A stretch of 64,000 nucleotides of DNA from contig NZ_LGCL01000027.1 of the NCBI RefSeq assembly GCF_001306115.1, forward strand, positions 1-64,000. Direction: 5' to 3'. Made by a program: the position numbers and the translations under genes. The stretch's first letter is position 1; each line of letters starts with the position of its first letter. Of the stretch, positions 1-64,000 are shown one piece after another. The notes under the pieces were generated by a model. The model was not told the DNA's origin and searched no databases. It worked only from the letters and a program-made list of their open reading frames with translations. Source of the DNA: Ornatilinea apprima (GTDB lineage Bacteria; Chloroflexota; Anaerolineae; Anaerolineales; Anaerolineaceae).

Positions 1-70
1 CATCGGCTCGTTTCGGTGGTTCTGGTATAAGCGGTTTGATTACTTTCCATTGTTCGTCTGTAAGGTCCAT
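1..70 (-). mobile_element. 5' end of an IS5-type transposase gene (runs off left edge)
   Basis: Reading the minus strand from an ATG at 70-68 gives MDLTDEQWKVIKPLI followed by PEPPKRAD, which is the typical N-terminus of IS5-family (IS4/IS5 superfamily, DUF4096-type) DDE transposases. Only 23 codons lie in the window. A GAGG ribosome-binding sequence sits a few bases upstream of the ATG. The terminal inverted repeat should lie within roughly the next 100 bases to the right, but I could not define it with only one end visible. The catalytic domain is outside the window, so I cannot say whether the copy is intact. Confidence 0.75.
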
Positions 71-208
71 CGGCTCGTTCCTCGTGAGGATTTGAGCCTG
101 AGTTTACCATTTTTGAGATAGCTTCTAATCAACGCCATAAGAGATATTATTTTACCAGCCCAAATGGGTTGGCAGGCAAAAATGGATGGTAATAAATAAA
201 GGGGAAAA

Positions 209-1918
209 TTAAAATTGAACCAGTGTAAAAAATCCCAGGTTCCATTCCATAATGCAATTGCGCCCGGCGCGTTTAGCGGCATACATGGCCTGGTCGGCGT
301 GTTCGATCAATTGCTCCAGATCGTCCTCTGCTTGCCGGCTCGCCAGCCCAACGCTAAGATTAATCTCGATAAACTGGCGGTCAATCTGGAAAGGGTGTTT
401 TGAGACGCGCTCGAAAAGGCGCTGGGCAATGGCGGATGTTTGCGCAGGGGTGGCGCCAGGCAGCAAAATGATGAATTCTTCGCCGCCAAAGCGGCAGACC
501 ACATCCATCTCGCGCACTGCTTCGGCCACCCTCGCCGCGCATAGCTTGAGCACCTGGTCGCCCACCAAGTGCCCGTAGGTGTCGTTGATTTGCTTGAAAT
601 GATCGAGGTCGAACAGAATCACCGAGATGGGCAGTTGCTGCGCGCGCGCATTATCAATTTCTATCTGGGCTATCTCGTAAAAGAAACGCCGGTTCGTGAT
701 CCCGGTCAGCGGATCGAGCTGTGCCTGGCGGCGATAGAGATCTTCGCTTTTGCGCAGCGCGTCTTCCACTCTACGGCGCTCGATTATCTCGCGTTCCAAC
801 TGTAGATTCTTGAATTGCACAATTTCCGCTTCTTTTCGCGCGTTCTGGGCTCGAAACAAGGCTTCATTCGTGCGCAGGCGGTGAGCAGTGATTTCGGCAG
901 TGATTTCGGCATCCAACCGGTGAAACTGGCGGTGATGTTCGAGCGCCAGCTGATATTGCTGCATTTGATCGTAAATCTGCGAGAACAGGTCGTGCAGTAT
1001 CCGTAAATGCATCTTGTACTGCGTATCTTTGATTAACGTGTAGGCTTCTTTCACGCACTGCAAGGCAGCCTGTACCTGGCCAATAGCCAGCAAAGAGCGC
1101 GACTTCAACTGCAACAATTCCACTTTTTCGTCCTGCAAGCCCTCGGCCTCGGCAATGCGCAAGCCAATATCATAATGGTCTATCGCGGCGGTATGATTTG
1201 ACTGCCTGGCTTCACACGCTCCATTGGCTAAATGGCTGTGCAATTCCATGATGGGCGCGAGCTGTGTGTGGCTCACCTGCTGGAATTGGGCCAGATATTC
1301 GAGCGCCAAAGGGTAATCTTCAATATCTAATGCGGTTTGGACTAAATTCATGAACGACATTCCATACCACAATGTATTTTGTGTTCGTTCAAACACCGCG
1401 GCGCTGCTTTTGAAAAAACGGGTGGCTTCTTCATGCTCTTTCAGGTACAGGTATAACCCCCCCAGATTAATGAGGATATAGCCTTGCAAGTCAGCATCGT
1501 CGAGCTGAATGGCCAGGTTTTGAGCGTGAATCAGGGTTTCCATCGCCAGGCCGTATTGGTCCTGGCAGATATAGGCGCCGCCCAACCCGCACAGGGCGTG
1601 CGAAAGCAGCCAGGAGTGATCCAGTTGGCGGGCAATTTCAAGTGAAGTGAGGTATTTCTCCTGTGCTTCTGCAAAAAGGCCCTGCCGCAGCAGGATATTG
1701 CCCTGCAGCATCAGCCCGCGCCCGGTTTCAAAGATCAATTGAGGGTCGTTCGCGATCCACGCCAACGCCTGCTCAACCCACTGGTTGCTCACTTTGGGAT
1801 GAGAGTCTTGCAAGCGATCGGCCAGGTCTAAAGCCAGCCTGACTTTGTCGGGAATTTCTGTCGCCTGGTCAATCTTCCGTTCGAGAACTTGGTATTCATC
1901 CGATAAAGACATTTTCAC
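209..1918 (-). CDS. TPR-repeat diguanylate cyclase (GGDEF)
   Basis: Predicted cytoplasmic protein of 569 aa. Residues 1 to about 340 are helical repeats of tetratricopeptide type (recurring LG..Y..Q.....A pattern). A charged coiled coil follows (about 345-395), then a GGDEF domain beginning at LDPLTGITNRRFF. The active-site motif is GGEEF at about 478-482, a functional variant of GGDEF. REMD precedes it with a five-residue gap, matching the RxxD inhibitory site of product-inhibited cyclases. It should make cyclic-di-GMP from two GTP, with the TPR part as sensor or partner-binding platform. There is no membrane segment. The start is MKMSLSDE; the second Met two codons later is equally possible. 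It stands alone, with no partner operon. Confidence 0.9.
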   Translation of the reverse strand: MKMSLSDEYQVLERKIDQATEIPDKVRLALDLADRLQDSHPKVSNQWVEQALAWIANDPQLIFETGRGLMLQGNILLRQGLFAEAQEKYLTSLEIARQLDHSWLLSHALCGLGGAYICQDQYGLAMETLIHAQNLAIQLDDADLQGYILINLGGLYLYLKEHEEATRFFKSSAAVFERTQNTLWYGMSFMNLVQTALDIEDYPLALEYLAQFQQVSHTQLAPIMELHSHLANGACEARQSNHTAAIDHYDIGLRIAEAEGLQDEKVELLQLKSRSLLAIGQVQAALQCVKEAYTLIKDTQYKMHLRILHDLFSQIYDQMQQYQLALEHHRQFHRLDAEITAEITAHRLRTNEALFRAQNARKEAEIVQFKNLQLEREIIERRRVEDALRKSEDLYRRQAQLDPLTGITNRRFFYEIAQIEIDNARAQQLPISVILFDLDHFKQINDTYGHLVGDQVLKLCAARVAEAVREMDVVCRFGGEEFIILLPGATPAQTSAIAQRLFERVSKHPFQIDRQFIEINLSVGLASRQAEDDLEQLIEHADQAMYAAKRAGRNCIMEWNLGFFTLVQF

Positions 1919-2198
1919 CTATGTACAGGCATTTTCATTATTATCGGTAAATATGTTGAAAACTTCAACCCAATTTACATCCACCGGGTTTGGCCAGGAT
2001 TCTTCTTTCTATTCAATGTTCAAGAAACAGATCAAGAAATGAATATCCTTCTTGTTCGCATTTACCATGAAGCGCCGAACGAAGAATGAGGGGGAATATC
2101 ATGAAGGAGAACAAAGCGAACCGGATTATGTCCCAACGAATTTAGGCGAATGCCTTTTTGCCTGAAAGTAAAAAATACCAAAGCTTAAGGACGTACAC

Positions 2199-2430
2199 TT
2201 CCTATTCCCAATCGTCCGAATGATAGTGGCGCAGGTGTTTGATTTCGCCGTGCTGTTTTTTGCTTGCCAGCCGCCGCGCTTTGGCAATGATGGTGGGATG
2301 GGTGGCCTTGCGCGCGCGGTTTTTTGGCGGCCTGGCCCAGCAATTTAGCCAGCCGATGCAGGGGTCGAAGTGGTTCTGCTCCTGGGTGCGGTACTGCGCT
2401 GCGCGGATCACCAGCTCACCGGTCTGTTGG
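2199..2430 (-). pseudogene. Decayed 3' fragment of arfB
   Basis: This stretch is a diverged copy (roughly nine bases in ten the same by eye) of the 3' half of the intact arfB gene at 8159-8584, ending in the same way (SDDWE here, PDDWE there). It keeps the basic C-terminal tail ARRLASKKQHGEIK but has lost the catalytic GGQ half. Small indels break the frame in the middle. The adjoining transporter gene ends inside the right border of the fragment, so its last residues (CRPAG) are probably derived from it. I read it as debris from a duplication, not an active gene. Confidence 0.75.
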
Positions 2431-2440
2431 CACGGTGGAA

Positions 2441-3670
2441 CTACCCGGCCGGCCGGCAGTCTTTCATCTGCGAGATCAAAAACAGACTGATGAGCAGCAA
2501 AGCGGCGGCCAGCAACAGCGCCGGGGTGAACGCGCCATTTTCGGTTTTGAGCATTTCCATAATATAGACAAAGACCACCGAAGCCTGGCCAAACAACTGA
2601 ATCAGGCCGTTTGAGGTGCCCTCAGGGGTGGGGTGAGTGATCTCCGCGGCGTACTGCATGCCGATGGGATTGGCGCTGACCAGGAAGAACCCGAAGGCAA
2701 AAGCGCAGGCGAACAGCAACCAGCGGTCAGCGGCGAAGGTGATTCCCAGCAGGAAGGGGATGGACAGCGCGAACCCCAGCAGAATGTAAGGCTGGCGCTT
2801 GTGCTGGCGGTCTGAGAAGGGGGGAATGATGACCGCGCCCAGCACACCGCCCACCAGCATTAGCGCGCCTAAAATGCCCGCGTCGTTGGGAGTAAAGCCG
2901 CGCGGGCGGATGATATTCTCGACCCAGGTGGTAACGCCGTTGAAGATGCCCAGGCCGATGAAAGAGACAAACAAATACAGCCAGAAGTTCTTCACCTTCA
3001 GGGCGTGTTTCAGCCCGTCCAGCATTAAGGCGCGAGTCTCCAGCCCGGCCGGGCAGGGCGGGGTCGCCGGTTTTTCACGGGCGAAGAGAACAAACAGCAC
3101 GGCAGAGAAAGCGGCAATGCCGCCGTAAATCAGTTGAACGTTGGGAATGCTGATGGTTTCGCTCAATATCGGGGTCAGCACCATGCCCAGGGCGGTGCCT
3201 ACCAGGTTGGCCAGCGTGACCAGCCCAACCGCCGTGGCGCGCTCTTCGATGCTGAACCACTGCGCGGGGACCTTGGTCCAGGCGTTGAGCAGGAAGGGCT
3301 GGGCGGCGGCGATACCAACCGTGGACCATAACACCAGGCTGTAATTGGCGCCTGCCAGCCCGCGCAAAATGCCAAAAACTCCCATCAGCACCGCGCCAAT
3401 GCTCACCGTCAGGCGAAAGCCGTACGTGTCTATGGCCCACGAGACGGGAATGGAAAGGGGAATAAAGGCGATCATGAAACTCATCGCCAGAAAGCCGATT
3501 TGCAGATCGGTTACCCCGTAGAATTGCGCGGCAATGCCGGTGATCGGCGCGTACCCAATCCACAATACCTGAATGGTGAGATTGATGAACATGAACACCG
3601 CCAGTACAACCCAGCGGTAAGGATACAGGCGGAACGATTGGTCTGCAGGTTTATCCATTGGTTCACCCAT
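2441..3670 (-). CDS. MFS transporter
   Basis: A 409-aa integral membrane protein with about twelve hydrophobic segments and a short cytoplasmic N-terminus. Family-level match is to the major facilitator superfamily: the first loop carries D-T-Y-G-F-R after helix 2, a variant of the MFS loop motif, and the two six-helix halves are joined by a charged loop near residue 200 (REKPATPPCPAG). The substrate cannot be read from sequence; the operon suggests a polyol, sugar or sugar acid. The start overlaps the stop of the kinase gene upstream by 8 bases, so the two are translationally coupled. An ATG four codons later is an alternative start. The last few residues lie in sequence that resembles a duplicated arfB fragment, so the native C-terminus may have been altered. 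Confidence 0.88.
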   Translation of the reverse strand: MGEPMDKPADQSFRLYPYRWVVLAVFMFINLTIQVLWIGYAPITGIAAQFYGVTDLQIGFLAMSFMIAFIPLSIPVSWAIDTYGFRLTVSIGAVLMGVFGILRGLAGANYSLVLWSTVGIAAAQPFLLNAWTKVPAQWFSIEERATAVGLVTLANLVGTALGMVLTPILSETISIPNVQLIYGGIAAFSAVLFVLFAREKPATPPCPAGLETRALMLDGLKHALKVKNFWLYLFVSFIGLGIFNGVTTWVENIIRPRGFTPNDAGILGALMLVGGVLGAVIIPPFSDRQHKRQPYILLGFALSIPFLLGITFAADRWLLFACAFAFGFFLVSANPIGMQYAAEITHPTPEGTSNGLIQLFGQASVVFVYIMEMLKTENGAFTPALLLAAALLLISLFLISQMKDCRPAG

Positions 3671-5249
3671 TGAGCTGCTGATAAATGCTTTTCATCTGGC
3701 GGTAGGTGCGGGTAAAAATTTCAAAGCGCTGATTGTAAAGCGCGTGGTTGGCTGGGTCAGGTTCATAGACTTGCTTGAAGCGCATCAGAGAAGGCACATC
3801 CCGGAAGGTGATTTCTCCCAGGCCCGCTGCGCCGATCCACGCCGCGCCGACAGCGTTGGCGTAGATGGGATCGGCCACCTGCTTGATTTGCAGGCCCAGC
3901 ACATCGCTGATGATCTGGCACCAGATGTCTGACTGCGCCCCACCCCCTACGATGTGAATGGCGGGGATGGGATGGCCGATGAATTTTTCCACGGGGGCCA
4001 TTAACCAGCGTGTGTTGAACGCGACGCCCTCTAAAAAGGCACGGATGATGTCTTCGCGGTTATTGTGCAAAGACAGGTTGAAAAGACCGGCGCGCAGGTT
4101 TTTATCCTCCACCGGGGCGCGCTCGCCCCAAATCCAGGGGGTGTACAGCACACCGTTGGCCCCGGCCGGCACGCGCGCGGCGATTTTATCGAGGTATTTG
4201 AAAATATCCGGGATGTTCTCTTCTTGCAGGAGCTCGTCTTTGTTGTAGATGATTTTGTCGCGCAGGAAGGTGAGGTTGCCGCCAGCGGTGGCCTGCAGCG
4301 CGGTGAGCAGGTATCGCCCTGGCACGGCGCAGGGCAGCGAAGCGAGTGAGGCGACCACGTCGGTTTTTTTGTAGGGCACATGCGCCGCGATCCATGATGA
4401 AGTGCCCAGATAAAGGTGTGGAACGCCATCTTCCACCGCGCCAGAGCCAATTGCCGCGGCGGTGGTGTCGATGGCGCCGGCCACCACCTGCACCCGCGAC
4501 GAAAGCCCCAACTCGGCGGCCACCGCCGGCAGCAGCGGCCCCAGCACGGTGGTGCAAGGCACAATTTCGGGCAGTTTTTCGGCCTCCACCCCGCAGCGGC
4601 GCACTAAAGCGGGGTGATAATGGATCTGATCGGGGCGGCGGTTGTCGGTAACCCACGATGTCATGATCGAATCGAAGGTGGCGGTAAAGCGCCCGGTCAG
4701 GCGCAGATTCAAATAGTCGAGCACGTTCAGGAATTTATAGGTGCGTTCGTAAATGTGGGGGTAGCGGTCGCAAATCAGGAGCATGTGGGCGGCGGGGTCT
4801 TTGCCCGTCATCGAGGGCATCCCGCCGGTCAGGTAGATCCAGCGGATGGTGTTCAGCAGGCCCGCGCCGGTCGGGTTCACCAGCCCTTTGAACTGCTTTT
4901 TCAGCGAGGCGGCCCCGCGCATATCCATCCACAGCACGCAGTTCATCAGCGCGTTGCCATTTTGATCGACCGGCACGGTGCCTTCGCCCTGGGTGGAACA
5001 GCAAATGGCTTGCACATTGTCTGCCGAGGCCAGCCCGCGGCTCATGAGCCGTTTGGCGGCTGTCAGAAAGGCCTGCCACCATTCCACCGGCGACTGCTCC
5101 ACCCCGCCATCAGGGGTGAGGTAGAGTTGAACGGGGACGCTTTCCCAGCCCAGCACCTGCCCGCCAAGGGTGATCAGGGCCACTTTCATGCTTGAAGTAC
5201 CAAAATCAACCGCCAGAAAAACGCGCTCAGAGGGCTGTTTCAAGGGCAC
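3663..5249 (-). CDS. FGGY-family carbohydrate kinase (xylulokinase-like)
   Basis: A 528-aa sugar kinase of the FGGY family. The N-terminal ATPase-fold phosphate loop is FLAVDFGTSSMKVALI. The presumed catalytic Asp is in VLWMDMRG, and the second domain has the GGGAQSDIWCQI adenosine-binding motif. Such enzymes phosphorylate a ketose, polyol or sugar acid with ATP. Xylulokinases are the closest general resemblance, but substrate specificity cannot be read here. The gene is third in the operon aldolase-aminotransferase-kinase-transporter. Its start is uncertain: GTG at 5249 lies only two bases from the AAGGAG sequence, whereas the in-frame TTG at 5243 has normal spacing. Confidence 0.9.
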   Translation of the reverse strand: MPLKQPSERVFLAVDFGTSSMKVALITLGGQVLGWESVPVQLYLTPDGGVEQSPVEWWQAFLTAAKRLMSRGLASADNVQAICCSTQGEGTVPVDQNGNALMNCVLWMDMRGAASLKKQFKGLVNPTGAGLLNTIRWIYLTGGMPSMTGKDPAAHMLLICDRYPHIYERTYKFLNVLDYLNLRLTGRFTATFDSIMTSWVTDNRRPDQIHYHPALVRRCGVEAEKLPEIVPCTTVLGPLLPAVAAELGLSSRVQVVAGAIDTTAAAIGSGAVEDGVPHLYLGTSSWIAAHVPYKKTDVVASLASLPCAVPGRYLLTALQATAGGNLTFLRDKIIYNKDELLQEENIPDIFKYLDKIAARVPAGANGVLYTPWIWGERAPVEDKNLRAGLFNLSLHNNREDIIRAFLEGVAFNTRWLMAPVEKFIGHPIPAIHIVGGGAQSDIWCQIISDVLGLQIKQVADPIYANAVGAAWIGAAGLGEITFRDVPSLMRFKQVYEPDPANHALYNQRFEIFTRTYRQMKSIYQQLNG

Positions 5250-5287
5250 GGCTCCTTGTGTATGTGGATTGTATCGAAAAGGGCGGC

Positions 5288-6745
5288 TTACTGCACGCCC
5301 TCAACACTGGAAAGCACCTGTTCAAAACGCGCCAGGGCGTCATCGATCACTTCGTCGGTATCGGCCATGCTGGTGTACATGCGGCTGCCCGCCAGGGTGA
5401 TCAGGCCGTTAGCCATATAGGCCGCGCCCATTTCTTCCATCATGTGTTTGCGCGTCTTTAATTCGCGCGCCAGACGCACCGGGTTGCGCAAATCCAGCAG
5501 CATCACACCCGAGGTTTCCAGATGCACAATCGAACCCTGGTTGAAGACCACAAACGGCAGGTTATATTTGTCAATGATGGCTTGCAGGCCTTTGGTCAGG
5601 CGGTCACCGGCGCGCCCGGCGATCACCGCCGCGTTGGTGCGCTCCATCTCCAGCAGGGCGTGATAGCCCGCCACGCAAGAGATGGGGTTGGCTGACAACG
5701 TGCCGCCGATATAAGCGCGCTCGCCCGTACCGCCAATGCCCGCGGCAAAGCGCTGAATAACTTCCGCCCGCCCGCCAACACCGCCTGCCATGGGGTAGCC
5801 GCCCGTGAGGCATTTGCCGAAGACGGTCAGGTCGGGTTTTACGCCGAAATAACCCTGCGCGCCGCCCAGCCCCACCCGAAAGCCGGTTACCACCTCGTCA
5901 AAGATCAGCAGCGCGCCAAACTCATCGCACAGCTCGCGCACCTTCTGGTTGAAATCAAACGGCACAGGCCGGGTGCCGCTTTCAGGGCCGAGCGGTTCCA
6001 CGATCACCGCGGCGGTGCCGCCGGTCAATTGATTCAGGAATAAGCGCCGGCGCAGCGCGCCCAGCGCGTTGGGGAAAAACTCCTGCGTATTGGCGCTGGC
6101 CCCCGCCGGAATGCCTTTGGCTTCCAGGCGGCCGGTGCCGGGGATGTGCAGGCCGTAGACCATTGAATCGGACCAGCCGTGATACGCGCCGCCGACCTTG
6201 ATCACCTTGCGCCGCCCGGTGAAGGCGCGCGCCGCGCGGATGGCGGCCATCACCCCTTCGGTGCCGGAACCCAGCATGCGGAACATCTCAATGGAGGGCA
6301 TGAATTTCTGGATCAATTGGGCAAGTTTTAATTCATATTCATGAAACAAACCGGTAACCGGCCCGCAGGATTGCAGCATTTCGATCACCTTCTCGCGCAC
6401 CGGCAGGTAATTGCTGCCCAATATGGTGGGGCCGCCGGCCTGTAAAAAGTCGATGTAGCGGTTGCCGTCCACGTCCCACAGGTGGGCTTCGTCGGCGCGC
6501 TCAATGGCAATGGGAAAGGGGTAGTTAAACGCCAGGTTATGCTGAACACCGCCGGGGATGACCTTTTTGGCCTCATCGATCAGCGCTTTGGAGCGCGCGC
6601 AGCGGGTGTCAAAGTATTGCAGGTAGGCTTGCATGCGGTCGCGTCTCACCGGGCGCAGCGGCTGGCTGACGAGCCGGTTAAGCTGGCGGTAAACTTGATC
6701 TACATCTGGGTACTGCAAAATCGCGTAGGATTGGGTGTCTGACAT
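5288..6745 (-). CDS. Class III aminotransferase (glutamate-1-semialdehyde aminomutase-like)
   Basis: A 485-aa PLP enzyme of fold type I, class III. Visible motifs are GSGTEGVMAAIRAARAFTG (cofactor phosphate binding), GAYHGWSDSMV, LIFDEVVTGFR (Asp contacting the PLP ring) and FGKCLTGGYPMAG with the Schiff-base lysine. It resembles glutamate-1-semialdehyde 2,1-aminomutase but has an extra N-terminal stretch of about 50 residues. It also sits in a catabolic operon away from heme genes, so a role in transamination of a sugar- or polyol-derived carbonyl compound is more likely than tetrapyrrole synthesis. The start has a strong GGAGGAAGT ribosome-binding site. It lies 21 bases after the aldolase gene. 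Confidence 0.9.
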   Translation of the reverse strand: MSDTQSYAILQYPDVDQVYRQLNRLVSQPLRPVRRDRMQAYLQYFDTRCARSKALIDEAKKVIPGGVQHNLAFNYPFPIAIERADEAHLWDVDGNRYIDFLQAGGPTILGSNYLPVREKVIEMLQSCGPVTGLFHEYELKLAQLIQKFMPSIEMFRMLGSGTEGVMAAIRAARAFTGRRKVIKVGGAYHGWSDSMVYGLHIPGTGRLEAKGIPAGASANTQEFFPNALGALRRRLFLNQLTGGTAAVIVEPLGPESGTRPVPFDFNQKVRELCDEFGALLIFDEVVTGFRVGLGGAQGYFGVKPDLTVFGKCLTGGYPMAGGVGGRAEVIQRFAAGIGGTGERAYIGGTLSANPISCVAGYHALLEMERTNAAVIAGRAGDRLTKGLQAIIDKYNLPFVVFNQGSIVHLETSGVMLLDLRNPVRLARELKTRKHMMEEMGAAYMANGLITLAGSRMYTSMADTDEVIDDALARFEQVLSSVEGVQ

Positions 6746-6766
6746 ACTTCCTCCATCAGGGGCTGG

Positions 6767-7453
6767 TTATTCTCCGCCGGTTTCAAAGTCTCCACGCTCG
6801 ACCTTTTGCTGGTCTTTGCGCAGTTTGGCAAAGGCCACCTCACGCACCCACAGAGGTACTTTGCTGGCTTTCTTTTCTGCGCACAGGGAAAGCAAGTAGG
6901 CCAGGGCGCATTTTTCCAGCAGGGCCACATTGTGCATGGCGCGCTCCAGGTTGTGGCCCAACAGCAGCGCGCCGTGGTTGGCCATCATAAAGGCGTTGTG
7001 GTGGTTTTTTACATGGCGGGCGATGTTATTTTTCAGCATGGGGGTGCCCGATGGGGCGTAGGGAATGATCTCCACACTGCGGCCCAAAAAGCGCACCTGC
7101 TCATCGAAGAGCGCGGGGATGGGCGCGTTGATGATCGCCAGCGTGCTGGGGTATACCTGGTGGGTGTGGATGACGGCGTTCACATCGCCGCGCGCCTGGT
7201 AAATGGCAGCGTGCATGGCGCTTTCCACCGAGGGCTTGTGCGGCTCTTCCAGCGGGTTGAGGTCAAACTGCAGCACGCAAATATCGGCGGGGGTCATTTT
7301 CAAATAATCGAAATTGGAAGGGGTAATGGCCAGGGCGTTCTGGCCGGGAACGCGCACCGAAAGGTTGCCCCCGGTGGTGCTCAGATATCCGTCGTGAGTG
7401 AGCTGGCGCACAGCGGCAACCACCTTGCTTTTGACTTCCTCAAAAGGCGACAT
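6767..7453 (-). CDS. Class II aldolase/adducin-family protein
   Basis: A 228-aa protein of the class II aldolase/adducin family (fuculose-1-phosphate aldolase, ribulose-5-phosphate 4-epimerase and relatives). The zinc-binding HTH in VIHTHQVYP and the later histidine in ANHGALLLGHN are present, as is the phosphate-binding GGNLSVR near the N-terminus. I chose ATG at 7453 because AAGGAGGACC precedes it. The reading frame continues upstream to 7564, but that part covers the promoter and operator and is not coding. It is the first gene of the operon and should cleave or epimerise a phosphorylated sugar, possibly the product of the FGGY kinase two genes downstream. The exact substrate is unknown. 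Confidence 0.9.
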   Translation of the reverse strand: MSPFEEVKSKVVAAVRQLTHDGYLSTTGGNLSVRVPGQNALAITPSNFDYLKMTPADICVLQFDLNPLEEPHKPSVESAMHAAIYQARGDVNAVIHTHQVYPSTLAIINAPIPALFDEQVRFLGRSVEIIPYAPSGTPMLKNNIARHVKNHHNAFMMANHGALLLGHNLERAMHNVALLEKCALAYLLSLCAEKKASKVPLWVREVAFAKLRKDQQKVERGDFETGGE

Positions 7454-7474
7454 AAGGCAGGTCCTCCTTATTAT

Positions 7475-7534
7475 CTTGACACTGTAAAGATTATAGAATC
7501 GAATCTTGACAGTGTCAAGATGCAGACTTAAAAT
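7475..7534. promoter_or_regulatory. Face-to-face divergent promoters with two TetR-type operators
   Basis: ATCTTGACAGTGTCAAGAT (7503-7521) is a perfect 19-bp palindrome. Its two arms supply a TTGACA -35 box to each strand. For the tetR gene: TTGACA 7506-7511, 17-bp spacer, TAAAAT 7529-7534, with initiation expected at the start codon. For the aldolase operon (minus strand): TTGACA at 7518-7513, 17-bp spacer, TATAAT at 7495-7490. A second, imperfect site, CTTGACACTGTAAAG (7475-7489), begins 30 bp to the left, about three helical turns, at the expected aldolase start of transcription. The arrangement predicts co-repression of both promoters by the TetR protein. Confidence 0.8.
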
Positions 7535-7540
7535 GAATTC

Positions 7541-8149
7541 ATGCCTGCCAAAGCGTATCACCACGGAGACTTAAAAAACGCGCTGATCAAAGCCGGGATT
7601 GAGATTCTCTCCACGGAAGGGATTGAAGCCCTTTCACTGCGCCGGGTGGCCGGCAAAGCGGGCGTCAGCCATTCGGCCCCCTACGCTCACTTCAAAGATA
7701 AGCTGGAGCTGCTCGCCACCATTTCGACCGAAGGATTTCGCCAACTGTACGAAGTTCTGGAGCAGGCCCACAAGACCCATTTCGATCAGCCCGACAGCCT
7801 GTTAAAAGAAGTGGCCTACGCCTATGTGCAGTTCGCTTTGGAATCCCCCGCTTGTTTTAAGTTAATGTTTTCTGGAATTTTGGAACAGGAAAAAGCCTTC
7901 CCCGAATTGTTGGAAATCTCGCGCAAAAATGTCGCGTTGCTCTCGGCCACTGTAACGCGATGTCAGGAAACCGGGCTGCTGCGCGAAGGCCCACAGGACA
8001 CGCTGGCGCTCAGCATCTGGAGCCTGGTGCACGGCTTTACCATGCTGCTGCTGGAACAGCAAATTTCCCACGAATTGCTGGACCAGTATTCCCTTCGCGA
8101 TCTGCTGAGCCAAACGCTCAACCAGGTAACCGCGCGTAATCTGGCCTAA
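7541..8149 (+). CDS. TetR/AcrR-family transcriptional regulator
   Basis: A 202-aa one-component regulator. Residues 9-55 form the TetR DNA-binding domain (LIKAGIEILSTEGIEALSLR, then RVAGKAGVSHSAPYAHFKDK). The C-terminal ligand-binding part resembles the WHG-type TetR C-terminal domain. It is divergent from the aldolase-aminotransferase-kinase-MFS operon and shares a palindromic operator with it, so it most likely represses that operon and itself until a pathway metabolite binds. The TAAAAT -10 box ends six bases before the ATG and no ribosome-binding site is seen, so the transcript is probably leaderless. Confidence 0.93.
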   Translation: MPAKAYHHGDLKNALIKAGIEILSTEGIEALSLRRVAGKAGVSHSAPYAHFKDKLELLATISTEGFRQLYEVLEQAHKTHFDQPDSLLKEVAYAYVQFALESPACFKLMFSGILEQEKAFPELLEISRKNVALLSATVTRCQETGLLREGPQDTLALSIWSLVHGFTMLLLEQQISHELLDQYSLRDLLSQTLNQVTARNLA

Positions 8150-8158
8150 CCAACCCTC

Positions 8159-8584
8159 TTATTCCCAATCGTCCGGACGATAGCGGCGCAGGCGTTTAAT
8201 TTCGCCGTGCTGTTTTTTGCTTGCCAGCCGCCGCGCTTTGGCGGTGACGGTGGGACGGGTGGCCTTGCGCGCGCGCGGCTTTTCGGCGGCCTGGCGCAGC
8301 AATTCCGCCAGCCGATCCAGAGCGTCGAAGCGGTTCTGCTCCTGGGTACGGTACTGCGCCGCGCGGATCACCAGCTCGCCGGCCTGGTTGACGCGCCGCC
8401 CGGCCAGCTTCAGCAGGCGCTGGCGCACGTCTTCGGGCAGGGAGGGCGATTCTTGGATGTTAAAGCGCAATTGCACCGCGCTGGAGACCTTGTTCACATT
8501 CTGGCCTCCCGGCCCGGCGGCGCGAATGAAGTCGAAATGCAGTTCGCTTTCGTCAATGGCGAGGGTGGGGGTGATGGGCAGCAT
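8159..8584 (-). CDS. arfB: Alternative ribosome-rescue factor ArfB
   Basis: A 141-aa class I release-factor-like peptidyl-tRNA hydrolase (ArfB/YaeJ, ICT1 family). The catalytic GGQ is in AAGPGGQNVNKVSSAVQLRF, and the basic tail (KARRLASKKQHGEIKRLRRY) is the segment that enters the empty mRNA channel of stalled ribosomes. Length and domain order are normal for the family. It is a single-gene unit converging on tetR. Two damaged partial copies lie elsewhere in this window: a 3' fragment near 2.2-2.4 kb and a 41-bp 5' fragment at 10.3 kb. Confidence 0.95.
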   Translation of the reverse strand: MLPITPTLAIDESELHFDFIRAAGPGGQNVNKVSSAVQLRFNIQESPSLPEDVRQRLLKLAGRRVNQAGELVIRAAQYRTQEQNRFDALDRLAELLRQAAEKPRARKATRPTVTAKARRLASKKQHGEIKRLRRYRPDDWE

Positions 8585-8659
8585 AGGCTAAGTATATCAA
8601 TAATTGAATTTCTTATCATCAAAGCTTGACTTGAAGGACGCAGTCAGTCAGCGAATGGT

Positions 8660-8720
8660 ATCCAATCAGGGTTGATATTGGATGAATTATATAGGATAAT
8701 AGACTCAAAGCGTCTATTAT
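8660..8720. promoter_or_regulatory. Two inverted repeats upstream of abiEi
   Basis: ATCCAAT (8660-8666) pairs with ATTGGAT (8677-8683). ATAATAGAC (8696-8704) pairs perfectly with GTCTATTAT (8712-8720), ending 5 bases before the chosen antitoxin start. AbiEi antitoxins are known to autorepress by binding inverted repeats in their own promoter, so these are candidate operators. They also argue against the earlier possible start of the abiEi frame at 8672, which would place the repeats inside the gene. Confidence 0.55.
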
Positions 8721-8725
8721 GTTAT

Positions 8726-9382
8726 ATGAAATCAATCATTCTTTCTTCTTTTGATTCCTTGCCCTACTTCACCATGGAAGCGGTGAAACAGCTTCTCGGC
8801 GTTGAATCCGTTGCCGCCGGAACCATTCAAACCGCGCTGTATCGCTGGATGAAAGCTGGACAAATCATCCAGTTGAAAAAAGGCGTTTACATGACGCGCC
8901 GCTTTTTCGAACAGCACCGCGCGATCGTTGATTTTGCGCCCATGGTCAGTGCGATTTTGATCCCCCAGTCCTATCTATCTCTGGAATATATTTTGCAGCG
9001 AAATGGCATATTAACCGAAATGACGTATCCGGTCACGGCGGTCACCCTCAAGCAGACCCGTGTGTTCGAAAACACACTGGGGACTTTTGCTTACCGTAAT
9101 ATCAAAGCAGACCTCTATCGGGGCTTTCTTTTTTCCGAATACATGGGGATTCCAATCGCCCAGGCAACAGTGGCCAAGGCTCTTTTTGATTTTCTCTATT
9201 TCCGCCCCTGGAAGAGCAGCCGGCGGCTGGCCGGTTATGACCTGGCAGAAGATTTGCGTCTTAACCTTGACGACTTCTCAGAAAATGACCAGGTTGAATT
9301 TGAATCCTTTGTGGAGATCAGCAAAAGCAAAAAGATGGAGCAGATATTGAAAGCACTGAGGAAAACCGTATGGCAACCTTAA
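8726..9382 (+). CDS. AbiEi-like antitoxin / transcriptional regulator
   Basis: A 218-aa protein with an N-terminal winged-helix-like segment (FTMEAVKQLLGVESVAAGTI, then Y-RWMKAGQIIQLKKGVYM) of the AbiEi antitoxin_4 type, followed by the AbiEi C-terminal domain. It precedes a nucleotidyltransferase toxin gene and overlaps it by 13 bases, the standard type IV AbiE order. In this family AbiEi counteracts the toxin and represses the operon. The start at 8726 (MKSIILSSF) is preferred over 8672 because the upstream inverted repeats look like the operator. No convincing ribosome-binding site is visible. Confidence 0.85.
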   Translation: MKSIILSSFDSLPYFTMEAVKQLLGVESVAAGTIQTALYRWMKAGQIIQLKKGVYMTRRFFEQHRAIVDFAPMVSAILIPQSYLSLEYILQRNGILTEMTYPVTAVTLKQTRVFENTLGTFAYRNIKADLYRGFLFSEYMGIPIAQATVAKALFDFLYFRPWKSSRRLAGYDLAEDLRLNLDDFSENDQVEFESFVEISKSKKMEQILKALRKTVWQP

Positions 9383-10203
9383 TCCAGTTAATGCAAAACG
9401 TCCTGTCAAAAAAAGACCCGTTACTGCCCAATGAAACCAAACGGGTAATCCTCAAGGAGTTTCTGCAGGCCTATACCCTCGATTTTCTCTACAATCACCC
9501 GGTCTACCGCAAGCTCAATTTTTATGGCGGCACCTGTTTGCATGTGATCTACAACCTGAACCGGCTTTCGGAAGATATTGACCTGGATAACAGCAGTGGA
9601 ATTGATCTCAGTGTGCTTGAAAACGACCTGCTGACATTCTACCGCTCTACCATTGGGTATGCCGATGTGACCGCCAAAACCCAGATTGGGGAGTGGGGCG
9701 TGCGGCGCACTACCTTGAAGCTCCCGATTCTCTATGCTCTGGGCTTAACTTCGCATGCCAACGAACCACTGCATCTAAAAGTAGAGGTCAGCCAGCACAG
9801 GCAAATATCGATCATTCGCAAAACGCCGGTACTGTTATTTGGCAGAAGTTTTGTGGCTGCCCATTTTTCGCTGGAAACGATGATGGCCGGGAAGATGCTG
9901 GCCTGCCTGGAGCGTAACTTTCAGAAGGGCGAAGGATCTGCGATCAAAGGCCGCGATTTTTACGACCTGCTGTGGTTCATGCAGCAGAAAATCATGCCAC
10001 TGGAGGAAAAGCTGGCCAAAGACGGCCGCCAGTCCTACACCATTCCATCCGCAATGGAATTACTGGGCGAAAAGGTTGCTGAAATGAAGCTCTCGGACCT
10101 GGCGGAGGATTTGCTGCCTTTATTTGAACAGCGGTCTTTCATCGAAGCCTGGCTGGAAGGGTTCAAGGAGAATTTTAGAGCATATGTAAAGAGTTATTAT
10201 TGA
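9370..10203 (+). CDS. AbiEii-like nucleotidyltransferase toxin
   Basis: A 277-aa nucleotidyl transferase of the AbiEii/AbiGii family (DNA polymerase beta-like fold). The signature is FYGGTCLHVIYNLNRLSEDI followed by DLDN: the GGT and DID/DLD metal-binding acidic residues are intact. Later conserved parts are LKVEVSQ and KGRDFYDLLWF. Family members transfer nucleotides to RNA targets such as tRNA and arrest growth; AbiE systems give abortive phage resistance. It overlaps the antitoxin gene by 13 bases and appears intact, so the pair is probably functional. Confidence 0.88.
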   Translation: MATLIQLMQNVLSKKDPLLPNETKRVILKEFLQAYTLDFLYNHPVYRKLNFYGGTCLHVIYNLNRLSEDIDLDNSSGIDLSVLENDLLTFYRSTIGYADVTAKTQIGEWGVRRTTLKLPILYALGLTSHANEPLHLKVEVSQHRQISIIRKTPVLLFGRSFVAAHFSLETMMAGKMLACLERNFQKGEGSAIKGRDFYDLLWFMQQKIMPLEEKLAKDGRQSYTIPSAMELLGEKVAEMKLSDLAEDLLPLFEQRSFIEAWLEGFKENFRAYVKSYY

Positions 10204-10290
10204 GTATTCTTGTGAATCAAAATTAACAGCAAAAAAATGCTCTCAATAATTCGGTTGGGTTTTGATCATGTAATTCTTGGGCGATTTGAG

Positions 10291-10331
10291 CCGGCGGCGC
10301 GGATGAAGTTGAAATGCAGTTCGCTTTCGTC
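10291..10331 (-). pseudogene. 41-bp fragment of the arfB 5' region
   Basis: These 41 bases match arfB positions 8514-8554 with only two differences and lie in the otherwise non-coding gap after the AbiE pair. The match covers the codons just before the GGQ-proximal region and has no start or stop of its own. Together with the 3' arfB fragment near 2.3 kb it shows that pieces of arfB have been copied more than once. Confidence 0.65.
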
Positions 10332-10456
10332 TCTGGTTCTTTCCTCAATACCAACATTGCAGGGATAAAAACGAGCTGTGTGCCGGACGCCAGCATTCCT
10401 TTTGGCGCTCACTCCTTCCCTCTTCACTTCCCTCCTTGGCCGGCTGGTGATTCTAG

Positions 10457-10462
10457 TATAAT
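10457..10462 (+). promoter_or_regulatory. -10 box TATAAT, likely leaderless start
   Basis: A consensus TATAAT ends six bases before the ATG at 10469. Transcription would begin at or next to the A of the start codon, and no ribosome-binding sequence fits between them. The -35 region is weak. Confidence 0.5.
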
Positions 10463-10468
10463 AAAACT

Positions 10469-12070
10469 ATGCCCAAAGCAAACACGCTGTTAAAAGTATC
10501 CAATCTAACCAGGGTGTACGGAAGCCTGGCGGCGCTGGCTAACCTGAGCTTCACGCTGCAGCCGGGAGAAGTGTTGGGGGTGGTGGGGCAGCGTGGTTCG
10601 GGCAAATCCACCCTTTTTCGCCTGCTGAGCGGGGTGGAAATGCCCACGCACGGCGAGATCTGGCTGGCGGGCAGCCCGGTTATGCTCAGAACGCCTGCCG
10701 AGGCGCAAAGCCTGGGGATTGAAACGGTTCACCAACTGCCTGAGATCGCTGAAAACCTGAGCGTGCTGGAGAATGTTTTTCTGGGGCGCGAGATCAGCAA
10801 GCCGAAGGCGGTTCAAGTGCTGCCCAACATTGCAGAAATGTTGGAAGAGGCGCGAGAGCTGTTCAACGCGCTGGGCGCTGAGGACGACTTGATCTACGCG
10901 CGCTCGGCGAATCTCTCAGACGAGCAGCGCCAGATTGTGGCCCTGGCCAGGGCAATGATCCGCCCGGGGCGCGTGCTGCTGCTGGATGATCCGCTGCCGG
11001 TGCTGAGTTACGAGCGCCAGCTTAAGCTGCTGGAGTGCATCCGTGATTTCTCTGACAAGAATATTTCCGTGGTGCTCAGCAGCGATGATCTAAACCATAT
11101 TTTCGCCGTGACCGACCGCATTCTGGTGTTGTATAAAGGCACGCCGGTGAAGTTCTGCCGCACATCAGAGACTACCCCGCGCGAAATTGTGGAATTGATT
11201 GTTGGCTCTAACCGCCAGGCGCAGGTTACGCCGGTGATTTGGGCCTTTGAGAACTATCACATCGCCCAGCAGCAGGCCGAAGAGTTGCGCCTGGCGCAGA
11301 ATACACTGCGCCAGAATCTGGAGGAGCAAGATTCGCTCAACCGCCAGTTGATTGAAAAACTGCACGATCAGGTGGAAGCCGCCGACCGGCTGGCGCGCGC
11401 GCTGCAAGAGGCCAACCGCCGCCTGATCACCGAACGCGAGGCCGAGCGCAAGGCTCTGGCGCGCGATCTGCACGATCAGGTGATTCAAGACCTGCTCAGT
11501 TACAACTACCAGTTGGAAGAACTGGAAAATGAGACAGCCGAAACCCCGCAGCGTGAAGAGCTGGTGAAGATCCGCGACGGCATTCGCCAGGTGGTCAGCA
11601 GTCTGCGCGATGTGTGCAGCAATCTGCGCCCGCCCACCATCGACAGCCACGGCTTATCCGCGGCCATTCGCTCGCTGGCGCACCAATGGAGCGTGCAGAC
11701 CGGCATTGAGGTGCATTTGAAAATTGACCCGGCGCTGGGGCGCCTGCCCGAGCCGATTGAGCTTTCGGTTTTTCGCATTTTGCAAGAGGGGTTAAACAAT
11801 GTGCGCAAGCATGCCAACGCCACCCAGGTAAAGCTCTCGCTGCGGCGCACGCCCACCGCCAGCCTGGTGGTGCAGCTTTCAGATAACGGGCAGGGCATTT
11901 CCAAGCCGATCAACCTGGCCACGTTTTCAGAGGAAAAACATTTTGGTCTGGTGGGCATCAGCGAGCGCGTTTCGCTGCTGAGCGGCACCATGAAGGTCAA
12001 CACCCAGTCCAACGGTGGCCTGGAGCTGTATATCGAAATTCCCAGCCCTTATCCTTCCATCAACAATTAA
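10469..12070 (+). CDS. ABC-ATPase/NarL-type histidine kinase fusion
   Basis: A 533-aa soluble fusion. Residues 1 to about 230 are an ABC ATPase of the sugar (RbsA/MglA) type with a good Walker A (GQRGSGKSTLF, Lys46). Its signature region is degenerate (NLSDEQRQIVALA), and Walker B reads LLLLDDPLPVLS, with Asp in place of the usual catalytic Glu, so ATP may be bound but poorly hydrolysed. A coiled coil (about 265-325) follows, then a HisKA_3 dimerisation domain with phosphoacceptor His335 in ARDLHDQVIQDLL, and a HATPase domain (LQEGLNNVRKHANA; DNGQGIS). It should phosphorylate the regulator encoded convergently next door. The neighbouring sugar ABC transporter suggests it senses transport state or sugar. 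Confidence 0.88.
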   Translation: MPKANTLLKVSNLTRVYGSLAALANLSFTLQPGEVLGVVGQRGSGKSTLFRLLSGVEMPTHGEIWLAGSPVMLRTPAEAQSLGIETVHQLPEIAENLSVLENVFLGREISKPKAVQVLPNIAEMLEEARELFNALGAEDDLIYARSANLSDEQRQIVALARAMIRPGRVLLLDDPLPVLSYERQLKLLECIRDFSDKNISVVLSSDDLNHIFAVTDRILVLYKGTPVKFCRTSETTPREIVELIVGSNRQAQVTPVIWAFENYHIAQQQAEELRLAQNTLRQNLEEQDSLNRQLIEKLHDQVEAADRLARALQEANRRLITEREAERKALARDLHDQVIQDLLSYNYQLEELENETAETPQREELVKIRDGIRQVVSSLRDVCSNLRPPTIDSHGLSAAIRSLAHQWSVQTGIEVHLKIDPALGRLPEPIELSVFRILQEGLNNVRKHANATQVKLSLRRTPTASLVVQLSDNGQGISKPINLATFSEEKHFGLVGISERVSLLSGTMKVNTQSNGGLELYIEIPSPYPSINN

Positions 12071-13121
12071 TTTCCAGCGAGTCTTCAATGAGCTGCCGAA
12101 AGGTAGCTGCGTCGAGGTCTTTCTTGTCCAGAAAGGCAATCGCGCCGGCATCCAGCCCAATGCGCCGAAATTCGCGGTCGGGGTAGGCGCTGATTAGAAT
12201 GATGCGCGTGGTTGGCGAAACCTGCTTGAGCTTGCGCACACAGCGAATGCCATCGTCTTCGCGCAACACCACATCTACAAACGCCAGCCGGGGAGCGATC
12301 TGGCGCGCCAGGCGCAAGGCCTCGGTGGTGTCTTCAGCTTCATACAGGCTGGCCGAGGGGTGAGTTTTCTTGAGCATGCGGCTCATTTGGGCGCGGTAGC
12401 GCGGATTGTCGTCAACCACCAGCACAGTCAGATCTTCCGAAGGAGCGATTTCTTCGCCCACGGCGGTTTTTTCCTGCGCGGGAATGGCCAGCAGCTCGGG
12501 GTGGTGGCTGGCGTAATTGTTGGCTTCCAGGCGGCTTTCAACCCCCAGAGCGCGGTACAACGCGGTGAGATGATTCTCCACCGTTTTAACACTCAACTCC
12601 ATCACATGGGCGATCTTGTGATTGTTGTACCCCAGGGTGAGCAGGTAAAGCAGCTCGCGCTGGCGGCGGGTGAGGCTGGGCGCGGGAGAATCGTTGATCA
12701 TGGTCTGGTGGTTAACCAGGCGGTTGACCAGCGGGTCAGAAATCCAGCGCCCGCCGTCGAGGACGCGCTGGACGGCCAGCAGCAGGTCAGAGAGGGGCTG
12801 GTCCTTCAGATGGTAACCGTTCACCCCTGCCGAGAGCAGGCCAATCACATACGACTGGTCGTCATAGGCGCTGACCACCAGAATTTTCAGGTCGGGGTAA
12901 AGCAGGCGGATGCGCTCCACGGCCTCGACCGGTTCAAAGTCCGGCATGTTGACATCCATCACCAGCAGATCGGGGGTCAGCGTTTTAATCGCCTGCATTA
13001 ACTCCCGGCCGCTGCCCACTTCACCTACAATTTCAAGGTTAGAGAGGCCTGTCAGCGCGTCGCGCAATCCGGCCCGGATTAAGACATGGTCATCAGCGAG
13101 TAAGATTCGGTAGGTTTGCAT
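12060..13121 (-). CDS. Response regulator with REC-LuxR HTH-REC architecture
   Basis: A 353-aa protein. REC domain 1 (1-120) has acidic pair DD near residue 10, phosphoacceptor Asp in LLVMDVNMPD and Lys in GYHLKDQP. A NarL/LuxR helix-turn-helix follows (about 148-205: LTRRQRELLYLLTLGYNNHK, then HVMELSVKTVENHLTALYRALG). A second REC domain (about 232-353) has its own Asp in LAFVDVVLRED and Lys in FLDKKD. Ordinary NarL-type regulators end after the HTH, so the C-terminal receiver is unusual and gives two phosphorylation inputs. It converges with the histidine kinase fusion gene, overlapping it by 11 bases. It is divergent from the sugar-binding protein gene, its likely target. Confidence 0.9.
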   Translation of the reverse strand: MQTYRILLADDHVLIRAGLRDALTGLSNLEIVGEVGSGRELMQAIKTLTPDLLVMDVNMPDFEPVEAVERIRLLYPDLKILVVSAYDDQSYVIGLLSAGVNGYHLKDQPLSDLLLAVQRVLDGGRWISDPLVNRLVNHQTMINDSPAPSLTRRQRELLYLLTLGYNNHKIAHVMELSVKTVENHLTALYRALGVESRLEANNYASHHPELLAIPAQEKTAVGEEIAPSEDLTVLVVDDNPRYRAQMSRMLKKTHPSASLYEAEDTTEALRLARQIAPRLAFVDVVLREDDGIRCVRKLKQVSPTTRIILISAYPDREFRRIGLDAGAIAFLDKKDLDAATFRQLIEDSLEINC

Positions 13122-13499
13122 GGGTCCATTAAGAGATGATTAAAAATTAGGGGGAATCCCCTAAAAAAAATTAAGGGATTAACCTGTTGTTAATTTAGGG
13201 AGGCAAGGGTTGTTTAGCCATCCGCGATATGGTTTCATTTAAATTATAGTGTATGCTTCTTGTCTGGTAAAGAAAGGAGGTTGGCTGACCACGGCTTTTT
13301 TCCAAACCCGTTCCAGGATTTGAGGAGACCCCGTAGGCAACACTAGCGCTTCTCATATCACCACGGGCAGCAAGCACACCTGGAGTGTTCCCCTCGTTGA
13401 TGGAAAGCAGAGTGGTCCGCATGGTATCAGAAAAGCAGAAACCGGTTGTCGTCAAGATTTGACTCAATGTGTTTCAAAAAATTCTCAGGAGGATTGAAC
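13122..13499. other. Intergenic control region between response regulator and sugar-binding protein
   Basis: This 378-base gap holds a palindrome TTAGGGG-GAAT-CCCCTAA (13147-13164) followed by an A-run, and ATTAAC/GTTAAT inverted arms near 13180. They lie close to the start of the minus-strand regulator gene and are candidate binding sites for it. The part from about 13250 to 13490 contains no convincing gene and is probably the leader of the sugar-binding protein mRNA. A strong CAGGAGGATTG ribosome-binding site precedes the ATG at 13500. Confidence 0.45.
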
Positions 13500-15677
13500 A
13501 TGTTTAAGAAGAGATCGTTGTTTGTTGTGATGGCTATCATGATGATTGCCGCCACTGTTCTCGCGGCCTGCCAGCCGGCCCCGGCTCCCGAGGCTGCCCA
13601 GCCACAAGAAGGTGAAAAACTGGCTGTCGGTATTGTGCTGCCGACCAAAGACGAGCCGCGCTGGATTCAGGATGAAACCCGCTTCAAGGAAGCTCTTAAC
13701 GCCGCTGGCTATGATGTTGAGATTCTGTTCAGCCAGGGTTCTTCGGCCAAAGAGAAAGAGAACGTAGAAGCCTTGATCACCAAGGGTGTCAAAGTTCTCA
13801 TCATCTGCCCGCAGGACGGAACCGCAGCCGCTGCCGCTGCTGAAGCCGCTGGCGAAGCTGGCGTGAAAGTGATCTCTTACGACCGCCTGATCCGCGACAC
13901 CGCCGCGGTGGACTACTATGTGACCTTCGACAGCCTGGCTGTGGGCGCGCAGCAGGCGCAGTACCTGGTGGACAACGCCACCGGCACCGGCAACCCGCTG
14001 TACCTGTATGCTGGCGCCGCGTCGGACAACAACGCCTTCATTTTCTTCCAGGGCGCGTGGGAAGTGCTGCAGCCCAAGATTGCTGACGGCACGTTCGTGA
14101 TCAAGAACTCCAGCGAGGCTGTTGCTCTGCAAGACAAACTGGAACTGACCCGCGACGAACAGGCCAAGATCATCGGCCAAATCACCACCAACTGGGACTT
14201 CAACACCGCCAAGAACCTGGCCGAAGCCAACCTGACCACCGCCACCGCCGCCGACAAGGGCAAGGTCTTCATCCTGGCCCCGAATGACGGCACCGCCCGC
14301 GCCATCGCGGATGTGTTCGGAGCCGATCCCGACGTGACCGAGTACTTCGTTTCTGGTCAGGACGCCGAAAAAGCCTCGGTGCAGTACATCATCGATGGCA
14401 AGCAGTCGATGACCGTCTTCAAAGACGTGCGCACTCTGGTGAATGACGCCATCGCCGCCGCTGTGGCGCTGCTCGAGGGCAAAGAACCGGCCGCCAAAGG
14501 CTCTTACAACAACGGCGCCAAAGACGTTCCCGCCATTCAGTCGCCTGTGGTGACGGTGGACAAAGCCAACGTCAAAGCCGAATTGATCGACTCTGGTTAC
14601 TACAGCGCAGCAGACTTCACTGGCCTTGAAGAAGGCGCCGCGGCCCCCGTTGAGGGTGGCAAGCTGGCTGTCGGTATTGTGCTGCCGACCAAAGACGAGC
14701 CGCGCTGGATTCAGGACGAAACCCGCTTCAAGGAAGCTCTGGATGCCGCTGGCTACGATGTAGAAATTCTGTTCAGCCAGGGTTCTTCGGCCAAAGAGAA
14801 AGAGAACGTAGAAGCCTTGATCACCAAGGGCGTCAAAGTTCTCATCATCTGCCCGCAGGACGGAACCGCAGCCGCTGCCGCCGCTGAAGCCGCTGGCGAA
14901 GCTGGCGTGAAAGTGATCTCTTACGACCGCCTGATCCGCGACACCGCCGCGGTGGACTACTATGTGACCTTCGACAGCCTGGCTGTGGGCGCGCAGCAGG
15001 CGCAGTACCTGGTGGACAACGCCACCGGCACCGGCAACCCGCTGTACCTGTATGCTGGCGCCGCGTCGGACAACAACGCCTTCATTTTCTTCCAGGGCGC
15101 GTGGGAAGTGCTGCAGCCCAAGATTGCTGACGGCACGTTCGTGATCAAGAACTCCAGCGAGGCTGTTGCTCTGCAAGACAAACTGGAACTGACCCGCGAC
15201 GAACAGGCCAAGATCATTGGCCAAATCACCACCAACTGGGACTTCAACACCGCCAAGAACCTGGCCGAAGCCAACCTGACGGTTGCCACCGCCGCCGACA
15301 AGGGCAAGGTCTTCATCCTGGCCCCGAATGACGGCACCGCCCGCGCCATCGCCGACGCCTTCCTGGCTGACCCCGACGTGACCGAGTACTTTGTTTCCGG
15401 TCAGGACGCTGAAAAAGCCTCGGTGCAGTACATCATCGATGGCAAACAGTCGATGACCGTCTTCAAAGACGTGCGCACTCTGGTGAATGACGCCATCGCC
15501 GCCGCTGTGGCTCTGCTCGAGGGTACCGAACCGGCCGCCAAAGGCTCTTACAACAACGGCGTCAAAGATGTTCCCGCCATTCAGTCGCCTGTGGTGACGG
15601 TGGACAAAGCCAACGTCAAAGCCGAATTGATCGACTCTGGCTACTACAGCGCAGCAGACTTCACTGGCTTAGAGTAA
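13500..15677 (+). CDS. Tandem-duplicated xylose/multiple-sugar-binding lipoprotein
   Basis: A 725-aa extracytoplasmic protein with a lipoprotein signal (MFKKRSLF, hydrophobic stretch, LAAC with Cys24 as lipid anchor). Two almost identical periplasmic-binding-protein domains of the XylF/ChvE type (Peripla_BP_4) follow, about residues 40-377 and 388-725, joined by a short EGAAAPVEGG linker. Each begins KLAVGIVLPTKDEPRW and ends with IDSGYYSAADFTGLE. Usual family members have one such domain (about 350 aa). It is first in an operon with a sugar ABC ATPase and permease, so it delivers a pentose or similar sugar. The frame opens earlier at 13446, but the ribosome-binding site fixes the start at 13500. 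Confidence 0.93.
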   Translation: MFKKRSLFVVMAIMMIAATVLAACQPAPAPEAAQPQEGEKLAVGIVLPTKDEPRWIQDETRFKEALNAAGYDVEILFSQGSSAKEKENVEALITKGVKVLIICPQDGTAAAAAAEAAGEAGVKVISYDRLIRDTAAVDYYVTFDSLAVGAQQAQYLVDNATGTGNPLYLYAGAASDNNAFIFFQGAWEVLQPKIADGTFVIKNSSEAVALQDKLELTRDEQAKIIGQITTNWDFNTAKNLAEANLTTATAADKGKVFILAPNDGTARAIADVFGADPDVTEYFVSGQDAEKASVQYIIDGKQSMTVFKDVRTLVNDAIAAAVALLEGKEPAAKGSYNNGAKDVPAIQSPVVTVDKANVKAELIDSGYYSAADFTGLEEGAAAPVEGGKLAVGIVLPTKDEPRWIQDETRFKEALDAAGYDVEILFSQGSSAKEKENVEALITKGVKVLIICPQDGTAAAAAAEAAGEAGVKVISYDRLIRDTAAVDYYVTFDSLAVGAQQAQYLVDNATGTGNPLYLYAGAASDNNAFIFFQGAWEVLQPKIADGTFVIKNSSEAVALQDKLELTRDEQAKIIGQITTNWDFNTAKNLAEANLTVATAADKGKVFILAPNDGTARAIADAFLADPDVTEYFVSGQDAEKASVQYIIDGKQSMTVFKDVRTLVNDAIAAAVALLEGTEPAAKGSYNNGVKDVPAIQSPVVTVDKANVKAELIDSGYYSAADFTGLE
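13617..15674 (+). repeat. Direct repeat, 1044-bp period, inside the binding-protein gene
   Basis: The segment 13617-14630 recurs at 14661-15674, an offset of exactly 1044 bases (348 codons), with only scattered differences, several clustered in a few codons such as DVFGA versus DAFLA. Very high DNA-level identity, including synonymous positions, indicates a recent duplication or ongoing gene conversion. Confidence 0.95.
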
Positions 15678-15696
15678 ACTTAATGTAGTCCAATCT

Positions 15697-15726
15697 GGAT
15701 CGTGATGGCTCCGGCCATCACGATCC
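15697..15726 (+). promoter_or_regulatory. Intercistronic hairpin after the binding-protein gene
   Basis: GGATCGTGATGGC (15697-15709) pairs perfectly with GCCATCACGATCC (15714-15726) around a TCCG tetraloop. It is not directly followed by a T-run (a CTTTTTT occurs about 9 bases later). Such structures between a binding-protein gene and its transporter genes commonly stabilise the upstream mRNA or partly terminate transcription, giving excess binding protein. Confidence 0.75.
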
Positions 15727-15757
15727 ATCCCATGCTTTTTTTACAACCGGAGCTTCT

Positions 15758-17281
15758 ATGAAACCTCCCATTTTAGAGATGAAGAATATTACAAAAGAAT
15801 TTCCCGGTGTGAAAGCCCTGAGCGATGTGAGCTTTGCGGTAACCGAAGGGGAAATTCACTGCCTGGTCGGGGAGAACGGGGCAGGAAAATCGACCCTGAT
15901 GAAGGTGTTAAGTGGGGTTTACCCGCATGGAGAATACTCCGGTGAAATTACCTTCAACGGCCAGGTGCAGAAGTTCTCAAGAATCAACGACAGTGAAAAA
16001 GTGGGCATTGCCATTATTTACCAGGAACTGGCGTTGATCCCCGAGTTGACGGTTTATGAGAACATCTTTCTGGGCAACGAAATTCGCAAAGGCATGATGG
16101 TGGACTGGAACGAGACCATCAAGCGCGCCACCGAAATGCTGAAGAAAGTCAAGCTGGATATCAACCCCGCCGTCAAAGTTAAAGACCTGGGGGTTGGGCA
16201 GCAGCAGTTGGTGGAAATTGCCAAGGCGCTCAGCCGCGAAGTGAAATTGCTGATCCTGGATGAGCCGACATCCGCCCTGAATGAAGATGACAGCCAAAAT
16301 CTGCTGCAGCTTCTGCGTGATTTGAAAGAACAGGGCGTTACCTGTATTATGATCTCGCATAAGCTCAAAGAAGTCATCCAGATCGCGGATACTGTGACCG
16401 TGCTGCGGGATGGAAAGACCATCTGTACGCTGGACGCGCACAAGGGTGAAGTTAACGAAAACGTGCTGATCAAACACATGGTCGGGCGCGAAATTGAGAA
16501 CATCTACCCGCCTAAAGAGCACCAGGTCTTTGATGAGGTTGTTTTTGAAGCGCGAAACTGGAACGCTTATAACCCCGTTCTGGGCCGTAAAGTGGTGAAA
16601 AATGCAAACTTCAAGGTCAAGAAGGGAGAAATTGTTGGTTTTGCCGGGCTGATGGGTTCTGGGCGCACTGAATTGGCCTTGAGCCTTTTCGGCAACCCAG
16701 AAGGTTACCATGTGGAAGGCGAAGTGTACTTGAAGGGCAAAAAGCAGCACTTCACCCACCCGCAGCAGGCCATCAATGCCGGCATTGCCTACCTGAGTGA
16801 AGACCGCAAAGCCAAGGGTCTGGTCTTGATTCAAGACGTCAAAGAGAACATCAGCCTTTCCAACCTGGCCGAAATTGCCAAACGCGGTGTGGTTGATAAA
16901 AACGCGGAAATTGTGGTCGCCAATGAGTATAAGAACTCGCTCAACATTAAAACGCCGACTGTTGCGCAAAAAGTTCAAAACTTGAGCGGCGGCAACCAGC
17001 AAAAGGTTTGCCTGGGAAAATGGCTGTTTGTAAAGCCGGACGTATTGATTTTGGATGAGCCGACGCGCGGCATTGACGTGGGTGCGAAGTACGAAATTTA
17101 TACCATCATGACGCAACTGGTGCGCCAGGGAATGAGCATCATCATGATTTCGTCAGAGCTGCCCGAAATTCTCGGGATGAGCGATCGCATTTACGTTGTA
17201 TCCTCCGGCAAGATCGCCGGCGAAATGCCGGTTCACGAAGCAACCCAAGAAAAAATTATGGAACTGGCAACAGAGTATTAA
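15758..17281 (+). CDS. Sugar ABC transporter ATP-binding protein (XylG/MmsA-like)
   Basis: A 507-aa double ATPase with two ABC domains in tandem, the CUT2 sugar-importer layout. Domain 1: Walker A GENGAGKSTLMK, signature region LGVGQQQLVEIAKAL, Walker B LLILDEPTSAL. Domain 2: degenerate Walker A (GLMGSGRTELALS), canonical signature NLSGGNQQKVCLGKWL and Walker B VLILDEPTRGID. It powers uptake of the sugar bound by the upstream lipoprotein through the permease encoded 14 bases downstream. A CGGAGCTTCT ribosome-binding site precedes the ATG. Confidence 0.95.
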   Translation: MKPPILEMKNITKEFPGVKALSDVSFAVTEGEIHCLVGENGAGKSTLMKVLSGVYPHGEYSGEITFNGQVQKFSRINDSEKVGIAIIYQELALIPELTVYENIFLGNEIRKGMMVDWNETIKRATEMLKKVKLDINPAVKVKDLGVGQQQLVEIAKALSREVKLLILDEPTSALNEDDSQNLLQLLRDLKEQGVTCIMISHKLKEVIQIADTVTVLRDGKTICTLDAHKGEVNENVLIKHMVGREIENIYPPKEHQVFDEVVFEARNWNAYNPVLGRKVVKNANFKVKKGEIVGFAGLMGSGRTELALSLFGNPEGYHVEGEVYLKGKKQHFTHPQQAINAGIAYLSEDRKAKGLVLIQDVKENISLSNLAEIAKRGVVDKNAEIVVANEYKNSLNIKTPTVAQKVQNLSGGNQQKVCLGKWLFVKPDVLILDEPTRGIDVGAKYEIYTIMTQLVRQGMSIIMISSELPEILGMSDRIYVVSSGKIAGEMPVHEATQEKIMELATEY

Positions 17282-17295
17282 TTGAGGAGGTCCAG

Positions 17296-18471
17296 ATGTC
17301 GCTTTTCCAAAACGCCCAAAAAGTACTGCGCGAAAATATTCGCGAATACGGTATGTATATCGCCCTTTTCGTGATCATGGCCATCTTCACGGTCACCACC
17401 AAAGGGGTATTTGTCTCGTCCCGTAACATCAGCAATCTGCTTAACCAGACCGGTTACATCGCTGTGCTGGCGGTGGGCATGACCCTGGTAATCGTCATCC
17501 GCCACATTGATCTTTCGGTTGGGTTTCTGGCCGGTTTTCTGGGCGCCGTGGCAGCCATTGCCCTCGTCTTCTGGAAGCTGCCCACCATTGTGGTCATTCC
17601 CCTGGTGCTGGCATTGGGTGTGGTGGCCGGTATGATCACCGGTTTCCTGGTCGCTCAATTAAAAATCCCTTCCTTTGTGGCTTCGCTGGCGGGCTGGCTG
17701 ATCTACCGTGGGGCGATCCTGCTGGTAACCGCCGGGACGGGCACCATTATTATTCCCGATAAAATCTTCAATGCGATTGGCAATGGGTATATTCCGGATA
17801 TCAAGGTCATTCCTGGCGTGCACAATCTTACCCTGTTGTTAGGTGTTGCCGCCATTATTCTCTTCATTGTCAGCGAGATCAGTGACCGGCAGAAGAAACA
17901 AAGCTACAATTTCGAAGTTCTCACCATGGATATGTTTGTGTTCAAGCTGGTTTTCGTCTCCGCACTGATTGGCGCGATTACCTGGATTCTGGCGGGTTAC
18001 AACGGCCTGTCTTGGACGGTAGTGGTGATGCTGGTGGTGGTGGCCATTTATCACTTTATCACCACCCAAACCGTGCTAGGCCGTCACATTTACGCCATCG
18101 GCGGTAACCCCGAAGCGGCAGAGCTGAGCGGTGTGAGCGTGAAGAAACTCATCTATGTGGTGTTCGGCTCGATGGGCATGCTGTCCGCCTTATCTGGCAT
18201 TCTCTTCTCCTCACGCTTGCAGTCGGCTACCACCACGGCTGGCACCCTGTTCGAGATGGATGCCATTGCCGCGGCTTATGTGGGCGGCGTTTCGGCGGCA
18301 GGCGGTGTGGGTAAAGTAACCGGCTCTATCATCGGCGCGTTGGTGATGACCTCGCTGACCAGTGGTATGAACCTGATGAGCATCGATATCTCGGTGCAGT
18401 ACATTGTGCGCGGCGCGGTGCTGGCCGCCGCGGTGATCTTTGACGTCACCACCCGCAGCCGCGGAAAGTAA
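17296..18471 (+). CDS. Sugar ABC transporter permease (XylH-like)
   Basis: A 391-aa multi-pass membrane protein of the BPD_transp_2 family used by CUT2 sugar importers. The conserved cytoplasmic coupling region is GRHIYAIGGNPEAAELSGVS, and the C-terminal helices contain DAIAAAYVGGVSAAGGVGKV. GGAGG lies five bases before the start. It is the last gene of the operon and is followed by a rho-independent terminator. Its last codons and terminator have been copied, with changes, to about 20.4-20.5 kb. Confidence 0.95.
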   Translation: MSLFQNAQKVLRENIREYGMYIALFVIMAIFTVTTKGVFVSSRNISNLLNQTGYIAVLAVGMTLVIVIRHIDLSVGFLAGFLGAVAAIALVFWKLPTIVVIPLVLALGVVAGMITGFLVAQLKIPSFVASLAGWLIYRGAILLVTAGTGTIIIPDKIFNAIGNGYIPDIKVIPGVHNLTLLLGVAAIILFIVSEISDRQKKQSYNFEVLTMDMFVFKLVFVSALIGAITWILAGYNGLSWTVVVMLVVVAIYHFITTQTVLGRHIYAIGGNPEAAELSGVSVKKLIYVVFGSMGMLSALSGILFSSRLQSATTTAGTLFEMDAIAAAYVGGVSAAGGVGKVTGSIIGALVMTSLTSGMNLMSIDISVQYIVRGAVLAAAVIFDVTTRSRGK

Positions 18472-18492
18472 TCCGCCGGTTTGCCATTCAAG

Positions 18493-18521
18493 AGCGCGGT
18501 TCGCAAGGGCCGCGCTTTTTT
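18493..18521 (+). terminator. Rho-independent terminator of the sugar transport operon
   Basis: AGCGCGG (18493-18499) pairs with CCGCGCT (18510-18516), followed by a T-run. It lies just after the permease stop codon. Confidence 0.85.
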
Positions 18522-18605
18522 ATTTGGAGTGATAATAGCGAATCAAGAGGTGGTGGGGGAACCAGGGCTGTCCGCAGCAGCGCTGAATAGATGAGCAGAC
18601 AGGAG

Positions 18606-18646
18606 AAAAAGCCACCCCCATTTCTTGTCAGCATGAAATGGGGGTG
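18606..18646 (-). terminator. Terminator of the flavin disulfide reductase gene
   Basis: A 12-bp perfect stem, CACCCCCATTTC (18613-18624) with GAAATGGGGGTG (18635-18646), lies downstream of the minus-strand reductase gene. On the minus strand it is followed by GGCTTTTTC. Confidence 0.8.
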
Positions 18647-18699
18647 TTGATTAAACATGGGCGCGGCGAGGGAACAGTGCGGCGAAATCGGTTTTCTGA

Positions 18700-20043
18700 T
18701 TATTGCCGAATGGGCAACACAGCCTTACAGGCGGCGTTGACAATGGGATAGGCTATCGGTGATGAGGTTAAGGCCGGGTGGGTGCCCATCTGGAACTTCA
18801 CAATATCGTCTGCGGTCATCCTGTGCATAATACACGCACTCAACACATTCACCATTTCGCCAATCGACTTGCCGCCAGAGATGGATCCGCCAATCAGCAC
18901 GCCGGTTTCCTTGGCAAACACCAGTTTCACTTTAATGAGAGTGGAATTGGGCATTCCGCCGGGATGCGTATCGGGTGCTTCTGCCTTTCCAATCACGATG
19001 TTCATCCCGTATTGCCTTGCTTGCCGTTCGGTGAGACCTGCAACCGCAAATGCGCGGCCGTTGACGATGGTGGAAAACACGCTGATGGCGCCGCAGTTCT
19101 GGTGGACCGTTGAGTACAGATTCGCGCCGGCAATGCGCGCTTCCGATGTGGCGATAGAAGCCAGCATAACGCCTGTTGGGCGGCCAGTGAAGAACGATTG
19201 TTTCTCGGCACAATCGCCGCAGGCAAAAACATTCGGATCGGTGTAGGTCTGCATATAGCGGTCGACTTTAATGGCGTTTCTGAAGCCAAGTTCAAGCCCC
19301 GCTTTTTGGGCCAGTTCTGTATTTGGCGTAGCGCCAATACCAAGGATAACCATATCCGCCTTAATCACAGTGCCATCGGCGAGTTTAACGCCGCTCACAG
19401 CCTCGTCACCCACAAACGCTTCTACCTTAACGCCAGTCATAATTTTCACGCCGGTTTCCAACAATTTTGCTTCGGCTTCAGCGCAAAATTCATCATCCAG
19501 AGCCATCTGCAGGCAATGCGAAAGCGCTTCGATAACCGTTACGTTGATGTCTCTTCCTTTTCGGCATTCGTCGGCAAACTCAACGCCAATAAAACCACCG
19601 CCCACAATCACCAGATCCTTGACCGATTTCATTTCATCAAGGACGGAATCGAGGTAGTTGAAATCCTTCTTGATGGCGTAGATGTTTTTCTTGTCTACAC
19701 CGGGGATGGGCGGAACCAATGGGAGGGAACCTGTGGCGAAAACGAGCTTGTCATAGAGAATGGTTTCCCCATCTTTCAAAGTTACCAATTTGTGTTCACG
19801 ATCAACGGATACTGCCTCACCCTTGACGAGCTCGATGTTGTTGGTTTCGAGTAGTCCGTCTGGAATCACATTGTTCTGGGGCCCGCCAACAGTCCCATAA
19901 ATATATGGAATACCACAAGGGATCAGCACTGTCCCTTCTTTACGAACCAGCACAACCTTCTTGTCTGGATAATGCCGCCGGCAGCTTAAACCCGCGGTAA
20001 TACCGGAAAGACCACCTAAAACAAGCACATCTGTTTGAATCAT
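18700..20043 (-). CDS. CoA-disulfide reductase/NADH oxidase-family flavoprotein
   Basis: A 447-aa FAD/NAD(P)-dependent oxidoreductase of the single-cysteine pyridine nucleotide-disulfide family (CoA-disulfide reductase, NADH oxidase, Npsr). The FAD loop is VLGGLSGITAG, slightly divergent from GxGxxG. The redox cysteine is in LIPCGIPYIYG, the NAD-binding loop is VIVGGGFIGVEFAD, and the second FAD motif is VFACGDCAE. A dimerisation domain follows (KLVFAKETGVLIGGSI). Possible reactions include reduction of CoA disulfide, O2 or polysulfide with NAD(P)H; sequence alone does not decide. The ATG at 20043 has a GGGAGGGC ribosome-binding site; an in-frame upstream start at 20082 is less likely. Confidence 0.88.
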   Translation of the reverse strand: MIQTDVLVLGGLSGITAGLSCRRHYPDKKVVLVRKEGTVLIPCGIPYIYGTVGGPQNNVIPDGLLETNNIELVKGEAVSVDREHKLVTLKDGETILYDKLVFATGSLPLVPPIPGVDKKNIYAIKKDFNYLDSVLDEMKSVKDLVIVGGGFIGVEFADECRKGRDINVTVIEALSHCLQMALDDEFCAEAEAKLLETGVKIMTGVKVEAFVGDEAVSGVKLADGTVIKADMVILGIGATPNTELAQKAGLELGFRNAIKVDRYMQTYTDPNVFACGDCAEKQSFFTGRPTGVMLASIATSEARIAGANLYSTVHQNCGAISVFSTIVNGRAFAVAGLTERQARQYGMNIVIGKAEAPDTHPGGMPNSTLIKVKLVFAKETGVLIGGSISGGKSIGEMVNVLSACIMHRMTADDIVKFQMGTHPALTSSPIAYPIVNAACKAVLPIRQ

Positions 20044-20242
20044 AAAAAAGCCCTCCCTGATTAATTTTCTACTATCATACAACTATTTTAATAGAATAAA
20101 AATATGAATTAATACTAATATATTAGTTACAAAATTAATGGATCAAGGCTTTGTGGAAAAATGGATGACTGATGGGTTAGTAATTTGTCTTTAGAACGTA
20201 TTTTCTGCTAAAACGAGCAGTGAAAAAATACGATTATCCGAA

Positions 20243-20505
20243 AGGATGAAGCGCATGGCTAAAACCCAGACATGTCATGTTTGCCAGGAATGCGGGCGCG
20301 TCTCCGCCCGCGCGATGGGCCGCTGCCCCGGCTGCGGCGCGTGGGACTCGCTGATAATGGTGGCGGCGATTGATCACTCTGTAACCACCCGGACGATGCT
20401 GGCCGCCGCGGTGACCTTTGACGTAACCATCCGCCGCCGCGGGAAATAATCCGCCGGTTTGCCATTCTGAGCGCGGTTCGAAAGGAACGCGCTCTTTTCG
20501 TCTCC
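20243..20505 (+). pseudogene. Chimeric fragment: radA 5' end joined to sugar-permease 3' end and terminator
   Basis: Bases 20243-20354 match the ribosome-binding site and first 35 or so codons of radA (22328-22436) with very few differences, including both zinc-finger CxxC pairs. From about 20390 the sequence instead matches the last codons of the permease at 18.4 kb (LAAAVTFDVTIRRRGK versus LAAAVIFDVTTRSRGK), and then that gene's terminator (stem arms near 20467 and 20495). The result is a 67-codon open frame fused from two unrelated genes. I regard it as a duplication scar, though it has a start signal and could be translated. Confidence 0.8.
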
Positions 20506-20621
20506 GCGGCAAACATCCTGTATAATGGGGGTAGCCCAGACACCCCAGGCGAATTTTCCAATCGTTCAACCGGCTCATTACCTTACCAGGCCTATTTTTC
20601 ACCTCTTTCCATTTACCCGTT

Positions 20622-22241
20622 ATGGATTCATCCCCTAAAACTATTCTTCTCATCCTCATCCTGCTCAGCGCGGGATTGTTCTTGCTGTTTTATTTTCCCA
20701 ATGCCGCCGGCTCGGAAAACATTCAGATGGTGGCAGTGTTTGAGCCGGATGAAAGCGTGCCGCTGCCGTATGTCTTTGACATGATTAAACCCACCGAAAC
20801 CGTCAAGCAGGCGCTGATCCAGTTCGCGTTTTATGAATACTACTTTTACGGATTCCCGTACTTCGCTGTTTCGGCGCTCACCCTGCTGCCGCTGCAGTGG
20901 CTGGGCCAGTTGGAGAACACGCCGCTGGTCATGGCTGCTCTGCGCCAGGTAGTCAGTGTGCTGCCCATGCTGCTGTCCATTCTGCTGCTGGTATATCTGC
21001 AAACCGGTTTTCGCAGCTATAAAGCGGTGGCTTTGTTTTTGCTGCTGGTCAGCCTGCCGGCGGTGATGCAGAACAACCTGTGGTGGCACCCCGACGCCCT
21101 GGCCATTTTGCTGGCCATGCTGGTCATTTTCTTCCTCTACCGCGACAACCTGCGCCTGGGGTGGAACTTTACCCTGGCCGGGGCGATGTGCGGCTTCTCG
21201 GCTGGAACCAAGGGGATTGGATTCTATTTCTTTCTCACCATCGCCGTTACCCTGCTGATGGCCCTTTTTTGGAAGAAAGTTGAACTGCGGCGCGTGGTTT
21301 TGGCCGCGGCCGGTTTCTTGCTGGCCATGGCGGCCGCTTACCTGCTGGCCAACCCGATACTGATCTACGCCAGCGTGCGGCGCGATTACTTTCATGTGAT
21401 GAGCGAACAGTCGCGCCTGCTGTTCAGTGGGTATGAGATTTACTATGAGAAGGGGCTGGCCTCAGCCTGGCGCGACCTGACCAAGCATTTTGGCTCGGCG
21501 ATCTTTTTGCTGGCGGGCTTGAGCGCTTGCCTGTGGGGCGTGGCGCGCGGTGAAAAACGTCTGTTGCACATTCTCATCCTTACCTGGGTGATTCCCACCT
21601 CGGTGATGGTATTCAGCCTGATCCATTTCAAGTTTCAATACTGGATGCCGGTGGCCCTGCCCCTTTTCTCTTGTCTGGTCGAGGCTTTACCCGGCGCAGG
21701 CTGGCGCGCACGCCTGAGAGGTCAGGCTGGCGCCCCGGCGCGCGCCGCGGCCTGGCTGCAAGGGGCGGCGGCGCTGATACTGCTGGCACAATTTGGCGCG
21801 TTCAGCGTGCAGAACGTTAACCGCTACGTTGACGACCTGCACCGCGCGGAGTCGAATCCTTCCATTTTATTCTATGAGCAGGCGGTAAAAGCCCTGGCCC
21901 CTCTGCCGGACGAAGACGCTTACTCTGTCTACCACGATGTGCGCATCTATGCTCCACGCACCTCAGGGTGGGTTACCGAAGCTGCTTTTGAGACCCTTAG
22001 TTATCAGTTTGTGGAAGACCGCGATTATGATGTCCTGTTATTAATGCAGCAGCGCATTGCCGATTACACCAATCCCAACGCGGTGGGCATTGATGAAGAG
22101 CAATTTGCCCAGAGCCGCACCTTTTACGCAGACGCGGACGCAGACCGCCTGCGGGGCTTTAACCTGGTTTATCGCGACGAGTACGGCCTGGTGTTTGTTA
22201 AAGAGTCGTATTACCGCGGCTATTTCGCTCCCCGACCGTAA
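20622..22241 (+). CDS. Multi-pass membrane protein, GT-C glycosyltransferase-like
   Basis: A 539-aa protein with an N-terminal membrane helix, a first extracytoplasmic loop containing FEPDES, and about eight to ten further hydrophobic segments. A soluble C-terminal domain of about 150 residues follows. The acidic motif in the first loop and the overall layout resemble GT-C fold enzymes (ArnT/PMT type) that transfer sugars from polyprenyl-phosphate donors. The level of similarity I can judge is only architectural, so a specific activity is not claimed. It is preceded by a TATAAT-like box near 20520. It is alone between the radA-permease fragment and radA. Confidence 0.6.
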   Translation: MDSSPKTILLILILLSAGLFLLFYFPNAAGSENIQMVAVFEPDESVPLPYVFDMIKPTETVKQALIQFAFYEYYFYGFPYFAVSALTLLPLQWLGQLENTPLVMAALRQVVSVLPMLLSILLLVYLQTGFRSYKAVALFLLLVSLPAVMQNNLWWHPDALAILLAMLVIFFLYRDNLRLGWNFTLAGAMCGFSAGTKGIGFYFFLTIAVTLLMALFWKKVELRRVVLAAAGFLLAMAAAYLLANPILIYASVRRDYFHVMSEQSRLLFSGYEIYYEKGLASAWRDLTKHFGSAIFLLAGLSACLWGVARGEKRLLHILILTWVIPTSVMVFSLIHFKFQYWMPVALPLFSCLVEALPGAGWRARLRGQAGAPARAAAWLQGAAALILLAQFGAFSVQNVNRYVDDLHRAESNPSILFYEQAVKALAPLPDEDAYSVYHDVRIYAPRTSGWVTEAAFETLSYQFVEDRDYDVLLLMQQRIADYTNPNAVGIDEEQFAQSRTFYADADADRLRGFNLVYRDEYGLVFVKESYYRGYFAPRP

Positions 22242-22337
22242 AAGCGGAAACCGTCAACCCTCAGTGATAGAACGAATTTTCTGATAAAATAGAGCGAAGG
22301 GGGCTGCCCCCTGATTGATCTTGAAAGGATGAAGCGC

Positions 22338-23741
22338 ATGGCTAAAACCCAGACACGCTATGTTTGCCAGGAATGCGGGCGCGTCTCCGCCCGCGCGATG
22401 GGCCGCTGCCCCGGCTGCGGCGCGTGGGACTCGCTGGTGGAAGAGATCATCACTGCCCCTTCCGCCAAAAAAGATCACCCCGGCGGCTCCAGCCTGCTGC
22501 GCTCTACCCCGCGCCCCATCGGTGAAATTGAAGGCGACAGCGAAGACCGCCTGCCGCTGCCGATGGGCGAGTTCTCACGCGTGCTGGGCGGCGGGATTGT
22601 GCCCGGCTCGATTGTGCTGGTGGGCGGCGACCCTGGCATTGGCAAATCGACCCTCACCCTGCAGATGGCGCTGCTGATGGCCGGGCAGGGCAAGGTGTTG
22701 TACGTCTCCGGCGAAGAGTCTGAAAAGCAGATTAAAATGCGCGCCCTGCGCCTGGAGCGCGATGAAGAGGGCAACCTGCGCCCGCTGCCAGAGACGCAGC
22801 TGCTGGTGACTGAAACCAATCTCAATACCATTCTGGAGCATATCGCCGCGGTGAACCCCGGCCTGGTGATCATCGATTCGATTCAGACCGTTTACCTGCC
22901 GGAGATGGACTCGACCGCCGGTTCGGTGAGCCAGGTGCGCGAGTGCGCCTCGCGCCTGCGCGAGCTGGCCAAATCTTCAGGGATAGCCATGTTTCTCATC
23001 GGCCATGTAACCAAAGAGGGCGTGATTGCCGGGCCGCGCGTGCTGGAGCATATTGTGGACACGGTGCTGTATTTGGAAGGCGAGCGCTTCCAGTTCTTCC
23101 GTTTGCTACGCTCGGTGAAAAACCGCTTTGGCGCGACTTCGGAGGTGGGGGTGTTCGAGATGCGCGAACGCGGCATGGTGGAAGTGCCCAACCCCTCAGA
23201 GGCGTTTCTGGCCGAGCGGCTGGTCAACGCGCCGGGTTCGGCCATCGCGGTGACGATGGAAGGCACGCGCCCGCTGCTGGTGGAAGTGCAGGGCCTTACC
23301 AGCGCCACCAGTTACGGAAATCCGCGCCGCACGCCCAACGGCGTGGATTTTAACCGCCTGCTGCTGACCACCGCGGTGCTGACCCGCCGCGTGGGCCTGA
23401 AGCTGGGCGAGCAGGACGTGTTTGTGAATGTGGTGGGCGGGCTGAAGGTGAGCGAACCGGCCGCCGACCTGGCCGTGGCGGCGGCGATTGCCTCTTCCAT
23501 GCGTGACGTGCCGGTGCGCGCCGATACGGTGCTGATTGGAGAAGTGGGCCTCTCTGGCGAGCTGCGCTGGGTGAGCCAGATGAGCGCGCGCCTGAACGAA
23601 GCCGCCAAACTGGGCTTTAAGGCGGCGGTGGTGCCGCGCCGCGTGCGGCGCAGCGAGCCCTGGCCGCCCGGCATTGAAATTCTGGAAGCACGCTCGATCC
23701 GCGAGGCGATCAAACTGGCACTGGTCAGCGAAGAACGCTGA
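22338..23741 (+). CDS. radA: DNA repair protein RadA
   Basis: A 467-aa RecA-like branch-migration ATPase. The N-terminal C4 zinc finger is C10xxC13 and C24xxC27, Walker A is GGDPGIGKST (around residue 96), and the RadA-specific KNRFG is in VKNRFGATSEVGVF. The C-terminal Lon-protease-like domain (DLAVAAAIASSMRDVPVRAD) lacks the peptidase serine-lysine pair, as is normal. It promotes strand exchange and recombination intermediate processing. The start at 22338 has AAAGGA at proper spacing; the earlier ATG at 22329 overlaps that site. A copy of the 5' end lies near 20.25 kb. Confidence 0.96.
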   Translation: MAKTQTRYVCQECGRVSARAMGRCPGCGAWDSLVEEIITAPSAKKDHPGGSSLLRSTPRPIGEIEGDSEDRLPLPMGEFSRVLGGGIVPGSIVLVGGDPGIGKSTLTLQMALLMAGQGKVLYVSGEESEKQIKMRALRLERDEEGNLRPLPETQLLVTETNLNTILEHIAAVNPGLVIIDSIQTVYLPEMDSTAGSVSQVRECASRLRELAKSSGIAMFLIGHVTKEGVIAGPRVLEHIVDTVLYLEGERFQFFRLLRSVKNRFGATSEVGVFEMRERGMVEVPNPSEAFLAERLVNAPGSAIAVTMEGTRPLLVEVQGLTSATSYGNPRRTPNGVDFNRLLLTTAVLTRRVGLKLGEQDVFVNVVGGLKVSEPAADLAVAAAIASSMRDVPVRADTVLIGEVGLSGELRWVSQMSARLNEAAKLGFKAAVVPRRVRRSEPWPPGIEILEARSIREAIKLALVSEER

Positions 23742-23816
23742 AAAAAGCGTTATAATCGGGGCAATTCTTCGGCGCGCCAAACGGGCGCTGAATGATGCCT
23801 GTATTGAGGTTGCGCC

Positions 23817-24731
23817 ATGGCCAGTCCCATTTGGTTTGTCCGACTATTGCAGCGGTTCTTTTCCCAGCGCTTCGCGGTTGCGCGATTATCCAAACACAGC
23901 TTTGTTGTGCGCCGGTTCTTTGACCGCGTGCTTTTCCCTGGCGACCATATCCTCTACCTGCCCAAAGATAACGTGATTCAAGTGCACGAAGCGGTGCAGC
24001 CGCCGGTCAGCACGGTGCTGCCCTCGCAAATTGTGGAGCACTTCATTGAAAAAGCAGACGACCACTTTATCATGAATCGCTGCATCTGCCGTGAGGCGGC
24101 CGGCTGCCAGCATTACCCGGTAGACCTGGGCTGCCTGTTTTTGGGTGAGGCGGTGAAAGGCATTCACCCCGAATTGGGCCGCCGGGTGAGCAAGGCCGAG
24201 GCGCTGGCTCACCTGAAGCGCGCGCAGCAGGCCGGGCTGGTGCAGATGATCGGGCGCAATCACCTGGATACGGTCTGGATGGGGGTCGGCCCCGGCAATA
24301 AGCTGATGACGATTTGCAACTGCTGCGAGTGCTGCTGCCTGTACAAAATGCTGCCCGATATGCACGAGACGGTCAGCTCGCGGATTCAAAAGATGCCCGG
24401 CGTAAGCGTGAGCGTGGGTGATGCCTGCGTGGGCTGTGGAAAGTGCGCGCAGGGGGTGTGCTTCGTCCGCGCCATACGGTTGGAAAACGGCCGGGCGGTG
24501 ATTGGCGAGGAGTGCCGCGGCTGCGGGCGCTGTGTGGAGGTTTGCCCGACCGGGGCGATCACCCTGCATGTGAGCGGTTGGGATTTTGTGGAAACTTCGA
24601 TTACCCAACTGGAACCGCTGGTTAACCTGAAAGCCTCTTTGCCGGACGGCAGGGTTGTGGAGAAGGAGGCCGAATGTCCAAAATTGGAATGGGACTCGGC
24701 AGTCAGCAAATCGCAGACCTGGCAGCGCTGA
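23817..24731 (+). CDS. 4Fe-4S ferredoxin-domain protein with extra cysteine clusters
   Basis: A 304-aa protein. The N-terminal half has a cysteine motif CICREAAGCQHYPVDLGC and then a dense CNCCECCC cluster. The C-terminal part (about 200-245) is a two-cluster bacterial ferredoxin domain (CVGCGKCAQGVC and CRGCGRCVEVCP). This arrangement is seen in uncharacterised anaerobe iron-sulfur proteins; I cannot name the substrate. It probably carries electrons in the cytoplasm. A TATAAT box lies near 23752. Its last 58 bases overlap the start of the TIM-barrel gene downstream, so the two are co-expressed. Confidence 0.75.
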   Translation: MASPIWFVRLLQRFFSQRFAVARLSKHSFVVRRFFDRVLFPGDHILYLPKDNVIQVHEAVQPPVSTVLPSQIVEHFIEKADDHFIMNRCICREAAGCQHYPVDLGCLFLGEAVKGIHPELGRRVSKAEALAHLKRAQQAGLVQMIGRNHLDTVWMGVGPGNKLMTICNCCECCCLYKMLPDMHETVSSRIQKMPGVSVSVGDACVGCGKCAQGVCFVRAIRLENGRAVIGEECRGCGRCVEVCPTGAITLHVSGWDFVETSITQLEPLVNLKASLPDGRVVEKEAECPKLEWDSAVSKSQTWQR

Positions 24732-25468
24732 CCTGCCAGACAGACGCGCTGGAGCTGGAAGACTTTCTCAATCCAGCGGAATTTGACCGCCTGGAGCCGC
24801 GCCTGGCAGAGGCGCGCGCCGCGCTGCGCGATTACCCCGGAGAGCTGCTGCTCAGCGGGCCTTACATTGATCTGAACCCGGCCAGCCCCGACGCGCTGGT
24901 GCAAGAGGCCTGCCGGCAGCGATTTCGCCAGGCGCTGGATTGGGCGAAGCAATTGGGGGCGCGCGAGATCATCTTCTGCTCTACGTTCATTCCCATTATT
25001 TACCTGGAATTTTATGAAGCCGATTGGGCGCGCCGCAGCGCGGATTTCTGGTCGGCGTTTCTGGATGAAGTACCAGGCGGGGTCACCATCAGCTTATGCA
25101 ACACGTTTGAATTTGATCCGCGCTGGCTGGTGTGGGTGGCCGGGCAGGTGAACCGCCCCAACTTCCGCCTGGCGCTGGACCTGGGGCATTTTCTGGTTTA
25201 CGCGCGCATTGGGCTGGAAGACTGGCTGCGGCAGACCGCGCCTTTCCTTTCCACCGTGTATGTGCATTCCAATCACGGACAGGTGGATGAGCACCTGCCC
25301 CCCGGAGAGGGATTGTTAAGCGCGGAACAGGTGCAGATGGCGGCGCGTTACGCCCCGGCGCAGGCGCGCTTTGTGCTGAAGCCGTTTGAGAAAACCGCCC
25401 TGCCGGCCAGCCTGGCCTGGCTGCGCCGGGTGTTGGAAGCAAAATCGAGTACAATGGGGGGCGTATGA
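24674..25468 (+). CDS. Sugar phosphate isomerase/epimerase-like TIM barrel
   Basis: A 264-aa protein of the xylose-isomerase-like TIM-barrel superfamily (AP endonuclease 2 fold). Signs of metal-site strands are ISLCNTFEFD (Glu), LALDLGHFL (Asp, His) and VYVHSNHGQVDEHLPPGEG (His, Asp, His), close to the usual ligand spacing. A GAGAAGGAGG ribosome-binding site lies inside the 3' end of the ferredoxin gene it overlaps. It ends with an ATGA overlap with the next gene. Function within the family (epimerase, isomerase or endonuclease) is undetermined; the association with an iron-sulfur protein gives no clear pathway. Confidence 0.7.
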   Translation: MSKIGMGLGSQQIADLAALTCQTDALELEDFLNPAEFDRLEPRLAEARAALRDYPGELLLSGPYIDLNPASPDALVQEACRQRFRQALDWAKQLGAREIIFCSTFIPIIYLEFYEADWARRSADFWSAFLDEVPGGVTISLCNTFEFDPRWLVWVAGQVNRPNFRLALDLGHFLVYARIGLEDWLRQTAPFLSTVYVHSNHGQVDEHLPPGEGLLSAEQVQMAARYAPAQARFVLKPFEKTALPASLAWLRRVLEAKSSTMGGV

Positions 25469-25935
25469 GCGAAGCAGAGCAAGAGACCATTCCGCTCAGC
25501 GAGCGTGAAATCGCGGTGATGGTGCGCCAGCTCAGCGGAGGCGTAGACCCTAACGATGTCGCTTCGGATTTGTGCGTGGCCAAGAACATGCCCTGGCGCG
25601 AGGCCGAAGCCGTGGTGGCACGCGTGCAAGCCGAGCACGGGCATCACATTCGCCGCTGGAACAAGACCAGCCTGACGGTGATTGGCGCGGGGATTGTGGT
25701 CGGCGGTGGGCTGCTGAGTTTTGTGCCCGCGCTGAACATTTTCCGCATCATCCGCTACGCGGTGCGCACCGGTCAGTTCAGCCTGCGGCCAATTTTTCAG
25801 GGCGATGATTTGAGCTATCTTTCGGTGGCCATGCCGCTGCAGCTGCAGCCTTATTTTCTTTTTATCGGCATGGCAATGATTATGGGCGGTCTGGTGGGAA
25901 TTTATTTTGCCCTGCGCGAAGAATCGCTGGAGTAG
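25465..25935 (+). CDS. Small two-helix membrane protein, unknown function
   Basis: A 156-aa protein with a cytoplasmic helical N-terminus (about 70 residues) and two hydrophobic segments, SLTVIGAGIVVGGGLLSFV and FLFIGMAMIMGGLVGIYFA, the last ending in a short charged tail. I do not recognise the family. It starts inside the stop codon of the TIM-barrel gene (ATGA), so it is translationally coupled to it. It precedes proS by 64 bases. Confidence 0.7.
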   Translation: MSEAEQETIPLSEREIAVMVRQLSGGVDPNDVASDLCVAKNMPWREAEAVVARVQAEHGHHIRRWNKTSLTVIGAGIVVGGGLLSFVPALNIFRIIRYAVRTGQFSLRPIFQGDDLSYLSVAMPLQLQPYFLFIGMAMIMGGLVGIYFALREESLE

Positions 25936-25999
25936 CCCCTTTCGTGAATCATAGAGAAAATCTCTTGCGCGGACGGCGCAAGTTAAGGAGAAAACCTGT

Positions 26000-27757
26000 A
26001 TGCGAATGAGTCAATTGTTTGGTCACACCCTGCGCGAAGTGCCCTCCGACGCGGAGATTGCCAGTCACCAATTACTGCTGCGCGCCGGATATATGGTGCA
26101 GTTGGGCGCGGGCATTTTCAACACCCTGCACCTGGGCAAGCGCGTTCAAACCAAGATCGAAAAGATCCTGCGCGACGAGATGGATGCCATCGGCGGGCAG
26201 GAGATCAGCATGCCGGTGGTGCAGCCGGCCGACGTGTGGAAGCAGACCGGCCGCTATTATCAGATCGGCGCGGAGATGAGCCGCTTTAAGGACCGCAAAG
26301 ACAGCGACATGGTGCTGGCCATGACGCATGAAGAGGCCACCGCTTACCTCACGCGCGCGCTGGTGCAGTCATACAAGCACCTGCCGCGCCTGGTTTACCA
26401 CATTCAGACCAAGTGGCGCGACGACCCGCGCCCGCGCGCCGGGCTGATCCGCGTGCGCGAATTTACGATGAAAGACAGCTACAGCCTGGACGCGGATTAT
26501 GAGGGCTTAGAGCGCCAGTACCGCGCCCATTACCAGAGCTATTTCAATATCTTTCACCGCTGCGGCCTGCCGGTGGTGGCGGTGAAATCGGACACGGGTA
26601 TGATGGGCGGCAAGCTGGCACATGAGTTTATGTACCTGGCGCCCATTGGCGAAGACACGCTGATCCACTGCGAAGGCTGCGGCTATATTGCCAACCGGCA
26701 GATTGCCAGCTTCCGCAAAGCGGCTGCCGCGCCCGAAGAGCCCCGCCCGTTGGAGAAGATCGCCACACCCGGCACCAAAACCATCCGCGACCTGGCCGCT
26801 TTGCTCAACATCCCCGAGGCAAAAACCGCCAAAGCGGTGTTTATGGTGGCAACCATTAGTGAAGCGGATCAAGACCGCGATGTGCTGGTGTTCGCCGTGG
26901 TGCGCGGGGATATGGACGTGAACGAGACCAAGCTGACCAACGCGGTGAAAGCCAAAGACTTGCGCCCGGCGCGCGACGAAGAAATTCGCGCCATTGGCGC
27001 CGAGCCGGGCTATGCCTCGCCGATTGGCTTGAAGGGCGCGCTGATTGTGGTTGACGACAGCGTTGCCAGCTCACCCAACCTGGTGGCGGGCGCCAACGAA
27101 GAGGGCTTCCATTTGGGGAACGTCAACTACGGGCGCGATTTCAGCGCGGACATCGTCACCGATATTGCCGTGGCCGAAGAGGGCTACGCCTGCCCGGACT
27201 GCGGCGCGCCGCTGCGCGCCTCGCGCGGAGTGGAAGTGGGCAACATCTTTAAGCTGGGCACGCGCTATTCGGACGCGCTGGGCTGTGTGTATACCGACGC
27301 GGAAGGCAAAGAACGCCCGGTGATTATGGGTTCTTACGGCATTGGCGTGGGGCGGCTGATGGCCTGCGCCGCTGAAGAGCATCACGATGAATACGGCCTG
27401 ATCTGGCCAATCTCCATCGCGCCGTACCAGGTGCATCTGGTGTCGATTTTTGGCAACGACGCCGATGCCGACGCGGTCTACCAGCGCCTGACCGCCGCCG
27501 GAATTGAGGTGCTGTACGATGACCGCAACGAGCGCCCGGGGGTCAAGTTTAATGACGCCGACCTGATCGGCATCCCCCTGCGCGTGACGGTGAGCCAGCG
27601 CTCGCTGGAGGCGGGCGGGGTGGAATTCAAACGCCGCGCCGACAAAGACAAAACCATCCTCCCGTTGGAGGGCCTGGAAGAGCGCCTGCGCGCGGAGATC
27701 GCCGCCCTGCAGGCAGAGATCGACCGCGGTGTGGTGGAAGTGACTTATAGGGATTGA
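26000..27757 (+). CDS. proS: Prolyl-tRNA synthetase, bacterial (YbaK-insertion) type
   Basis: A 585-aa class II aminoacyl-tRNA synthetase. The N-terminal catalytic core has motif 2 around WRDDPRPRAGLIRVREFTMK. An editing domain of YbaK/ProX type is inserted at about residues 230-400 (PEAKTAKAVFMVA; KGALIVVDDS). Motif 3 is in GSYGIGVGRLMACAAEEH, and the anticodon-binding domain is C-terminal. It charges tRNA-Pro and clears Ala-tRNA-Pro. AAGGAG lies ahead of the ATG. A terminator follows directly, so it is probably the last gene of its transcript. Confidence 0.97.
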   Translation: MRMSQLFGHTLREVPSDAEIASHQLLLRAGYMVQLGAGIFNTLHLGKRVQTKIEKILRDEMDAIGGQEISMPVVQPADVWKQTGRYYQIGAEMSRFKDRKDSDMVLAMTHEEATAYLTRALVQSYKHLPRLVYHIQTKWRDDPRPRAGLIRVREFTMKDSYSLDADYEGLERQYRAHYQSYFNIFHRCGLPVVAVKSDTGMMGGKLAHEFMYLAPIGEDTLIHCEGCGYIANRQIASFRKAAAAPEEPRPLEKIATPGTKTIRDLAALLNIPEAKTAKAVFMVATISEADQDRDVLVFAVVRGDMDVNETKLTNAVKAKDLRPARDEEIRAIGAEPGYASPIGLKGALIVVDDSVASSPNLVAGANEEGFHLGNVNYGRDFSADIVTDIAVAEEGYACPDCGAPLRASRGVEVGNIFKLGTRYSDALGCVYTDAEGKERPVIMGSYGIGVGRLMACAAEEHHDEYGLIWPISIAPYQVHLVSIFGNDADADAVYQRLTAAGIEVLYDDRNERPGVKFNDADLIGIPLRVTVSQRSLEAGGVEFKRRADKDKTILPLEGLEERLRAEIAALQAEIDRGVVEVTYRD

Positions 27758-27777
27758 GATGCGGTAAAGAACAACAG

Positions 27778-27802
27778 GGTGCGGCGCTGCCGCACCTTTT
27801 TT
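27778..27802 (+). terminator. proS terminator
   Basis: GGTGCGGC (27778-27785) pairs with GCCGCACC (27789-27796) around GCT, followed by six T. The right arm plus T-run (GCCGCACCTTTTTTGTC) is repeated exactly at 29265-29281, on the other side of the repeat array. Confidence 0.9.
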
Positions 27803-27805
27803 GTC

Positions 27806-29264
27806 TGGGGGTTGAGTGTTCTGTTCAAGCCCCGCTGTTAACCAATGGTGGGTTGCGGGCAGCGACAAAATGGTTATGGCGCAGAGCAGAGTGACCGCAC
27901 AAAAGAACCCAATCCGCGGCAGGGTGGGAGCAGGGCGGATTAACCCATTCAAAGGGAAACCGGCGTGGACACCCGCCCGAATCCCACCAACAAAAGCCAA
28001 TGGTGGGTTGCGGGCGGTGATGAAAAGGTTTTGGCGCGAAGCAGATCGTCCGCCCTCCACGCCACCCTACGGAAGAATCCAATCCGCGGTAGGGTGGGAG
28101 CAGGGCGGCTAACCCATTCAAAGGTAAACCGGCGTAATGATCCGCCCGAATCCCACCAACAAAAGCCAATGGTGGGTTGCGGGCGGTGATGAAAAGGTTT
28201 TGGCGCGAAGCAGATCGTCCGCCCTCCACGCCACCCTACGGAAGAATCCAATCCGCGGTAGGGTGGGAGCAGGGCGGCTAACCCATTCAAAGGGAAACCG
28301 GCGTAATGATCCGCCCGAATCCCACCAACAAAAGCCAATGGTGGGTTGCGGGTGGCGACAAAAAAGGTTTGACGCAAAGTAAATTGTCCGCCCTCCACGC
28401 CACCCTACAAGAGACCCCAATCCGCGGTAGGGTGGGAGCAGGGCGGCTAACCCATTCAAAGGGAAACCGGCGTAATGATCCGCCCGAATCCCACCAACAA
28501 AAGCCAATGGTGGGTTGCAGGCGGCGATAAAATGATTTTGGCGCAAAGTAAATTGTCCGCCCTCCACACCACCCTACGGAAGAATCCAATCCGCGGTAGG
28601 GTGGGAGCAGGGCGGGTCAGCCGATTCAATGGTAAACCGGCGTGGACACCCGCCCGAATCCCACCAACAAAAGCCAATGGTGGGTTGCGGGCGGTGATGA
28701 AAAGGTTTTGGCGCAAAGCAAATTGTCCGCCCTCCACGCCACCCTACGGAAGAATCCAATCCGTGGTAGGGTGGGAGCAGGGCGGCTAACTCATTCAAAG
28801 GGAAATCGGCGTAATGATCCGCCCGAATCCCACCATAAGATAACGGTGGGTTGCGGGTGGCGACAAAATGGTTTTGGCGCAAAGCAAATTGTCCGCCCTC
28901 CACGCCACCCTACGGAAGAATCCAATCCGCGGCAGGGTGGGAGCAGGGCGGGTCAGCTCATTCAAAGGTAAATCGACGCAATGATCCGCCCGAATCCCAC
29001 CAACAAAAGCCAGTGGTGGGTTGCGGGCGGCGACAAAATAGTTTTGGCGCAAAGTAAATTGTCCGCCCTCAACGCCACCCTACAAGAGACCCCAATCCGC
29101 GGTAGGGTGGGAGCAGGGCGGATTAACCCATTCAAAGGGAAACCGGCGTGGACACCCGCCCGAATCCCACCAACAAAAGCCAATGGTGGGTTGCGGGCGG
29201 TGATGAAAAGGTTTTGGCGCGAAGCAGATCGTCCGCCCTCCACGCCACTCTACCATAAATTGAC
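27806..29264. repeat. Tandem array of about eight 169-bp palindromic repeats
   Basis: A unit of 167-170 bp, mostly 169, recurs about 8.4 times with few differences. Each unit holds two near-palindromes. One pairs CCGCCCGAATCCCACCA with TGGTGGGTTGCGGGCGG around an A-rich loop. The other pairs CCGCCCT...CCACCCTAC with GTAGGGTGGG...AGGGCGG. Between them lies ATTCAAAGGTAAACCGGCG. The two hairpins alternate along the array. The reading frames across it are by-products of the repeat and have no start signals. Exact 17-bp copies of the proS terminator half flank the array. It is too long and too palindromic in unit structure for CRISPR. Confidence 0.93.
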
Positions 29265-29335
29265 GCCGCACCTTTTTTGTCACAACCTGTTAAACCCCTG
29301 TTTGCAACATCACCTCATATCAGTACAATAAAGAT

Positions 29336-29884
29336 ATGGAAATTTCAACGGCACGCTTGCGCTTGCGGGAATTTCTGGCCTCAGACGCGCCCGCGGTTTT
29401 GCGCTACCAAAATGACCCGGAATACCTGAAGTTCTACGAGTGGGAGAGCCGCACTCCGCAGGAAGTTCAGGAATTCATCAACCTGTTTTTAGACTGGCAG
29501 GCTGAGACGCCGCGCAGTAAATTCCAGCTGGCGATTACGCTGCGCCAGAGCGGCAAGCTGATCGGCAACGTGGGTATTCGCCAGATGACCGCCGAAAGCC
29601 GTGAAGCAGACCTGGGCTATGAACTCGATCCGCAGTATTGGGGCATGGGGTATGCCAGTGAGGCCGCCCACGCCATGCTCGATTTTGCCTTTACCACTCT
29701 GGGCATTCTCACCGTTACCGCCGAGGTGATCGCCGAAAATCAGCGCTCACAGCGCGTGCTGGAACGCATGGGTATGCAGCTCACCCAGCGCAGCCAGGCC
29801 GACCAGTATTTCAAAGGCCGCTGGTGGGACACGCTGCACTACGCTTTACCCTCCCGCGATTGGACGCCCGCGTCGAACGCTTGA
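29336..29884 (+). CDS. GNAT N-acetyltransferase (RimJ/RimL-like)
   Basis: A 182-aa acetyl-CoA-dependent acetyltransferase of the Acetyltransf_3 group. It opens with the typical TARLRLREF strand and contains IGNVGIRQM, ADLGYELDPQYWGMGYASEA (acetyl-CoA pyrophosphate-binding region) and the C-terminal NQRSQRVLERMGM. Substrates of this group include ribosomal-protein N-termini and small amines. A TACAAT -10 box (29324-29329) ends six bases before the ATG with no ribosome-binding site, indicating a leaderless mRNA. Confidence 0.9.
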   Translation: MEISTARLRLREFLASDAPAVLRYQNDPEYLKFYEWESRTPQEVQEFINLFLDWQAETPRSKFQLAITLRQSGKLIGNVGIRQMTAESREADLGYELDPQYWGMGYASEAAHAMLDFAFTTLGILTVTAEVIAENQRSQRVLERMGMQLTQRSQADQYFKGRWWDTLHYALPSRDWTPASNA

Positions 29885-29955
29885 GAAATGTAACTTTCCG
29901 GGTCCCAATTCCATCTGAAACGGTAACCGAGAGATTTCTTTAGAATTGAGACCAA

Positions 29956-30498
29956 ATGCACGAGAAACGCTACGATAAAAAATTGGAAGATCTGCGCTCG
30001 CCGGCCCGCCTGGTGATGCTGGATGTGCAGCGCGTGGCGCAGCTGGCGCTGGAAAAATTTCACCCCGAATCGGTGCTGGATGTGGGCACCGGAACTGGCA
30101 TTTTTGCTGAAGCCTTCACGCGCCTGGGTATGCAGGTTACCGGGGTGGACGCGAACCTGGAGATGGTTGAAGCGGCGCGTGAGCATGTGCCCCAGGCGCG
30201 TTTCATCCAAGCGGCTGCCGAGGCCATCCCTGAATCCAATAATTCCTTTGATCTGGTGTTTATGGGCCATGTGCTGCACGAGACCGATGACCCGGTGCGC
30301 GCGCTGAGCGAGGCGCGGCGCATTGCGCGGCGCGGGGTGGTGGTGCTGGAATGGCCCTACCGTGACGAACCGCTTGGACCGCCGCTTTCGCACCGTCTGC
30401 ATGTGGAAGACGTGTGCCGGATGGCGCATGAGGCCGGCTTCCAGGGATTTGGAACGATTCATCTGGCCCACATGGTGTTTTATTACCTGGTGCAGTAG
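29956..30498 (+). CDS. Class I SAM-dependent methyltransferase
   Basis: A 180-aa methyltransferase of the Methyltransf_11 type. Motif I is VLDVGTGTGIFAEAF, the acidic residue binding the SAM ribose is in VTGVDANLEM, motif II is AAAEAIPESN, and motif IV region is FDLVFMGHVLHE. No extra domain hints at the substrate. TAGAAT lies at 29941-29946, about nine bases before the ATG, leaving almost no leader. A strong terminator follows. Confidence 0.9.
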   Translation: MHEKRYDKKLEDLRSPARLVMLDVQRVAQLALEKFHPESVLDVGTGTGIFAEAFTRLGMQVTGVDANLEMVEAAREHVPQARFIQAAAEAIPESNNSFDLVFMGHVLHETDDPVRALSEARRIARRGVVVLEWPYRDEPLGPPLSHRLHVEDVCRMAHEAGFQGFGTIHLAHMVFYYLVQ

Positions 30499-30515
30499 AG
30501 CAAAAGCACGCTTAC

Positions 30516-30539
30516 AACCCGCGCTTTGCGGGTTTTTTT
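30516..30539 (+). terminator. Rho-independent terminator after the methyltransferase
   Basis: AACCCGC (30516-30522) pairs with GCGGGTT (30528-30534), followed by a T-run. Confidence 0.9.
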
Positions 30540-30646
30540 ATTTAACTTCCCCTTCATAGTCAAAACTCAATTTCGGCGTTGATGAGCGTGTATATAATAC
30601 ATATACAACGTCTCTTCATTCGAGTTATCTTGTGGGAGGGAACCAA

Positions 30647-31858
30647 ATGAGTAAAACGGTTGTGATGGTTGGATCGCTTGACACCAAGGGAGAAGAATTT
30701 GCCTTCGCGAAAAAAATCATCGAGCAGGCCGGGGTGAAAACCCTGGTGATCGATTTTGGCGTGATGGGTAAACCATTCTTTGAACCGGATGTTAAACGCG
30801 AAGATGTGGCCTCCGCGGGCGGCGGCGACCTGGCCAAGCTGGCTTCTGGCTCGCATAAAGACGATGCGATGAAAGTGATGACGAAAGGCCTGGCCGCGGT
30901 GGTGAAAAAGCTCTACGCCGAGGGCAAGTTGGACGGTATTCTGGGCATGGGCGGCAGCGGCAACACTTCCATCGCTACCACTGCCATGCGCGAGTTGCCC
31001 GTGGGCGTGCCCAAACTGATGGTCTCCACCCTGGGCGGCGGTGACGTGAGCGCCTACGCCGGCACCAAGGATATCACCTTCATGCCCTCGGTGGTGGACG
31101 TGGCCGGGATCAACAGCATCAGCCGCCGCATCTACGCCAACGCTGCCGGCGCGATTGCCGGGATGGTGCTGGCCGAAGCCGGTGAGGCTGGCGCGGTGAA
31201 GCCATTGATCACCGCCTCGATGTTTGGCAACACCACCACCTGCGTCAACGCAGCGCGCGAGATCATTGAAAAAGAAGGCTACGAGGTGCTGGTCTTCCAT
31301 GCCACCGGCACAGGCGGCAAGACGATGGAAAGCCTGATCGCGGACGGCTATATCGCCGCCTCGCTGGATATCACCACCACCGAGCTGGCCGACGAGGTGT
31401 GCGGGGGCGTGCTCAGCGCCGGGCCGGAGCGCTGCATGGCAGCCGCCAAGGCTGGCATTCCCACTGTGCTGGTGCCTGGCTGCGTGGATATGGCCAACTT
31501 CTGGGGCATCGGCACCGTGCCAGAGAAGTACAAGGGCCGCAATCTGTATGAGTGGAACCCCAACGTGACCCTGCTGCGCACCAACGTGGAAGAAAATATT
31601 ACGATGGGCAAAATGATCGCCCGCGCCGCCAACGCCTCGACCGCGCCGGTGGTGGTGATCCTGCCGCTCAAGGGCGTCTCCATGCTCGATAGCGAGGGCG
31701 GGCGGTTCTGGGACCCCGAAGCGGACCAGGCCTGCTTTGACACCATCAAGCAGAATCTCAAACCCGGCATTCCGGTGATTGAGGTGGACAACAATATCAA
31801 CGATCCTGAATTTTCATCCAAAGTGGCGCAAACGCTGTTGGATCTGTTGAAGAAATAA
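30647..31858 (+). CDS. Tm-1-like ATP-binding protein (UPF0261)
   Basis: A 403-aa protein matching the UPF0261/Tm-1-like family: N-terminal MVGSLDTKGEEFAFAKKII, glycine-rich GILGMGGSGNTSIATTAMRE, SMFGNTTTCVNAAREIIEKE, and C-terminal NVTLLRTNVEENITMGKM. In plants the homologous domain (tomato Tm-1) blocks a viral replicase; in bacteria the family is metabolic and poorly understood. It is nearly always followed by a PEP-hydrolase-like TIM barrel, as here. The start at 30647 has GGGAGGG at good spacing; the GTG at 30632 is rejected. A TATAAT box occurs at 30593-30598. Confidence 0.9.
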   Translation: MSKTVVMVGSLDTKGEEFAFAKKIIEQAGVKTLVIDFGVMGKPFFEPDVKREDVASAGGGDLAKLASGSHKDDAMKVMTKGLAAVVKKLYAEGKLDGILGMGGSGNTSIATTAMRELPVGVPKLMVSTLGGGDVSAYAGTKDITFMPSVVDVAGINSISRRIYANAAGAIAGMVLAEAGEAGAVKPLITASMFGNTTTCVNAAREIIEKEGYEVLVFHATGTGGKTMESLIADGYIAASLDITTTELADEVCGGVLSAGPERCMAAAKAGIPTVLVPGCVDMANFWGIGTVPEKYKGRNLYEWNPNVTLLRTNVEENITMGKMIARAANASTAPVVVILPLKGVSMLDSEGGRFWDPEADQACFDTIKQNLKPGIPVIEVDNNINDPEFSSKVAQTLLDLLKK

Positions 31859-31898
31859 GTTGGATCTTGTGTGAGATAGCGTAAAAAAGGAGAGAATG

Positions 31899-32729
31899 AT
31901 GGCACTGACCAGACAGGAAATGTTAAAACGATTGCACGCCCAGGTGGCAGCCGGGAAACCGATTGTGGGCTGCGGCGCGGGCACGGGTATTTCGGCCAAG
32001 TTCGCCGAGCGCGGCGGCGCGGACCTGATTATCATCTACAATTCAGGCCGTTACCGCATGGCCGGGCGCGGTTCTCTGGCGGGCTTGATGCCCTACGGCG
32101 ACGCTAACGGCATTGTGGTGGAAATGGCCTCCGAAGTGCTGCCGGTGGTCAAAGACACCCCCGTGCTGGCGGGTGTGTGCGGCACCGATCCCTTCCGCCT
32201 GATGCCCGTCTTTCTGAAACAATTGAAGGAGATCGGCTTCTCCGGCGTGCAGAACTTCCCCACCGTTGGCCTGATCGATGGCAACTTCCGCGCCAATCTG
32301 GAAGGCACCGGCATGGGCTATGGCAAGGAAGTGGAGATGATCCGCCTGGCGCACGAACTGGATATGTTCACCTCGCCGTATGTCTTCGATGAGGACGACG
32401 CCAAAGCGATGGCCGAAGCCGGGGCAGACCAGCTGGTGGCGCATGTGGGCCTCACCACGGCCGGCAGCATTGGCGCGGCGGTGGCCTTTACCCTGGAAGA
32501 AGCGGTGGAGAAAGTGCTGAAGATCGCCGAAGCCGGGCGCAAAGTGCGCAAAGACATTCTGGTGATCTGTCACGGCGGCCCGTTTGACGAGCCGGAAAAC
32601 GTGGCCAAGGCCCTGGCGATGATGCCCAGCATTCAAGGCTTCTTTGGCGCGTCTTCGATTGAGCGCCTGCCCACCGAGCGCGGCATTCAGGGCCAGGTGG
32701 AGGCTTTCAAGAGTATCCAACTGCGCTGA
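31899..32729 (+). CDS. Phosphoenolpyruvate hydrolase-like TIM-barrel protein
   Basis: A 276-aa protein of the PEP_hydrolase (PF09370) family: [44 protein letters not shown] and [15 protein letters not shown] are characteristic. It partners the UPF0261 gene 40 bases upstream. Members of this pair are thought to act in C-C bond cleavage or hydrolysis of a phosphorylated or oxo-acid substrate; the substrate here is unknown. Two ATGs are adjacent (31896 and 31899); the second is better spaced from AAGGAG. Confidence 0.88.
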
Positions 32730-32769
32730 GACAAAAAAGCGTGAATCGGTTTGACGGAAGGAGATTGCT

Positions 32770-33204
32770 ATGGATGGGAAACCACGAGTGTATGAAAGCG
32801 CGGTGATAGCGGCGCCCAGAGAAAAAGTGTGGGAGCGGGTTCGCGATTTTAACGCCCTGCCCGTCTGGCACCCGGCCATCGCCAAAAGCGAGCTGGAAGG
32901 GGGCGAATGCGTGGGCTGCGTGCGCCATTTCTTTTTGCAAGACGGGGCCGAACTGCGCGAGAAACTGCTGGCGCTTTCGGACCTGGACTGCGCGTGCGTG
33001 TACGCGATTCTGGAATCCCCAATGCCGCTCAAAGATTATGTAGCCACCTTGCGGCTGTATGAGATCACGGCGACAAAACAGACCTTCGCGGAGTGGTTCG
33101 CTTATTTTGACGTAACCGACCCCAGCGCAGAGGCCGGCACCGTGGAAACGGTGCACGGCGTGTTTCGCACCGGGTTGGAAAGCCTGGTGAAATATTTTGC
33201 CTGA
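32770..33204 (+). CDS. SRPBCC (polyketide cyclase/START-like) protein
   Basis: A 144-aa single-domain protein of the SRPBCC ligand-binding fold: an N-terminal YESAVIAAPREKVWERVRDF followed by alternating strands and a C-terminal helix (GVFRTGLESLVKYF). Polyketide_cyc2-like members bind or transform hydrophobic small molecules. It lies 40 bases after the PEP-hydrolase-like gene with AAGGAG before the ATG, so it is probably the third gene of that operon and may act on or sequester the same substrate. Confidence 0.85.
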   Translation: MDGKPRVYESAVIAAPREKVWERVRDFNALPVWHPAIAKSELEGGECVGCVRHFFLQDGAELREKLLALSDLDCACVYAILESPMPLKDYVATLRLYEITATKQTFAEWFAYFDVTDPSAEAGTVETVHGVFRTGLESLVKYFA

Positions 33205-33390
33205 TGGCGAAAGAGAATGAAGAAGCGGGGGTGCAATGCTGCGCCCCCGCTTTTTATGCCCAATGTCTTTTTTCGGGCGGATGGCCATTCTGGTTTCCTG
33301 TAGGGTGTCGTTGGCTGCGGATCGAGCCGGCGCTGGCGTAAACAGATTGCCGGTGATCAAATGGCGCGCAGCCAACGCACCGATTGTAAG

Positions 33391-33622
33391 CCATCGGTAG
33401 GGTGGGTGAAAGGCGGAAAAGCAGATTCAAAGTAAACCGGTGAATTGATCCGCCTGAAACCCACCAATGTGCTCATCAACGGTGGGTTTCGGGCGATACC
33501 AAAGGATCGGTTGAATGGGCATGGTTTAATCGCCCTGCATGTCATCGGTAGGGTGGGTGAAAGGCGGAAAAGCAGATTCAAAGGTAAACCGGTGAATTGA
33601 TCCGCCTGAAACCCACCAATGA
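33391..33622. repeat. Two copies of a 150-bp relative of the 169-bp repeat
   Basis: CGGTAGGGTGGGTGAAAGGC occurs at 33395 and again 150 bases later at 33545. Each copy continues through ATTCAAAG, AAACCGGTGAATTGATCCGC and AAACCCACCAA. The order of elements (TAGGGTGGG, GGCGG, ATTCAAAG, AAACCGG, TGATCCGCC, CCCACCAA) is the same as in the 27.8-29.3 kb array, so both belong to one family. The surrounding gap 33205-33870 contains no other gene that I can support. Confidence 0.8.
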
Positions 33623-33870
33623 GTGTATTTGCCCCTACGGATGTAAAGAAACCGCCCTGCCGAAGGCAAAAATCAAAATTGCAAACTACTGGAAATGCGC
33701 CCCGCGCGATGCTAAAATAGTCTATACCTGTTCCCCCCAATTCATATTTTTGCACACACAGGTTTTGGATGCCATTGGGAGGCGCAGACTGGAACAAGGG
33801 GGATGCCGCTTTCATCATCGACGTTCCACTGCGCGCCTGGAAATGACCCGGTATTTGAGGCAGGTATACG

Positions 33871-35613
33871 CTGCGTAAATCCATTTCTCTTTTCCTGATT
33901 CTGCTGATCACCGCCCTGGGGTTAGGCGCGGCCTTCAGCCACGCCCGCGCGCAGGAAGAGAGCACCGGCCCCAAGCGCCGTGCCGAACTGACCATCGACA
34001 CCACCTATTACCGCTGGTGGATGTCGCGCTGGGCAACCAACGAACTGGTCTGCGAAGTGTTTGTGGAGCACGAAGGCCTGCCCACCGGAAAGGAAATCTA
34101 TTACGCCTGCGGCAAAGACCTGCACGAAGACTGGTTTGAAACCAGCGCCTGCAGCCAAACGGACGTGAGCCAATGCAGGGGCGTGTATTTACACCCGGCC
34201 GGCTCGGAAGCGCGTGAGAAGAAAGTGCTGGTCGACCTGCCCCCCGCCGAAGTGTGGATCTCGCTGGAGGGCTGCGACCCCCAGCCGCCCGAAAACCGCT
34301 GCGACACCCCGCCCCGCCTGCTGTTCGGCGCCGAAGAACCGCTGCCCAATGAGCTGATCATCCGCATCAACGGCCTGATCAACGGCGAACCCTTCTCTTG
34401 TGAAGGCGGCTCGTGCAGCATTCCCCTCCAGCCCACCGGCTTGCAGGGCAGCCAGGTGGAGTTCTGGGCTGACTCGAGCTACGGCGACTCGTCTGAGCAT
34501 TACACCGGCCTGGTGCGCGTCATCCCCTGGGGCGACTTTATGGCCCCCGAAGGCAAAACCCAGGAAGATCAATCGTGGTATGTGGATGTGCTCAGCAGCC
34601 AGTGGCGCGGAAAGCCCATGGCCTCGGCGGCGGAGATCTGGCAGGTCTTCCCCACCCTGGGCGGCCCGGCGGAATGGCTGCGTTCGCCCGAAAGCCCCGA
34701 AGAGCTTGAATCAACCCTTTCTTACTATTATCTGGCCGGGATGCTGATCCGCAACGGCGCGGTGGATGCCAGCGGCTGCCCGATGGGCGGACTGGAAGGC
34801 GAACTGACCGCCAATGTGTGCGGCGTGCAGGCCGCGCTGGAACAGGTGCATGAGTGGCAGAACAGCTTCGACGCCGAAATTCTGCGCGTGGCCGAAGACA
34901 CGGGCGTGCCCGCCCAACTGCTTAAGAATATCTTCAGCCGCGAGAGCCAGTTCTGGCCGGGCATTTACAAAAACTACCGCGAGGCCGGCTTGGGGCAGAT
35001 GACTTCCAACGGCGCGGATACGATTCTGCTGTGGAATCCGGTGTTCTTTGAGCAGTTTTGCCCGCTGGTGCTGAGCGAAGGCGCCTGCCAGTACGGCTGG
35101 AACGAGCTGGACGCCTATAACCAGAACCTGCTGCGCGGCGCGCTGGTGCAAAAGGTCAACGCCACCTGTGTGGACTGCCCGCTGGGCATTGACATGACCC
35201 AGGCGGATTTCAGCGTGGGGGTCTTCGCGCAGACGCTGCTGGCTAACTGTGAGCAGACCGGGCAGATCATCTACAACACCACCAAACGCACTCCCGGCCA
35301 GTTGAGCAGCTACGAGGACCTGTGGCGCTTCACCCTGGTGAATTACAACGCCGGGGCGGGCTGCTTGGGCTATGCGGTTACCACCGCCTGGCGCGCCGGC
35401 GAGCCGCTGGACTGGGAGCATGTTTCCAGCCACTTGCAAGAGCCGTGCCTGGGCGCCATCCGCTATGTGGAAGAGGTTACCTCCACCGAGCCGCTGGACG
35501 TGTTCGCCGCGCCGGGCGAGCCAACGCCCACCCCCGGCCCAACCGCCACGCCTCTGCCTACCCTCACCCCCGGCCCGACGCCTGAGCCGGAAGATCCCTT
35601 CGCGCCGACGTAA
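33871..35613 (+). CDS. Secreted lytic transglycosylase-like protein (probable CTG start)
   Basis: A 580-aa exported protein if translation starts at CTG 33871. This gives the signal peptide (M)RKSISLFLILLITALGLG with cleavage after ARA. There is no ATG, GTG or TTG between the in-frame stop at 33856 and ATG 34021, which would delete the signal. The C-terminal part holds an SLT-like domain: SRESQF with candidate catalytic Glu358, EAGLGQM, and NYNAGAG. The middle is cysteine-rich and has no family I know. The end is a Thr/Pro-rich stalk (TPTPGPTATPLPTLTPGPTP). It probably cuts peptidoglycan or a related envelope glycan outside the membrane. Confidence 0.78.
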   Translation: MRKSISLFLILLITALGLGAAFSHARAQEESTGPKRRAELTIDTTYYRWWMSRWATNELVCEVFVEHEGLPTGKEIYYACGKDLHEDWFETSACSQTDVSQCRGVYLHPAGSEAREKKVLVDLPPAEVWISLEGCDPQPPENRCDTPPRLLFGAEEPLPNELIIRINGLINGEPFSCEGGSCSIPLQPTGLQGSQVEFWADSSYGDSSEHYTGLVRVIPWGDFMAPEGKTQEDQSWYVDVLSSQWRGKPMASAAEIWQVFPTLGGPAEWLRSPESPEELESTLSYYYLAGMLIRNGAVDASGCPMGGLEGELTANVCGVQAALEQVHEWQNSFDAEILRVAEDTGVPAQLLKNIFSRESQFWPGIYKNYREAGLGQMTSNGADTILLWNPVFFEQFCPLVLSEGACQYGWNELDAYNQNLLRGALVQKVNATCVDCPLGIDMTQADFSVGVFAQTLLANCEQTGQIIYNTTKRTPGQLSSYEDLWRFTLVNYNAGAGCLGYAVTTAWRAGEPLDWEHVSSHLQEPCLGAIRYVEEVTSTEPLDVFAAPGEPTPTPGPTATPLPTLTPGPTPEPEDPFAPT

Positions 35614-35643
35614 TCAGCGCGCCAGGTGCATCACAAAAACGAA

Positions 35644-35677
35644 AACGCCCGCATGGTTTTTACCTGCGGGCGTTTTT
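35644..35677. terminator. Bidirectional terminator between convergent genes
   Basis: AACGCCCGCA (35644-35653) pairs with TGCGGGCGTT (35665-35674). A T-run follows on the plus strand and TTTTC on the minus strand, so it can stop both the transglycosylase transcript and the LysM operon. Confidence 0.88.
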
Positions 35678-35700
35678 CTATTGGTTAAGCATCCCTGCGC

Positions 35701-36354
35701 TTAGCGGCCTCCCAGCCCCTGCGCCAGCATTTGCAGCAGCGTGCCGCTGACCAGCTTGCCGGACTGCGCGCGGTGAGCAGACTGGCCCATCTGGCTGCCG
35801 GCCATCACCGCGTCGAGCAGCGCTTCCATGGTGGATTCGCCGCGCTGGCGCGACTGCAGAAAGGCCAGCCCGCCCGCCAGCAGGTCAGCCATATCCAGGC
35901 CTTCCTGGCCTTGCTGGCCAGACTGCGTTTCACCACTCAGGCTGCCCAACAGGCTGTTGAGCAGTTCCGCGTTGGGGTCGACGGCTGGCTGCGCCTGGGC
36001 TTGCGAAGCAGCCGGGTTGCCCATCAGCAGCTCGATCAGCTCCAGGGCGTTTTCGGGTTGCAGGTCGCGGCCTTTGAACTGCTGGGCCGCGCGCGATAGT
36101 CCCTGCGCATACGCCTGGGCCGAACCGCTTTGCGCCTGCTTGCTCAGCATTTTGCTGGCGTAAGCCAGTTGGTCGGCGGCTGGCTTTTTGCCTTTCTTCT
36201 GCACCGCCTGGGTCACCAGGTTGAAAATCTCAACCATGTTGTCGCCGTGATTGTGATTATAATCATCGGCCTGGTTGAGCGCGCCCTGGTTGCTGGCCAG
36301 CGTTTGGGTTACGGCCTGAAATACCTGGGCCAGATCAATTTCGTTGGATGCCAT
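35701..36354 (-). CDS. Uncharacterised alpha-helical protein
   Basis: A 217-aa soluble, Gln/Ala/Ser-rich protein with no signal or membrane segment. It starts MASNEIDLAQVFQAVTQTL and contains a His/Asp/Asn-rich turn DYNHNHGDN, a Gln-rich linker (about 118-150) and a Gly-rich C-terminal helix. I do not recognise the family. It lies nine bases after a LysM-domain gene and is presumably transcribed with it, so a role linked to the envelope or to a LysM-anchored complex is possible but unproven. Confidence 0.7.
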   Translation of the reverse strand: MASNEIDLAQVFQAVTQTLASNQGALNQADDYNHNHGDNMVEIFNLVTQAVQKKGKKPAADQLAYASKMLSKQAQSGSAQAYAQGLSRAAQQFKGRDLQPENALELIELLMGNPAASQAQAQPAVDPNAELLNSLLGSLSGETQSGQQGQEGLDMADLLAGGLAFLQSRQRGESTMEALLDAVMAGSQMGQSAHRAQSGKLVSGTLLQMLAQGLGGR

Positions 36355-36363
36355 AGGGCGCGC

Positions 36364-36870
36364 CTACTTTTCCGCGGGGAGTTCGGGGATTTTCAGGGTA
36401 ACCCCTTCGCGCACAAAATTGGGGTTGTCGCCGATCACGTCTTTGTTGAATTCGTAAATGTGCATCCAGTTGTCGCGCACGGCGGAACCGTAGTATTTGA
36501 GGGCGATATGGCTGAGCGTTTCACCGGCTTTGACGGTATGCTCAGCGATGACTTTCACTTCGGGTTTGGCGGCTTTCATGGCGGCCAGTTGTTCGGCAAA
36601 CTGCTCCTTGCGGGCTTCAATCGCTTCCTTGGCCTTGGCCTCTTCCTGCTGCTTCTTCATTTCTTCCATTTTCTTCTGGGCTTCTTCGGCCTGGCGTTTG
36701 GCCTGGTTGGCCTGAATTTCTGCCACCGCTTTTTCTTTGGCGGCCTTGGCAGCAACCTGGCGGGCTTCTTCAGCCGCTTTTTCGGCCTCGGCTTTGGCTT
36801 CTTTTTCGTCACGCGATGATAATGCGTCTACGGCTTTTTCAAAAATATTCTTTTTCTTGTCCTCGGGCAT
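36364..36870 (-). CDS. Coiled-coil protein with C-terminal LysM domain
   Basis: A 168-aa protein: a charged Ala/Lys/Glu-rich coiled coil (about 10-105) followed by one LysM module (HTVKAGETLSHIALKYYGSA ... GVTLKIPE). No signal peptide is visible, which recalls cytoplasmic LysM proteins of the BON/YgaU type and phage-tail-like hubs as well as wall binders. I chose ATG 36870 because GTGAGG eight bases upstream forms its ribosome-binding site; the longer frame would start on that site itself. It heads a two-gene operon. Confidence 0.8.
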   Translation of the reverse strand: MPEDKKKNIFEKAVDALSSRDEKEAKAEAEKAAEEARQVAAKAAKEKAVAEIQANQAKRQAEEAQKKMEEMKKQQEEAKAKEAIEARKEQFAEQLAAMKAAKPEVKVIAEHTVKAGETLSHIALKYYGSAVRDNWMHIYEFNKDVIGDNPNFVREGVTLKIPELPAEK

Positions 36871-37074
36871 TTCGTTCCTCACTTTCCCATAGATTAATTT
36901 CAGTTAAATATGATTATAGCCATAAAGAACAACGAGGCAAAATACTGTATCGTTTTGTATAAAATTTGTATAATCTATCGCGTTTTGTGGGAAAATTTCG
37001 CGGCTGGCAACAAAAACTGCCCCCCACGCGGGGTGATCGCCGCCGGCCAACCAGCAAAGCGGGGAAAGAGGGGG

Positions 37075-38190
37075 TTAGAACTGCGCGCGGCGCGGCAGGC
37101 CCCAGCCGCCCAGGCGCACTTGCTCCGGTTTATCCGTCCATACGCCGGGGATGGGCGCGCCGCACTGCGGGCAGGTGCCGGCAGCGGTGATGTGGTATTC
37201 CTGCACGGTATACCCCCGGCGGGTGATCAGGCGCGCGCGGCAGTGCGGGCAGTAGGTATTCTCCAGCGGGCCAACGCGGCCGGGTAAATTTCCGGCATAC
37301 ACATAGCGCAGGCCGGCTTCTTCGCCAATTTCGGCGGCGCGCTGCAGGGTGGCTGCCGGGGTCGATTCCGTCTCCAGACGCTGGTAATCGGGGTGAAAGG
37401 CGGTTACATGCCAGGGAATGTCTTTAGACACCGAAACCAGAAAGCGCGACAGCTCCCACAGCTCTTCCGAGCTGTCGTTGAAGCCGGGAATGACCAGGGT
37501 TACCACCTCCACCCACAGGCCCAGGTCCAGCGCGCCGCGGATGGTGTCGAGCACGTCTTGCAGATGGCCGCCCAGCTCGCGGTAGCCGTCTTCGCGCATG
37601 CACTTCAAGTCAATTTTATAGGCGTCCAGGTGGGGTTGAAGGTAAGCCAGCACCTCTGGTGTGGCGAAGCCGTTGGATACATAGGCGGTTTTCAGCCCGG
37701 CCTGGTGGGCTTCTTTGAAGATGGCCGCCGCCCACTCGCTGGTGATGAGCGGCTCGTTATAAGAAGATACCACCGCTTGCGCGCCGCTGCGCAGGGCAAA
37801 ATTGACCAACTGCCGCGGCGTAACGCGCTGCAGATGCTCGGCGCCGATGCGCGCGGAAGGCTCGCGCAGGGCCTGGGCCGAAACCCAGTTCTGGCAGAAA
37901 TCGCAGTGGAAGTTGCAGCCCACCATGCCAAAGGTCAGCGCGTCTGAGCCGGGTAGCAGGTGCGCGAAAGGCTTTTTCTCAATCGGGTCCACCTGCGCGG
38001 AGAGCACATAGCCAAAGGGCACGCGCAGCTCGCCATCCTGGTTATAGCGCACCCGGCAGATGCCGCGCTGGCCGGGTTTGAGCAGGCAGCGGTGCGCGCA
38101 GGCGGTGCAGCGCACGCGCTGGTCTTCTTCGCGAGTAAAAAGCTCACCGGGGGCGGTGAGCTGGTCTATCACTTCTTGCAAGGCAGCCAT
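37075..38190 (-). CDS. amrS: AmmeMemoRadiSam-system radical SAM enzyme
   Basis: A 371-aa radical SAM protein. The 4Fe-4S motif is C92xxxC96xxC99 in GMVGCNFHCDFCQNW. An N-terminal cysteine group (CTACAHRCLLKPGQRGIC) precedes it, and a C-terminal zinc-ribbon extension (YCPHCRARL, CPQCGAPIPGVW) follows. The family is AmrS, usually found with AmrA and AmrB (Memo-like), but neither partner is nearby. It is predicted to modify a small molecule or RNA through a 5'-deoxyadenosyl radical; the natural reaction is not established. AAGGAGGCGAG precedes the ATG. Strong A/T-rich promoter-like sequence lies on the opposite flank at 36940-36980. Confidence 0.92.
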   Translation of the reverse strand: MAALQEVIDQLTAPGELFTREEDQRVRCTACAHRCLLKPGQRGICRVRYNQDGELRVPFGYVLSAQVDPIEKKPFAHLLPGSDALTFGMVGCNFHCDFCQNWVSAQALREPSARIGAEHLQRVTPRQLVNFALRSGAQAVVSSYNEPLITSEWAAAIFKEAHQAGLKTAYVSNGFATPEVLAYLQPHLDAYKIDLKCMREDGYRELGGHLQDVLDTIRGALDLGLWVEVVTLVIPGFNDSSEELWELSRFLVSVSKDIPWHVTAFHPDYQRLETESTPAATLQRAAEIGEEAGLRYVYAGNLPGRVGPLENTYCPHCRARLITRRGYTVQEYHITAAGTCPQCGAPIPGVWTDKPEQVRLGGWGLPRRAQF

Positions 38191-38239
38191 CTCGCCTCCT
38201 TGCTTTGATTATAGCTGGTTAACAACGCAATGATTCTGG

Positions 38240-38758
38240 TTAAAGCCCGAACTCGGCGATGAGCTGCTGCACCCAGGCAGCCACACGCTGGGGTGTTTTG
38301 CCGGCTTCGTTATCATCGTCGAGCGCCAGGCCGACAAACATGTCGCCTTCCACCGCGGCCGAGGCGTCAAACGAATAGTCGTCCGTGGGCCACATACCCA
38401 CCAGTTCGGCGCCCTGCTTGCGCGCCGCTTCGGCCAGCAGCGCCAGCGCGTCTTGAAACGTATCCGAAAAGCCGACCGAATCGCCCAGCCCAAAGAGCGC
38501 CACTTTTTTGCCCGCGAAACTGAGGGTTTTCAGGGTCTTCCAGGCGCTGTCCCAATCATCCTGCATTTCACCCGCGCCCCACGAGGAGCAGCCCCAGATG
38601 AGCAGGGAATAGTCGTTCATTTTGGTCAGGGGATCGCCGGCCACATTGAAGAGATCCACCAGGCCGGGCTGGTGCTTATCAAATTCTTTCTGGATGAGCT
38701 GCGCGTCTTGCTCGGTGTTGCCGGTGGTGGAGCCGTAGAAAAGTCCGATTTTTGCCAT
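38240..38758 (-). CDS. fldA: Long-chain flavodoxin
   Basis: A 172-aa FMN protein. The phosphate loop is FYGSTTGNTEQDA, the W-loop region is IWGCSSWGAGEMQDDW, and the Y-loop region is LFGLGDSVGFSDTF with a roughly 20-residue insertion typical of long-chain flavodoxins. It carries single electrons in the cytoplasm, often replacing ferredoxin when iron is scarce. AAAGGAGTG precedes the ATG. GATAAT-type hexamers just upstream may be an iron-responsive operator. Confidence 0.95.
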   Translation of the reverse strand: MAKIGLFYGSTTGNTEQDAQLIQKEFDKHQPGLVDLFNVAGDPLTKMNDYSLLIWGCSSWGAGEMQDDWDSAWKTLKTLSFAGKKVALFGLGDSVGFSDTFQDALALLAEAARKQGAELVGMWPTDDYSFDASAAVEGDMFVGLALDDDNEAGKTPQRVAAWVQQLIAEFGL

Positions 38759-38929
38759 AAAACACTCCTTTTTTCAAGCCGGTAAATTAGATAATATAGA
38801 TAAATATTACCTATATATCCGATTATAGCGCGAACTTCTGCGTCTGGCAAGCCTGCCCTATGGACTTTTTTTTCAGGCGGGTTACAATGAGAGTCACAGG
38901 GACACTCCCTTGTGGGCAAGGAGAGAGCC

Positions 38930-39205
38930 ATGAGCGTTCATCCTTTGGTCGCCCACCAGCACACGCAAGAAGCCATGCGTCTGATTGAGAGGGGGGAGTG
39001 TGAGGTGGGTTTTGGTTTGCTGTTGGATTTGCTGAAAGCAGACCCTCACAATCGCTGCGCCAATCGCGCGCTGGTAACCCTGGCCACCCGTGGAGAGTTG
39101 AAATTTCTGCAACTGGGCGCGTTCGCCAGGGCCGCGCCTGGTTTTACGCGCTGCGGCAAGTTCATCCGCGCCGATTGGCCGGGCAGGAAACCCAGGGCGC
39201 AGTAG
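38930..39205 (+). CDS. Small uncharacterised protein with a TPR-like N-terminus
   Basis: A 91-aa protein. Residues 5-60 (HPLVAHQHTQEAMRLIERGE, then FGLLLDLLKADPHNRCA) read like one and a half helical TPR repeats; the basic tail ends WPGRKPRAQ. The AAGGAGAGAGCC site fixes the start at 38930 rather than the in-frame ATG at 38912. It is flanked by a terminator hairpin and has no operon partner. Its function is unknown. Confidence 0.6.
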   Translation: MSVHPLVAHQHTQEAMRLIERGECEVGFGLLLDLLKADPHNRCANRALVTLATRGELKFLQLGAFARAAPGFTRCGKFIRADWPGRKPRAQ

Positions 39206-39267
39206 ATTTTCAATGCGGGGCGGTGAGGACCCTTCAGAAAGATCGTTAACCCGGTTTTTGAACAGAA

Positions 39268-39295
39268 CCCCCATGCCAGTACGGCATGGGGGCTT
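39268..39295. terminator. Terminator hairpin between convergent genes
   Basis: CCCCCATGCC (39268-39277) pairs with GGCATGGGGG (39283-39292) around AGTAC, followed by CTTT. It lies between the small TPR-like gene and the end of the minus-strand TPP-enzyme homologue. Confidence 0.75.
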
Positions 39296-39298
39296 TGG

Positions 39299-40741
39299 CT
39301 ACTCCTTCAGGGTGATCTCCAGCAGGGCGGCTTTGCCGCGCAGGGCGGCCAGGGCCGCGGGCAGGTCTTCGGCGCGGGAAACGCGCTCGACGGTCAGGCC
39401 GGCCGCTTGCAGTCGGGCGAGGGCCTGCGGGCTGGCGGCGCCGCCGGGCTGGCACAACGCCACCCACAGCAGACCGCCCGCGGCGGGCAGGGAGGCCGGG
39501 CCTGGCTCACCGACAGGCAGGGTGTGATGCACGGCGACCATCTGCCAGGTGGGGCGGGCGGCCTGCGCGCCCTGCATGGCGGCCCAGTCCAGCCGCGCCA
39601 GGGGCAGCACGCCTGCCGGTTCGTCTACCGGGTAGTGCGGGGCGGCCAGCGCAGAGAGATAGGGGCTGCCAGTCTCGTACAGCAGGGTGGTCTCGCGCCC
39701 CATTGCCTGGCGCAGCGCGCTGAGGGCGGCAGCCGGGGTGAGCGCGCCGGGCGGGTCGGCGGCCAGGGCGGCAGCTTCGGACTGCAGCTTGACCCTGGCC
39801 CAGTGCGCGCCGCGGATTTGCCACTCCGGTTTGGGCTGCACTTCTGAAAGGATGGCGGAAAGAATATCGGCCAGCACCAGCTTGGCGTCGCCGAGAATGG
39901 GCAGATCGGGCAGCCAGTCGCGGCCCAATTCAAAGGAGTCAATGTCAATCTGAATCCAGCGCGGGCCGGGGCGGTGCTCTACCTCACGCGCGCCAACCGT
40001 CAGCACCAGGTCGGCGGCCTGCAGGGCGTTTTGGGCGGCAGCCGAAGCCCAGCCCAGCGAAAGGGGATGGTCTTCGGGGAGGATGCCGCGCCCGCCGGAG
40101 GTGGTGAGCACCGGCATGCCGAGCAGCTCGGCCAGCGCGCGCGCGTCATCGCCCGCGTTTGAGCGCAGCGCGCCAACCCCGGCCAGCAGCACGGGGTTCT
40201 TTGCCTCTACCAGCAAAAAGGCCGCCGCGATGACGCGCGCCAGGTCGCCTGAGGAGCGGATGCCGCGCTGCGCGGGCTGGTAGGCAGAAATTTCGGCTTG
40301 CACACCGGCAACGGTTGGGGGGAGGTGCAGCAGCACAGGCCCCGGCTGGCCGTTGGCCGCCAGCGAAAAAGCGCGCCGCAGGCTCCAGGGGATCTGCTGC
40401 GGGGACGATACGCGGTCCGTCCATTTTGCCGCGCCGCCCGCGTCCGCGCCGGTGGGATCATCCAGGCAGACCGCCAGCAGCGGGGCGCAGCTCTCGCGCG
40501 CCTGCGCTAGAGCGGGCAGCAAATCGGGCAGCGACCCCAGGCACACCGCCGGTTCGCCGCTGGCCAGGGCGCAGCCCAGCGCCATCTGCGCCGGTTGGGC
40601 GGCTGCGACCAGGCGCAGGGCGGGTTCCTGGCCCAAAGCGGCGCGCAAACCGCCCGCCAGGGTTGGCGGCGAGAAGACAAATTGAATTTTTTCGCTTTTC
40701 AGCGCCGTGGTGAACGCTTCCCATCCGTTGGTGAAAGGCAT
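39299..40741 (-). CDS. Acetolactate synthase-like TPP-enzyme homologue, probably inactive
   Basis: A 480-aa protein with the N-terminal PYR domain and central domain layout of thiamine pyrophosphate enzymes such as IlvB (PVLLHLPPTVAGVQAE; KNPVLLAGVGALRSNAGD; WIQIDIDSFELGR). Two essential features are missing. The PYR-domain glutamate that activates TPP is absent (the site reads AAAQPAQMALGCALASG), and the C-terminal domain has no GDG...N metal/diphosphate motif. It is also shorter than the usual 550 or so residues. It may be a regulatory or structural relative, not a catalyst. AGGAGGTAAGC precedes the ATG. Confidence 0.75.
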   Translation of the reverse strand: MPFTNGWEAFTTALKSEKIQFVFSPPTLAGGLRAALGQEPALRLVAAAQPAQMALGCALASGEPAVCLGSLPDLLPALAQARESCAPLLAVCLDDPTGADAGGAAKWTDRVSSPQQIPWSLRRAFSLAANGQPGPVLLHLPPTVAGVQAEISAYQPAQRGIRSSGDLARVIAAAFLLVEAKNPVLLAGVGALRSNAGDDARALAELLGMPVLTTSGGRGILPEDHPLSLGWASAAAQNALQAADLVLTVGAREVEHRPGPRWIQIDIDSFELGRDWLPDLPILGDAKLVLADILSAILSEVQPKPEWQIRGAHWARVKLQSEAAALAADPPGALTPAAALSALRQAMGRETTLLYETGSPYLSALAAPHYPVDEPAGVLPLARLDWAAMQGAQAARPTWQMVAVHHTLPVGEPGPASLPAAGGLLWVALCQPGGAASPQALARLQAAGLTVERVSRAEDLPAALAALRGKAALLEITLKE

Positions 40742-40820
40742 GCTTACCTCCTGATTCGAATGGGGAGATTATATCACCTGGCAGAAAAATACCCCCGGCG
40801 AGGCCAGGGGTGGTGTGTAC

Positions 40821-41300
40821 GGGCTGCATACTATGCAGCCCGCTACGATGCAACTGTTCCAACTAAATCAAGAAATTGATACAATGCGAGGATGGAAAAA
40901 GTAGCCCCTACGATACAGCCCCTACGATACAGCCCCTACGATGCAGCCGCTACGATGCAGCCCCTACCCCGTCCGATTTTCCTGCATCTTCCTTTTTTCG
41001 TTTTTCTTCCTTCATTCTGTAAACAATTTTCTCGATGGCATCAACAAATTCATCATCCGACATGCCCCGGTCAAAAACATGAAAGACCGGTTTTTCAGTC
41101 TGATCTTCTTTTTTGCCCTTAAATTCCGGGCTGGACTGTTCATCAGGTTTTTTCATTTCCCCATCCTTTCCTTGTATTGCTTCGCCTGTGTCCATTGTCT
41201 GTGTAGCGGGCTGCATACTATGCAGCCCCTACAAATACAGCCCCTACAAATATAGCCGCTACAATGCAGCCCCTACGATGCTATGATGCAGCCCTTACGT
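40821..41300. repeat. 21-bp palindromes and 14-bp repeats bracketing a small gene
   Basis: Two identical 21-bp palindromes (arms GGGCTGCATA and TATGCAGCCC around a C) lie at 40821-40841 and 41208-41228. Near them are runs of a degenerate 14-15-bp unit of the form AGCCCCTACGATGC: about five copies at 40904-40970 and four to five at 41222-41300. Between the two runs is one small open reading frame on the minus strand. The arrangement looks like a small mobile or amplified intergenic unit. Confidence 0.75.
40950..41156 (-). CDS. Small charged protein, unknown function
   Basis: A 68-aa, highly charged protein beginning MKKPDEQSSPEFKGKK. It has a recognisable core VFHVFDRGMSDDEFVDAIEK and a Lys/Glu-rich tail; the last codons run into the flanking 14-bp repeats. 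AAGGATGGGGAA before the ATG at 41156 is a plausible ribosome-binding site. The frame also opens upstream to 41216, inside the palindrome. I cannot assign a family. Confidence 0.5.
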   Translation of the reverse strand: MKKPDEQSSPEFKGKKEDQTEKPVFHVFDRGMSDDEFVDAIEKIVYRMKEEKRKKEDAGKSDGVGAAS

Positions 41301-41326
41301 CTGAATACCCTCGCGCAAACTACCCG

Positions 41327-41761
41327 CTACTCATATACCTCGCGCACGGCCCAGGCGTGGCAGGCCAGGCTGAGGCGCCGGATGGCCTCGGCGGGTGGCA
41401 GCCAGCTCACCTGGCTGGCGGGCGGGTCGCCGCCGGCGGGCAGTTCGAGCAGGTAGAGATTGCACTGCAAATAGACCGGCTCGCCCGCGGGCTGGCTGGT
41501 GAAGTATTCGTCGGCCTGGGCGATCAGGTCGCGGATTTCGACGGTTTGGGCCAGTTGATCGCGGGTTTCGCGCAGCAGCGCCTCGCTGTGGGTTTCGCCG
41601 CCGCGCAGCGCGCCGCCGGGCAAAAAGCAGCCCTCCGGCAAATCGAGCACGGCCACCTTGCCCAGCGCGTTGGCAATTATGCCATACGCGCCCAGGCGCG
41701 GCTGGTAGGTGAGGCCGGCTTGCTGGCTGCCAAAGACCGGCATGGGAATGGGTTGCGACAT
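41327..41761 (-). CDS. NUDIX hydrolase
   Basis: A 144-aa NUDIX-fold protein. The Nudix box is present but degenerate: GGALRGGETHSEALLRETRD keeps the glycine, first glutamate and RE pair, while the following EExG is replaced (DQLAQ). Such changes can reduce metal-dependent nucleoside-diphosphate hydrolysis, so it may be a binding protein or have altered substrate. GAGGTGACGC precedes the ATG. Confidence 0.85.
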   Translation of the reverse strand: MSQPIPMPVFGSQQAGLTYQPRLGAYGIIANALGKVAVLDLPEGCFLPGGALRGGETHSEALLRETRDQLAQTVEIRDLIAQADEYFTSQPAGEPVYLQCNLYLLELPAGGDPPASQVSWLPPAEAIRRLSLACHAWAVREVYE

Positions 41762-41920
41762 GCGTCACCTCTTGGAAGAAGAAATTTCCTTATTATTGTA
41801 TCTCACAATGGCCGGGCAGGCGCAAGGCGGCCTGTTTTTGCGCCCGCGAAGATGAATGCCAGATGAGCGTTGGGAAAACATCAAGCAAAATTTGGCAAGT
41901 TGCCTTAAAATGAGTACGGT

Positions 41921-43840
41921 ATGATGAATCGATTTCGCACCCAACGGGCTCTTCTGCTGACGGCGGCGCTGTTGCTGACGGCGGTTCTGCCCGCGCGCGC
42001 GCAAGCGAACCCGCCCGCGGTGACCGCCTACCCGCCCGACCTGAGCGCCTTCCCCACCATCACCTTTGAGGTGGAAGCGCAGGACGAGCAGGGGAACTTC
42101 CTCTCCAACCTCAACCGCGCCGATATCACCGTGCTGGAAGACGGCGCTGAGATTGACCTGGATGAGCTGGAACGCTACGAGCCGGGCATGCAGTTTCTGG
42201 TGTCGATCAATGCCGCCCCCATCTTGGCTAACCGCGTGGCGGGCGTCTCGCACTTCGACTCGATCCGCCAGGCGCTGGCCGAATGGGCGCAAACCCGCCC
42301 CAACCCCGGCAGCGACCGCCTGACCCTGGCCACCAGCGAGGGCGTGCTCTCGGCGGCAGAAGAATACCCCGAAGACTGGCTGGAGGCGCTGCAGGCCTAC
42401 CAGCCCAACCTGCTGGCCAGCCAGCCTTCTACCATCAGCTTCACGCAGGCTTTAGACCAGTTAATTGAGCCGGGCAGCGACCCGCGGATGAAGCGCGTAA
42501 TCCTCTACATTACCCCGCTGCCCACCGGCGCTTTGCAGGGCGCCATCCCCGGCCTCACCGAGCGGGCGCGCCAGTTGAACGCGCGTGTCTTTGTGTGGAT
42601 GGTGGGCCCGGCCAGCCACGCCAACTTCCCCGGCGCCGAACCGCTGCGCCAGATGGCTGAGCAAACCGGCGGACAATTCTTCCACTATACCGGCGTAGAG
42701 GCGCTGCCCGGCCTGGAAGAATACCTGCAGCCGCTGCGCTACCGCTATCTGGCCAGCTACACCTCGCGCGTGAACCAGAGCGGCGATCACGAGCTGCAAG
42801 TGCGGCTGGAACGCGGCGGAGAAATGGTTACCTCGGCCGCCCAATCGTTTAATGTGAACGTGCAGCCCCCCAATCCGATCTTCCTCTCGCCGCCTGACCA
42901 GGTGCAGCGTGGCTGGGTGGAAGCGGAGCTGGAAGGCCAGCCCGAAAATCTGGAGCCGAAAAGCTACCCCATCCGCATTCTGATCGAGTTCCCCGACGGC
43001 CACCCGCGCGCCCTGGCCTTCAGCCGCCTGTATGTAGACGGCGAGCTGGCGCAGGAGCGCACCGAAGAGCCGTTTGACCAGTTCGACTGGCCGCTGGAGA
43101 GCATTACCGAGACCGGGCGGCGCGAACTGCAGATTGAGGTGCAAGACAGCCTGGGCCTCTCGCGGCGCAGCATCACCCACAGCGTAGAGGTGGCCGTGCA
43201 GCCCGCCCCGCGCGACGTGCTGCTGGAGATGTTTACCAACGGGCGCTTTTTGCTGCAACTGGCGGCGGTGCTGCTGCCGCTGGCGGCGCTCATCCTGCTC
43301 ATCCGCCGCACGCGCCGCAAGCGCGCCCAAACCCACCAGCGCCGCGGCTGGAGAGAAGATCCGCTCACCCAGCGGGTGAACATACCGCAAGAGAAACCGC
43401 GCAAACTGGCCTCATCGGCCGCGCAAACCACCGTACCGGCCGGCGCGCCAGCGGTGGGCATGGCTAACCCCAACGGCGCGGCGCAGGCCTTTTTGCTGCG
43501 CCTGTCGGAGCAGGGCAGCCCCCTGCCGGGCGAGGTGATTGAGCTTTCCAAAATTGAGACCACCTTTGGCAGCGACCCCAACCAGGCGGTTTGCGCGCTG
43601 AACGACCCCTCGGTGAGCAGCCTGCACGCGCGCATATACCAGAGCAGTGAAGGAAAATACGTGCTGGCCGACGCCGGTTCGGTGGCCGGCACCTGGGTGA
43701 ACTACGCGCCCGTATCCAGCGCCGGCGTGCAGCTTCAGCACGGCGACCTGATCCACTTTGGGCGCGCGTCCTTTCGCTTTGAGCTGAAAAATCCACGCAA
43801 AGTACTCAAAGCGGTGGTTCTGCCGTACAATGAAGAGTAA
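41921..43840 (+). CDS. Membrane protein with vWA-like and cytoplasmic FHA domains
   Basis: A 639-aa protein. It has a signal peptide (RALLLTAALLLTAVLPARAQ), an extracytoplasmic vWA-like domain (about 45-280), beta-rich segments (about 290-430), and one membrane helix (FLLQLAAVLLPLAALILLI, about 442-460). A basic linker and a cytoplasmic FHA domain follow at about 540-630 (TTFGSDPNQAVCALNDPSVS, SLHARIY, GTWVNY). FHA domains bind phosphothreonine, so it can link an outside event to Ser/Thr phosphorylation. The vWA metal-site DxSxS is not clear (FLVSINAAP). The next gene, overlapping by 11 bases, encodes a PP2C phosphatase. No kinase gene is visible nearby. Confidence 0.83.
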   Translation: MMNRFRTQRALLLTAALLLTAVLPARAQANPPAVTAYPPDLSAFPTITFEVEAQDEQGNFLSNLNRADITVLEDGAEIDLDELERYEPGMQFLVSINAAPILANRVAGVSHFDSIRQALAEWAQTRPNPGSDRLTLATSEGVLSAAEEYPEDWLEALQAYQPNLLASQPSTISFTQALDQLIEPGSDPRMKRVILYITPLPTGALQGAIPGLTERARQLNARVFVWMVGPASHANFPGAEPLRQMAEQTGGQFFHYTGVEALPGLEEYLQPLRYRYLASYTSRVNQSGDHELQVRLERGGEMVTSAAQSFNVNVQPPNPIFLSPPDQVQRGWVEAELEGQPENLEPKSYPIRILIEFPDGHPRALAFSRLYVDGELAQERTEEPFDQFDWPLESITETGRRELQIEVQDSLGLSRRSITHSVEVAVQPAPRDVLLEMFTNGRFLLQLAAVLLPLAALILLIRRTRRKRAQTHQRRGWREDPLTQRVNIPQEKPRKLASSAAQTTVPAGAPAVGMANPNGAAQAFLLRLSEQGSPLPGEVIELSKIETTFGSDPNQAVCALNDPSVSSLHARIYQSSEGKYVLADAGSVAGTWVNYAPVSSAGVQLQHGDLIHFGRASFRFELKNPRKVLKAVVLPYNEE

Positions 43841-45062
43841 TATGATCCGAGTCGAAAAATCACATTACCCTGTGGCCGCCCGGTCGCACGCGGGCATGTC
43901 GGGCAAGAACAACGAAGACCGTTTTGCCGTGACGGCCTTTACGCTGGGCAAAGAGAAGTCCACGCCGGTGCTGCTGGCCGTGCTGGCCGACGGCATTGGC
44001 GGCCACCGCGCCGGTGAAGTGGCGGCCGAGATCGCCGTGAACCGCATTACCCAAACCGTGGCCGACAGCAGCGGGCAGAACCCGGTTGCCCTGCTGGAAG
44101 AAGCCATTCACCGGGCCAGCCAGGAGATTTTTGTTACCGCCGAGGGCGATTCCGAACGCAAAGGCATGGGCGCCACCTGCGCCGTGGCGTTGGTGATCGG
44201 CAGCCAGCTCTACGCCGCCTCGGTGGGCGACTCGCGCATTTACCTGCTGCGCGAGGGGCGCATTCAGCAAATCAGCAACGATCATACCTGGATTCAGGAG
44301 GCGCTGGACCTGGGCCTGCTGGACCCCGAACAGGCGGTGGGGCACCCCAACGCGCACGTCATCCGGCGCTTTTTAGGCGCGCCGCACCCGCCGGAGGTGG
44401 ATTTTCGCCTGCGCCTGAGCGGGCGCGAGAATGACCGCCAGTCGCTTTCGAACCAGGGCATGCACCTGCAGCCGGGCGATCAACTGGTGCTGTGCAGCGA
44501 CGGCCTGACCGACCTGGTATCGAACAGCGAAATTCTGGATATTTGCAGCCAGCATCCGCTGGAAGCCGCTGCCGACGCGCTGGTAGAGCTAGCCAACACG
44601 CGCGGCGGGCACGACAACATCACCCTGATCACGTTTCAGGCCAACGGGCAGGCCTACAGCGAAGAGCAGCCCGCGCGAAAAGGCAGCCCGGTGCTGGGGC
44701 TCACCTGCCTGGGGCTGGTTCTGCTGGCGCTGATGGTGGCCGGGGCAGTGTGGGGCTGGAACGCCCTGCGCGGCAGCCGGCAGCCCACCCCCACGCCGGG
44801 GCTGATCGCTACCCCCGAGGCGTCTGTTCAACCGGAGATCTTTGAAAGCGACGTAACCCCCCAACCGCTGCCCACCAACCCCGCCCCGCTGGATGAAACC
44901 ACCCCGCCCGCGGGCGTTACCCCCGAAGCCGGGGCGACTCTCCCATCCGGGGGAGAAACCCTCCCATCCGGGGGGGCGACTCTCCCTGACGGGGGGGCAA
45001 CCCTCCCTGGCGGGGGGGCGACCCTCACCCCGTGGCCAACCAACACCGCGCCGGCGCCCTGA
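43830..45062 (+). CDS. PP2C-family Ser/Thr phosphatase with membrane anchor and GATLPxG repeats
   Basis: A 410-aa protein (406 if started at ATG 43842). PP2C domain about 15-275: the metal ligands are in KNNEDRF, LAVLADGIGGHRAGE, LVLCSDGLTD and GGHDNITLI. One membrane helix (about 290-312) and a Pro/Thr-rich tail follow. The tail ends in five 7-residue repeats of the form GATLPxG (44931-45035), which contain three G7 tracts. It should dephosphorylate Ser/Thr in the cytoplasm, plausibly the targets read by the FHA domain of the co-transcribed gene. Confidence 0.9.
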   Translation: MKSNMIRVEKSHYPVAARSHAGMSGKNNEDRFAVTAFTLGKEKSTPVLLAVLADGIGGHRAGEVAAEIAVNRITQTVADSSGQNPVALLEEAIHRASQEIFVTAEGDSERKGMGATCAVALVIGSQLYAASVGDSRIYLLREGRIQQISNDHTWIQEALDLGLLDPEQAVGHPNAHVIRRFLGAPHPPEVDFRLRLSGRENDRQSLSNQGMHLQPGDQLVLCSDGLTDLVSNSEILDICSQHPLEAAADALVELANTRGGHDNITLITFQANGQAYSEEQPARKGSPVLGLTCLGLVLLALMVAGAVWGWNALRGSRQPTPTPGLIATPEASVQPEIFESDVTPQPLPTNPAPLDETTPPAGVTPEAGATLPSGGETLPSGGATLPDGGATLPGGGATLTPWPTNTAPAP

Positions 45063-45137
45063 GCGCGCGGTTCGCGGTCTCTTGCCGGTGCGGGGGAACT
45101 ATGATAGAATTTGGAACGCGTAGGGTTTAAGGGCCTC

Positions 45138-45228
<91 letters not shown>

Positions 45229-45252
45229 GTTCTTGCCTTAACAAAAGAAAAT

Positions 45253-45340
45253 GGGGAGGTGCCAGAGTGGCCGATTGGGCTCGCCTGCTAAGTGAGTGCT
45301 GGGGTTAACTCAGCCGCGGGTTCGAATCCCGCCCTCCCCG
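45253..45340 (+). tRNA. tRNA-Ser(GCU), probable island attachment site
   Basis: An 88-nt class II tRNA. Acceptor GGGGAGG (45253-45259) pairs with CCTCCCC (45333-45339), discriminator G at 45340. The anticodon loop is CTGCTAA with anticodon GCT. The long variable arm (GTGCTGGGGTTAACTCAGC region) and the T arm are complete. CCA is not encoded. The last 31 bases are also the 3' end of the serine recombinase gene on the other strand, which marks this end of the tRNA as the likely recombination site. Confidence 0.95.
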
Positions 45341-46887
45341 CAACTACAACTTTTTTGCGTCACCAGGGGCATAAACGAATCGGTTAGCTGAACGGCCACG
45401 ATTACGTTGCCTCGGACAAAAGCTGCTTGGACTGCCATCCGGAGCAGCTTTTTCTTTTCGATTGGTAATGTGCGGTCCCAATTTTCCAGCGCAGGCCGGA
45501 TAGAGTTAACTAATGTTATTATAGCATTGGGATTTGAATAAGACAAGGTGCTTTGGATATGCTCGTATCGGTCCGATTCTTTTTTGAACTCGTCGCGATC
45601 AAGTTCTCCTAAAAGATACAACTCTTTCGCTCGCTCATAGCGCGCTTCGGCTTCCGCAACTACTGCCTTTGATCGCTCCAAACCCTGATCTGCAGTCCAG
45701 TCTTTCAAAGTGTCTAGTAGAACATCTGCAATTTGACGTTCAACTACCTCTGCCCTAAGGGTGTCCTGTTGGCAATTCGTGGACCGCTCGATCCGCGATG
45801 CATCCCGATAGTACCGCCTTCCAGAACTAGACACACCTCTCATCGCTTTGCCGCAGTAACCGCAGCGCAAAATGCCGGTCAGTGGGTAGATTTGCGCTGT
45901 CGGCTTTTCAGCCCGCCAGTTGCTGCCCAACATCAGCCGCATCTCCTTCACTTTTTGGAAATCCTCCTCGCTGATTAAGGGAGGATGTTTCCCTTCGTAC
46001 AAAGTCACTTCATCCAATTCGCTGCGCTTTGTTTTTCGTGCACCAATCTCGCTGGAGGCTTTGTACGGAAGTTTCCCAGTATAAAAGACCCGATTGAGCA
46101 TATCGCGAACCAAATCCTTTTTGAACGGTCCGGCAACCGATACGCCAGGATGACCCTTTTGGCGCACCTGGATGGTAAAGCCATCTGGAAAGGTCAATTG
46201 GTAGGAATTTAGTTTTTCCGCGATGCTTGCATCCGATTGATTTCCACTTAAGTACCAACTGAATACCAGCTTGACGACCTCACTATCTACTGGATGCAAT
46301 ACCAAACACTTGCCATCTGATTTGTTCGGCTTTCCAAAGTCTGGGCAGTAGCCTTTTCCATTGGAATCTTCACAAGCAGAACACAATCCTTTGCAATATC
46401 CATAAGGTGGGAGGCCGTTCCATAATCCCTCTCTGGCTCTTTGTTGTTTTCCTTTAATAGTCTCTTGGCGGAGATTATCCAAATAGATTTCGGCGAGGAT
46501 ACCTAATACTGTGAGCATCAGCTTCCCCCAGGGCGAGGTAAAGTCCAATCGCTCTTGGACAGATGCAAAGGAAATATCCATTGACCGGAGTTGATCTAAA
46601 GCCGTGAGCAGGCCTGCCAGGTGGCGATAGAACCGGTCAATTTTATCAACCACAATTACATCGAACTTCCTGGCTTCCGCGTCACCCATCAAACGTTCCA
46701 AATCAGGCCGATGGCTATCTTTTTTAGCCGAGATTCCAGCGTCAGTATAGATCTCGATTAAATCCCAACCTTGTGAAGTGGCATAATCGCGAATGTTCTT
46801 CTCTTGCGCATCAAGGCTGTGCCCATCGATCTGCTCTCGCATGGATACGCGGCGATACCCCACTGCTCTCAACCTCGGTTTTTCCAT
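45310..46887 (-). CDS. Large serine recombinase 1, reading into the tRNA-Ser 3' end
   Basis: A 525-aa site-specific integrase. The resolvase domain (about 7-155) has nucleophile Ser15 in YRRVSMREQ and the conserved DKIDRFYR. The Recombinase domain follows with a cysteine-rich insert (YCKGLCSACEDSNGKGYC), then a zinc-ribbon region (LRCGYCGKAM) and a coiled coil. The last ten residues, CGEGGIRTRG, are translated from the antisense of the tRNA T-arm and acceptor, and the stop is also there. The recombinase has therefore been joined to the tRNA, as expected if this is the attachment junction. AGGAGGAGTC precedes the ATG. It is divergent from a small HTH gene. Confidence 0.92.
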   Translation of the reverse strand: MEKPRLRAVGYRRVSMREQIDGHSLDAQEKNIRDYATSQGWDLIEIYTDAGISAKKDSHRPDLERLMGDAEARKFDVIVVDKIDRFYRHLAGLLTALDQLRSMDISFASVQERLDFTSPWGKLMLTVLGILAEIYLDNLRQETIKGKQQRAREGLWNGLPPYGYCKGLCSACEDSNGKGYCPDFGKPNKSDGKCLVLHPVDSEVVKLVFSWYLSGNQSDASIAEKLNSYQLTFPDGFTIQVRQKGHPGVSVAGPFKKDLVRDMLNRVFYTGKLPYKASSEIGARKTKRSELDEVTLYEGKHPPLISEEDFQKVKEMRLMLGSNWRAEKPTAQIYPLTGILRCGYCGKAMRGVSSSGRRYYRDASRIERSTNCQQDTLRAEVVERQIADVLLDTLKDWTADQGLERSKAVVAEAEARYERAKELYLLGELDRDEFKKESDRYEHIQSTLSYSNPNAIITLVNSIRPALENWDRTLPIEKKKLLRMAVQAAFVRGNVIVAVQLTDSFMPLVTQKSCSCGEGGIRTRG

Positions 46888-46993
46888 GACTCCTCCTAAT
46901 GCTATAATAATATTGGGATAGATTTATTTCTTAGACGAAACGAACCGTCAACCTAACAATATTTATACGCCGCGAATGCCCAGGTGAAAAATC

Positions 46994-47407
46994 ATGGAAA
47001 AACCGATCGCACAAGCACAGCGAGAAGCAAAAAACAAGACCATTGATCTCGGCCCTTTTATTGCCAGACTCACCGAGTTAATGGAAAAGCATAATGAGAG
47101 TTATCGGGAAGCGGGGATGAGCGCCGGTCTGGATCATCAAGCGATCCGGCGAATCTTATCTGGTCAGCGCCCGGCGATGGTGAACTGTATATTATTAGCC
47201 GATCATTATGGCGTGAATCCGAATGAATTTTTAGAGTTGGCTGGTTGGCCAACTCTGAAAGTGTTTGATGTTCGCGGCTTAGAAACAGATCGTCTTCCCC
47301 CTGAGGCTGTTGATGTTGCCCTGGTATTGAGTCGTGTTCCAGACCCAGGAGTTCGAAAGCAGTTAGCCACCGCAGTGATTACGCTGCTGCAAAAGTATTT
47401 TGAGTAA
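46994..47407 (+). CDS. XRE-like helix-turn-helix regulator
   Basis: A 137-aa protein. Residues 22-75 form a Cro/C1-type HTH (FIARLTELMEKHNESYREAG, then DHQAIRRILSGQRP). It is followed by HYGVNPNEFLELAGWPTL, a typical extension of phage-like repressors, and a helical C-terminus. It is divergent from recombinase 1 with a 106-base A/T-rich gap and convergent with recombinase 2 (six bases apart). It probably regulates recombinase expression and island excision. Confidence 0.8.
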   Translation: MEKPIAQAQREAKNKTIDLGPFIARLTELMEKHNESYREAGMSAGLDHQAIRRILSGQRPAMVNCILLADHYGVNPNEFLELAGWPTLKVFDVRGLETDRLPPEAVDVALVLSRVPDPGVRKQLATAVITLLQKYFE

Positions 47408-47413
47408 TAGAGA

Positions 47414-49207
47414 TCATCCGGCAATGCCTAATAATATGTCAAAAGGAGCATTTACCAGCATTTGCCGCACAACTCCCCGTTGATCGAAGTAAATCGCTTC
47501 AACCATAACTTTCAGTAAGGTCCTTTGTTCCCTAGAAGTCATCTTTCTCCATGTCGTCGAGAAGTCTTTAAGGAAGGGTAAAATCTCGCGCACCTCCGCC
47601 TTTGCGGAAGGCTGCATTTTTTGCAGCTCGCTGGTGATGGTTGTTGCCCGATCCTTGAATTGGGCTTGTGTCAAAAAGCCGCTGGTATACATTTCCTGTA
47701 ATCTCTTCAGTTCCTGGCGCAGGTTGTAGTTCTCGCGCTCAAACTCCTCTATACCATGGTTACTCAGAAAATAGGCCATGATCATCTCATACCAGGCTGG
47801 CGGTATGACCAGGTTGGCAATTGAATCATGGATCTGTGCTTCGAGTTTATCTGCCCGCAATGTGGAGGAATGGCTCTCAATTAGCTTGTTCCAGGTATTG
47901 GGTTGGCTGCTTGCAACCCCTGCTTCGTTGGCGATTTCCAATGGCGCACTTTGCATCCCACCTTTCTTTCCTTTATCGTGAATTGTTGCGCAGCGGTAAT
48001 ACTGTGTTCCGGTATTTCCTGTAGATCCGCGTAGACTAGCCTGCGCGCCGGCCTGCTCCATGCAGACCCAACACCTACCCACACCAGTCAACAGGTAATC
48101 ACGCTTTGGACGATTCCTTGTCACTGGAGAAATCCCTTTGGATTGGCGCAGCTGCATATTTTGCTCCCATAGTTCATAAGGATAAATTGCTTGATGCAGA
48201 CCCTTTTGCAAAATCTGCGGTTGTCGTTTGTTTTGTAACGGCTGCTGGGTTCCTTTTCGCTTCGGATTTTCCACATCGTCATCCATATCCAAAGGCCGGG
48301 TAGGATAATGAGCAACCAATCCCACATAAAACGGGCTGCGGATAATATCGCGTACATTATCCCGGCTGAATGGCCCAGGCAGCGTCTGGCCAGGTAAACC
48401 CTTCGTTCGAAATGCCACCTCTGAGTTATCTGGCAAACGGAACGTGTGGCTATTGAGATCGCTGGCGATTTCCAGATCGCTTTTGCCTCTGCTGTACAAC
48501 TGCGCAGCGAGGCTGACGGCATGCATCTCAATGGGATGGGGAACGGGTATTCGTCCGCGCTGACTTTCAACCCGGTCAACACTGCCATATAGCGGGCAAT
48601 AATCCTTTCCGTTCGGATCTTTGCAGGTAGAACACAAACCTTTGCAGTAGCCAAACCGGAAGGAAGCATTGGACAGGCCATTCATTACACGCTCCAATTT
48701 AGCCTCGCGTGTCCGGGCGCTTGATTGCCAGATATACATTTCGGCCAAAGCGCCCAGAACATAAAGAACCAAACGGCCCCACCAATTGTCAGTGTCAATC
48801 TGCTCAGTGACGGATACCAGGCGCACTTTATATGTTTTGATCATCCGGATGAACTTCAATAATGATTCGAGATTGCGGTAAAGGCGATCCAGGCGATGAA
48901 CGACTACCACCGTGACTCTACCAGCCCGGATATCTCCAATCATCTTCTGCAAAGATGTGCGCCGGCTGTTCCTGCCTGTCTTGGCCGGATCGGCATAAAT
49001 TGCATAGATATCCCAACCCTTTGATCGCGCATATTCTTCAGCTTTGTCCGGTTGAATGTCCATCGAATATCCGTGGTGCCGTGGATCGATTCGGGAAACA
49101 CGCGTGTAGATGGCTGCCTTTTCCTCGCTTTCTGGCCTGCTAACATCGCGTACAAACCCCTGGATTTTTTTATTCAAGTCGTCAATGCTATTTGGAAAAA
49201 TATCCAT
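47414..49207 (-). CDS. Large serine recombinase 2
   Basis: A 597-aa serine recombinase. The resolvase domain begins after a 30-residue N-terminal extension, with nucleophile Ser38 in IYTRVSRID and conserved HRLDRLYRN. The Recombinase domain has the same cysteine-rich insert as recombinase 1 (YCKGLCSTCKDPNGKDYC). A zinc-ribbon-like part (GRCWVCMEQ ... YYRCATI) and a long C-terminal coiled coil follow. GAGGTGAGTA precedes the ATG. It is followed downstream (upstream in coordinate) by the XRE-like gene and preceded by two small genes that may be co-transcribed. Confidence 0.92.
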   Translation of the reverse strand: MDIFPNSIDDLNKKIQGFVRDVSRPESEEKAAIYTRVSRIDPRHHGYSMDIQPDKAEEYARSKGWDIYAIYADPAKTGRNSRRTSLQKMIGDIRAGRVTVVVVHRLDRLYRNLESLLKFIRMIKTYKVRLVSVTEQIDTDNWWGRLVLYVLGALAEMYIWQSSARTREAKLERVMNGLSNASFRFGYCKGLCSTCKDPNGKDYCPLYGSVDRVESQRGRIPVPHPIEMHAVSLAAQLYSRGKSDLEIASDLNSHTFRLPDNSEVAFRTKGLPGQTLPGPFSRDNVRDIIRSPFYVGLVAHYPTRPLDMDDDVENPKRKGTQQPLQNKRQPQILQKGLHQAIYPYELWEQNMQLRQSKGISPVTRNRPKRDYLLTGVGRCWVCMEQAGAQASLRGSTGNTGTQYYRCATIHDKGKKGGMQSAPLEIANEAGVASSQPNTWNKLIESHSSTLRADKLEAQIHDSIANLVIPPAWYEMIMAYFLSNHGIEEFERENYNLRQELKRLQEMYTSGFLTQAQFKDRATTITSELQKMQPSAKAEVREILPFLKDFSTTWRKMTSREQRTLLKVMVEAIYFDQRGVVRQMLVNAPFDILLGIAG

Positions 49208-49256
49208 TACTCACCTCGTAAAAAGATGCCGGTGACACCAGCATCCTGGTAACATT

Positions 49257-49445
49257 TCACTTGTTCTGAGTGTCCGTTGTTTTCGCCTGTTCGCTAATTC
49301 CGAGATCTTCTGGAAGGCATAATTCCGCATCGCTCACTATGCGCCCGGTAATCCTGCGCAACACCAGCGCCAGTTCATAGCAGAATTGACGGATTTTTTC
49401 CTGGGTGGCTGGGTCTTCAACTGAGAAGTTTTTCGGTTCTCCCAT
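49257..49445 (-). CDS. Small island protein, unknown function
   Basis: A 62-aa acidic protein starting MGEPKNFSVEDPATQE with one long helix (KIRQFCYELALVLRRITGRI). GGAGG about nine bases before the ATG at 49445 supports this start, which lies three bases beyond the stop of the preceding gene. It belongs to the leftward transcript 49885 to 47414 with recombinase 2. It has no recognisable domain. Confidence 0.6.
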   Translation of the reverse strand: MGEPKNFSVEDPATQEKIRQFCYELALVLRRITGRIVSDAELCLPEDLGISEQAKTTDTQNK

Positions 49446-49447
49446 GT

Positions 49448-49885
49448 TTACAGATCCTCCCACTCCGTGGCAATATTGCTAAGCGCAGCCTGCACACGCT
49501 GGCTTGCCTGCTCCATGCCACCCAGTTCTGCAACAGGTATGGTACGCAGGATTTGCTTGAGCGAGCGGAGTGACGTGGACAGCTTGGCGCAGCAATGCAA
49601 TGTCTTTTCAACATTCTCTTTGACCTGATCCTGGAGGGTTATTCGCCGAGGAGAAACTGCCTGGCAACTCTGTCCGGATTGCTTTAGCGCCAGCGCCAGC
49701 AGTTCCGCGCAGCTAAATGCGCCCATGCTGATTCCTCGCAGCGTTTCAATCGTTTCTTCCGCGCCAGGAAATTCAATATCACTTTCAAACAATTGAAGCG
49801 TGTCCGCAAACTTGCGGATTTCTTCTCGCAGATTGCCCAGCTCGTGATACATACCTTTTGAATGAGATTGGTGATTCTTGTGCAT
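49448..49885 (-). CDS. Helical island protein, unknown function
   Basis: A 145-aa, mostly helical protein (MHKNHQSHSKGMYHELGNLR at the start) with cysteines at GAFSCAELL, GQSCQAV and HCCAKL. There is no signal peptide, membrane segment or known fold that I can see. It is the first gene of the leftward recombinase-2 transcript, and its promoter region contains the paired 14-bp operators at 49964-50009. Confidence 0.6.
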   Translation of the reverse strand: MHKNHQSHSKGMYHELGNLREEIRKFADTLQLFESDIEFPGAEETIETLRGISMGAFSCAELLALALKQSGQSCQAVSPRRITLQDQVKENVEKTLHCCAKLSTSLRSLKQILRTIPVAELGGMEQASQRVQAALSNIATEWEDL

Positions 49886-49960
49886 AACCGTTGCTCCTGA
49901 TAAAAGTATTCAGAACGTATGTTCTTGACAAGAATTTAGCATTTGTAACCATCAAAAACT

Positions 49961-50012
49961 ACCTGTCTAAATGGACATATTTAGCCTAAAGAATATGTCT
50001 ATTTAGACAGGT
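49961..50012. promoter_or_regulatory. Paired operators in a 21-bp inverted repeat
   Basis: The arms 49961-49981 and 49992-50012 are inverted copies with one mismatch and a 10-base spacer. Each arm contains a palindrome: TGTCTAAATGGACA (49964-49977) and TGTCTATTTAGACA (49996-50009). Their centres are 32 bp apart, about three helical turns. The site sits in the gap between divergent genes, and a TTGACA begins at its right edge (50012). Two repressor dimers binding on one DNA face is the simplest reading; a recombination site is the alternative. Confidence 0.65.
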
Positions 50013-50137
50013 TGACAAAATGACAGAATTTTTAACTCAAACTTTATGTCGGGTATCTTGCGTTCCAATAAATGATCGCCTATAATTAGTACATAAGTTC
50101 TATATTTTAGCACCTCTCTTAGCAGAAGGTACCTCCC

Positions 50138-50296
50138 TTGCGCATCCAAGCCTTTTATCGTCTGACAACGTCCTGGGCAATCGAATACAGAAATTTCCCC
50201 GATTTTGCGAAATTAGGTTGGTCCCCTTCTGCGGAAAGCACGCCGAGGGGTTTTTCGATTTTCTGCTGTCCATCCTGCCAGGAGGTCCTTCGTTGA
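50138..50296 (+). CDS. Possible 52-aa leader protein coupled to the LuxR-type gene
   Basis: An open frame from TTG 50138 encodes 52 residues (MRIQAFYRLTTSW... ending FCCPSCQEVLR), with GAAGGT eight bases upstream. Its stop overlaps the next start as TGATG at 50294-50298, which would couple translation. CCPSC could bind a metal. No homologue is known to me and the start codon is weak, so it may be non-coding leader. Confidence 0.3.
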   Translation: MRIQAFYRLTTSWAIEYRNFPDFAKLGWSPSAESTPRGFSIFCCPSCQEVLR

Positions 50297-50727
50297 TGAC
50301 CCGCGTTTTCTTCTTCGATGAGAATGGGACGTTCTTCCTGAAAGAGGATCCAAGCTCATCTCAGGAGTTGAAAGGAAAGATTGTTAACAGGACCTGGTCA
50401 TCAGACGTGCAGTTGCCCTGGGCGGATAAGCCCATAGTGGTGCATAAAATTGGAAATATAATACTTATCACACCACCAGGTTTCTCGGATGAAGGACCGG
50501 AAGTGCCGGTTCCCAGTTTAACGGCTCGAGAAAATGAGGTTCTAGAATCGCTTGCTGATGGATTAGGGTATAAGGAAATAAGCCAGCGACTTTCCATTAG
50601 CCCTTTAACCGTAAGAAGTTATGTAGCCGCTTTGAAGAAGAAGCTAAATGCCGATACATCAATCAATACGGTGGCTAGAGCAGTCGCGTTAGGGCTTTAC
50701 AGACCAAAGTTCGATCAGAATAGGTAG
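50296..50727 (+). CDS. LuxR/NarL-type HTH regulator
   Basis: A 143-aa protein. The N-terminal 75 residues have no known fold (MTRVFFFDENGTFFLKEDP). The C-terminus is a LuxR helix-turn-helix (LTARENEVLESLADGLGYKE, then ISQRLSISPLTVRSYVAALK) ending near the C-terminus. There is no receiver domain. The start at 50296 has AGGAGGT at good spacing; the frame opens earlier at a TTG (50218) but without signals. A T-flanked hairpin follows. It is probably an island regulator. Confidence 0.8.
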   Translation: MTRVFFFDENGTFFLKEDPSSSQELKGKIVNRTWSSDVQLPWADKPIVVHKIGNIILITPPGFSDEGPEVPVPSLTARENEVLESLADGLGYKEISQRLSISPLTVRSYVAALKKKLNADTSINTVARAVALGLYRPKFDQNR

Positions 50728-50772
50728 CTTTATCGAGCGATTTGATCACCGAAAATTGATAATGGGGAGCAA

Positions 50773-50808
50773 AAAGGTTTCGGTCAACTTTCGTTGTCAG
50801 AAACCTTT
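50773..50808 (+). terminator. Terminator-like hairpin after the LuxR-type gene
   Basis: AAAGGTTTC (50773-50781) pairs with GAAACCTTT (50800-50808), and inner GTCAAC/GTTGTC can extend it. The T-rich tail is short, so its efficiency is uncertain. Confidence 0.5.
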
Positions 50809-50838
50809 AATTCGTTTATGATTAACCTGTCTCCTCCT

Positions 50839-50855
50839 GACAACAAATTGTTGTC
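50839..50855. promoter_or_regulatory. 17-bp palindrome upstream of the next HTH gene
   Basis: GACAACAAATTGTTGTC is a perfect 8+1+8 palindrome, flanked by the near-repeat GTCTCCT on each side (50829-50860). It lies about 35-50 bases ahead of the XRE-like gene and is a likely operator. Confidence 0.55.
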
Positions 50856-50890
50856 TCCTGGCAACGACGTTCGACTATCCTACCCTTAGA

Positions 50891-51331
50891 GTGTCGAGTA
50901 TTATGCCCCGCTTCTCGGATTGGCTCACTGAAAAATATACCTCCTGGGAAAATACGCAGGGTTCAACGCAGACTTATGCAAAGTATGCGACCTACCTGTG
51001 CGTAGATGCGAAGGTTTTGGTTAATATTATGTTAGGCAAGGCGCTTCCTAATACCGGCGATCTTATGGCTATTGCTGCAAAAGAAGGCTTGGAAGTGTAT
51101 GATGTTCTTGAAAAGGATCGGCCGGAAGAAGGGGTGATCGAAGTTTTCTCATCGCTTGGTACGATGCCCACAGATTTCCGGATGCGCATGGCCCACGCCA
51201 TTTATGAAGCGGAAGAAACCGTAAAGGGCCGGAACATTTCCACAGAATCGGACGAGGCCAAGCAGGTTTTTATTGAGGCATTTGAACGATGGGGGTTTCA
51301 TTATCAGGGCAACTTCGAAAAGAAGAATTGA
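50891..51331 (+). CDS. Small XRE-like regulator
   Basis: A 146-aa protein (142 if started at ATG 50903 rather than GTG 50891). Residues about 8-70 resemble a degenerate Cro/C1 HTH (FSDWLTEKYTSWENTQGSTQ, then AKVLVNIMLGKALPNTGDLM, AIAAKEGLEVYDVL), where the LV.IMLGK..P....L pattern is the recognition-helix region. The C-terminal half is acidic and helical. It sits between the LuxR-type and excisionase-like genes upstream of the cargo, and may control it. Confidence 0.65.
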   Translation: MSSIMPRFSDWLTEKYTSWENTQGSTQTYAKYATYLCVDAKVLVNIMLGKALPNTGDLMAIAAKEGLEVYDVLEKDRPEEGVIEVFSSLGTMPTDFRMRMAHAIYEAEETVKGRNISTESDEAKQVFIEAFERWGFHYQGNFEKKN

Positions 51332-51464
51332 ATAAGGTAGATCAACTCACAGTAATTGTCTGCGGTTTTTTGTTTGCTATTTCTAAGGCGAAAAACGGCT
51401 GTTGTGATCATCATTGATCAGGTATGGCGCTATAATAGTTTTATCTCCCTGTCAGGTTGTGGCT

Positions 51465-51665
51465 GTGGAAAGAAAACCGCCGGAATTCTTGACGATTGAA
51501 GAAGTATCCGAATACTTACGTGTACCGCTCTCTTCTCTTTATAAGCTGGCACAGCAAGGGAAGATACCGGCGTCAAAAGTGGGCCGGCATTGGCGTTTTC
51601 GGCGAGAGTTTATCGACCGTTGGGTTAATGATCAAATACAGACCAAAGTAACACAAAGCCGTTGA
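51465..51665 (+). CDS. Excisionase/MerR-type DNA-binding protein
   Basis: A 66-aa winged-helix protein of the HTH_17 (excisionase, AlpA) class: FLTIEEVSEYLRVPLSSLYK, then GKIPASKVGRHWRFRREFID, RW. TATAAT at 51431-51436 places the promoter inside the longer open frame (TTG 51414), so translation must start later, at GTG 51465 or 51459. Two TGATCA boxes (51405 and 51415) lie near the -35 position. The gene overlaps the possible early start of the helicase gene and is probably co-transcribed with it. It may act as recombination directionality factor or as regulator of the cargo. Confidence 0.8.
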   Translation: MERKPPEFLTIEEVSEYLRVPLSSLYKLAQQGKIPASKVGRHWRFRREFIDRWVNDQIQTKVTQSR

Positions 51666-51691
51666 ATAACATACACAAGGGTTTATCTACG

Positions 51692-54600
51692 ATGGAGCTC
51701 AAACCGGGGGATTGGATCGAAGGCCCTTATTGGCAGGATACGGTTCAAATCATCCACATACAGACGCAAACCGGCTATGATGTGGTGACCGTTTACAGCC
51801 GCGCCCACGATCTATCCCGCCCGTACATTCTGACAAAAGATGACTGGCAGCAGGTGAAACCTATCGCCAGAGCAAGCCGTATAGACCTCTCCTTTGATGG
51901 AGACCCGGCCCGCTTCCGTCTAGCGATCCAGGCACAGCGTCTGAAATTAGCTCACGCGATTGACCCCTACGCCGGTCTCAATTCCAGCCGCATAGATCCT
52001 CTTCCCCACCAGTTTGAAGCGGTTTACCAGCACCTACTTGCCCGACCAGTGGTGCGCAATTTGCTGGCTCACGATGCCGGTGCAGGCAAGACAATCATTG
52101 CTGGGCTACTAATTAAGGAATTGAAACGTCGTCAGGATATTAAGCGTGTGATGATTGTTTGCCCGGCTGGGCTGACGATCCAATGGAAGCGCGAGTTGCT
52201 GACCAAGTTTGGGGAAGATTTCTCGATCATCTCCCGAGAGTACATGGACGAAACGCGCCTGGACCGGTTGGACGTTTGGCGAAAGACGGACCTGGCGATT
52301 ACCTCCGTGGCCTTTGCCCGCCAGCGCGAGATGTGCCGCGCGCTCGAAACGGTCGAATGGGACTTGGTCATCGTGGACGAGGCACACAAACTGGCTGCGT
52401 ACCGCAAATCCTCTGGATCCATCGAGAAAACACAGGCGTATGAGTTGGGTAAAATTCTCTCGCGGCGCGCCAAGCATTTCCTGTTAATGACCGCGACGCC
52501 TCACAAAGGCGATCCGGAGAACTACCGCCTACTGATCCGCTTGATCGATCCCGAATGGGGCGACGCCGCTGCATATGCACCGGGCAGCAACCCGATGATG
52601 CTGCGCCGCACCAAAGAGGAGATGCGCACAGCGGATGGCAGGCCGCTGTATCCAGAGCGCATTGTTGAGACGCTGCCCTACAGTCTTTCACACGACGAAG
52701 GCGAGCTGCTCGAGCAGGTTTACAAGTTCATCCGCAAGCGCTTTGAAAAGGCCAAGTCATCAAACAAGCAGAGCGCCGCGTTCGCGTTGATGACCCTCAG
52801 CCGCCGGTTGGCATCCAGTCCATCCTCGCTGTTGTGCTCTTTGCAACGGATCAAGGCCAAGGCGGAAGCTGGCAATGCCCAGCTTGCGTCCGGAGAAGCA
52901 TCCAATAACGACACCTTCGACCTGGAAGACTGGGATGAACTTAGTGATGAAGACCGCGGCAAGCGCGAGCAAGACGCGGAAGCGCAGGCCGCTCAAATGG
53001 TGGATCTAAAGCAGCTGGAGACCCTGATCACCAAAACCGAAGCGCTCGCTAAAAAAGGCAGCCAGAAAATTGTTGAGCTGCGGAAAGCGGTCGATTTGTG
53101 GGTGGGCGAGCGCAAAAAGCAGCTGATTATCTTTACCGAGTTCAAAGATACCCTGGATGATTTGGACAGGCATCTCAAGGATTGGGGCTATACCACCACC
53201 CAGATCCACGGCGGGATGGCGATGGAGGACCGGCGGGTAGCCGAAAAGGTCTTCTGGCAGGGAAAAGCCCAGGTGCTGGTGGCTACCGAAGCCGCAGGCG
53301 AAGGCATCAACCTGCAATGCTGCAACGTGATGATCAACTTCGACCTGCCTTGGAACCCGACCCGGCTTGAGCAGCGCATGGGCCGCATCCACCGTTATGG
53401 GCAGAAAGAGCCGCAGGTGTTTATCTTCAACCTGCTGGCCCGCAATTCAATGGAAGACCAGGTAAAAGAAACGCTGCTGACCAAGTTGAAGGAAATGCGG
53501 AAAGACCTGGGCGACAAGGTCTTTGATGTTGTTGGAGCCGTGTTGTGGGGTGAGGAGCTGCGCTCTATTCTGGAACGGGTTGCCCTGGGCGATATTACTG
53601 CTGTAGAACACGCCCGCCAAGCTATTGAATCAGCCGAGCAGCCTTTGCGAGCGGCGATCGACACGGAGCGGGAAATTGCTGCAACCAGCGAGCCCTTAGA
53701 TATCGCCGCTTTCCAGCAGAATCAGGCGCAGTTCAAGGCCTACCGGCTCAGCCCGGAAGATGCAGAGGAATTTTTACGCGCGGCCGTTCCTTTTGTGGGC
53801 GGCACGCTGCGCGAGTTCACCGTTCCTTCTAAAAACGGGAACCGGCTCGCTTTTGAAGTCATCCTGCCACTGGATTTAGGACGGGGAAAGGTCCGCCGCC
53901 GCAAGCTGTGTTTCTGGCCGGAAGCATGCTCTGATGATGACACTGATCCAGAGGCCGTTCTGTTTATCTCCCCCGGCAGCACCCTGTTTGACCAGCTGGT
54001 AGAGAAAGTCTTGTTAATATGCCGCGAGGACCTTGCCCGTGGTGCAACCTATTTCGATATTCATCCCGACAGCAGCTCACCTTACCTGGTCTGGTTCATC
54101 CACACCTTCCTCCGCGATGGCCTGGATCACCCATCCGGTGAATTTCTGACCGCGCTCCGCCACCGGGCAGACCAGGAGAAAGTGGAACGCCTGCCATCTG
54201 AAGTGCTGAATGGGTTCGATTTTGGCTCTGGGCATGAGATGACCGAAGGCGTGCAGCGCGTGCGGCCGATGCTGGCTGGTCAGCGCGAGGTCGTTGACCA
54301 ATGCGTCCAATCTGTCTTCTTGCCAGACCTGATGGAACGGCGCAAGCAGCATGAGGAAACGGTCGCGAAAGACTGCCGGTTTCTCACGGATGGCCTCAAC
54401 CACCTGGTCGATTACCTCAACGATGCGTTGCTCGAAGCATACACCTCAGATAACAGCGAGGAGGGCGACTGGATTACTGAACAGATGAACAGCACCCGTC
54501 AGCGCATGGATAAGCTGCAAATCGATATGACCAACGCCGGTCACCTAGCCATGTTAGAGCCCGAAGTGCTGGGCGTGGCGCTCGTTCTCCCAGCCCCCAT

Positions 54601-55042
54601 CGTCATAGCGCCGGAAGAGACGCCGCAGGTCAAGCATGGATCCTCCGTTTCGATGCGCCGCAACCCAGAAGTTGAAAAAGCGGCCATGAAAGTGGTGATG
54701 GATTTGGAAGAGGAGCAGGGCCGCTATCCCAAAGATGTCAGTAAAGGAAAATCCTGGGATATCGAGTCGTGTGATGCAGCCGGGAAAGTAGCCCGCTATA
54801 TTGAAGTTAAAGGACGCGGACCAGGCGAGGCGGAAGAGGTTTGGCTGACCGAACCGGAATGGGAGGCTGCACGCCGCCTGGGCGACCAGCACTGGCTGTA
54901 TATCGTCCGGCTGGAAGATGGGATGAAGTGGATGATTCAAAACCCCTATGTGAAGCTGCACCCGAAGGAAATGAAACGATGGGTGGTTTCCATTGATGAA
55001 GCGGCCGAAGTGGCCAGTCAGGACGGGCCGCCTGGGAAGTAA
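51692..55042 (+). CDS. SNF2-type DEAH helicase with C-terminal DUF3883 (DISARM DrmD-like)
   Basis: A 1116-aa protein. SF2 motor: Walker A AGAGKT at 129-134, DEAH box D229-H232, MTATPHKG (motif III), ATEAAGEGINLQ (531 onward) and QRMGRIHRYGQ from 561 (motif VI). A long middle region follows, then a C-terminal DUF3883 domain (EVKGRGPGEAEEVWLT from 1038), a nuclease-like module found with defence helicases. The order and length resemble DrmD-type helicases. It is the first gene of a series in which the next starts 66 bases downstream. The ATG at 51692 is chosen over TTG 51662, which overlaps the previous stop codon. Confidence 0.9.
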   Translation: MELKPGDWIEGPYWQDTVQIIHIQTQTGYDVVTVYSRAHDLSRPYILTKDDWQQVKPIARASRIDLSFDGDPARFRLAIQAQRLKLAHAIDPYAGLNSSRIDPLPHQFEAVYQHLLARPVVRNLLAHDAGAGKTIIAGLLIKELKRRQDIKRVMIVCPAGLTIQWKRELLTKFGEDFSIISREYMDETRLDRLDVWRKTDLAITSVAFARQREMCRALETVEWDLVIVDEAHKLAAYRKSSGSIEKTQAYELGKILSRRAKHFLLMTATPHKGDPENYRLLIRLIDPEWGDAAAYAPGSNPMMLRRTKEEMRTADGRPLYPERIVETLPYSLSHDEGELLEQVYKFIRKRFEKAKSSNKQSAAFALMTLSRRLASSPSSLLCSLQRIKAKAEAGNAQLASGEASNNDTFDLEDWDELSDEDRGKREQDAEAQAAQMVDLKQLETLITKTEALAKKGSQKIVELRKAVDLWVGERKKQLIIFTEFKDTLDDLDRHLKDWGYTTTQIHGGMAMEDRRVAEKVFWQGKAQVLVATEAAGEGINLQCCNVMINFDLPWNPTRLEQRMGRIHRYGQKEPQVFIFNLLARNSMEDQVKETLLTKLKEMRKDLGDKVFDVVGAVLWGEELRSILERVALGDITAVEHARQAIESAEQPLRAAIDTEREIAATSEPLDIAAFQQNQAQFKAYRLSPEDAEEFLRAAVPFVGGTLREFTVPSKNGNRLAFEVILPLDLGRGKVRRRKLCFWPEACSDDDTDPEAVLFISPGSTLFDQLVEKVLLICREDLARGATYFDIHPDSSSPYLVWFIHTFLRDGLDHPSGEFLTALRHRADQEKVERLPSEVLNGFDFGSGHEMTEGVQRVRPMLAGQREVVDQCVQSVFLPDLMERRKQHEETVAKDCRFLTDGLNHLVDYLNDALLEAYTSDNSEEGDWITEQMNSTRQRMDKLQIDMTNAGHLAMLEPEVLGVALVLPAPIVIAPEETPQVKHGSSVSMRRNPEVEKAAMKVVMDLEEEQGRYPKDVSKGKSWDIESCDAAGKVARYIEVKGRGPGEAEEVWLTEPEWEAARRLGDQHWLYIVRLEDGMKWMIQNPYVKLHPKEMKRWVVSIDEAAEVASQDGPPGK

Positions 55043-55108
55043 AGTATAATGATTCTTTCGCGATAGAACCAAAATTATCCCGAGTAAGCGAAAGCGTTTT
55101 ACCGGATT

Positions 55109-57961
55109 ATGCCAAAACGATACATTGAAGATATTTTGCCCTTAAATGAGCTGAACAAATACGCCCAGGTGGGAGGCGGCATTGGATCATTGAATGTCAT
55201 GCACCCATATTTCGCGCGCCGCCCGCTGACCGCCTCGCGCGCGATGACCCTGGCTGCTTTAGTGGACGCGCCCAAGAATGAGCAAGAACGCAAAGAACTG
55301 GAGAAAATTCTGGTCGAACTCAGTAAAGATGAATGGCCTGAACGACCAGATCTTTTAGAAAAGGCTCGCGAGCTGATCCGAAAAGCACACGGGGGGCAGT
55401 CGCCTAATGTACTGGACCCCTTCGCGGGCGGTGGCTCAATGCCCTTTGAGTCCTTACGCCTGGGCTGTAATTCGACTGCCCTGGACCTTAACCCAGTCGC
55501 TTATTTAGCCTTGACTGGTTCCCTAGTCTACCCTCAAAAATTTGGGAAGAAACGCTATGAAGTTGGGTCATCATGGCGAGAAGTCTCTAAACGAATAGCC
55601 GAAAAAGGCCCTGCGTGGTTTGACGAGGATGAAAATACTCCTACCGAGGAAATTTCGGTCGAACTTTTCAATGACATAGCGACAAGTAAGAAAAAGCCCT
55701 CACAAAGCCAATTGGTCGAAGATGTGCGCTACTGGTCTGAATGGGTATTGAGCCAGGCGGAAACGCAAATTGGGGATTGTTATCCATGCGATCCCGATGG
55801 GGCAACTTCCGTAGCATATTTATGGGCAAAAACAATTCCCTGTCCTCATTGCCAAGGTGAAATACCACTGCTAAAACGCCGCTGGCTACAAAACGGGCGA
55901 GGAGACGAGCCTGTTGCCTATCGCTTAAATGTAAATCCCGAAAACAAATCTTATGATATTGAGATAATTCGGGGACAAGAAGCTATTGATGACAAGCCCG
56001 AACAAGGAACGATGCGTGGTGCAACCCTAACCTGCATCTACTGCAACACACCCCTTGAGAGAGAAAGGATCGTGGAGAAAGCGCAAAAGGGGCAGATGGG
56101 ACAACACTTAATGGCTGTAGTTATCAGCCGAGATGATACAACTGGGAGAGATTTCCGTTCTCCAAATCAAAAAGACCTCGATGCTTTTAATTTGGCCTTG
56201 GCTAAGCTCCCAACTATTGAACAAGAAGGCTATGATTTTTGGGGGCTAGAACGCTTGCTGTCTGTTGTACCAGATGAACCAACGCCACCAAGCAGGTCAA
56301 GAAGTGTAAGCATACGACTTTATGGCGTTGAAACCTGGGGGCAAATGTTTAATGATCGTCAAAAGGTTGCACTTCTGACAATTGGACAACAGATACGAAT
56401 TGTTAGAGATACTTTAAACTCGGAAGACCCCGAATATGCGAAGGCAATAGCACTCTATCTTTCAATTATCCTGGCTCGTTTAATTACGAGAAATTCAAAT
56501 GCCACTATCTGGGATTCCGGAACAAACAAAATAAGTTCAATTTTTGCTCGTCATGATATCCCAATGACTTGGGATTATGCAGAAGCGAATCCCTTTAGTG
56601 GGTTGGCCTCTAGCTGGGCTAGTCAAACAAATGCTTTGCTTGTATCTCTGAATAATGTTGTTTCTGTTGATAGCGGGGTTGCTGAGGTTAGGTTAGGGTC
56701 CGCTGTATCTCTGCCAGAAGATTGGTCGGGCAAGTTCGATGCCGTGGTCTGCGATCCCCCTTACTACGATAGTGTTACCTATGCCGATCTAACCGATTAC
56801 TTCTACCCTTGGCATAAACGTATCATCGGAGATGATTACCCGGAAGCATTTGTTACTGAGATTACGCCTAAAGACGAAGAATTGGTTCAGGAAGAAATTT
56901 ATCATGGCGAGTCAACGGCCCTAGCAAAAAAATATTACGAAGATGGCATGGCACAGGCATTCATGGAAATGCAGCGTGTGCTTCGCAAAGATGGCATCGC
57001 TGTAATCATGTTCGCGCACAAAAATTCAAGTGCCTGGGAGACATTAGTTGGAGCGCTTGTTCGAGCAGGATTCCAGGTTACTGCAAGTTGGCCCCTCAAC
57101 ACAGAAGGGCGACGTCTTCAATCTTACCGAGCAGTAGCGCTCGCATCAGCCGTTTATCTTGTTTGCCGAAAGCGTGATGTTTCTATTGGTACAGGATATC
57201 TTGAAGATATACAAGGTGATCTCCGCAAGACAATTCGCCGATACCTGGAAAGTTTCTGGGATGCAAGAATAGGCGGGGCAGATTTCTTTATGAGCGCTAT
57301 CGGTCCAGGTCTATCCGTCTTCAGCCGGTATAAACGAGTCGAGCGTTATGACGGAACTCAAGTTACAGTGAGCGATTTTATTGATATCGTCCGTCATGAG
57401 GTTGCTACTTTCGCAATTGAGCGCATCATTGGTCAGGAGGGCTTCAACGACAGACTGGATCAGGCCACTCAGTTCTATGTGCTTTGGCGGTGGGGTTATA
57501 ACGATTGGGATGTCCCAAGCGGGGAAGTTTTACTGCTCAGTACAGCCGTTGGAATTGACTATAAAATCCTAATGGACCGGTTTGGACTGATCGTTGATAT
57601 GAAAGGCAAGCTCCGCCTGCTTGGACCGCAAGACCGAAAAGAAAAGTTAGAACGATTAACTGAGCGAGTTGTGGCTGGCGGTGCTGTTCCACTGGTAGAT
57701 GTTATGCACAAAGCCTGCCTGTTGTGGCAAAACGATCAACAGGAGGAACTATCGGCATTAGTAGCGGCGCGTGGCGGAGAGTTGTGGCCGGTGGCGCAAG
57801 CGATGGCCGAATTACTTTCCCCAGATAATTTTGAGAAAAAAGCACTGATGAGCATGTTGAGCAGCCGAGGCGATCTTGAGTCGCGGGCGCAAACCTGGGT
57901 GAGCAAACACCCTGCACCCGAGCAAAAACCGAAGCAGCTCAGTTTTTTTGAAGAAGAATAA
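55109..57961 (+). CDS. DUF1156-type adenine-specific DNA methyltransferase
   Basis: A 950-aa DNA methyltransferase. The DUF1156 N-terminus reads HPYFARRPLTASRAMTLAAL, the SAM-binding motif is LDPFAGGGS (102-110), and the catalytic motif is D549PPY552 in VVCDPPYYDSVTYADLTDYF. Two zinc-ribbon-like pairs, CPHCQGE and CIYCNTP, lie between them. Such proteins methylate adenine (N6) and probably mark host DNA so that the associated machinery spares it. The gene is 14 bases upstream of the DUF499 ATPase gene. The codon usage is more A/T-rich in the middle third than at the ends. Confidence 0.9.
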   Translation: MPKRYIEDILPLNELNKYAQVGGGIGSLNVMHPYFARRPLTASRAMTLAALVDAPKNEQERKELEKILVELSKDEWPERPDLLEKARELIRKAHGGQSPNVLDPFAGGGSMPFESLRLGCNSTALDLNPVAYLALTGSLVYPQKFGKKRYEVGSSWREVSKRIAEKGPAWFDEDENTPTEEISVELFNDIATSKKKPSQSQLVEDVRYWSEWVLSQAETQIGDCYPCDPDGATSVAYLWAKTIPCPHCQGEIPLLKRRWLQNGRGDEPVAYRLNVNPENKSYDIEIIRGQEAIDDKPEQGTMRGATLTCIYCNTPLERERIVEKAQKGQMGQHLMAVVISRDDTTGRDFRSPNQKDLDAFNLALAKLPTIEQEGYDFWGLERLLSVVPDEPTPPSRSRSVSIRLYGVETWGQMFNDRQKVALLTIGQQIRIVRDTLNSEDPEYAKAIALYLSIILARLITRNSNATIWDSGTNKISSIFARHDIPMTWDYAEANPFSGLASSWASQTNALLVSLNNVVSVDSGVAEVRLGSAVSLPEDWSGKFDAVVCDPPYYDSVTYADLTDYFYPWHKRIIGDDYPEAFVTEITPKDEELVQEEIYHGESTALAKKYYEDGMAQAFMEMQRVLRKDGIAVIMFAHKNSSAWETLVGALVRAGFQVTASWPLNTEGRRLQSYRAVALASAVYLVCRKRDVSIGTGYLEDIQGDLRKTIRRYLESFWDARIGGADFFMSAIGPGLSVFSRYKRVERYDGTQVTVSDFIDIVRHEVATFAIERIIGQEGFNDRLDQATQFYVLWRWGYNDWDVPSGEVLLLSTAVGIDYKILMDRFGLIVDMKGKLRLLGPQDRKEKLERLTERVVAGGAVPLVDVMHKACLLWQNDQQEELSALVAARGGELWPVAQAMAELLSPDNFEKKALMSMLSSRGDLESRAQTWVSKHPAPEQKPKQLSFFEEE

Positions 57962-57975
57962 CCAGGAGTGAGCGT

Positions 57976-60900
57976 ATGAGTCAGGCATTGCAGAATTGGC
58001 GTAAAGGTGTTCTTCCACACGAAGATATTCGTGAAAACAAAGTCAATGAAACCCTGTTCGCGGTCAATCTTAGCCGGGCAATCAACAACAAGGGAGCCAG
58101 CGAGTATCGCGAGCCAAAGCTGTTCTTCGAGCGCACTTACCTGACGCGTACCCTGCAAAGCCTGATTCTCGATGTAGTCAATATTCTGCGCAGGCAGCCA
58201 GTCTCCAACAGTGTCCTGCACCTGCAAACGAACTTTGGGGGCGGCAAATCCCACGCGGAGCTGGCTCTTTATCACTTGCTGACCTCTCCGCAGCAAGCGC
58301 TGGAAGTCACCCACCTGGCCGATTTCCTGGCGATGAATGGCATCACCGAAATCCCGAAGGCTTCGGTCGCCGCCCTTCCCTGCGCCGATCTCAACGCCCA
58401 GGGACGGCAGGTGGAAGGCGGGCTGAAAATTCTCACCCTGTGGGGTGAAATCGCCTATCGCTTGGGTGGTGTTGAGCTGTATAACTTGATCCGCGAGAAT
58501 GACCAGCACCGCACCTCGCCCGGCGTGGATGATTTACGCAACGTGCTGGTGCAGGCCGGTCCGAACCTGATTCTGATCGACGAGCTGCTGCACTACGTAG
58601 ACAAAGCAGCCGGTATTCCGGTGGCTGACTCCAACCTCGGAACCCAGACCGTAGCTTTTTTACGCGAGCTGTCCGAAGCCGTAGACCAGGTGGATCACAG
58701 CGTTCTGGTTGCTTCCCTCACTGCCAGCGACATGGAAGGCATTCAGGTGCTAACGCAGGATCAGGCAATGTTCACACTGTCTCAGTTAGAGGATGTGCTG
58801 CGCCGCCTGGAAGATGTCCGCACCCCGATTGAGTCCTCTGAAATCTACGAAATAGCCCGCCTGCGCCTGTTCGAGCACGTCTCCACGAATTTATCCACAC
58901 AGGCAGCCCAGTGTTACAGCCAGATGTACCGCACCGATCCCTGGCGCGATGTGCTGCCGGCTAAGTGCCGGGATACGGCGTACGAAGGGCTGCTTGATCG
59001 GGCTTACCCATTCCACCCATCGATTATCGATGTGCTGTATGAGCGCTGGGGCAGCCGCCCGCAGTTCCAACTCACTCGTGGCACGCTGCGCTTCCTCTCG
59101 CACTTTCTGGCGCACCTCTGGAAGCCTGAATCCGCCCACCTGGCACAAGGACCGGTGATTCACCTGTCCGATATTGATTTAAGTGATGACGATCTCCGCG
59201 GCGAAACGCTCAAGGTGGCCGGGAGCGTCTGGGAAGCCGTGATTGGCACCGATATCGCTACATGGGAGGGCAGTGAATCGATCTGGGAAGGTAAAGAATC
59301 CATCTCGCAGAAGATCGATCACGAGCGCGGCGGACTGTATAAACGATATAAACTCACACAGGGCGTTGCGACCAGCGTGCTCATGTTCACCCACGGCGGC
59401 ATGATGACCCGCCCCACCCCGGAGCCGGATATCCGCCTGGCGGTCATTCATCCCGACATCCCCCTGCCCGATTTGCACCAGGCAATGGACGACTGCGCCC
59501 AGCGCCTGTACTTCTACTATAAAGAAGAGGGCGGGCTGATCTTCAAGACCGAACCCAACCCAAACAAGGTGCTGGCGGATGAGCGGTCGAATGTGGAAAC
59601 GGATGAGGCCCGGCGAAAAGTTGAAAGTCTCATTGAGGACATTTTAGGGAAATCCAACCTATTCAATATCAGTCTCTATGGTTTCCATAATGGATTGGTC
59701 AAAGAACCAGCCAATGTTCCTGATGAAGGGGCGCTGCAAATGGTGATCCTGCCGCCCGGACAGCCTTTGCACCAGGGAAAACTGGACGGCAAATTAACCA
59801 CCTTCCTTAGCAACATCTCAGAAAATTATGGCGCGCGCCACCGCATGAACCGGAATATGGTCATGTTCATGGTACCGGACGCTGGCAGCATCGGCCAGGC
59901 AATTGGTCGGACGATGGACTGGATCGCCGCCGAGAACGTCTTGAACGATTCCGGGCTAATGGCGCGCTTCTCGGAGGGCCAGCAGGATTACATTCGCGAG
60001 AAACTCAGCTCCGCGCGTGGCGATGCAAAGGAATTTATCAAGAAAGCCTACCGGACAGTGATTCTTCCTAACGGCGAAGCCAGCAAGTACGAAGTGGTCG
60101 AGTTGGGCTACGCGCCTTTGAATCGAACCGTCATCCAACAGGCATATGAAGACCTGATCACGAATGGGAAGATCCACCAGGAGTTCAATCCGTCCTTGTT
60201 GGATGGGCGTTGGGAATCGCTCTGGCCGAAAACGGCAACGGTCATCACCACACAGACGTTATGGGAGAAGTTTTCCCGGCGCAGCGACGCCCCGATCCTG
60301 ACCGGCGTTGACGTGCTGCGCAACATGGTCAAGAAAGGCGTCGAACGCGGCATATTTGGCTTTGGGGTGCTGACCGATACCAATGAGGACATGCTCAAAA
60401 AGGGATCCTATGAGCATGGGCGCATCCACCTGGGAGCTTTTGACGCGAACGATTTAGGGATGCTGGAAATCAGCCATCGCACGGTGCTAATGCGGATTGA
60501 CCAGGTCAATGCTCTGTTCAAACCCATCACTAAAGAGGAAGTGGCCATGCTGGTCACCTCCCCTCGCAGCCCGGTTCAGGCCGTTTTCCACGCAGCCCGC
60601 AATTCGCCCATGGTCACCGGCAGGGCCGACCCCGCCTCTTTCTTCACTGCAATTTTGGATGGGGTGAAAGCAGGTCTGTTTGGGTATGCTACTTCCAGCA
60701 ACGCCACCATTCAGCGTGGCGCGGAGACGGAACTCGCGCTTTCCGATATTGGTTTCTCCGGATACCTGATTGGAGAAGACGTACCGCTGCCAGTATCGGC
60801 GGATGAAGTCGCTGCATTAGTGCCTGATGATGGTCTGGTCTCTGTCCAGGAGATCTACCAGAAAGCGGTTAGCACCTATGGCAGCGAGCGCGTTACCGAG

Positions 60901-61269
60901 CAGGGCTTGCTCAACGCCTTGCAGCGCTGCATCAAAGAGCAGCGCTTCGGCGTAACGGAAGAAGCAACAGGGATTGCGCAGTATGATGCAAAGGCGCTTA
61001 CCCTGGCCGGGTTCATTGGCAAGCCAAAAGTTCTGCCACCGGACGTGCGGCATTTAAGGTTCTCGGGTGTAGTATCGGCCGTGGACCTGGCCCATGTGAT
61101 CAAGGCGACCAACGCGCTTAGTAAATTGGGTGAAGCGACGATTACGATCGATCTAAGGCTCGAGCTTAAGGGCGATGTAAATGATCATTCAGTCAACATG
61201 AACCTGACGGAACTTCGTCAGCGTGTGAGCGGGGTGAAAATCGAGGATGTAAAAGGCGGATCTCAGTAG
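57976..61269 (+). CDS. DUF499 (anti-phage-associated) P-loop ATPase
   Basis: A 1097-aa protein of the DUF499 family. Walker A is NFGGGKS (86-92) and Walker B is NLILIDELLHY (197 onward, D202 E203), an AAA/HerA-like layout. The remaining 800 residues are mixed alpha/beta with no catalytic motif that I recognise. DUF499 genes are found beside DUF1156 methyltransferases and helicases in defence islands, and are thought to act as ATP-driven DNA-handling components. CAGGAGTGAGC precedes the ATG. It follows the methyltransferase stop by 14 bases and is followed after 28 bases by the nuclease-like gene. Confidence 0.88.
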   Translation: MSQALQNWRKGVLPHEDIRENKVNETLFAVNLSRAINNKGASEYREPKLFFERTYLTRTLQSLILDVVNILRRQPVSNSVLHLQTNFGGGKSHAELALYHLLTSPQQALEVTHLADFLAMNGITEIPKASVAALPCADLNAQGRQVEGGLKILTLWGEIAYRLGGVELYNLIRENDQHRTSPGVDDLRNVLVQAGPNLILIDELLHYVDKAAGIPVADSNLGTQTVAFLRELSEAVDQVDHSVLVASLTASDMEGIQVLTQDQAMFTLSQLEDVLRRLEDVRTPIESSEIYEIARLRLFEHVSTNLSTQAAQCYSQMYRTDPWRDVLPAKCRDTAYEGLLDRAYPFHPSIIDVLYERWGSRPQFQLTRGTLRFLSHFLAHLWKPESAHLAQGPVIHLSDIDLSDDDLRGETLKVAGSVWEAVIGTDIATWEGSESIWEGKESISQKIDHERGGLYKRYKLTQGVATSVLMFTHGGMMTRPTPEPDIRLAVIHPDIPLPDLHQAMDDCAQRLYFYYKEEGGLIFKTEPNPNKVLADERSNVETDEARRKVESLIEDILGKSNLFNISLYGFHNGLVKEPANVPDEGALQMVILPPGQPLHQGKLDGKLTTFLSNISENYGARHRMNRNMVMFMVPDAGSIGQAIGRTMDWIAAENVLNDSGLMARFSEGQQDYIREKLSSARGDAKEFIKKAYRTVILPNGEASKYEVVELGYAPLNRTVIQQAYEDLITNGKIHQEFNPSLLDGRWESLWPKTATVITTQTLWEKFSRRSDAPILTGVDVLRNMVKKGVERGIFGFGVLTDTNEDMLKKGSYEHGRIHLGAFDANDLGMLEISHRTVLMRIDQVNALFKPITKEEVAMLVTSPRSPVQAVFHAARNSPMVTGRADPASFFTAILDGVKAGLFGYATSSNATIQRGAETELALSDIGFSGYLIGEDVPLPVSADEVAALVPDDGLVSVQEIYQKAVSTYGSERVTEQGLLNALQRCIKEQRFGVTEEATGIAQYDAKALTLAGFIGKPKVLPPDVRHLRFSGVVSAVDLAHVIKATNALSKLGEATITIDLRLELKGDVNDHSVNMNLTELRQRVSGVKIEDVKGGSQ

Positions 61270-61297
61270 ACTGGTTTATTTAACGTAGGGTAAAAAA

Positions 61298-64000
61298 ATG
61301 ACTCGCTTTGGTAAAAATGTACTTTCACAATTTCTTCGCACGCAATGCGACAAGCAATTGCTTCTTTCACTTTATAACCCTCAAGAGTTAAATCATTTAA
61401 ATTGGCCTGTGCCACTCACAGCCAGACCTGCTGTTCAAATCCTTCGCGATGTTGGAGTTGAATGGGAACAAGCGAAAATGTCTGATTTGGAAAATGCATT
61501 CGGAAGTTTTTCGTCTCCGAATTATTCAGGTATTAATGGATATTTGTTCGCAAACAAAGCAAATGGCAGGTTCGGGAACCAGAATTTAATTGATGCTCTT
61601 CAGCAGCACACAATTTTGCCAATCTTTGTTTTACAGCCCGAATTCACACATGTGGATTTGCGAACAAGGTTCTTGCAAAACATTGGTGTTCCTTCTAGTG
61701 TGATTTCATTGATCCCTCAATTCACCTCATTCAGGCCTGATATAATTTTGGCCCAATCATCACGCGTAAATGATTTGGAAGTTCTCTCAAATGGTGATAC
61801 TCAGCCGATTCAACCAAACGATACTAGACAAGGACTTTTGATCACCGATATTAAGCATGCCGGGGAAGCAAATTCTAGTTACAGCTCGGAAGTTACCCTT
61901 TATGCAGTCCTGCTTTCTAATTGGCTGGAATTAATGAATCTTGATCACGATTATTACGTGTCAGATCAAATAAGCTTATGGACACGTGCAAAAGAAATAT
62001 CCAGCTTAGCTCATTTGATTGCAACAACTACAACGGCTTCAATTACTGAAAAATTGCAGGCCTACATGGACGATCTTGAAGGAGTAGATTATCCAATTTT
62101 CTTCCAGACAATAGATCATTTTTTCAAAACTGATCTTGCTCGCGTTCTTTCTGCTCCTAACTGGAATTCATTAGACTGGCATGTCGATTCTCGTTGTTCA
62201 AACTGTGATTTCCTTGGATATGATAGATGGTTGTCCGCAGCAGATAGAACTATACTCGCTAACCATCGCAACCATTACTGCGTCACAGCTGCTGAAGATT
62301 GCGCGCATTTAAGTCGAGTTGCTACCATAACTCGTGGTGGGCGTTTAACCCTGCAGATGTCAGGCATTACAGATATTCCCTCTGTAGCAAATCTACCTGC
62401 ATCCTCACAGGTATTTGATCAGCATAATGCGCTAAAAGCTGACCGAAATCATCTACCGCATCGCGCGGTTGCGCTTACAAGTGGGGCTCCCTCTCTTGCG
62501 CCAAATACCACAACGGTTGATTTTCCTCGATGGGTGGATCTTGAAATATTTATATCTGTTAACTTTGATTCTGGTACAGGGTTGCTAACCGCGATTGGTT
62601 CAGAAGCCCGTTTTAGGCAAAGAACAAATGGTGGACAACAAATACCTGTTCAGCGGACATGGCCAGCTGTTTCACAAACGCTACTAACTGCCACTTTAAC
62701 AGAAGAACGAACCACAGTTTTCTCATTTTTGTCCAGGTTAGCAGATATCTTTGCATTCGCATATGACCCAGATCCTCAAAGAGGAGGACCAAATGCCGCT
62801 AACACTCGAACACAACTATACTTTTGGGACCGAAGGCAGTTTGAAGAATTAACAAAGGCAATCGGCCGCCATTTAGACTACATTGTCTCGTCAACAAATA
62901 ACCGAGTACTACAAGGATTAATTTGGCTTTTCCCACCAGAACAAACTTTACAAAACAACGAAATAACAAGGGCAAACCCTATCACATTCATGAAAAATGT
63001 AGTTCAAGCCAACTTACGTTTGCCTGTTCCCCATTGCCTCACAATATTTAATGTAGAACGTGTATATCATAACCAGCAATACCCAGCACAAAATCCTGGA
63101 AGTTTCTATTATGACCCTTTCTCCGATATGATTCCTAGAGAGAGAATATATGAAATTTGGTCAGGAGAACCACTTATCCAATTAGGTAACACCCAAGTGA
63201 CCAGGTCCCAGTGTATTGTTTCTTACGGTAACACTGTGGAAAGCCAAGTAAAAGCCATAAGGAACATTGTGTGGAAATTCCGTTCTGACATGGCGAATCG
63301 TATAAATTTGAATGCACCTTCTCTAAGTATAGGTATTCCATTTAACTTCCAACAAATGAGCGAAGATGGTCGCCTTTGGTATGGCTGGGCACGTCTTGAA
63401 GAGGCTGTTAACGCTATTGAGCTTGAGCATATTTGGTCGGCTGAACCAGAGCAGCTCGAAGCAAGTTACGATATTCTTCGGTTTTCTACTCTCTTATCGG
63501 TAAACAATAACGATTTTATTTTCAGTGTTAGATCCAGTTCGCAGGATTGTAAGTTCCGTGATGGCGAAGAGTTTCTTGCATTGCAAGATGAAAATATGCC
63601 TGGTTTTCTTGATTTGAGAATACGAGATATTGTGCCTCAAAACATATATAGTCAATTGCCCCATGAAGACCAGAACCGGAGAATGCATGATATTTTTAAA
63701 GCTACACTCGTTTCATACGATCGGAACACACTCCAAGCACAAGTCAGATTAACGAATTACGGTAGTACTAGCGCTCTTCGCCAATTACTTTTCAATCATA
63801 ATCTAGTTAACGTCTCAACATCTGCAAGCCTTGTTAGGGGAACAGGGGTTTCTATAACTGAGCGTATTCGGCAATGTCTCCTCTCTATTGGCCGTCCACC
63901 TATCGCAGCAGCGGCAACACCCACATATAACGCGCTTGGTCATCGACCGGGAACTAATTTGCCTCGCAATGACGCAATCACTCCAGCAGCTAGAGTATTA
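61298..64000 (+). CDS. Cas4/TM0106-like Fe-S nuclease protein, partial at right edge
   Basis: The frame from ATG 61298 stays open for all 901 codons to the window edge. The N-terminus has features of a Cas4-type RecB nuclease: Cys17 in RTQCDKQLLLSLY, FRPDI with Asp148, ITDIK with Asp184 and Lys186 (the PD-(D/E)XK core), then a helix SSEVTLYAVLLSNW. C300xxC303 and later C328 and C335 could complete an Fe-S site with Cys17. A second segment, VDLEIFISVNFDSGTGLLTA (Asp414, Glu416), resembles the RNase-H-like domain that follows in TM0106-type proteins. No Walker motif appears by residue 901; a C-terminal helicase beyond the edge is possible. The A+T-rich codon usage differs from the three upstream genes. 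Confidence 0.75.
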   Translation, partial: MTRFGKNVLSQFLRTQCDKQLLLSLYNPQELNHLNWPVPLTARPAVQILRDVGVEWEQAKMSDLENAFGSFSSPNYSGINGYLFANKANGRFGNQNLIDALQQHTILPIFVLQPEFTHVDLRTRFLQNIGVPSSVISLIPQFTSFRPDIILAQSSRVNDLEVLSNGDTQPIQPNDTRQGLLITDIKHAGEANSSYSSEVTLYAVLLSNWLELMNLDHDYYVSDQISLWTRAKEISSLAHLIATTTTASITEKLQAYMDDLEGVDYPIFFQTIDHFFKTDLARVLSAPNWNSLDWHVDSRCSNCDFLGYDRWLSAADRTILANHRNHYCVTAAEDCAHLSRVATITRGGRLTLQMSGITDIPSVANLPASSQVFDQHNALKADRNHLPHRAVALTSGAPSLAPNTTTVDFPRWVDLEIFISVNFDSGTGLLTAIGSEARFRQRTNGGQQIPVQRTWPAVSQTLLTATLTEERTTVFSFLSRLADIFAFAYDPDPQRGGPNAANTRTQLYFWDRRQFEELTKAIGRHLDYIVSSTNNRVLQGLIWLFPPEQTLQNNEITRANPITFMKNVVQANLRLPVPHCLTIFNVERVYHNQQYPAQNPGSFYYDPFSDMIPRERIYEIWSGEPLIQLGNTQVTRSQCIVSYGNTVESQVKAIRNIVWKFRSDMANRINLNAPSLSIGIPFNFQQMSEDGRLWYGWARLEEAVNAIELEHIWSAEPEQLEASYDILRFSTLLSVNNNDFIFSVRSSSQDCKFRDGEEFLALQDENMPGFLDLRIRDIVPQNIYSQLPHEDQNRRMHDIFKATLVSYDRNTLQAQVRLTNYGSTSALRQLLFNHNLVNVSTSASLVRGTGVSITERIRQCLLSIGRPPIAAAATPTYNALGHRPGTNLPRNDAITPAARVL

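Follow-up and report, generated by a model that had tools for sequence, protein, structure and literature searches.

The closest described relatives of the genes studied here come from two separate lines of work. Hma was named in 2021 in the PADLOC study as a candidate three-gene system present in 26 phyla (PMC8565338). It was reclassified in 2026 by Rakesh & Krishnan as a DUF499-centred BREX-related (BR) Type-1 system, in which the helicase carries an active C-terminal nuclease in 79% of taxa, and evidence for a role of the Hma helicase in phage defence is cited in the same work (PMC12839542). Bad, a bacterial DNA2-like helicase-nuclease from Geobacillus stearothermophilus, is an Fe-S protein with ssDNA endonuclease and 5'-3' helicase activities; the purified protein behaves like eukaryotic DNA2, and no known fold or relative was reported for its central domain. 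In Geobacilli, the Bad gene always adjoins a methyltransferase gene, and Bad has been proposed as a component of a novel restriction enzyme able both to unwind and to degrade DNA (PMC7430649).

Here, we analysed a window of 64,000 nucleotides, which comprises positions 1–64000 of an 89,180-base contig in a 4.34 Mb draft genome. Four long genes at its right end had been taken, in a sequence-only reading of the window, for a single four-gene defence module. Our analysis corrects this view to two modules, one of them published, and we estimate a probability of about 85% that the locus consists of two adjoining restriction-like modules on an integrated element: Hma (genes 1–3) and a pair formed by gene 4 and gene 5.

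Genomic context and the Hma genes

The four co-directional ORFs are located on the plus strand at 51662/51692–55042, 55109–57961, 57976–61269 and from 61298 to beyond 64000, and are separated by gaps of 66, 14 and 28 bases, exactly as the sequence-only reading had described them. Its four-gene module did not hold: gene 4 is truncated at the window edge and on the contig ends at 65581, with a full length of 1,427 aa, and it is followed on the same strand, after only 19 bases, by gene 5 (contig 65601–66689; 362 aa), which lies wholly beyond the window and encodes a DNA methyltransferase, as does the constant neighbour of gene 4 elsewhere. Opposite-strand genes start 3' of gene 5. At the 5' end, a small HTH_17/excisionase-like gene (51459–51665, plus strand; 68 aa; Pfam HTH_17, E 1.9e-17), whose product is a possible regulator, ends 26 bases before the hmaA start codon, which is the ATG at 51692; an in-frame TTG occurs at 51662.

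Judged by their profile matches, genes 1–3 are HmaA–HmaB–HmaC, an already published candidate defence system, so that the earlier impression of an undescribed set does not apply to them. HmaA (51692–55042) matches the PADLOC HmaA profile at E 3.9e-165 over residues 12–1088 of 1126, with DrmD as the second-best match (E 1.9e-122). HmaB (55109–57961), a DUF1156 amino-methyltransferase, matches its PADLOC profile at E 6e-113, and HmaC (57976–61269), a DUF499 AAA+ ATPase, does so at E 2.3e-118 (Pfam DUF499, E 7e-35). Pfam finds SNF2/Helicase_C plus NOV_C (DUF3883), DUF1156 and DUF499 in genes 1–3, respectively, which are the three families named earlier from the letters of the sequence. The catalytic motifs had been called intact, and in these three genes we read them as such: the Walker A DAGAGKT, DEAH and a C-terminal ...WDI...YIEVKG... 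in HmaA, DPFAGGGS and DPPY in HmaB, and GGGKS and ILIDE in HmaC. The NOV_C family has a PD-(D/E)XK-like fold and is matched by the C-terminus of HmaA at E 2.2e-18 (Pfam); HmaA thus has a putative C-terminal nuclease domain of its own, and therefore Hma would need no borrowed nuclease.

The three hma genes form an adjacent same-strand set, and the A-B-C gene order recurs at the Hma loci of other genomes. Taken together, the locus shares with the Type-1 BR systems the SNF2 helicase with a C-terminal nuclease domain, the DUF1156 methyltransferase, the DUF499 ATPase and this gene order. It differs from them in that HmaC shows no match to the HEPN region, although a non-HEPN variant is described, and in that a two-gene module lies directly 3'. 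Under the RM-like model that has been published for BR systems, HmaB would methylate host sites and the DUF499 ATPase HmaC would probably assemble or license a complex on foreign DNA, while unmarked DNA would be attacked by HmaA through its SNF2 motor and C-terminal nuclease domain. The scheme of modification, motor and nuclease proposed earlier for all four genes is right in this respect, but it does not describe one system, and HmaA comes with its own nuclease domain.

The locus lies on a mobile island, which is real because G+C falls from ~0.61–0.65 to 0.42–0.57 right after the tRNA-Ser(GCT) gene (45253–45341, plus strand; ARAGORN) at its left edge. A large serine recombinase gene (45310–46887, minus strand; Pfam Resolvase, Recombinase and Zn_ribbon_recom) terminates within the tRNA-Ser gene and is probably the island's integrase, and a second, different large serine recombinase is encoded at 47414–49207 (minus strand; Pfam), in agreement with the recombinase-bearing island seen in the sequence-only reading. 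An HTH_3 regulator gene (46994–47407) lies between the two. To the right of the window, the island holds genes for DnaN, RadC, SSB, a Rad52-like protein and a tyrosine integrase, and low G+C persists in the direction of the contig end; a search of the contig for a right-hand att copy of the tRNA-Ser end yielded none.

The nuclease-helicase protein encoded by gene 4

The gene 4 protein, whose first 900 aa are encoded inside the window (61298–64000, plus strand), consists of an Fe-S PD-(D/E)XK nuclease signature of the Cas4/AddB/Dna2 type (aa ~1–330), a middle part (aa ~411–715) and an SF1 helicase (aa ~930–1402), the last of which falls beyond the window. The C-terminal third matches Pfam AAA_11/AAA_12 and, in the PDB, SMUBP-2, DNA2 and UPF1. 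An earlier description of a Cas4/TM0106-like nuclease was correct as to the signature, which occupies only the N-terminal quarter of this 1,427-aa helicase-nuclease. Across 26 aligned homologues, which are 25–31% identical to the window's protein, the residues C17, D148, D184-I-K186, E198...Y202, C300, C303 and C328 are invariant. RecB-type motifs together with four cysteines have been described for the iron-staple nucleases AddB, DNA2, Cas4 and Bad (PMC7430649). By these residues, the N-terminus carries the signature of an iron-staple Fe-S nuclease of the RecB family, and it is predicted to bind an Fe-S cluster. The spacing of C303 and C328 exceeds that in AddB and Dna2. Compared with DNA2, AddB and Cas4, gene 4 shares the four invariant cysteines and the RecB motifs, and the matches of its SF1 helicase include DNA2 and SMUBP-2, whereas it differs in the ~24 residues between the last two cysteines, in a large central insertion and in its bacterial methyltransferase partner.

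For the middle part, AlphaFold2 models were obtained for residues 1–900 (pLDDT 82.7, pTM 0.79) and for residues 398–728 alone (pLDDT 77.4, pTM 0.78). In VIA-align comparisons, the middle aligns with the exonuclease-like domain of DNA polymerase alpha at Z 13.8 (rmsd 3.0–3.4 over 176–189 residues), with KOD polymerase at Z ~13 and with RNase T at Z ~10–11; Foldseek returned no match at E <= 0.001 for either model. On the basis of VIA-align, the middle (window 62528–63442) is predicted to adopt a DnaQ/RNase H-like fold, an assignment of only moderate strength because Foldseek alone gave nothing significant. An alignment of Dna2 to the 900-aa model (Z 8.2) had an rmsd of 21.7 and was set aside as evidence. 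The residues D424 and D511 are invariant; at position 422, 24 of the 26 sequences have Asp but the window's protein has Asn, making the activity of its DnaQ-like region uncertain. A PDB profile search by sequence returned nothing for gene 4, the N-terminal regions of the 26 homologues gave no credible family in Pfam, and ~900 residues of the protein are without a Pfam family. The PADLOC search that matched HmaA, HmaB and HmaC likewise has no model of its own for gene 4 (2023 copy).

By its Fe-S nuclease signature, its UPF1/DNA2-type SF1 helicase and its adjacent methyltransferase, gene 4 is Bad-like. Both proteins, going by the published description of Bad, begin with an Fe-S RecB-type nuclease and end in an SF1B helicase, with a central region between the two, and both have a methyltransferase neighbour. 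The differences concern the partner, which here is a DNA amino-methyltransferase of the N6_N4 class (Pfam N6_N4_Mtase, E 1.7e-15; motifs DPFCGRGTT ... SPPY) and belongs to another lineage than the Type III Mod-like partner of Bad, and the middle part, which is predicted to be DnaQ/RNase H-like in gene 4 while no known fold is reported for Bad. In the literature that we searched on DUF1156, on TM0106 and on systems combining RecB, SF1 and a methyltransferase, Bad is the only described case of a pair of the gene 4–gene 5 type.

Distribution of gene 4 and its methyltransferase partners

A single-sequence scan of genome contigs with gene 4 returned nothing, whereas a 4-row alignment of its N-terminal part recovered 27 loci, with other phyla sampled through genome-contig and plasmid collections. 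These loci span Actinomycetota, Myxococcota, Pseudomonadota, Synergistota, Nitrospirota, Verrucomicrobiota, Bacteroidota, Gemmatimonadota, Acidobacteriota, Planctomycetota and Chloroflexota, and three of them are identical to loci already found in the search of phylum genomes. Adding a locus from another Chloroflexota genome and one from each of two rhizobial plasmids gives a set of 30 loci; a Methylorubrum copy (L063) that looks broken was left out of the count. A DNA methyltransferase gene directly adjoins gene 4 in 30/30 of these homologous loci, and the partners are of four kinds, namely a long HmaB-like one upstream, a short one upstream, a long one downstream, and a gene-5-like one. When these kinds are mapped on a quick gene-4 tree (maximum likelihood), only three changes of partner kind are needed, which is the minimum. 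Viral contigs contain one gene-4 locus, seemingly the same stretch as the Hymenobacter locus L052, and phage records gave only a weak match to the helicase region.

The window's gene 4 clusters with copies from Rhizobium and Bradyrhizobium plasmids (SH-aLRT 100; quick tree, with long branches flagged). The partners of these plasmid copies are gene-5 homologues (E 6e-86 and 5e-93), and no Hma occurs in those loci; gene 5 is 44% and 38% identical to the methyltransferases that adjoin gene 4 on the Bradyrhizobium and Rhizobium plasmids. Near the two rhizobial gene-4 homologues lie a HEPN-domain gene (L061:8630–9538) and a gene for a dGTPase annotated as anti-phage (L062:17336–18691), respectively. 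The closest homologue of gene 5 that we found (66% identical) is encoded on the Allochromatium tepidum plasmid pAt1 (L094:14977–16083), where it stands without gene 4 and next to an IS200/IS605-TnpB element. On the Mesorhizobium plasmid pMspAR07d (L095:5823–9095), a gene-5-like methyltransferase is the third gene, preceded by a ParB-like gene and one of 366 aa, and the family thus has a different partner set there. Gene 5 was not found in 60 relatives of the host.

A linkage of gene 4 to DUF499 across genomes, the lack of which the sequence-only reading had named as refuting its proposal, is not observed. There is no HmaC/DUF499 match at the 27 loci, several of which lie on short contigs, nor at the two plasmid loci. 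Conversely, among 400 genomes of the phylum, HmaC is found in 101 and a full-length gene 4 in 5 (in one, truncated by the contig edge or the reading frame); of these five, only the window's genome has the two side by side, and in three others they are on different contigs. Neither gene 4 nor gene 5 was found at any of the 15 Hma loci closest to the window's HmaC (0/15, within ~8–10 kb per side where the contig allowed).

Hma is a relative of BREX, and it is BREX-type loci in which homologous pairs recur. In 7/27 loci, the methyltransferase and gene 4 are located within or beside BREX genes on the same strand: with BrxHII-PglZ-BrxA, or part of it, in five loci (L037, L040, L041, L043 and L046), with PglZ-BrxL in L042 and with BrxC in L034. 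Two further loci (2/27; L035 and L044) have Hma genes on the opposite strand, no more than 10 kb away. These occurrences make the pair, by raw count, a common companion of BREX-family systems. Such embedding with BrxHII, PglZ, BrxA, BrxL or BrxC is what links the present pair to BREX types 1/3, whereas the window locus itself has no PglZ, BrxA, BrxL or BrxC. No PglZ (PF08665) match was found in the locus; the sole one in the genome is a lone PglZ-domain gene on another contig (C25:27834–28361).

The probable two-module reading and competing explanations

Our comparison supports genes 4 and 5 as a pair of their own, restriction-modification-like and similar to Geobacillus Bad with its methyltransferase, because a methyltransferase adjoins gene 4 at every homologous locus, DUF499 was not found at those examined for it, the 15 related Hma loci lack the pair, gene 4 clusters with plasmid copies whose partners are of the same type, and the base composition differs. 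As for composition, genes 4 and 5 share GC3 values (0.33 and 0.35) unlike those of hmaA (0.66) and hmaC (0.67); hmaB, at 0.43, shows that composition splits the modules imperfectly. For genes 4 and 5, we infer a defence function, the mark that is made, methylation-dependent restriction and, from Geobacillus Bad, the biochemistry: gene 5 would methylate host sites, and gene 4 would load on mark-free DNA or exposed 5' ends, unwind the DNA as a 5'-3' SF1 helicase and cut the single strand.

A competing reading of the locus is one five-gene system with a single pathway, to which gene 4 would add a further nuclease-helicase and gene 5 another methyltransferase, both recruited by an Hma core. All five genes are on the same strand with gaps of 66, 14, 28 and 19 bases, such that they may be co-transcribed and cooperate, and the repeated presence of methyltransferase–gene 4 pairs in operons of BREX, the relatives of Hma, together with the two loci near Hma, leaves room for a pair of this type that may depend on BREX or Hma partners. 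However, the five-gene arrangement is seen only in this genome and is lacking from 15/15 related Hma loci, no gene-4 locus examined has DUF499, HmaA already possesses a nuclease-like domain, and the base composition differs; we therefore regard a single pathway as quite improbable. A DISARM variant, with HmaA as a DrmD-like SNF2 motor and gene 4 in place of DrmABC, is far less plausible still: the match of HmaA to DrmD models (E 1.9e-122) is the likeness to DISARM, but the HmaA profile fits far better (3.9e-165), and DUF499, present here, is not known to be a DISARM component. DrmA/DrmB/DrmC are missing from the window, as had been noted earlier, and this is not plain DISARM, since no drmA/drmB-type gene follows to the right, and no DUF1998 (drmB-type) gene was found on the contig, the sole DUF1998/MZB match of the genome being on another contig (C42).

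It is also conceivable, though unlikely, that genes 4 and 5 serve the mobile element as a repair or recombination pair for Dna2-like end processing rather than in defence. The SSB, Rad52-like, RadC, DnaN and integrase genes of the island would fit such a role, as would the DNA2-like behaviour of purified Bad, whereas the constant methyltransferase linkage, often in BREX loci or by other restriction-type genes, and the patchy distribution argue against it. We thus favour two adjoining modules, of which Hma is known, and we found no account of the wider BREX-associated distribution of the gene 4–gene 5 type of pair in the literature searched.

What emerges beside Hma is a conserved pair, linked to a methyltransferase at all 30 loci, present in many phyla, recurring in BREX operons and without a model in PADLOC (2023 copy). 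We suggest, tentatively and with more doubt than conviction, that the methyltransferase and Dna2-like cassette may represent a widespread, uncatalogued class of restriction-modification, with an SF1B motor instead of the SF2 motors of Types I–III and two nuclease-type folds per protein, which could act as a portable add-on of BREX-family systems, including Hma here. If the Bad hypothesis is true, these loci form a broad family open to testing, in which the partner methyltransferases come from at least four lineages.

Convergent with gene 5, a 1,159-aa ORF (contig 66749–70228, minus strand) combines a DUF6094 methyltransferase region with an SNF2-type helicase region, and may be a further modification/helicase gene carried by the element.
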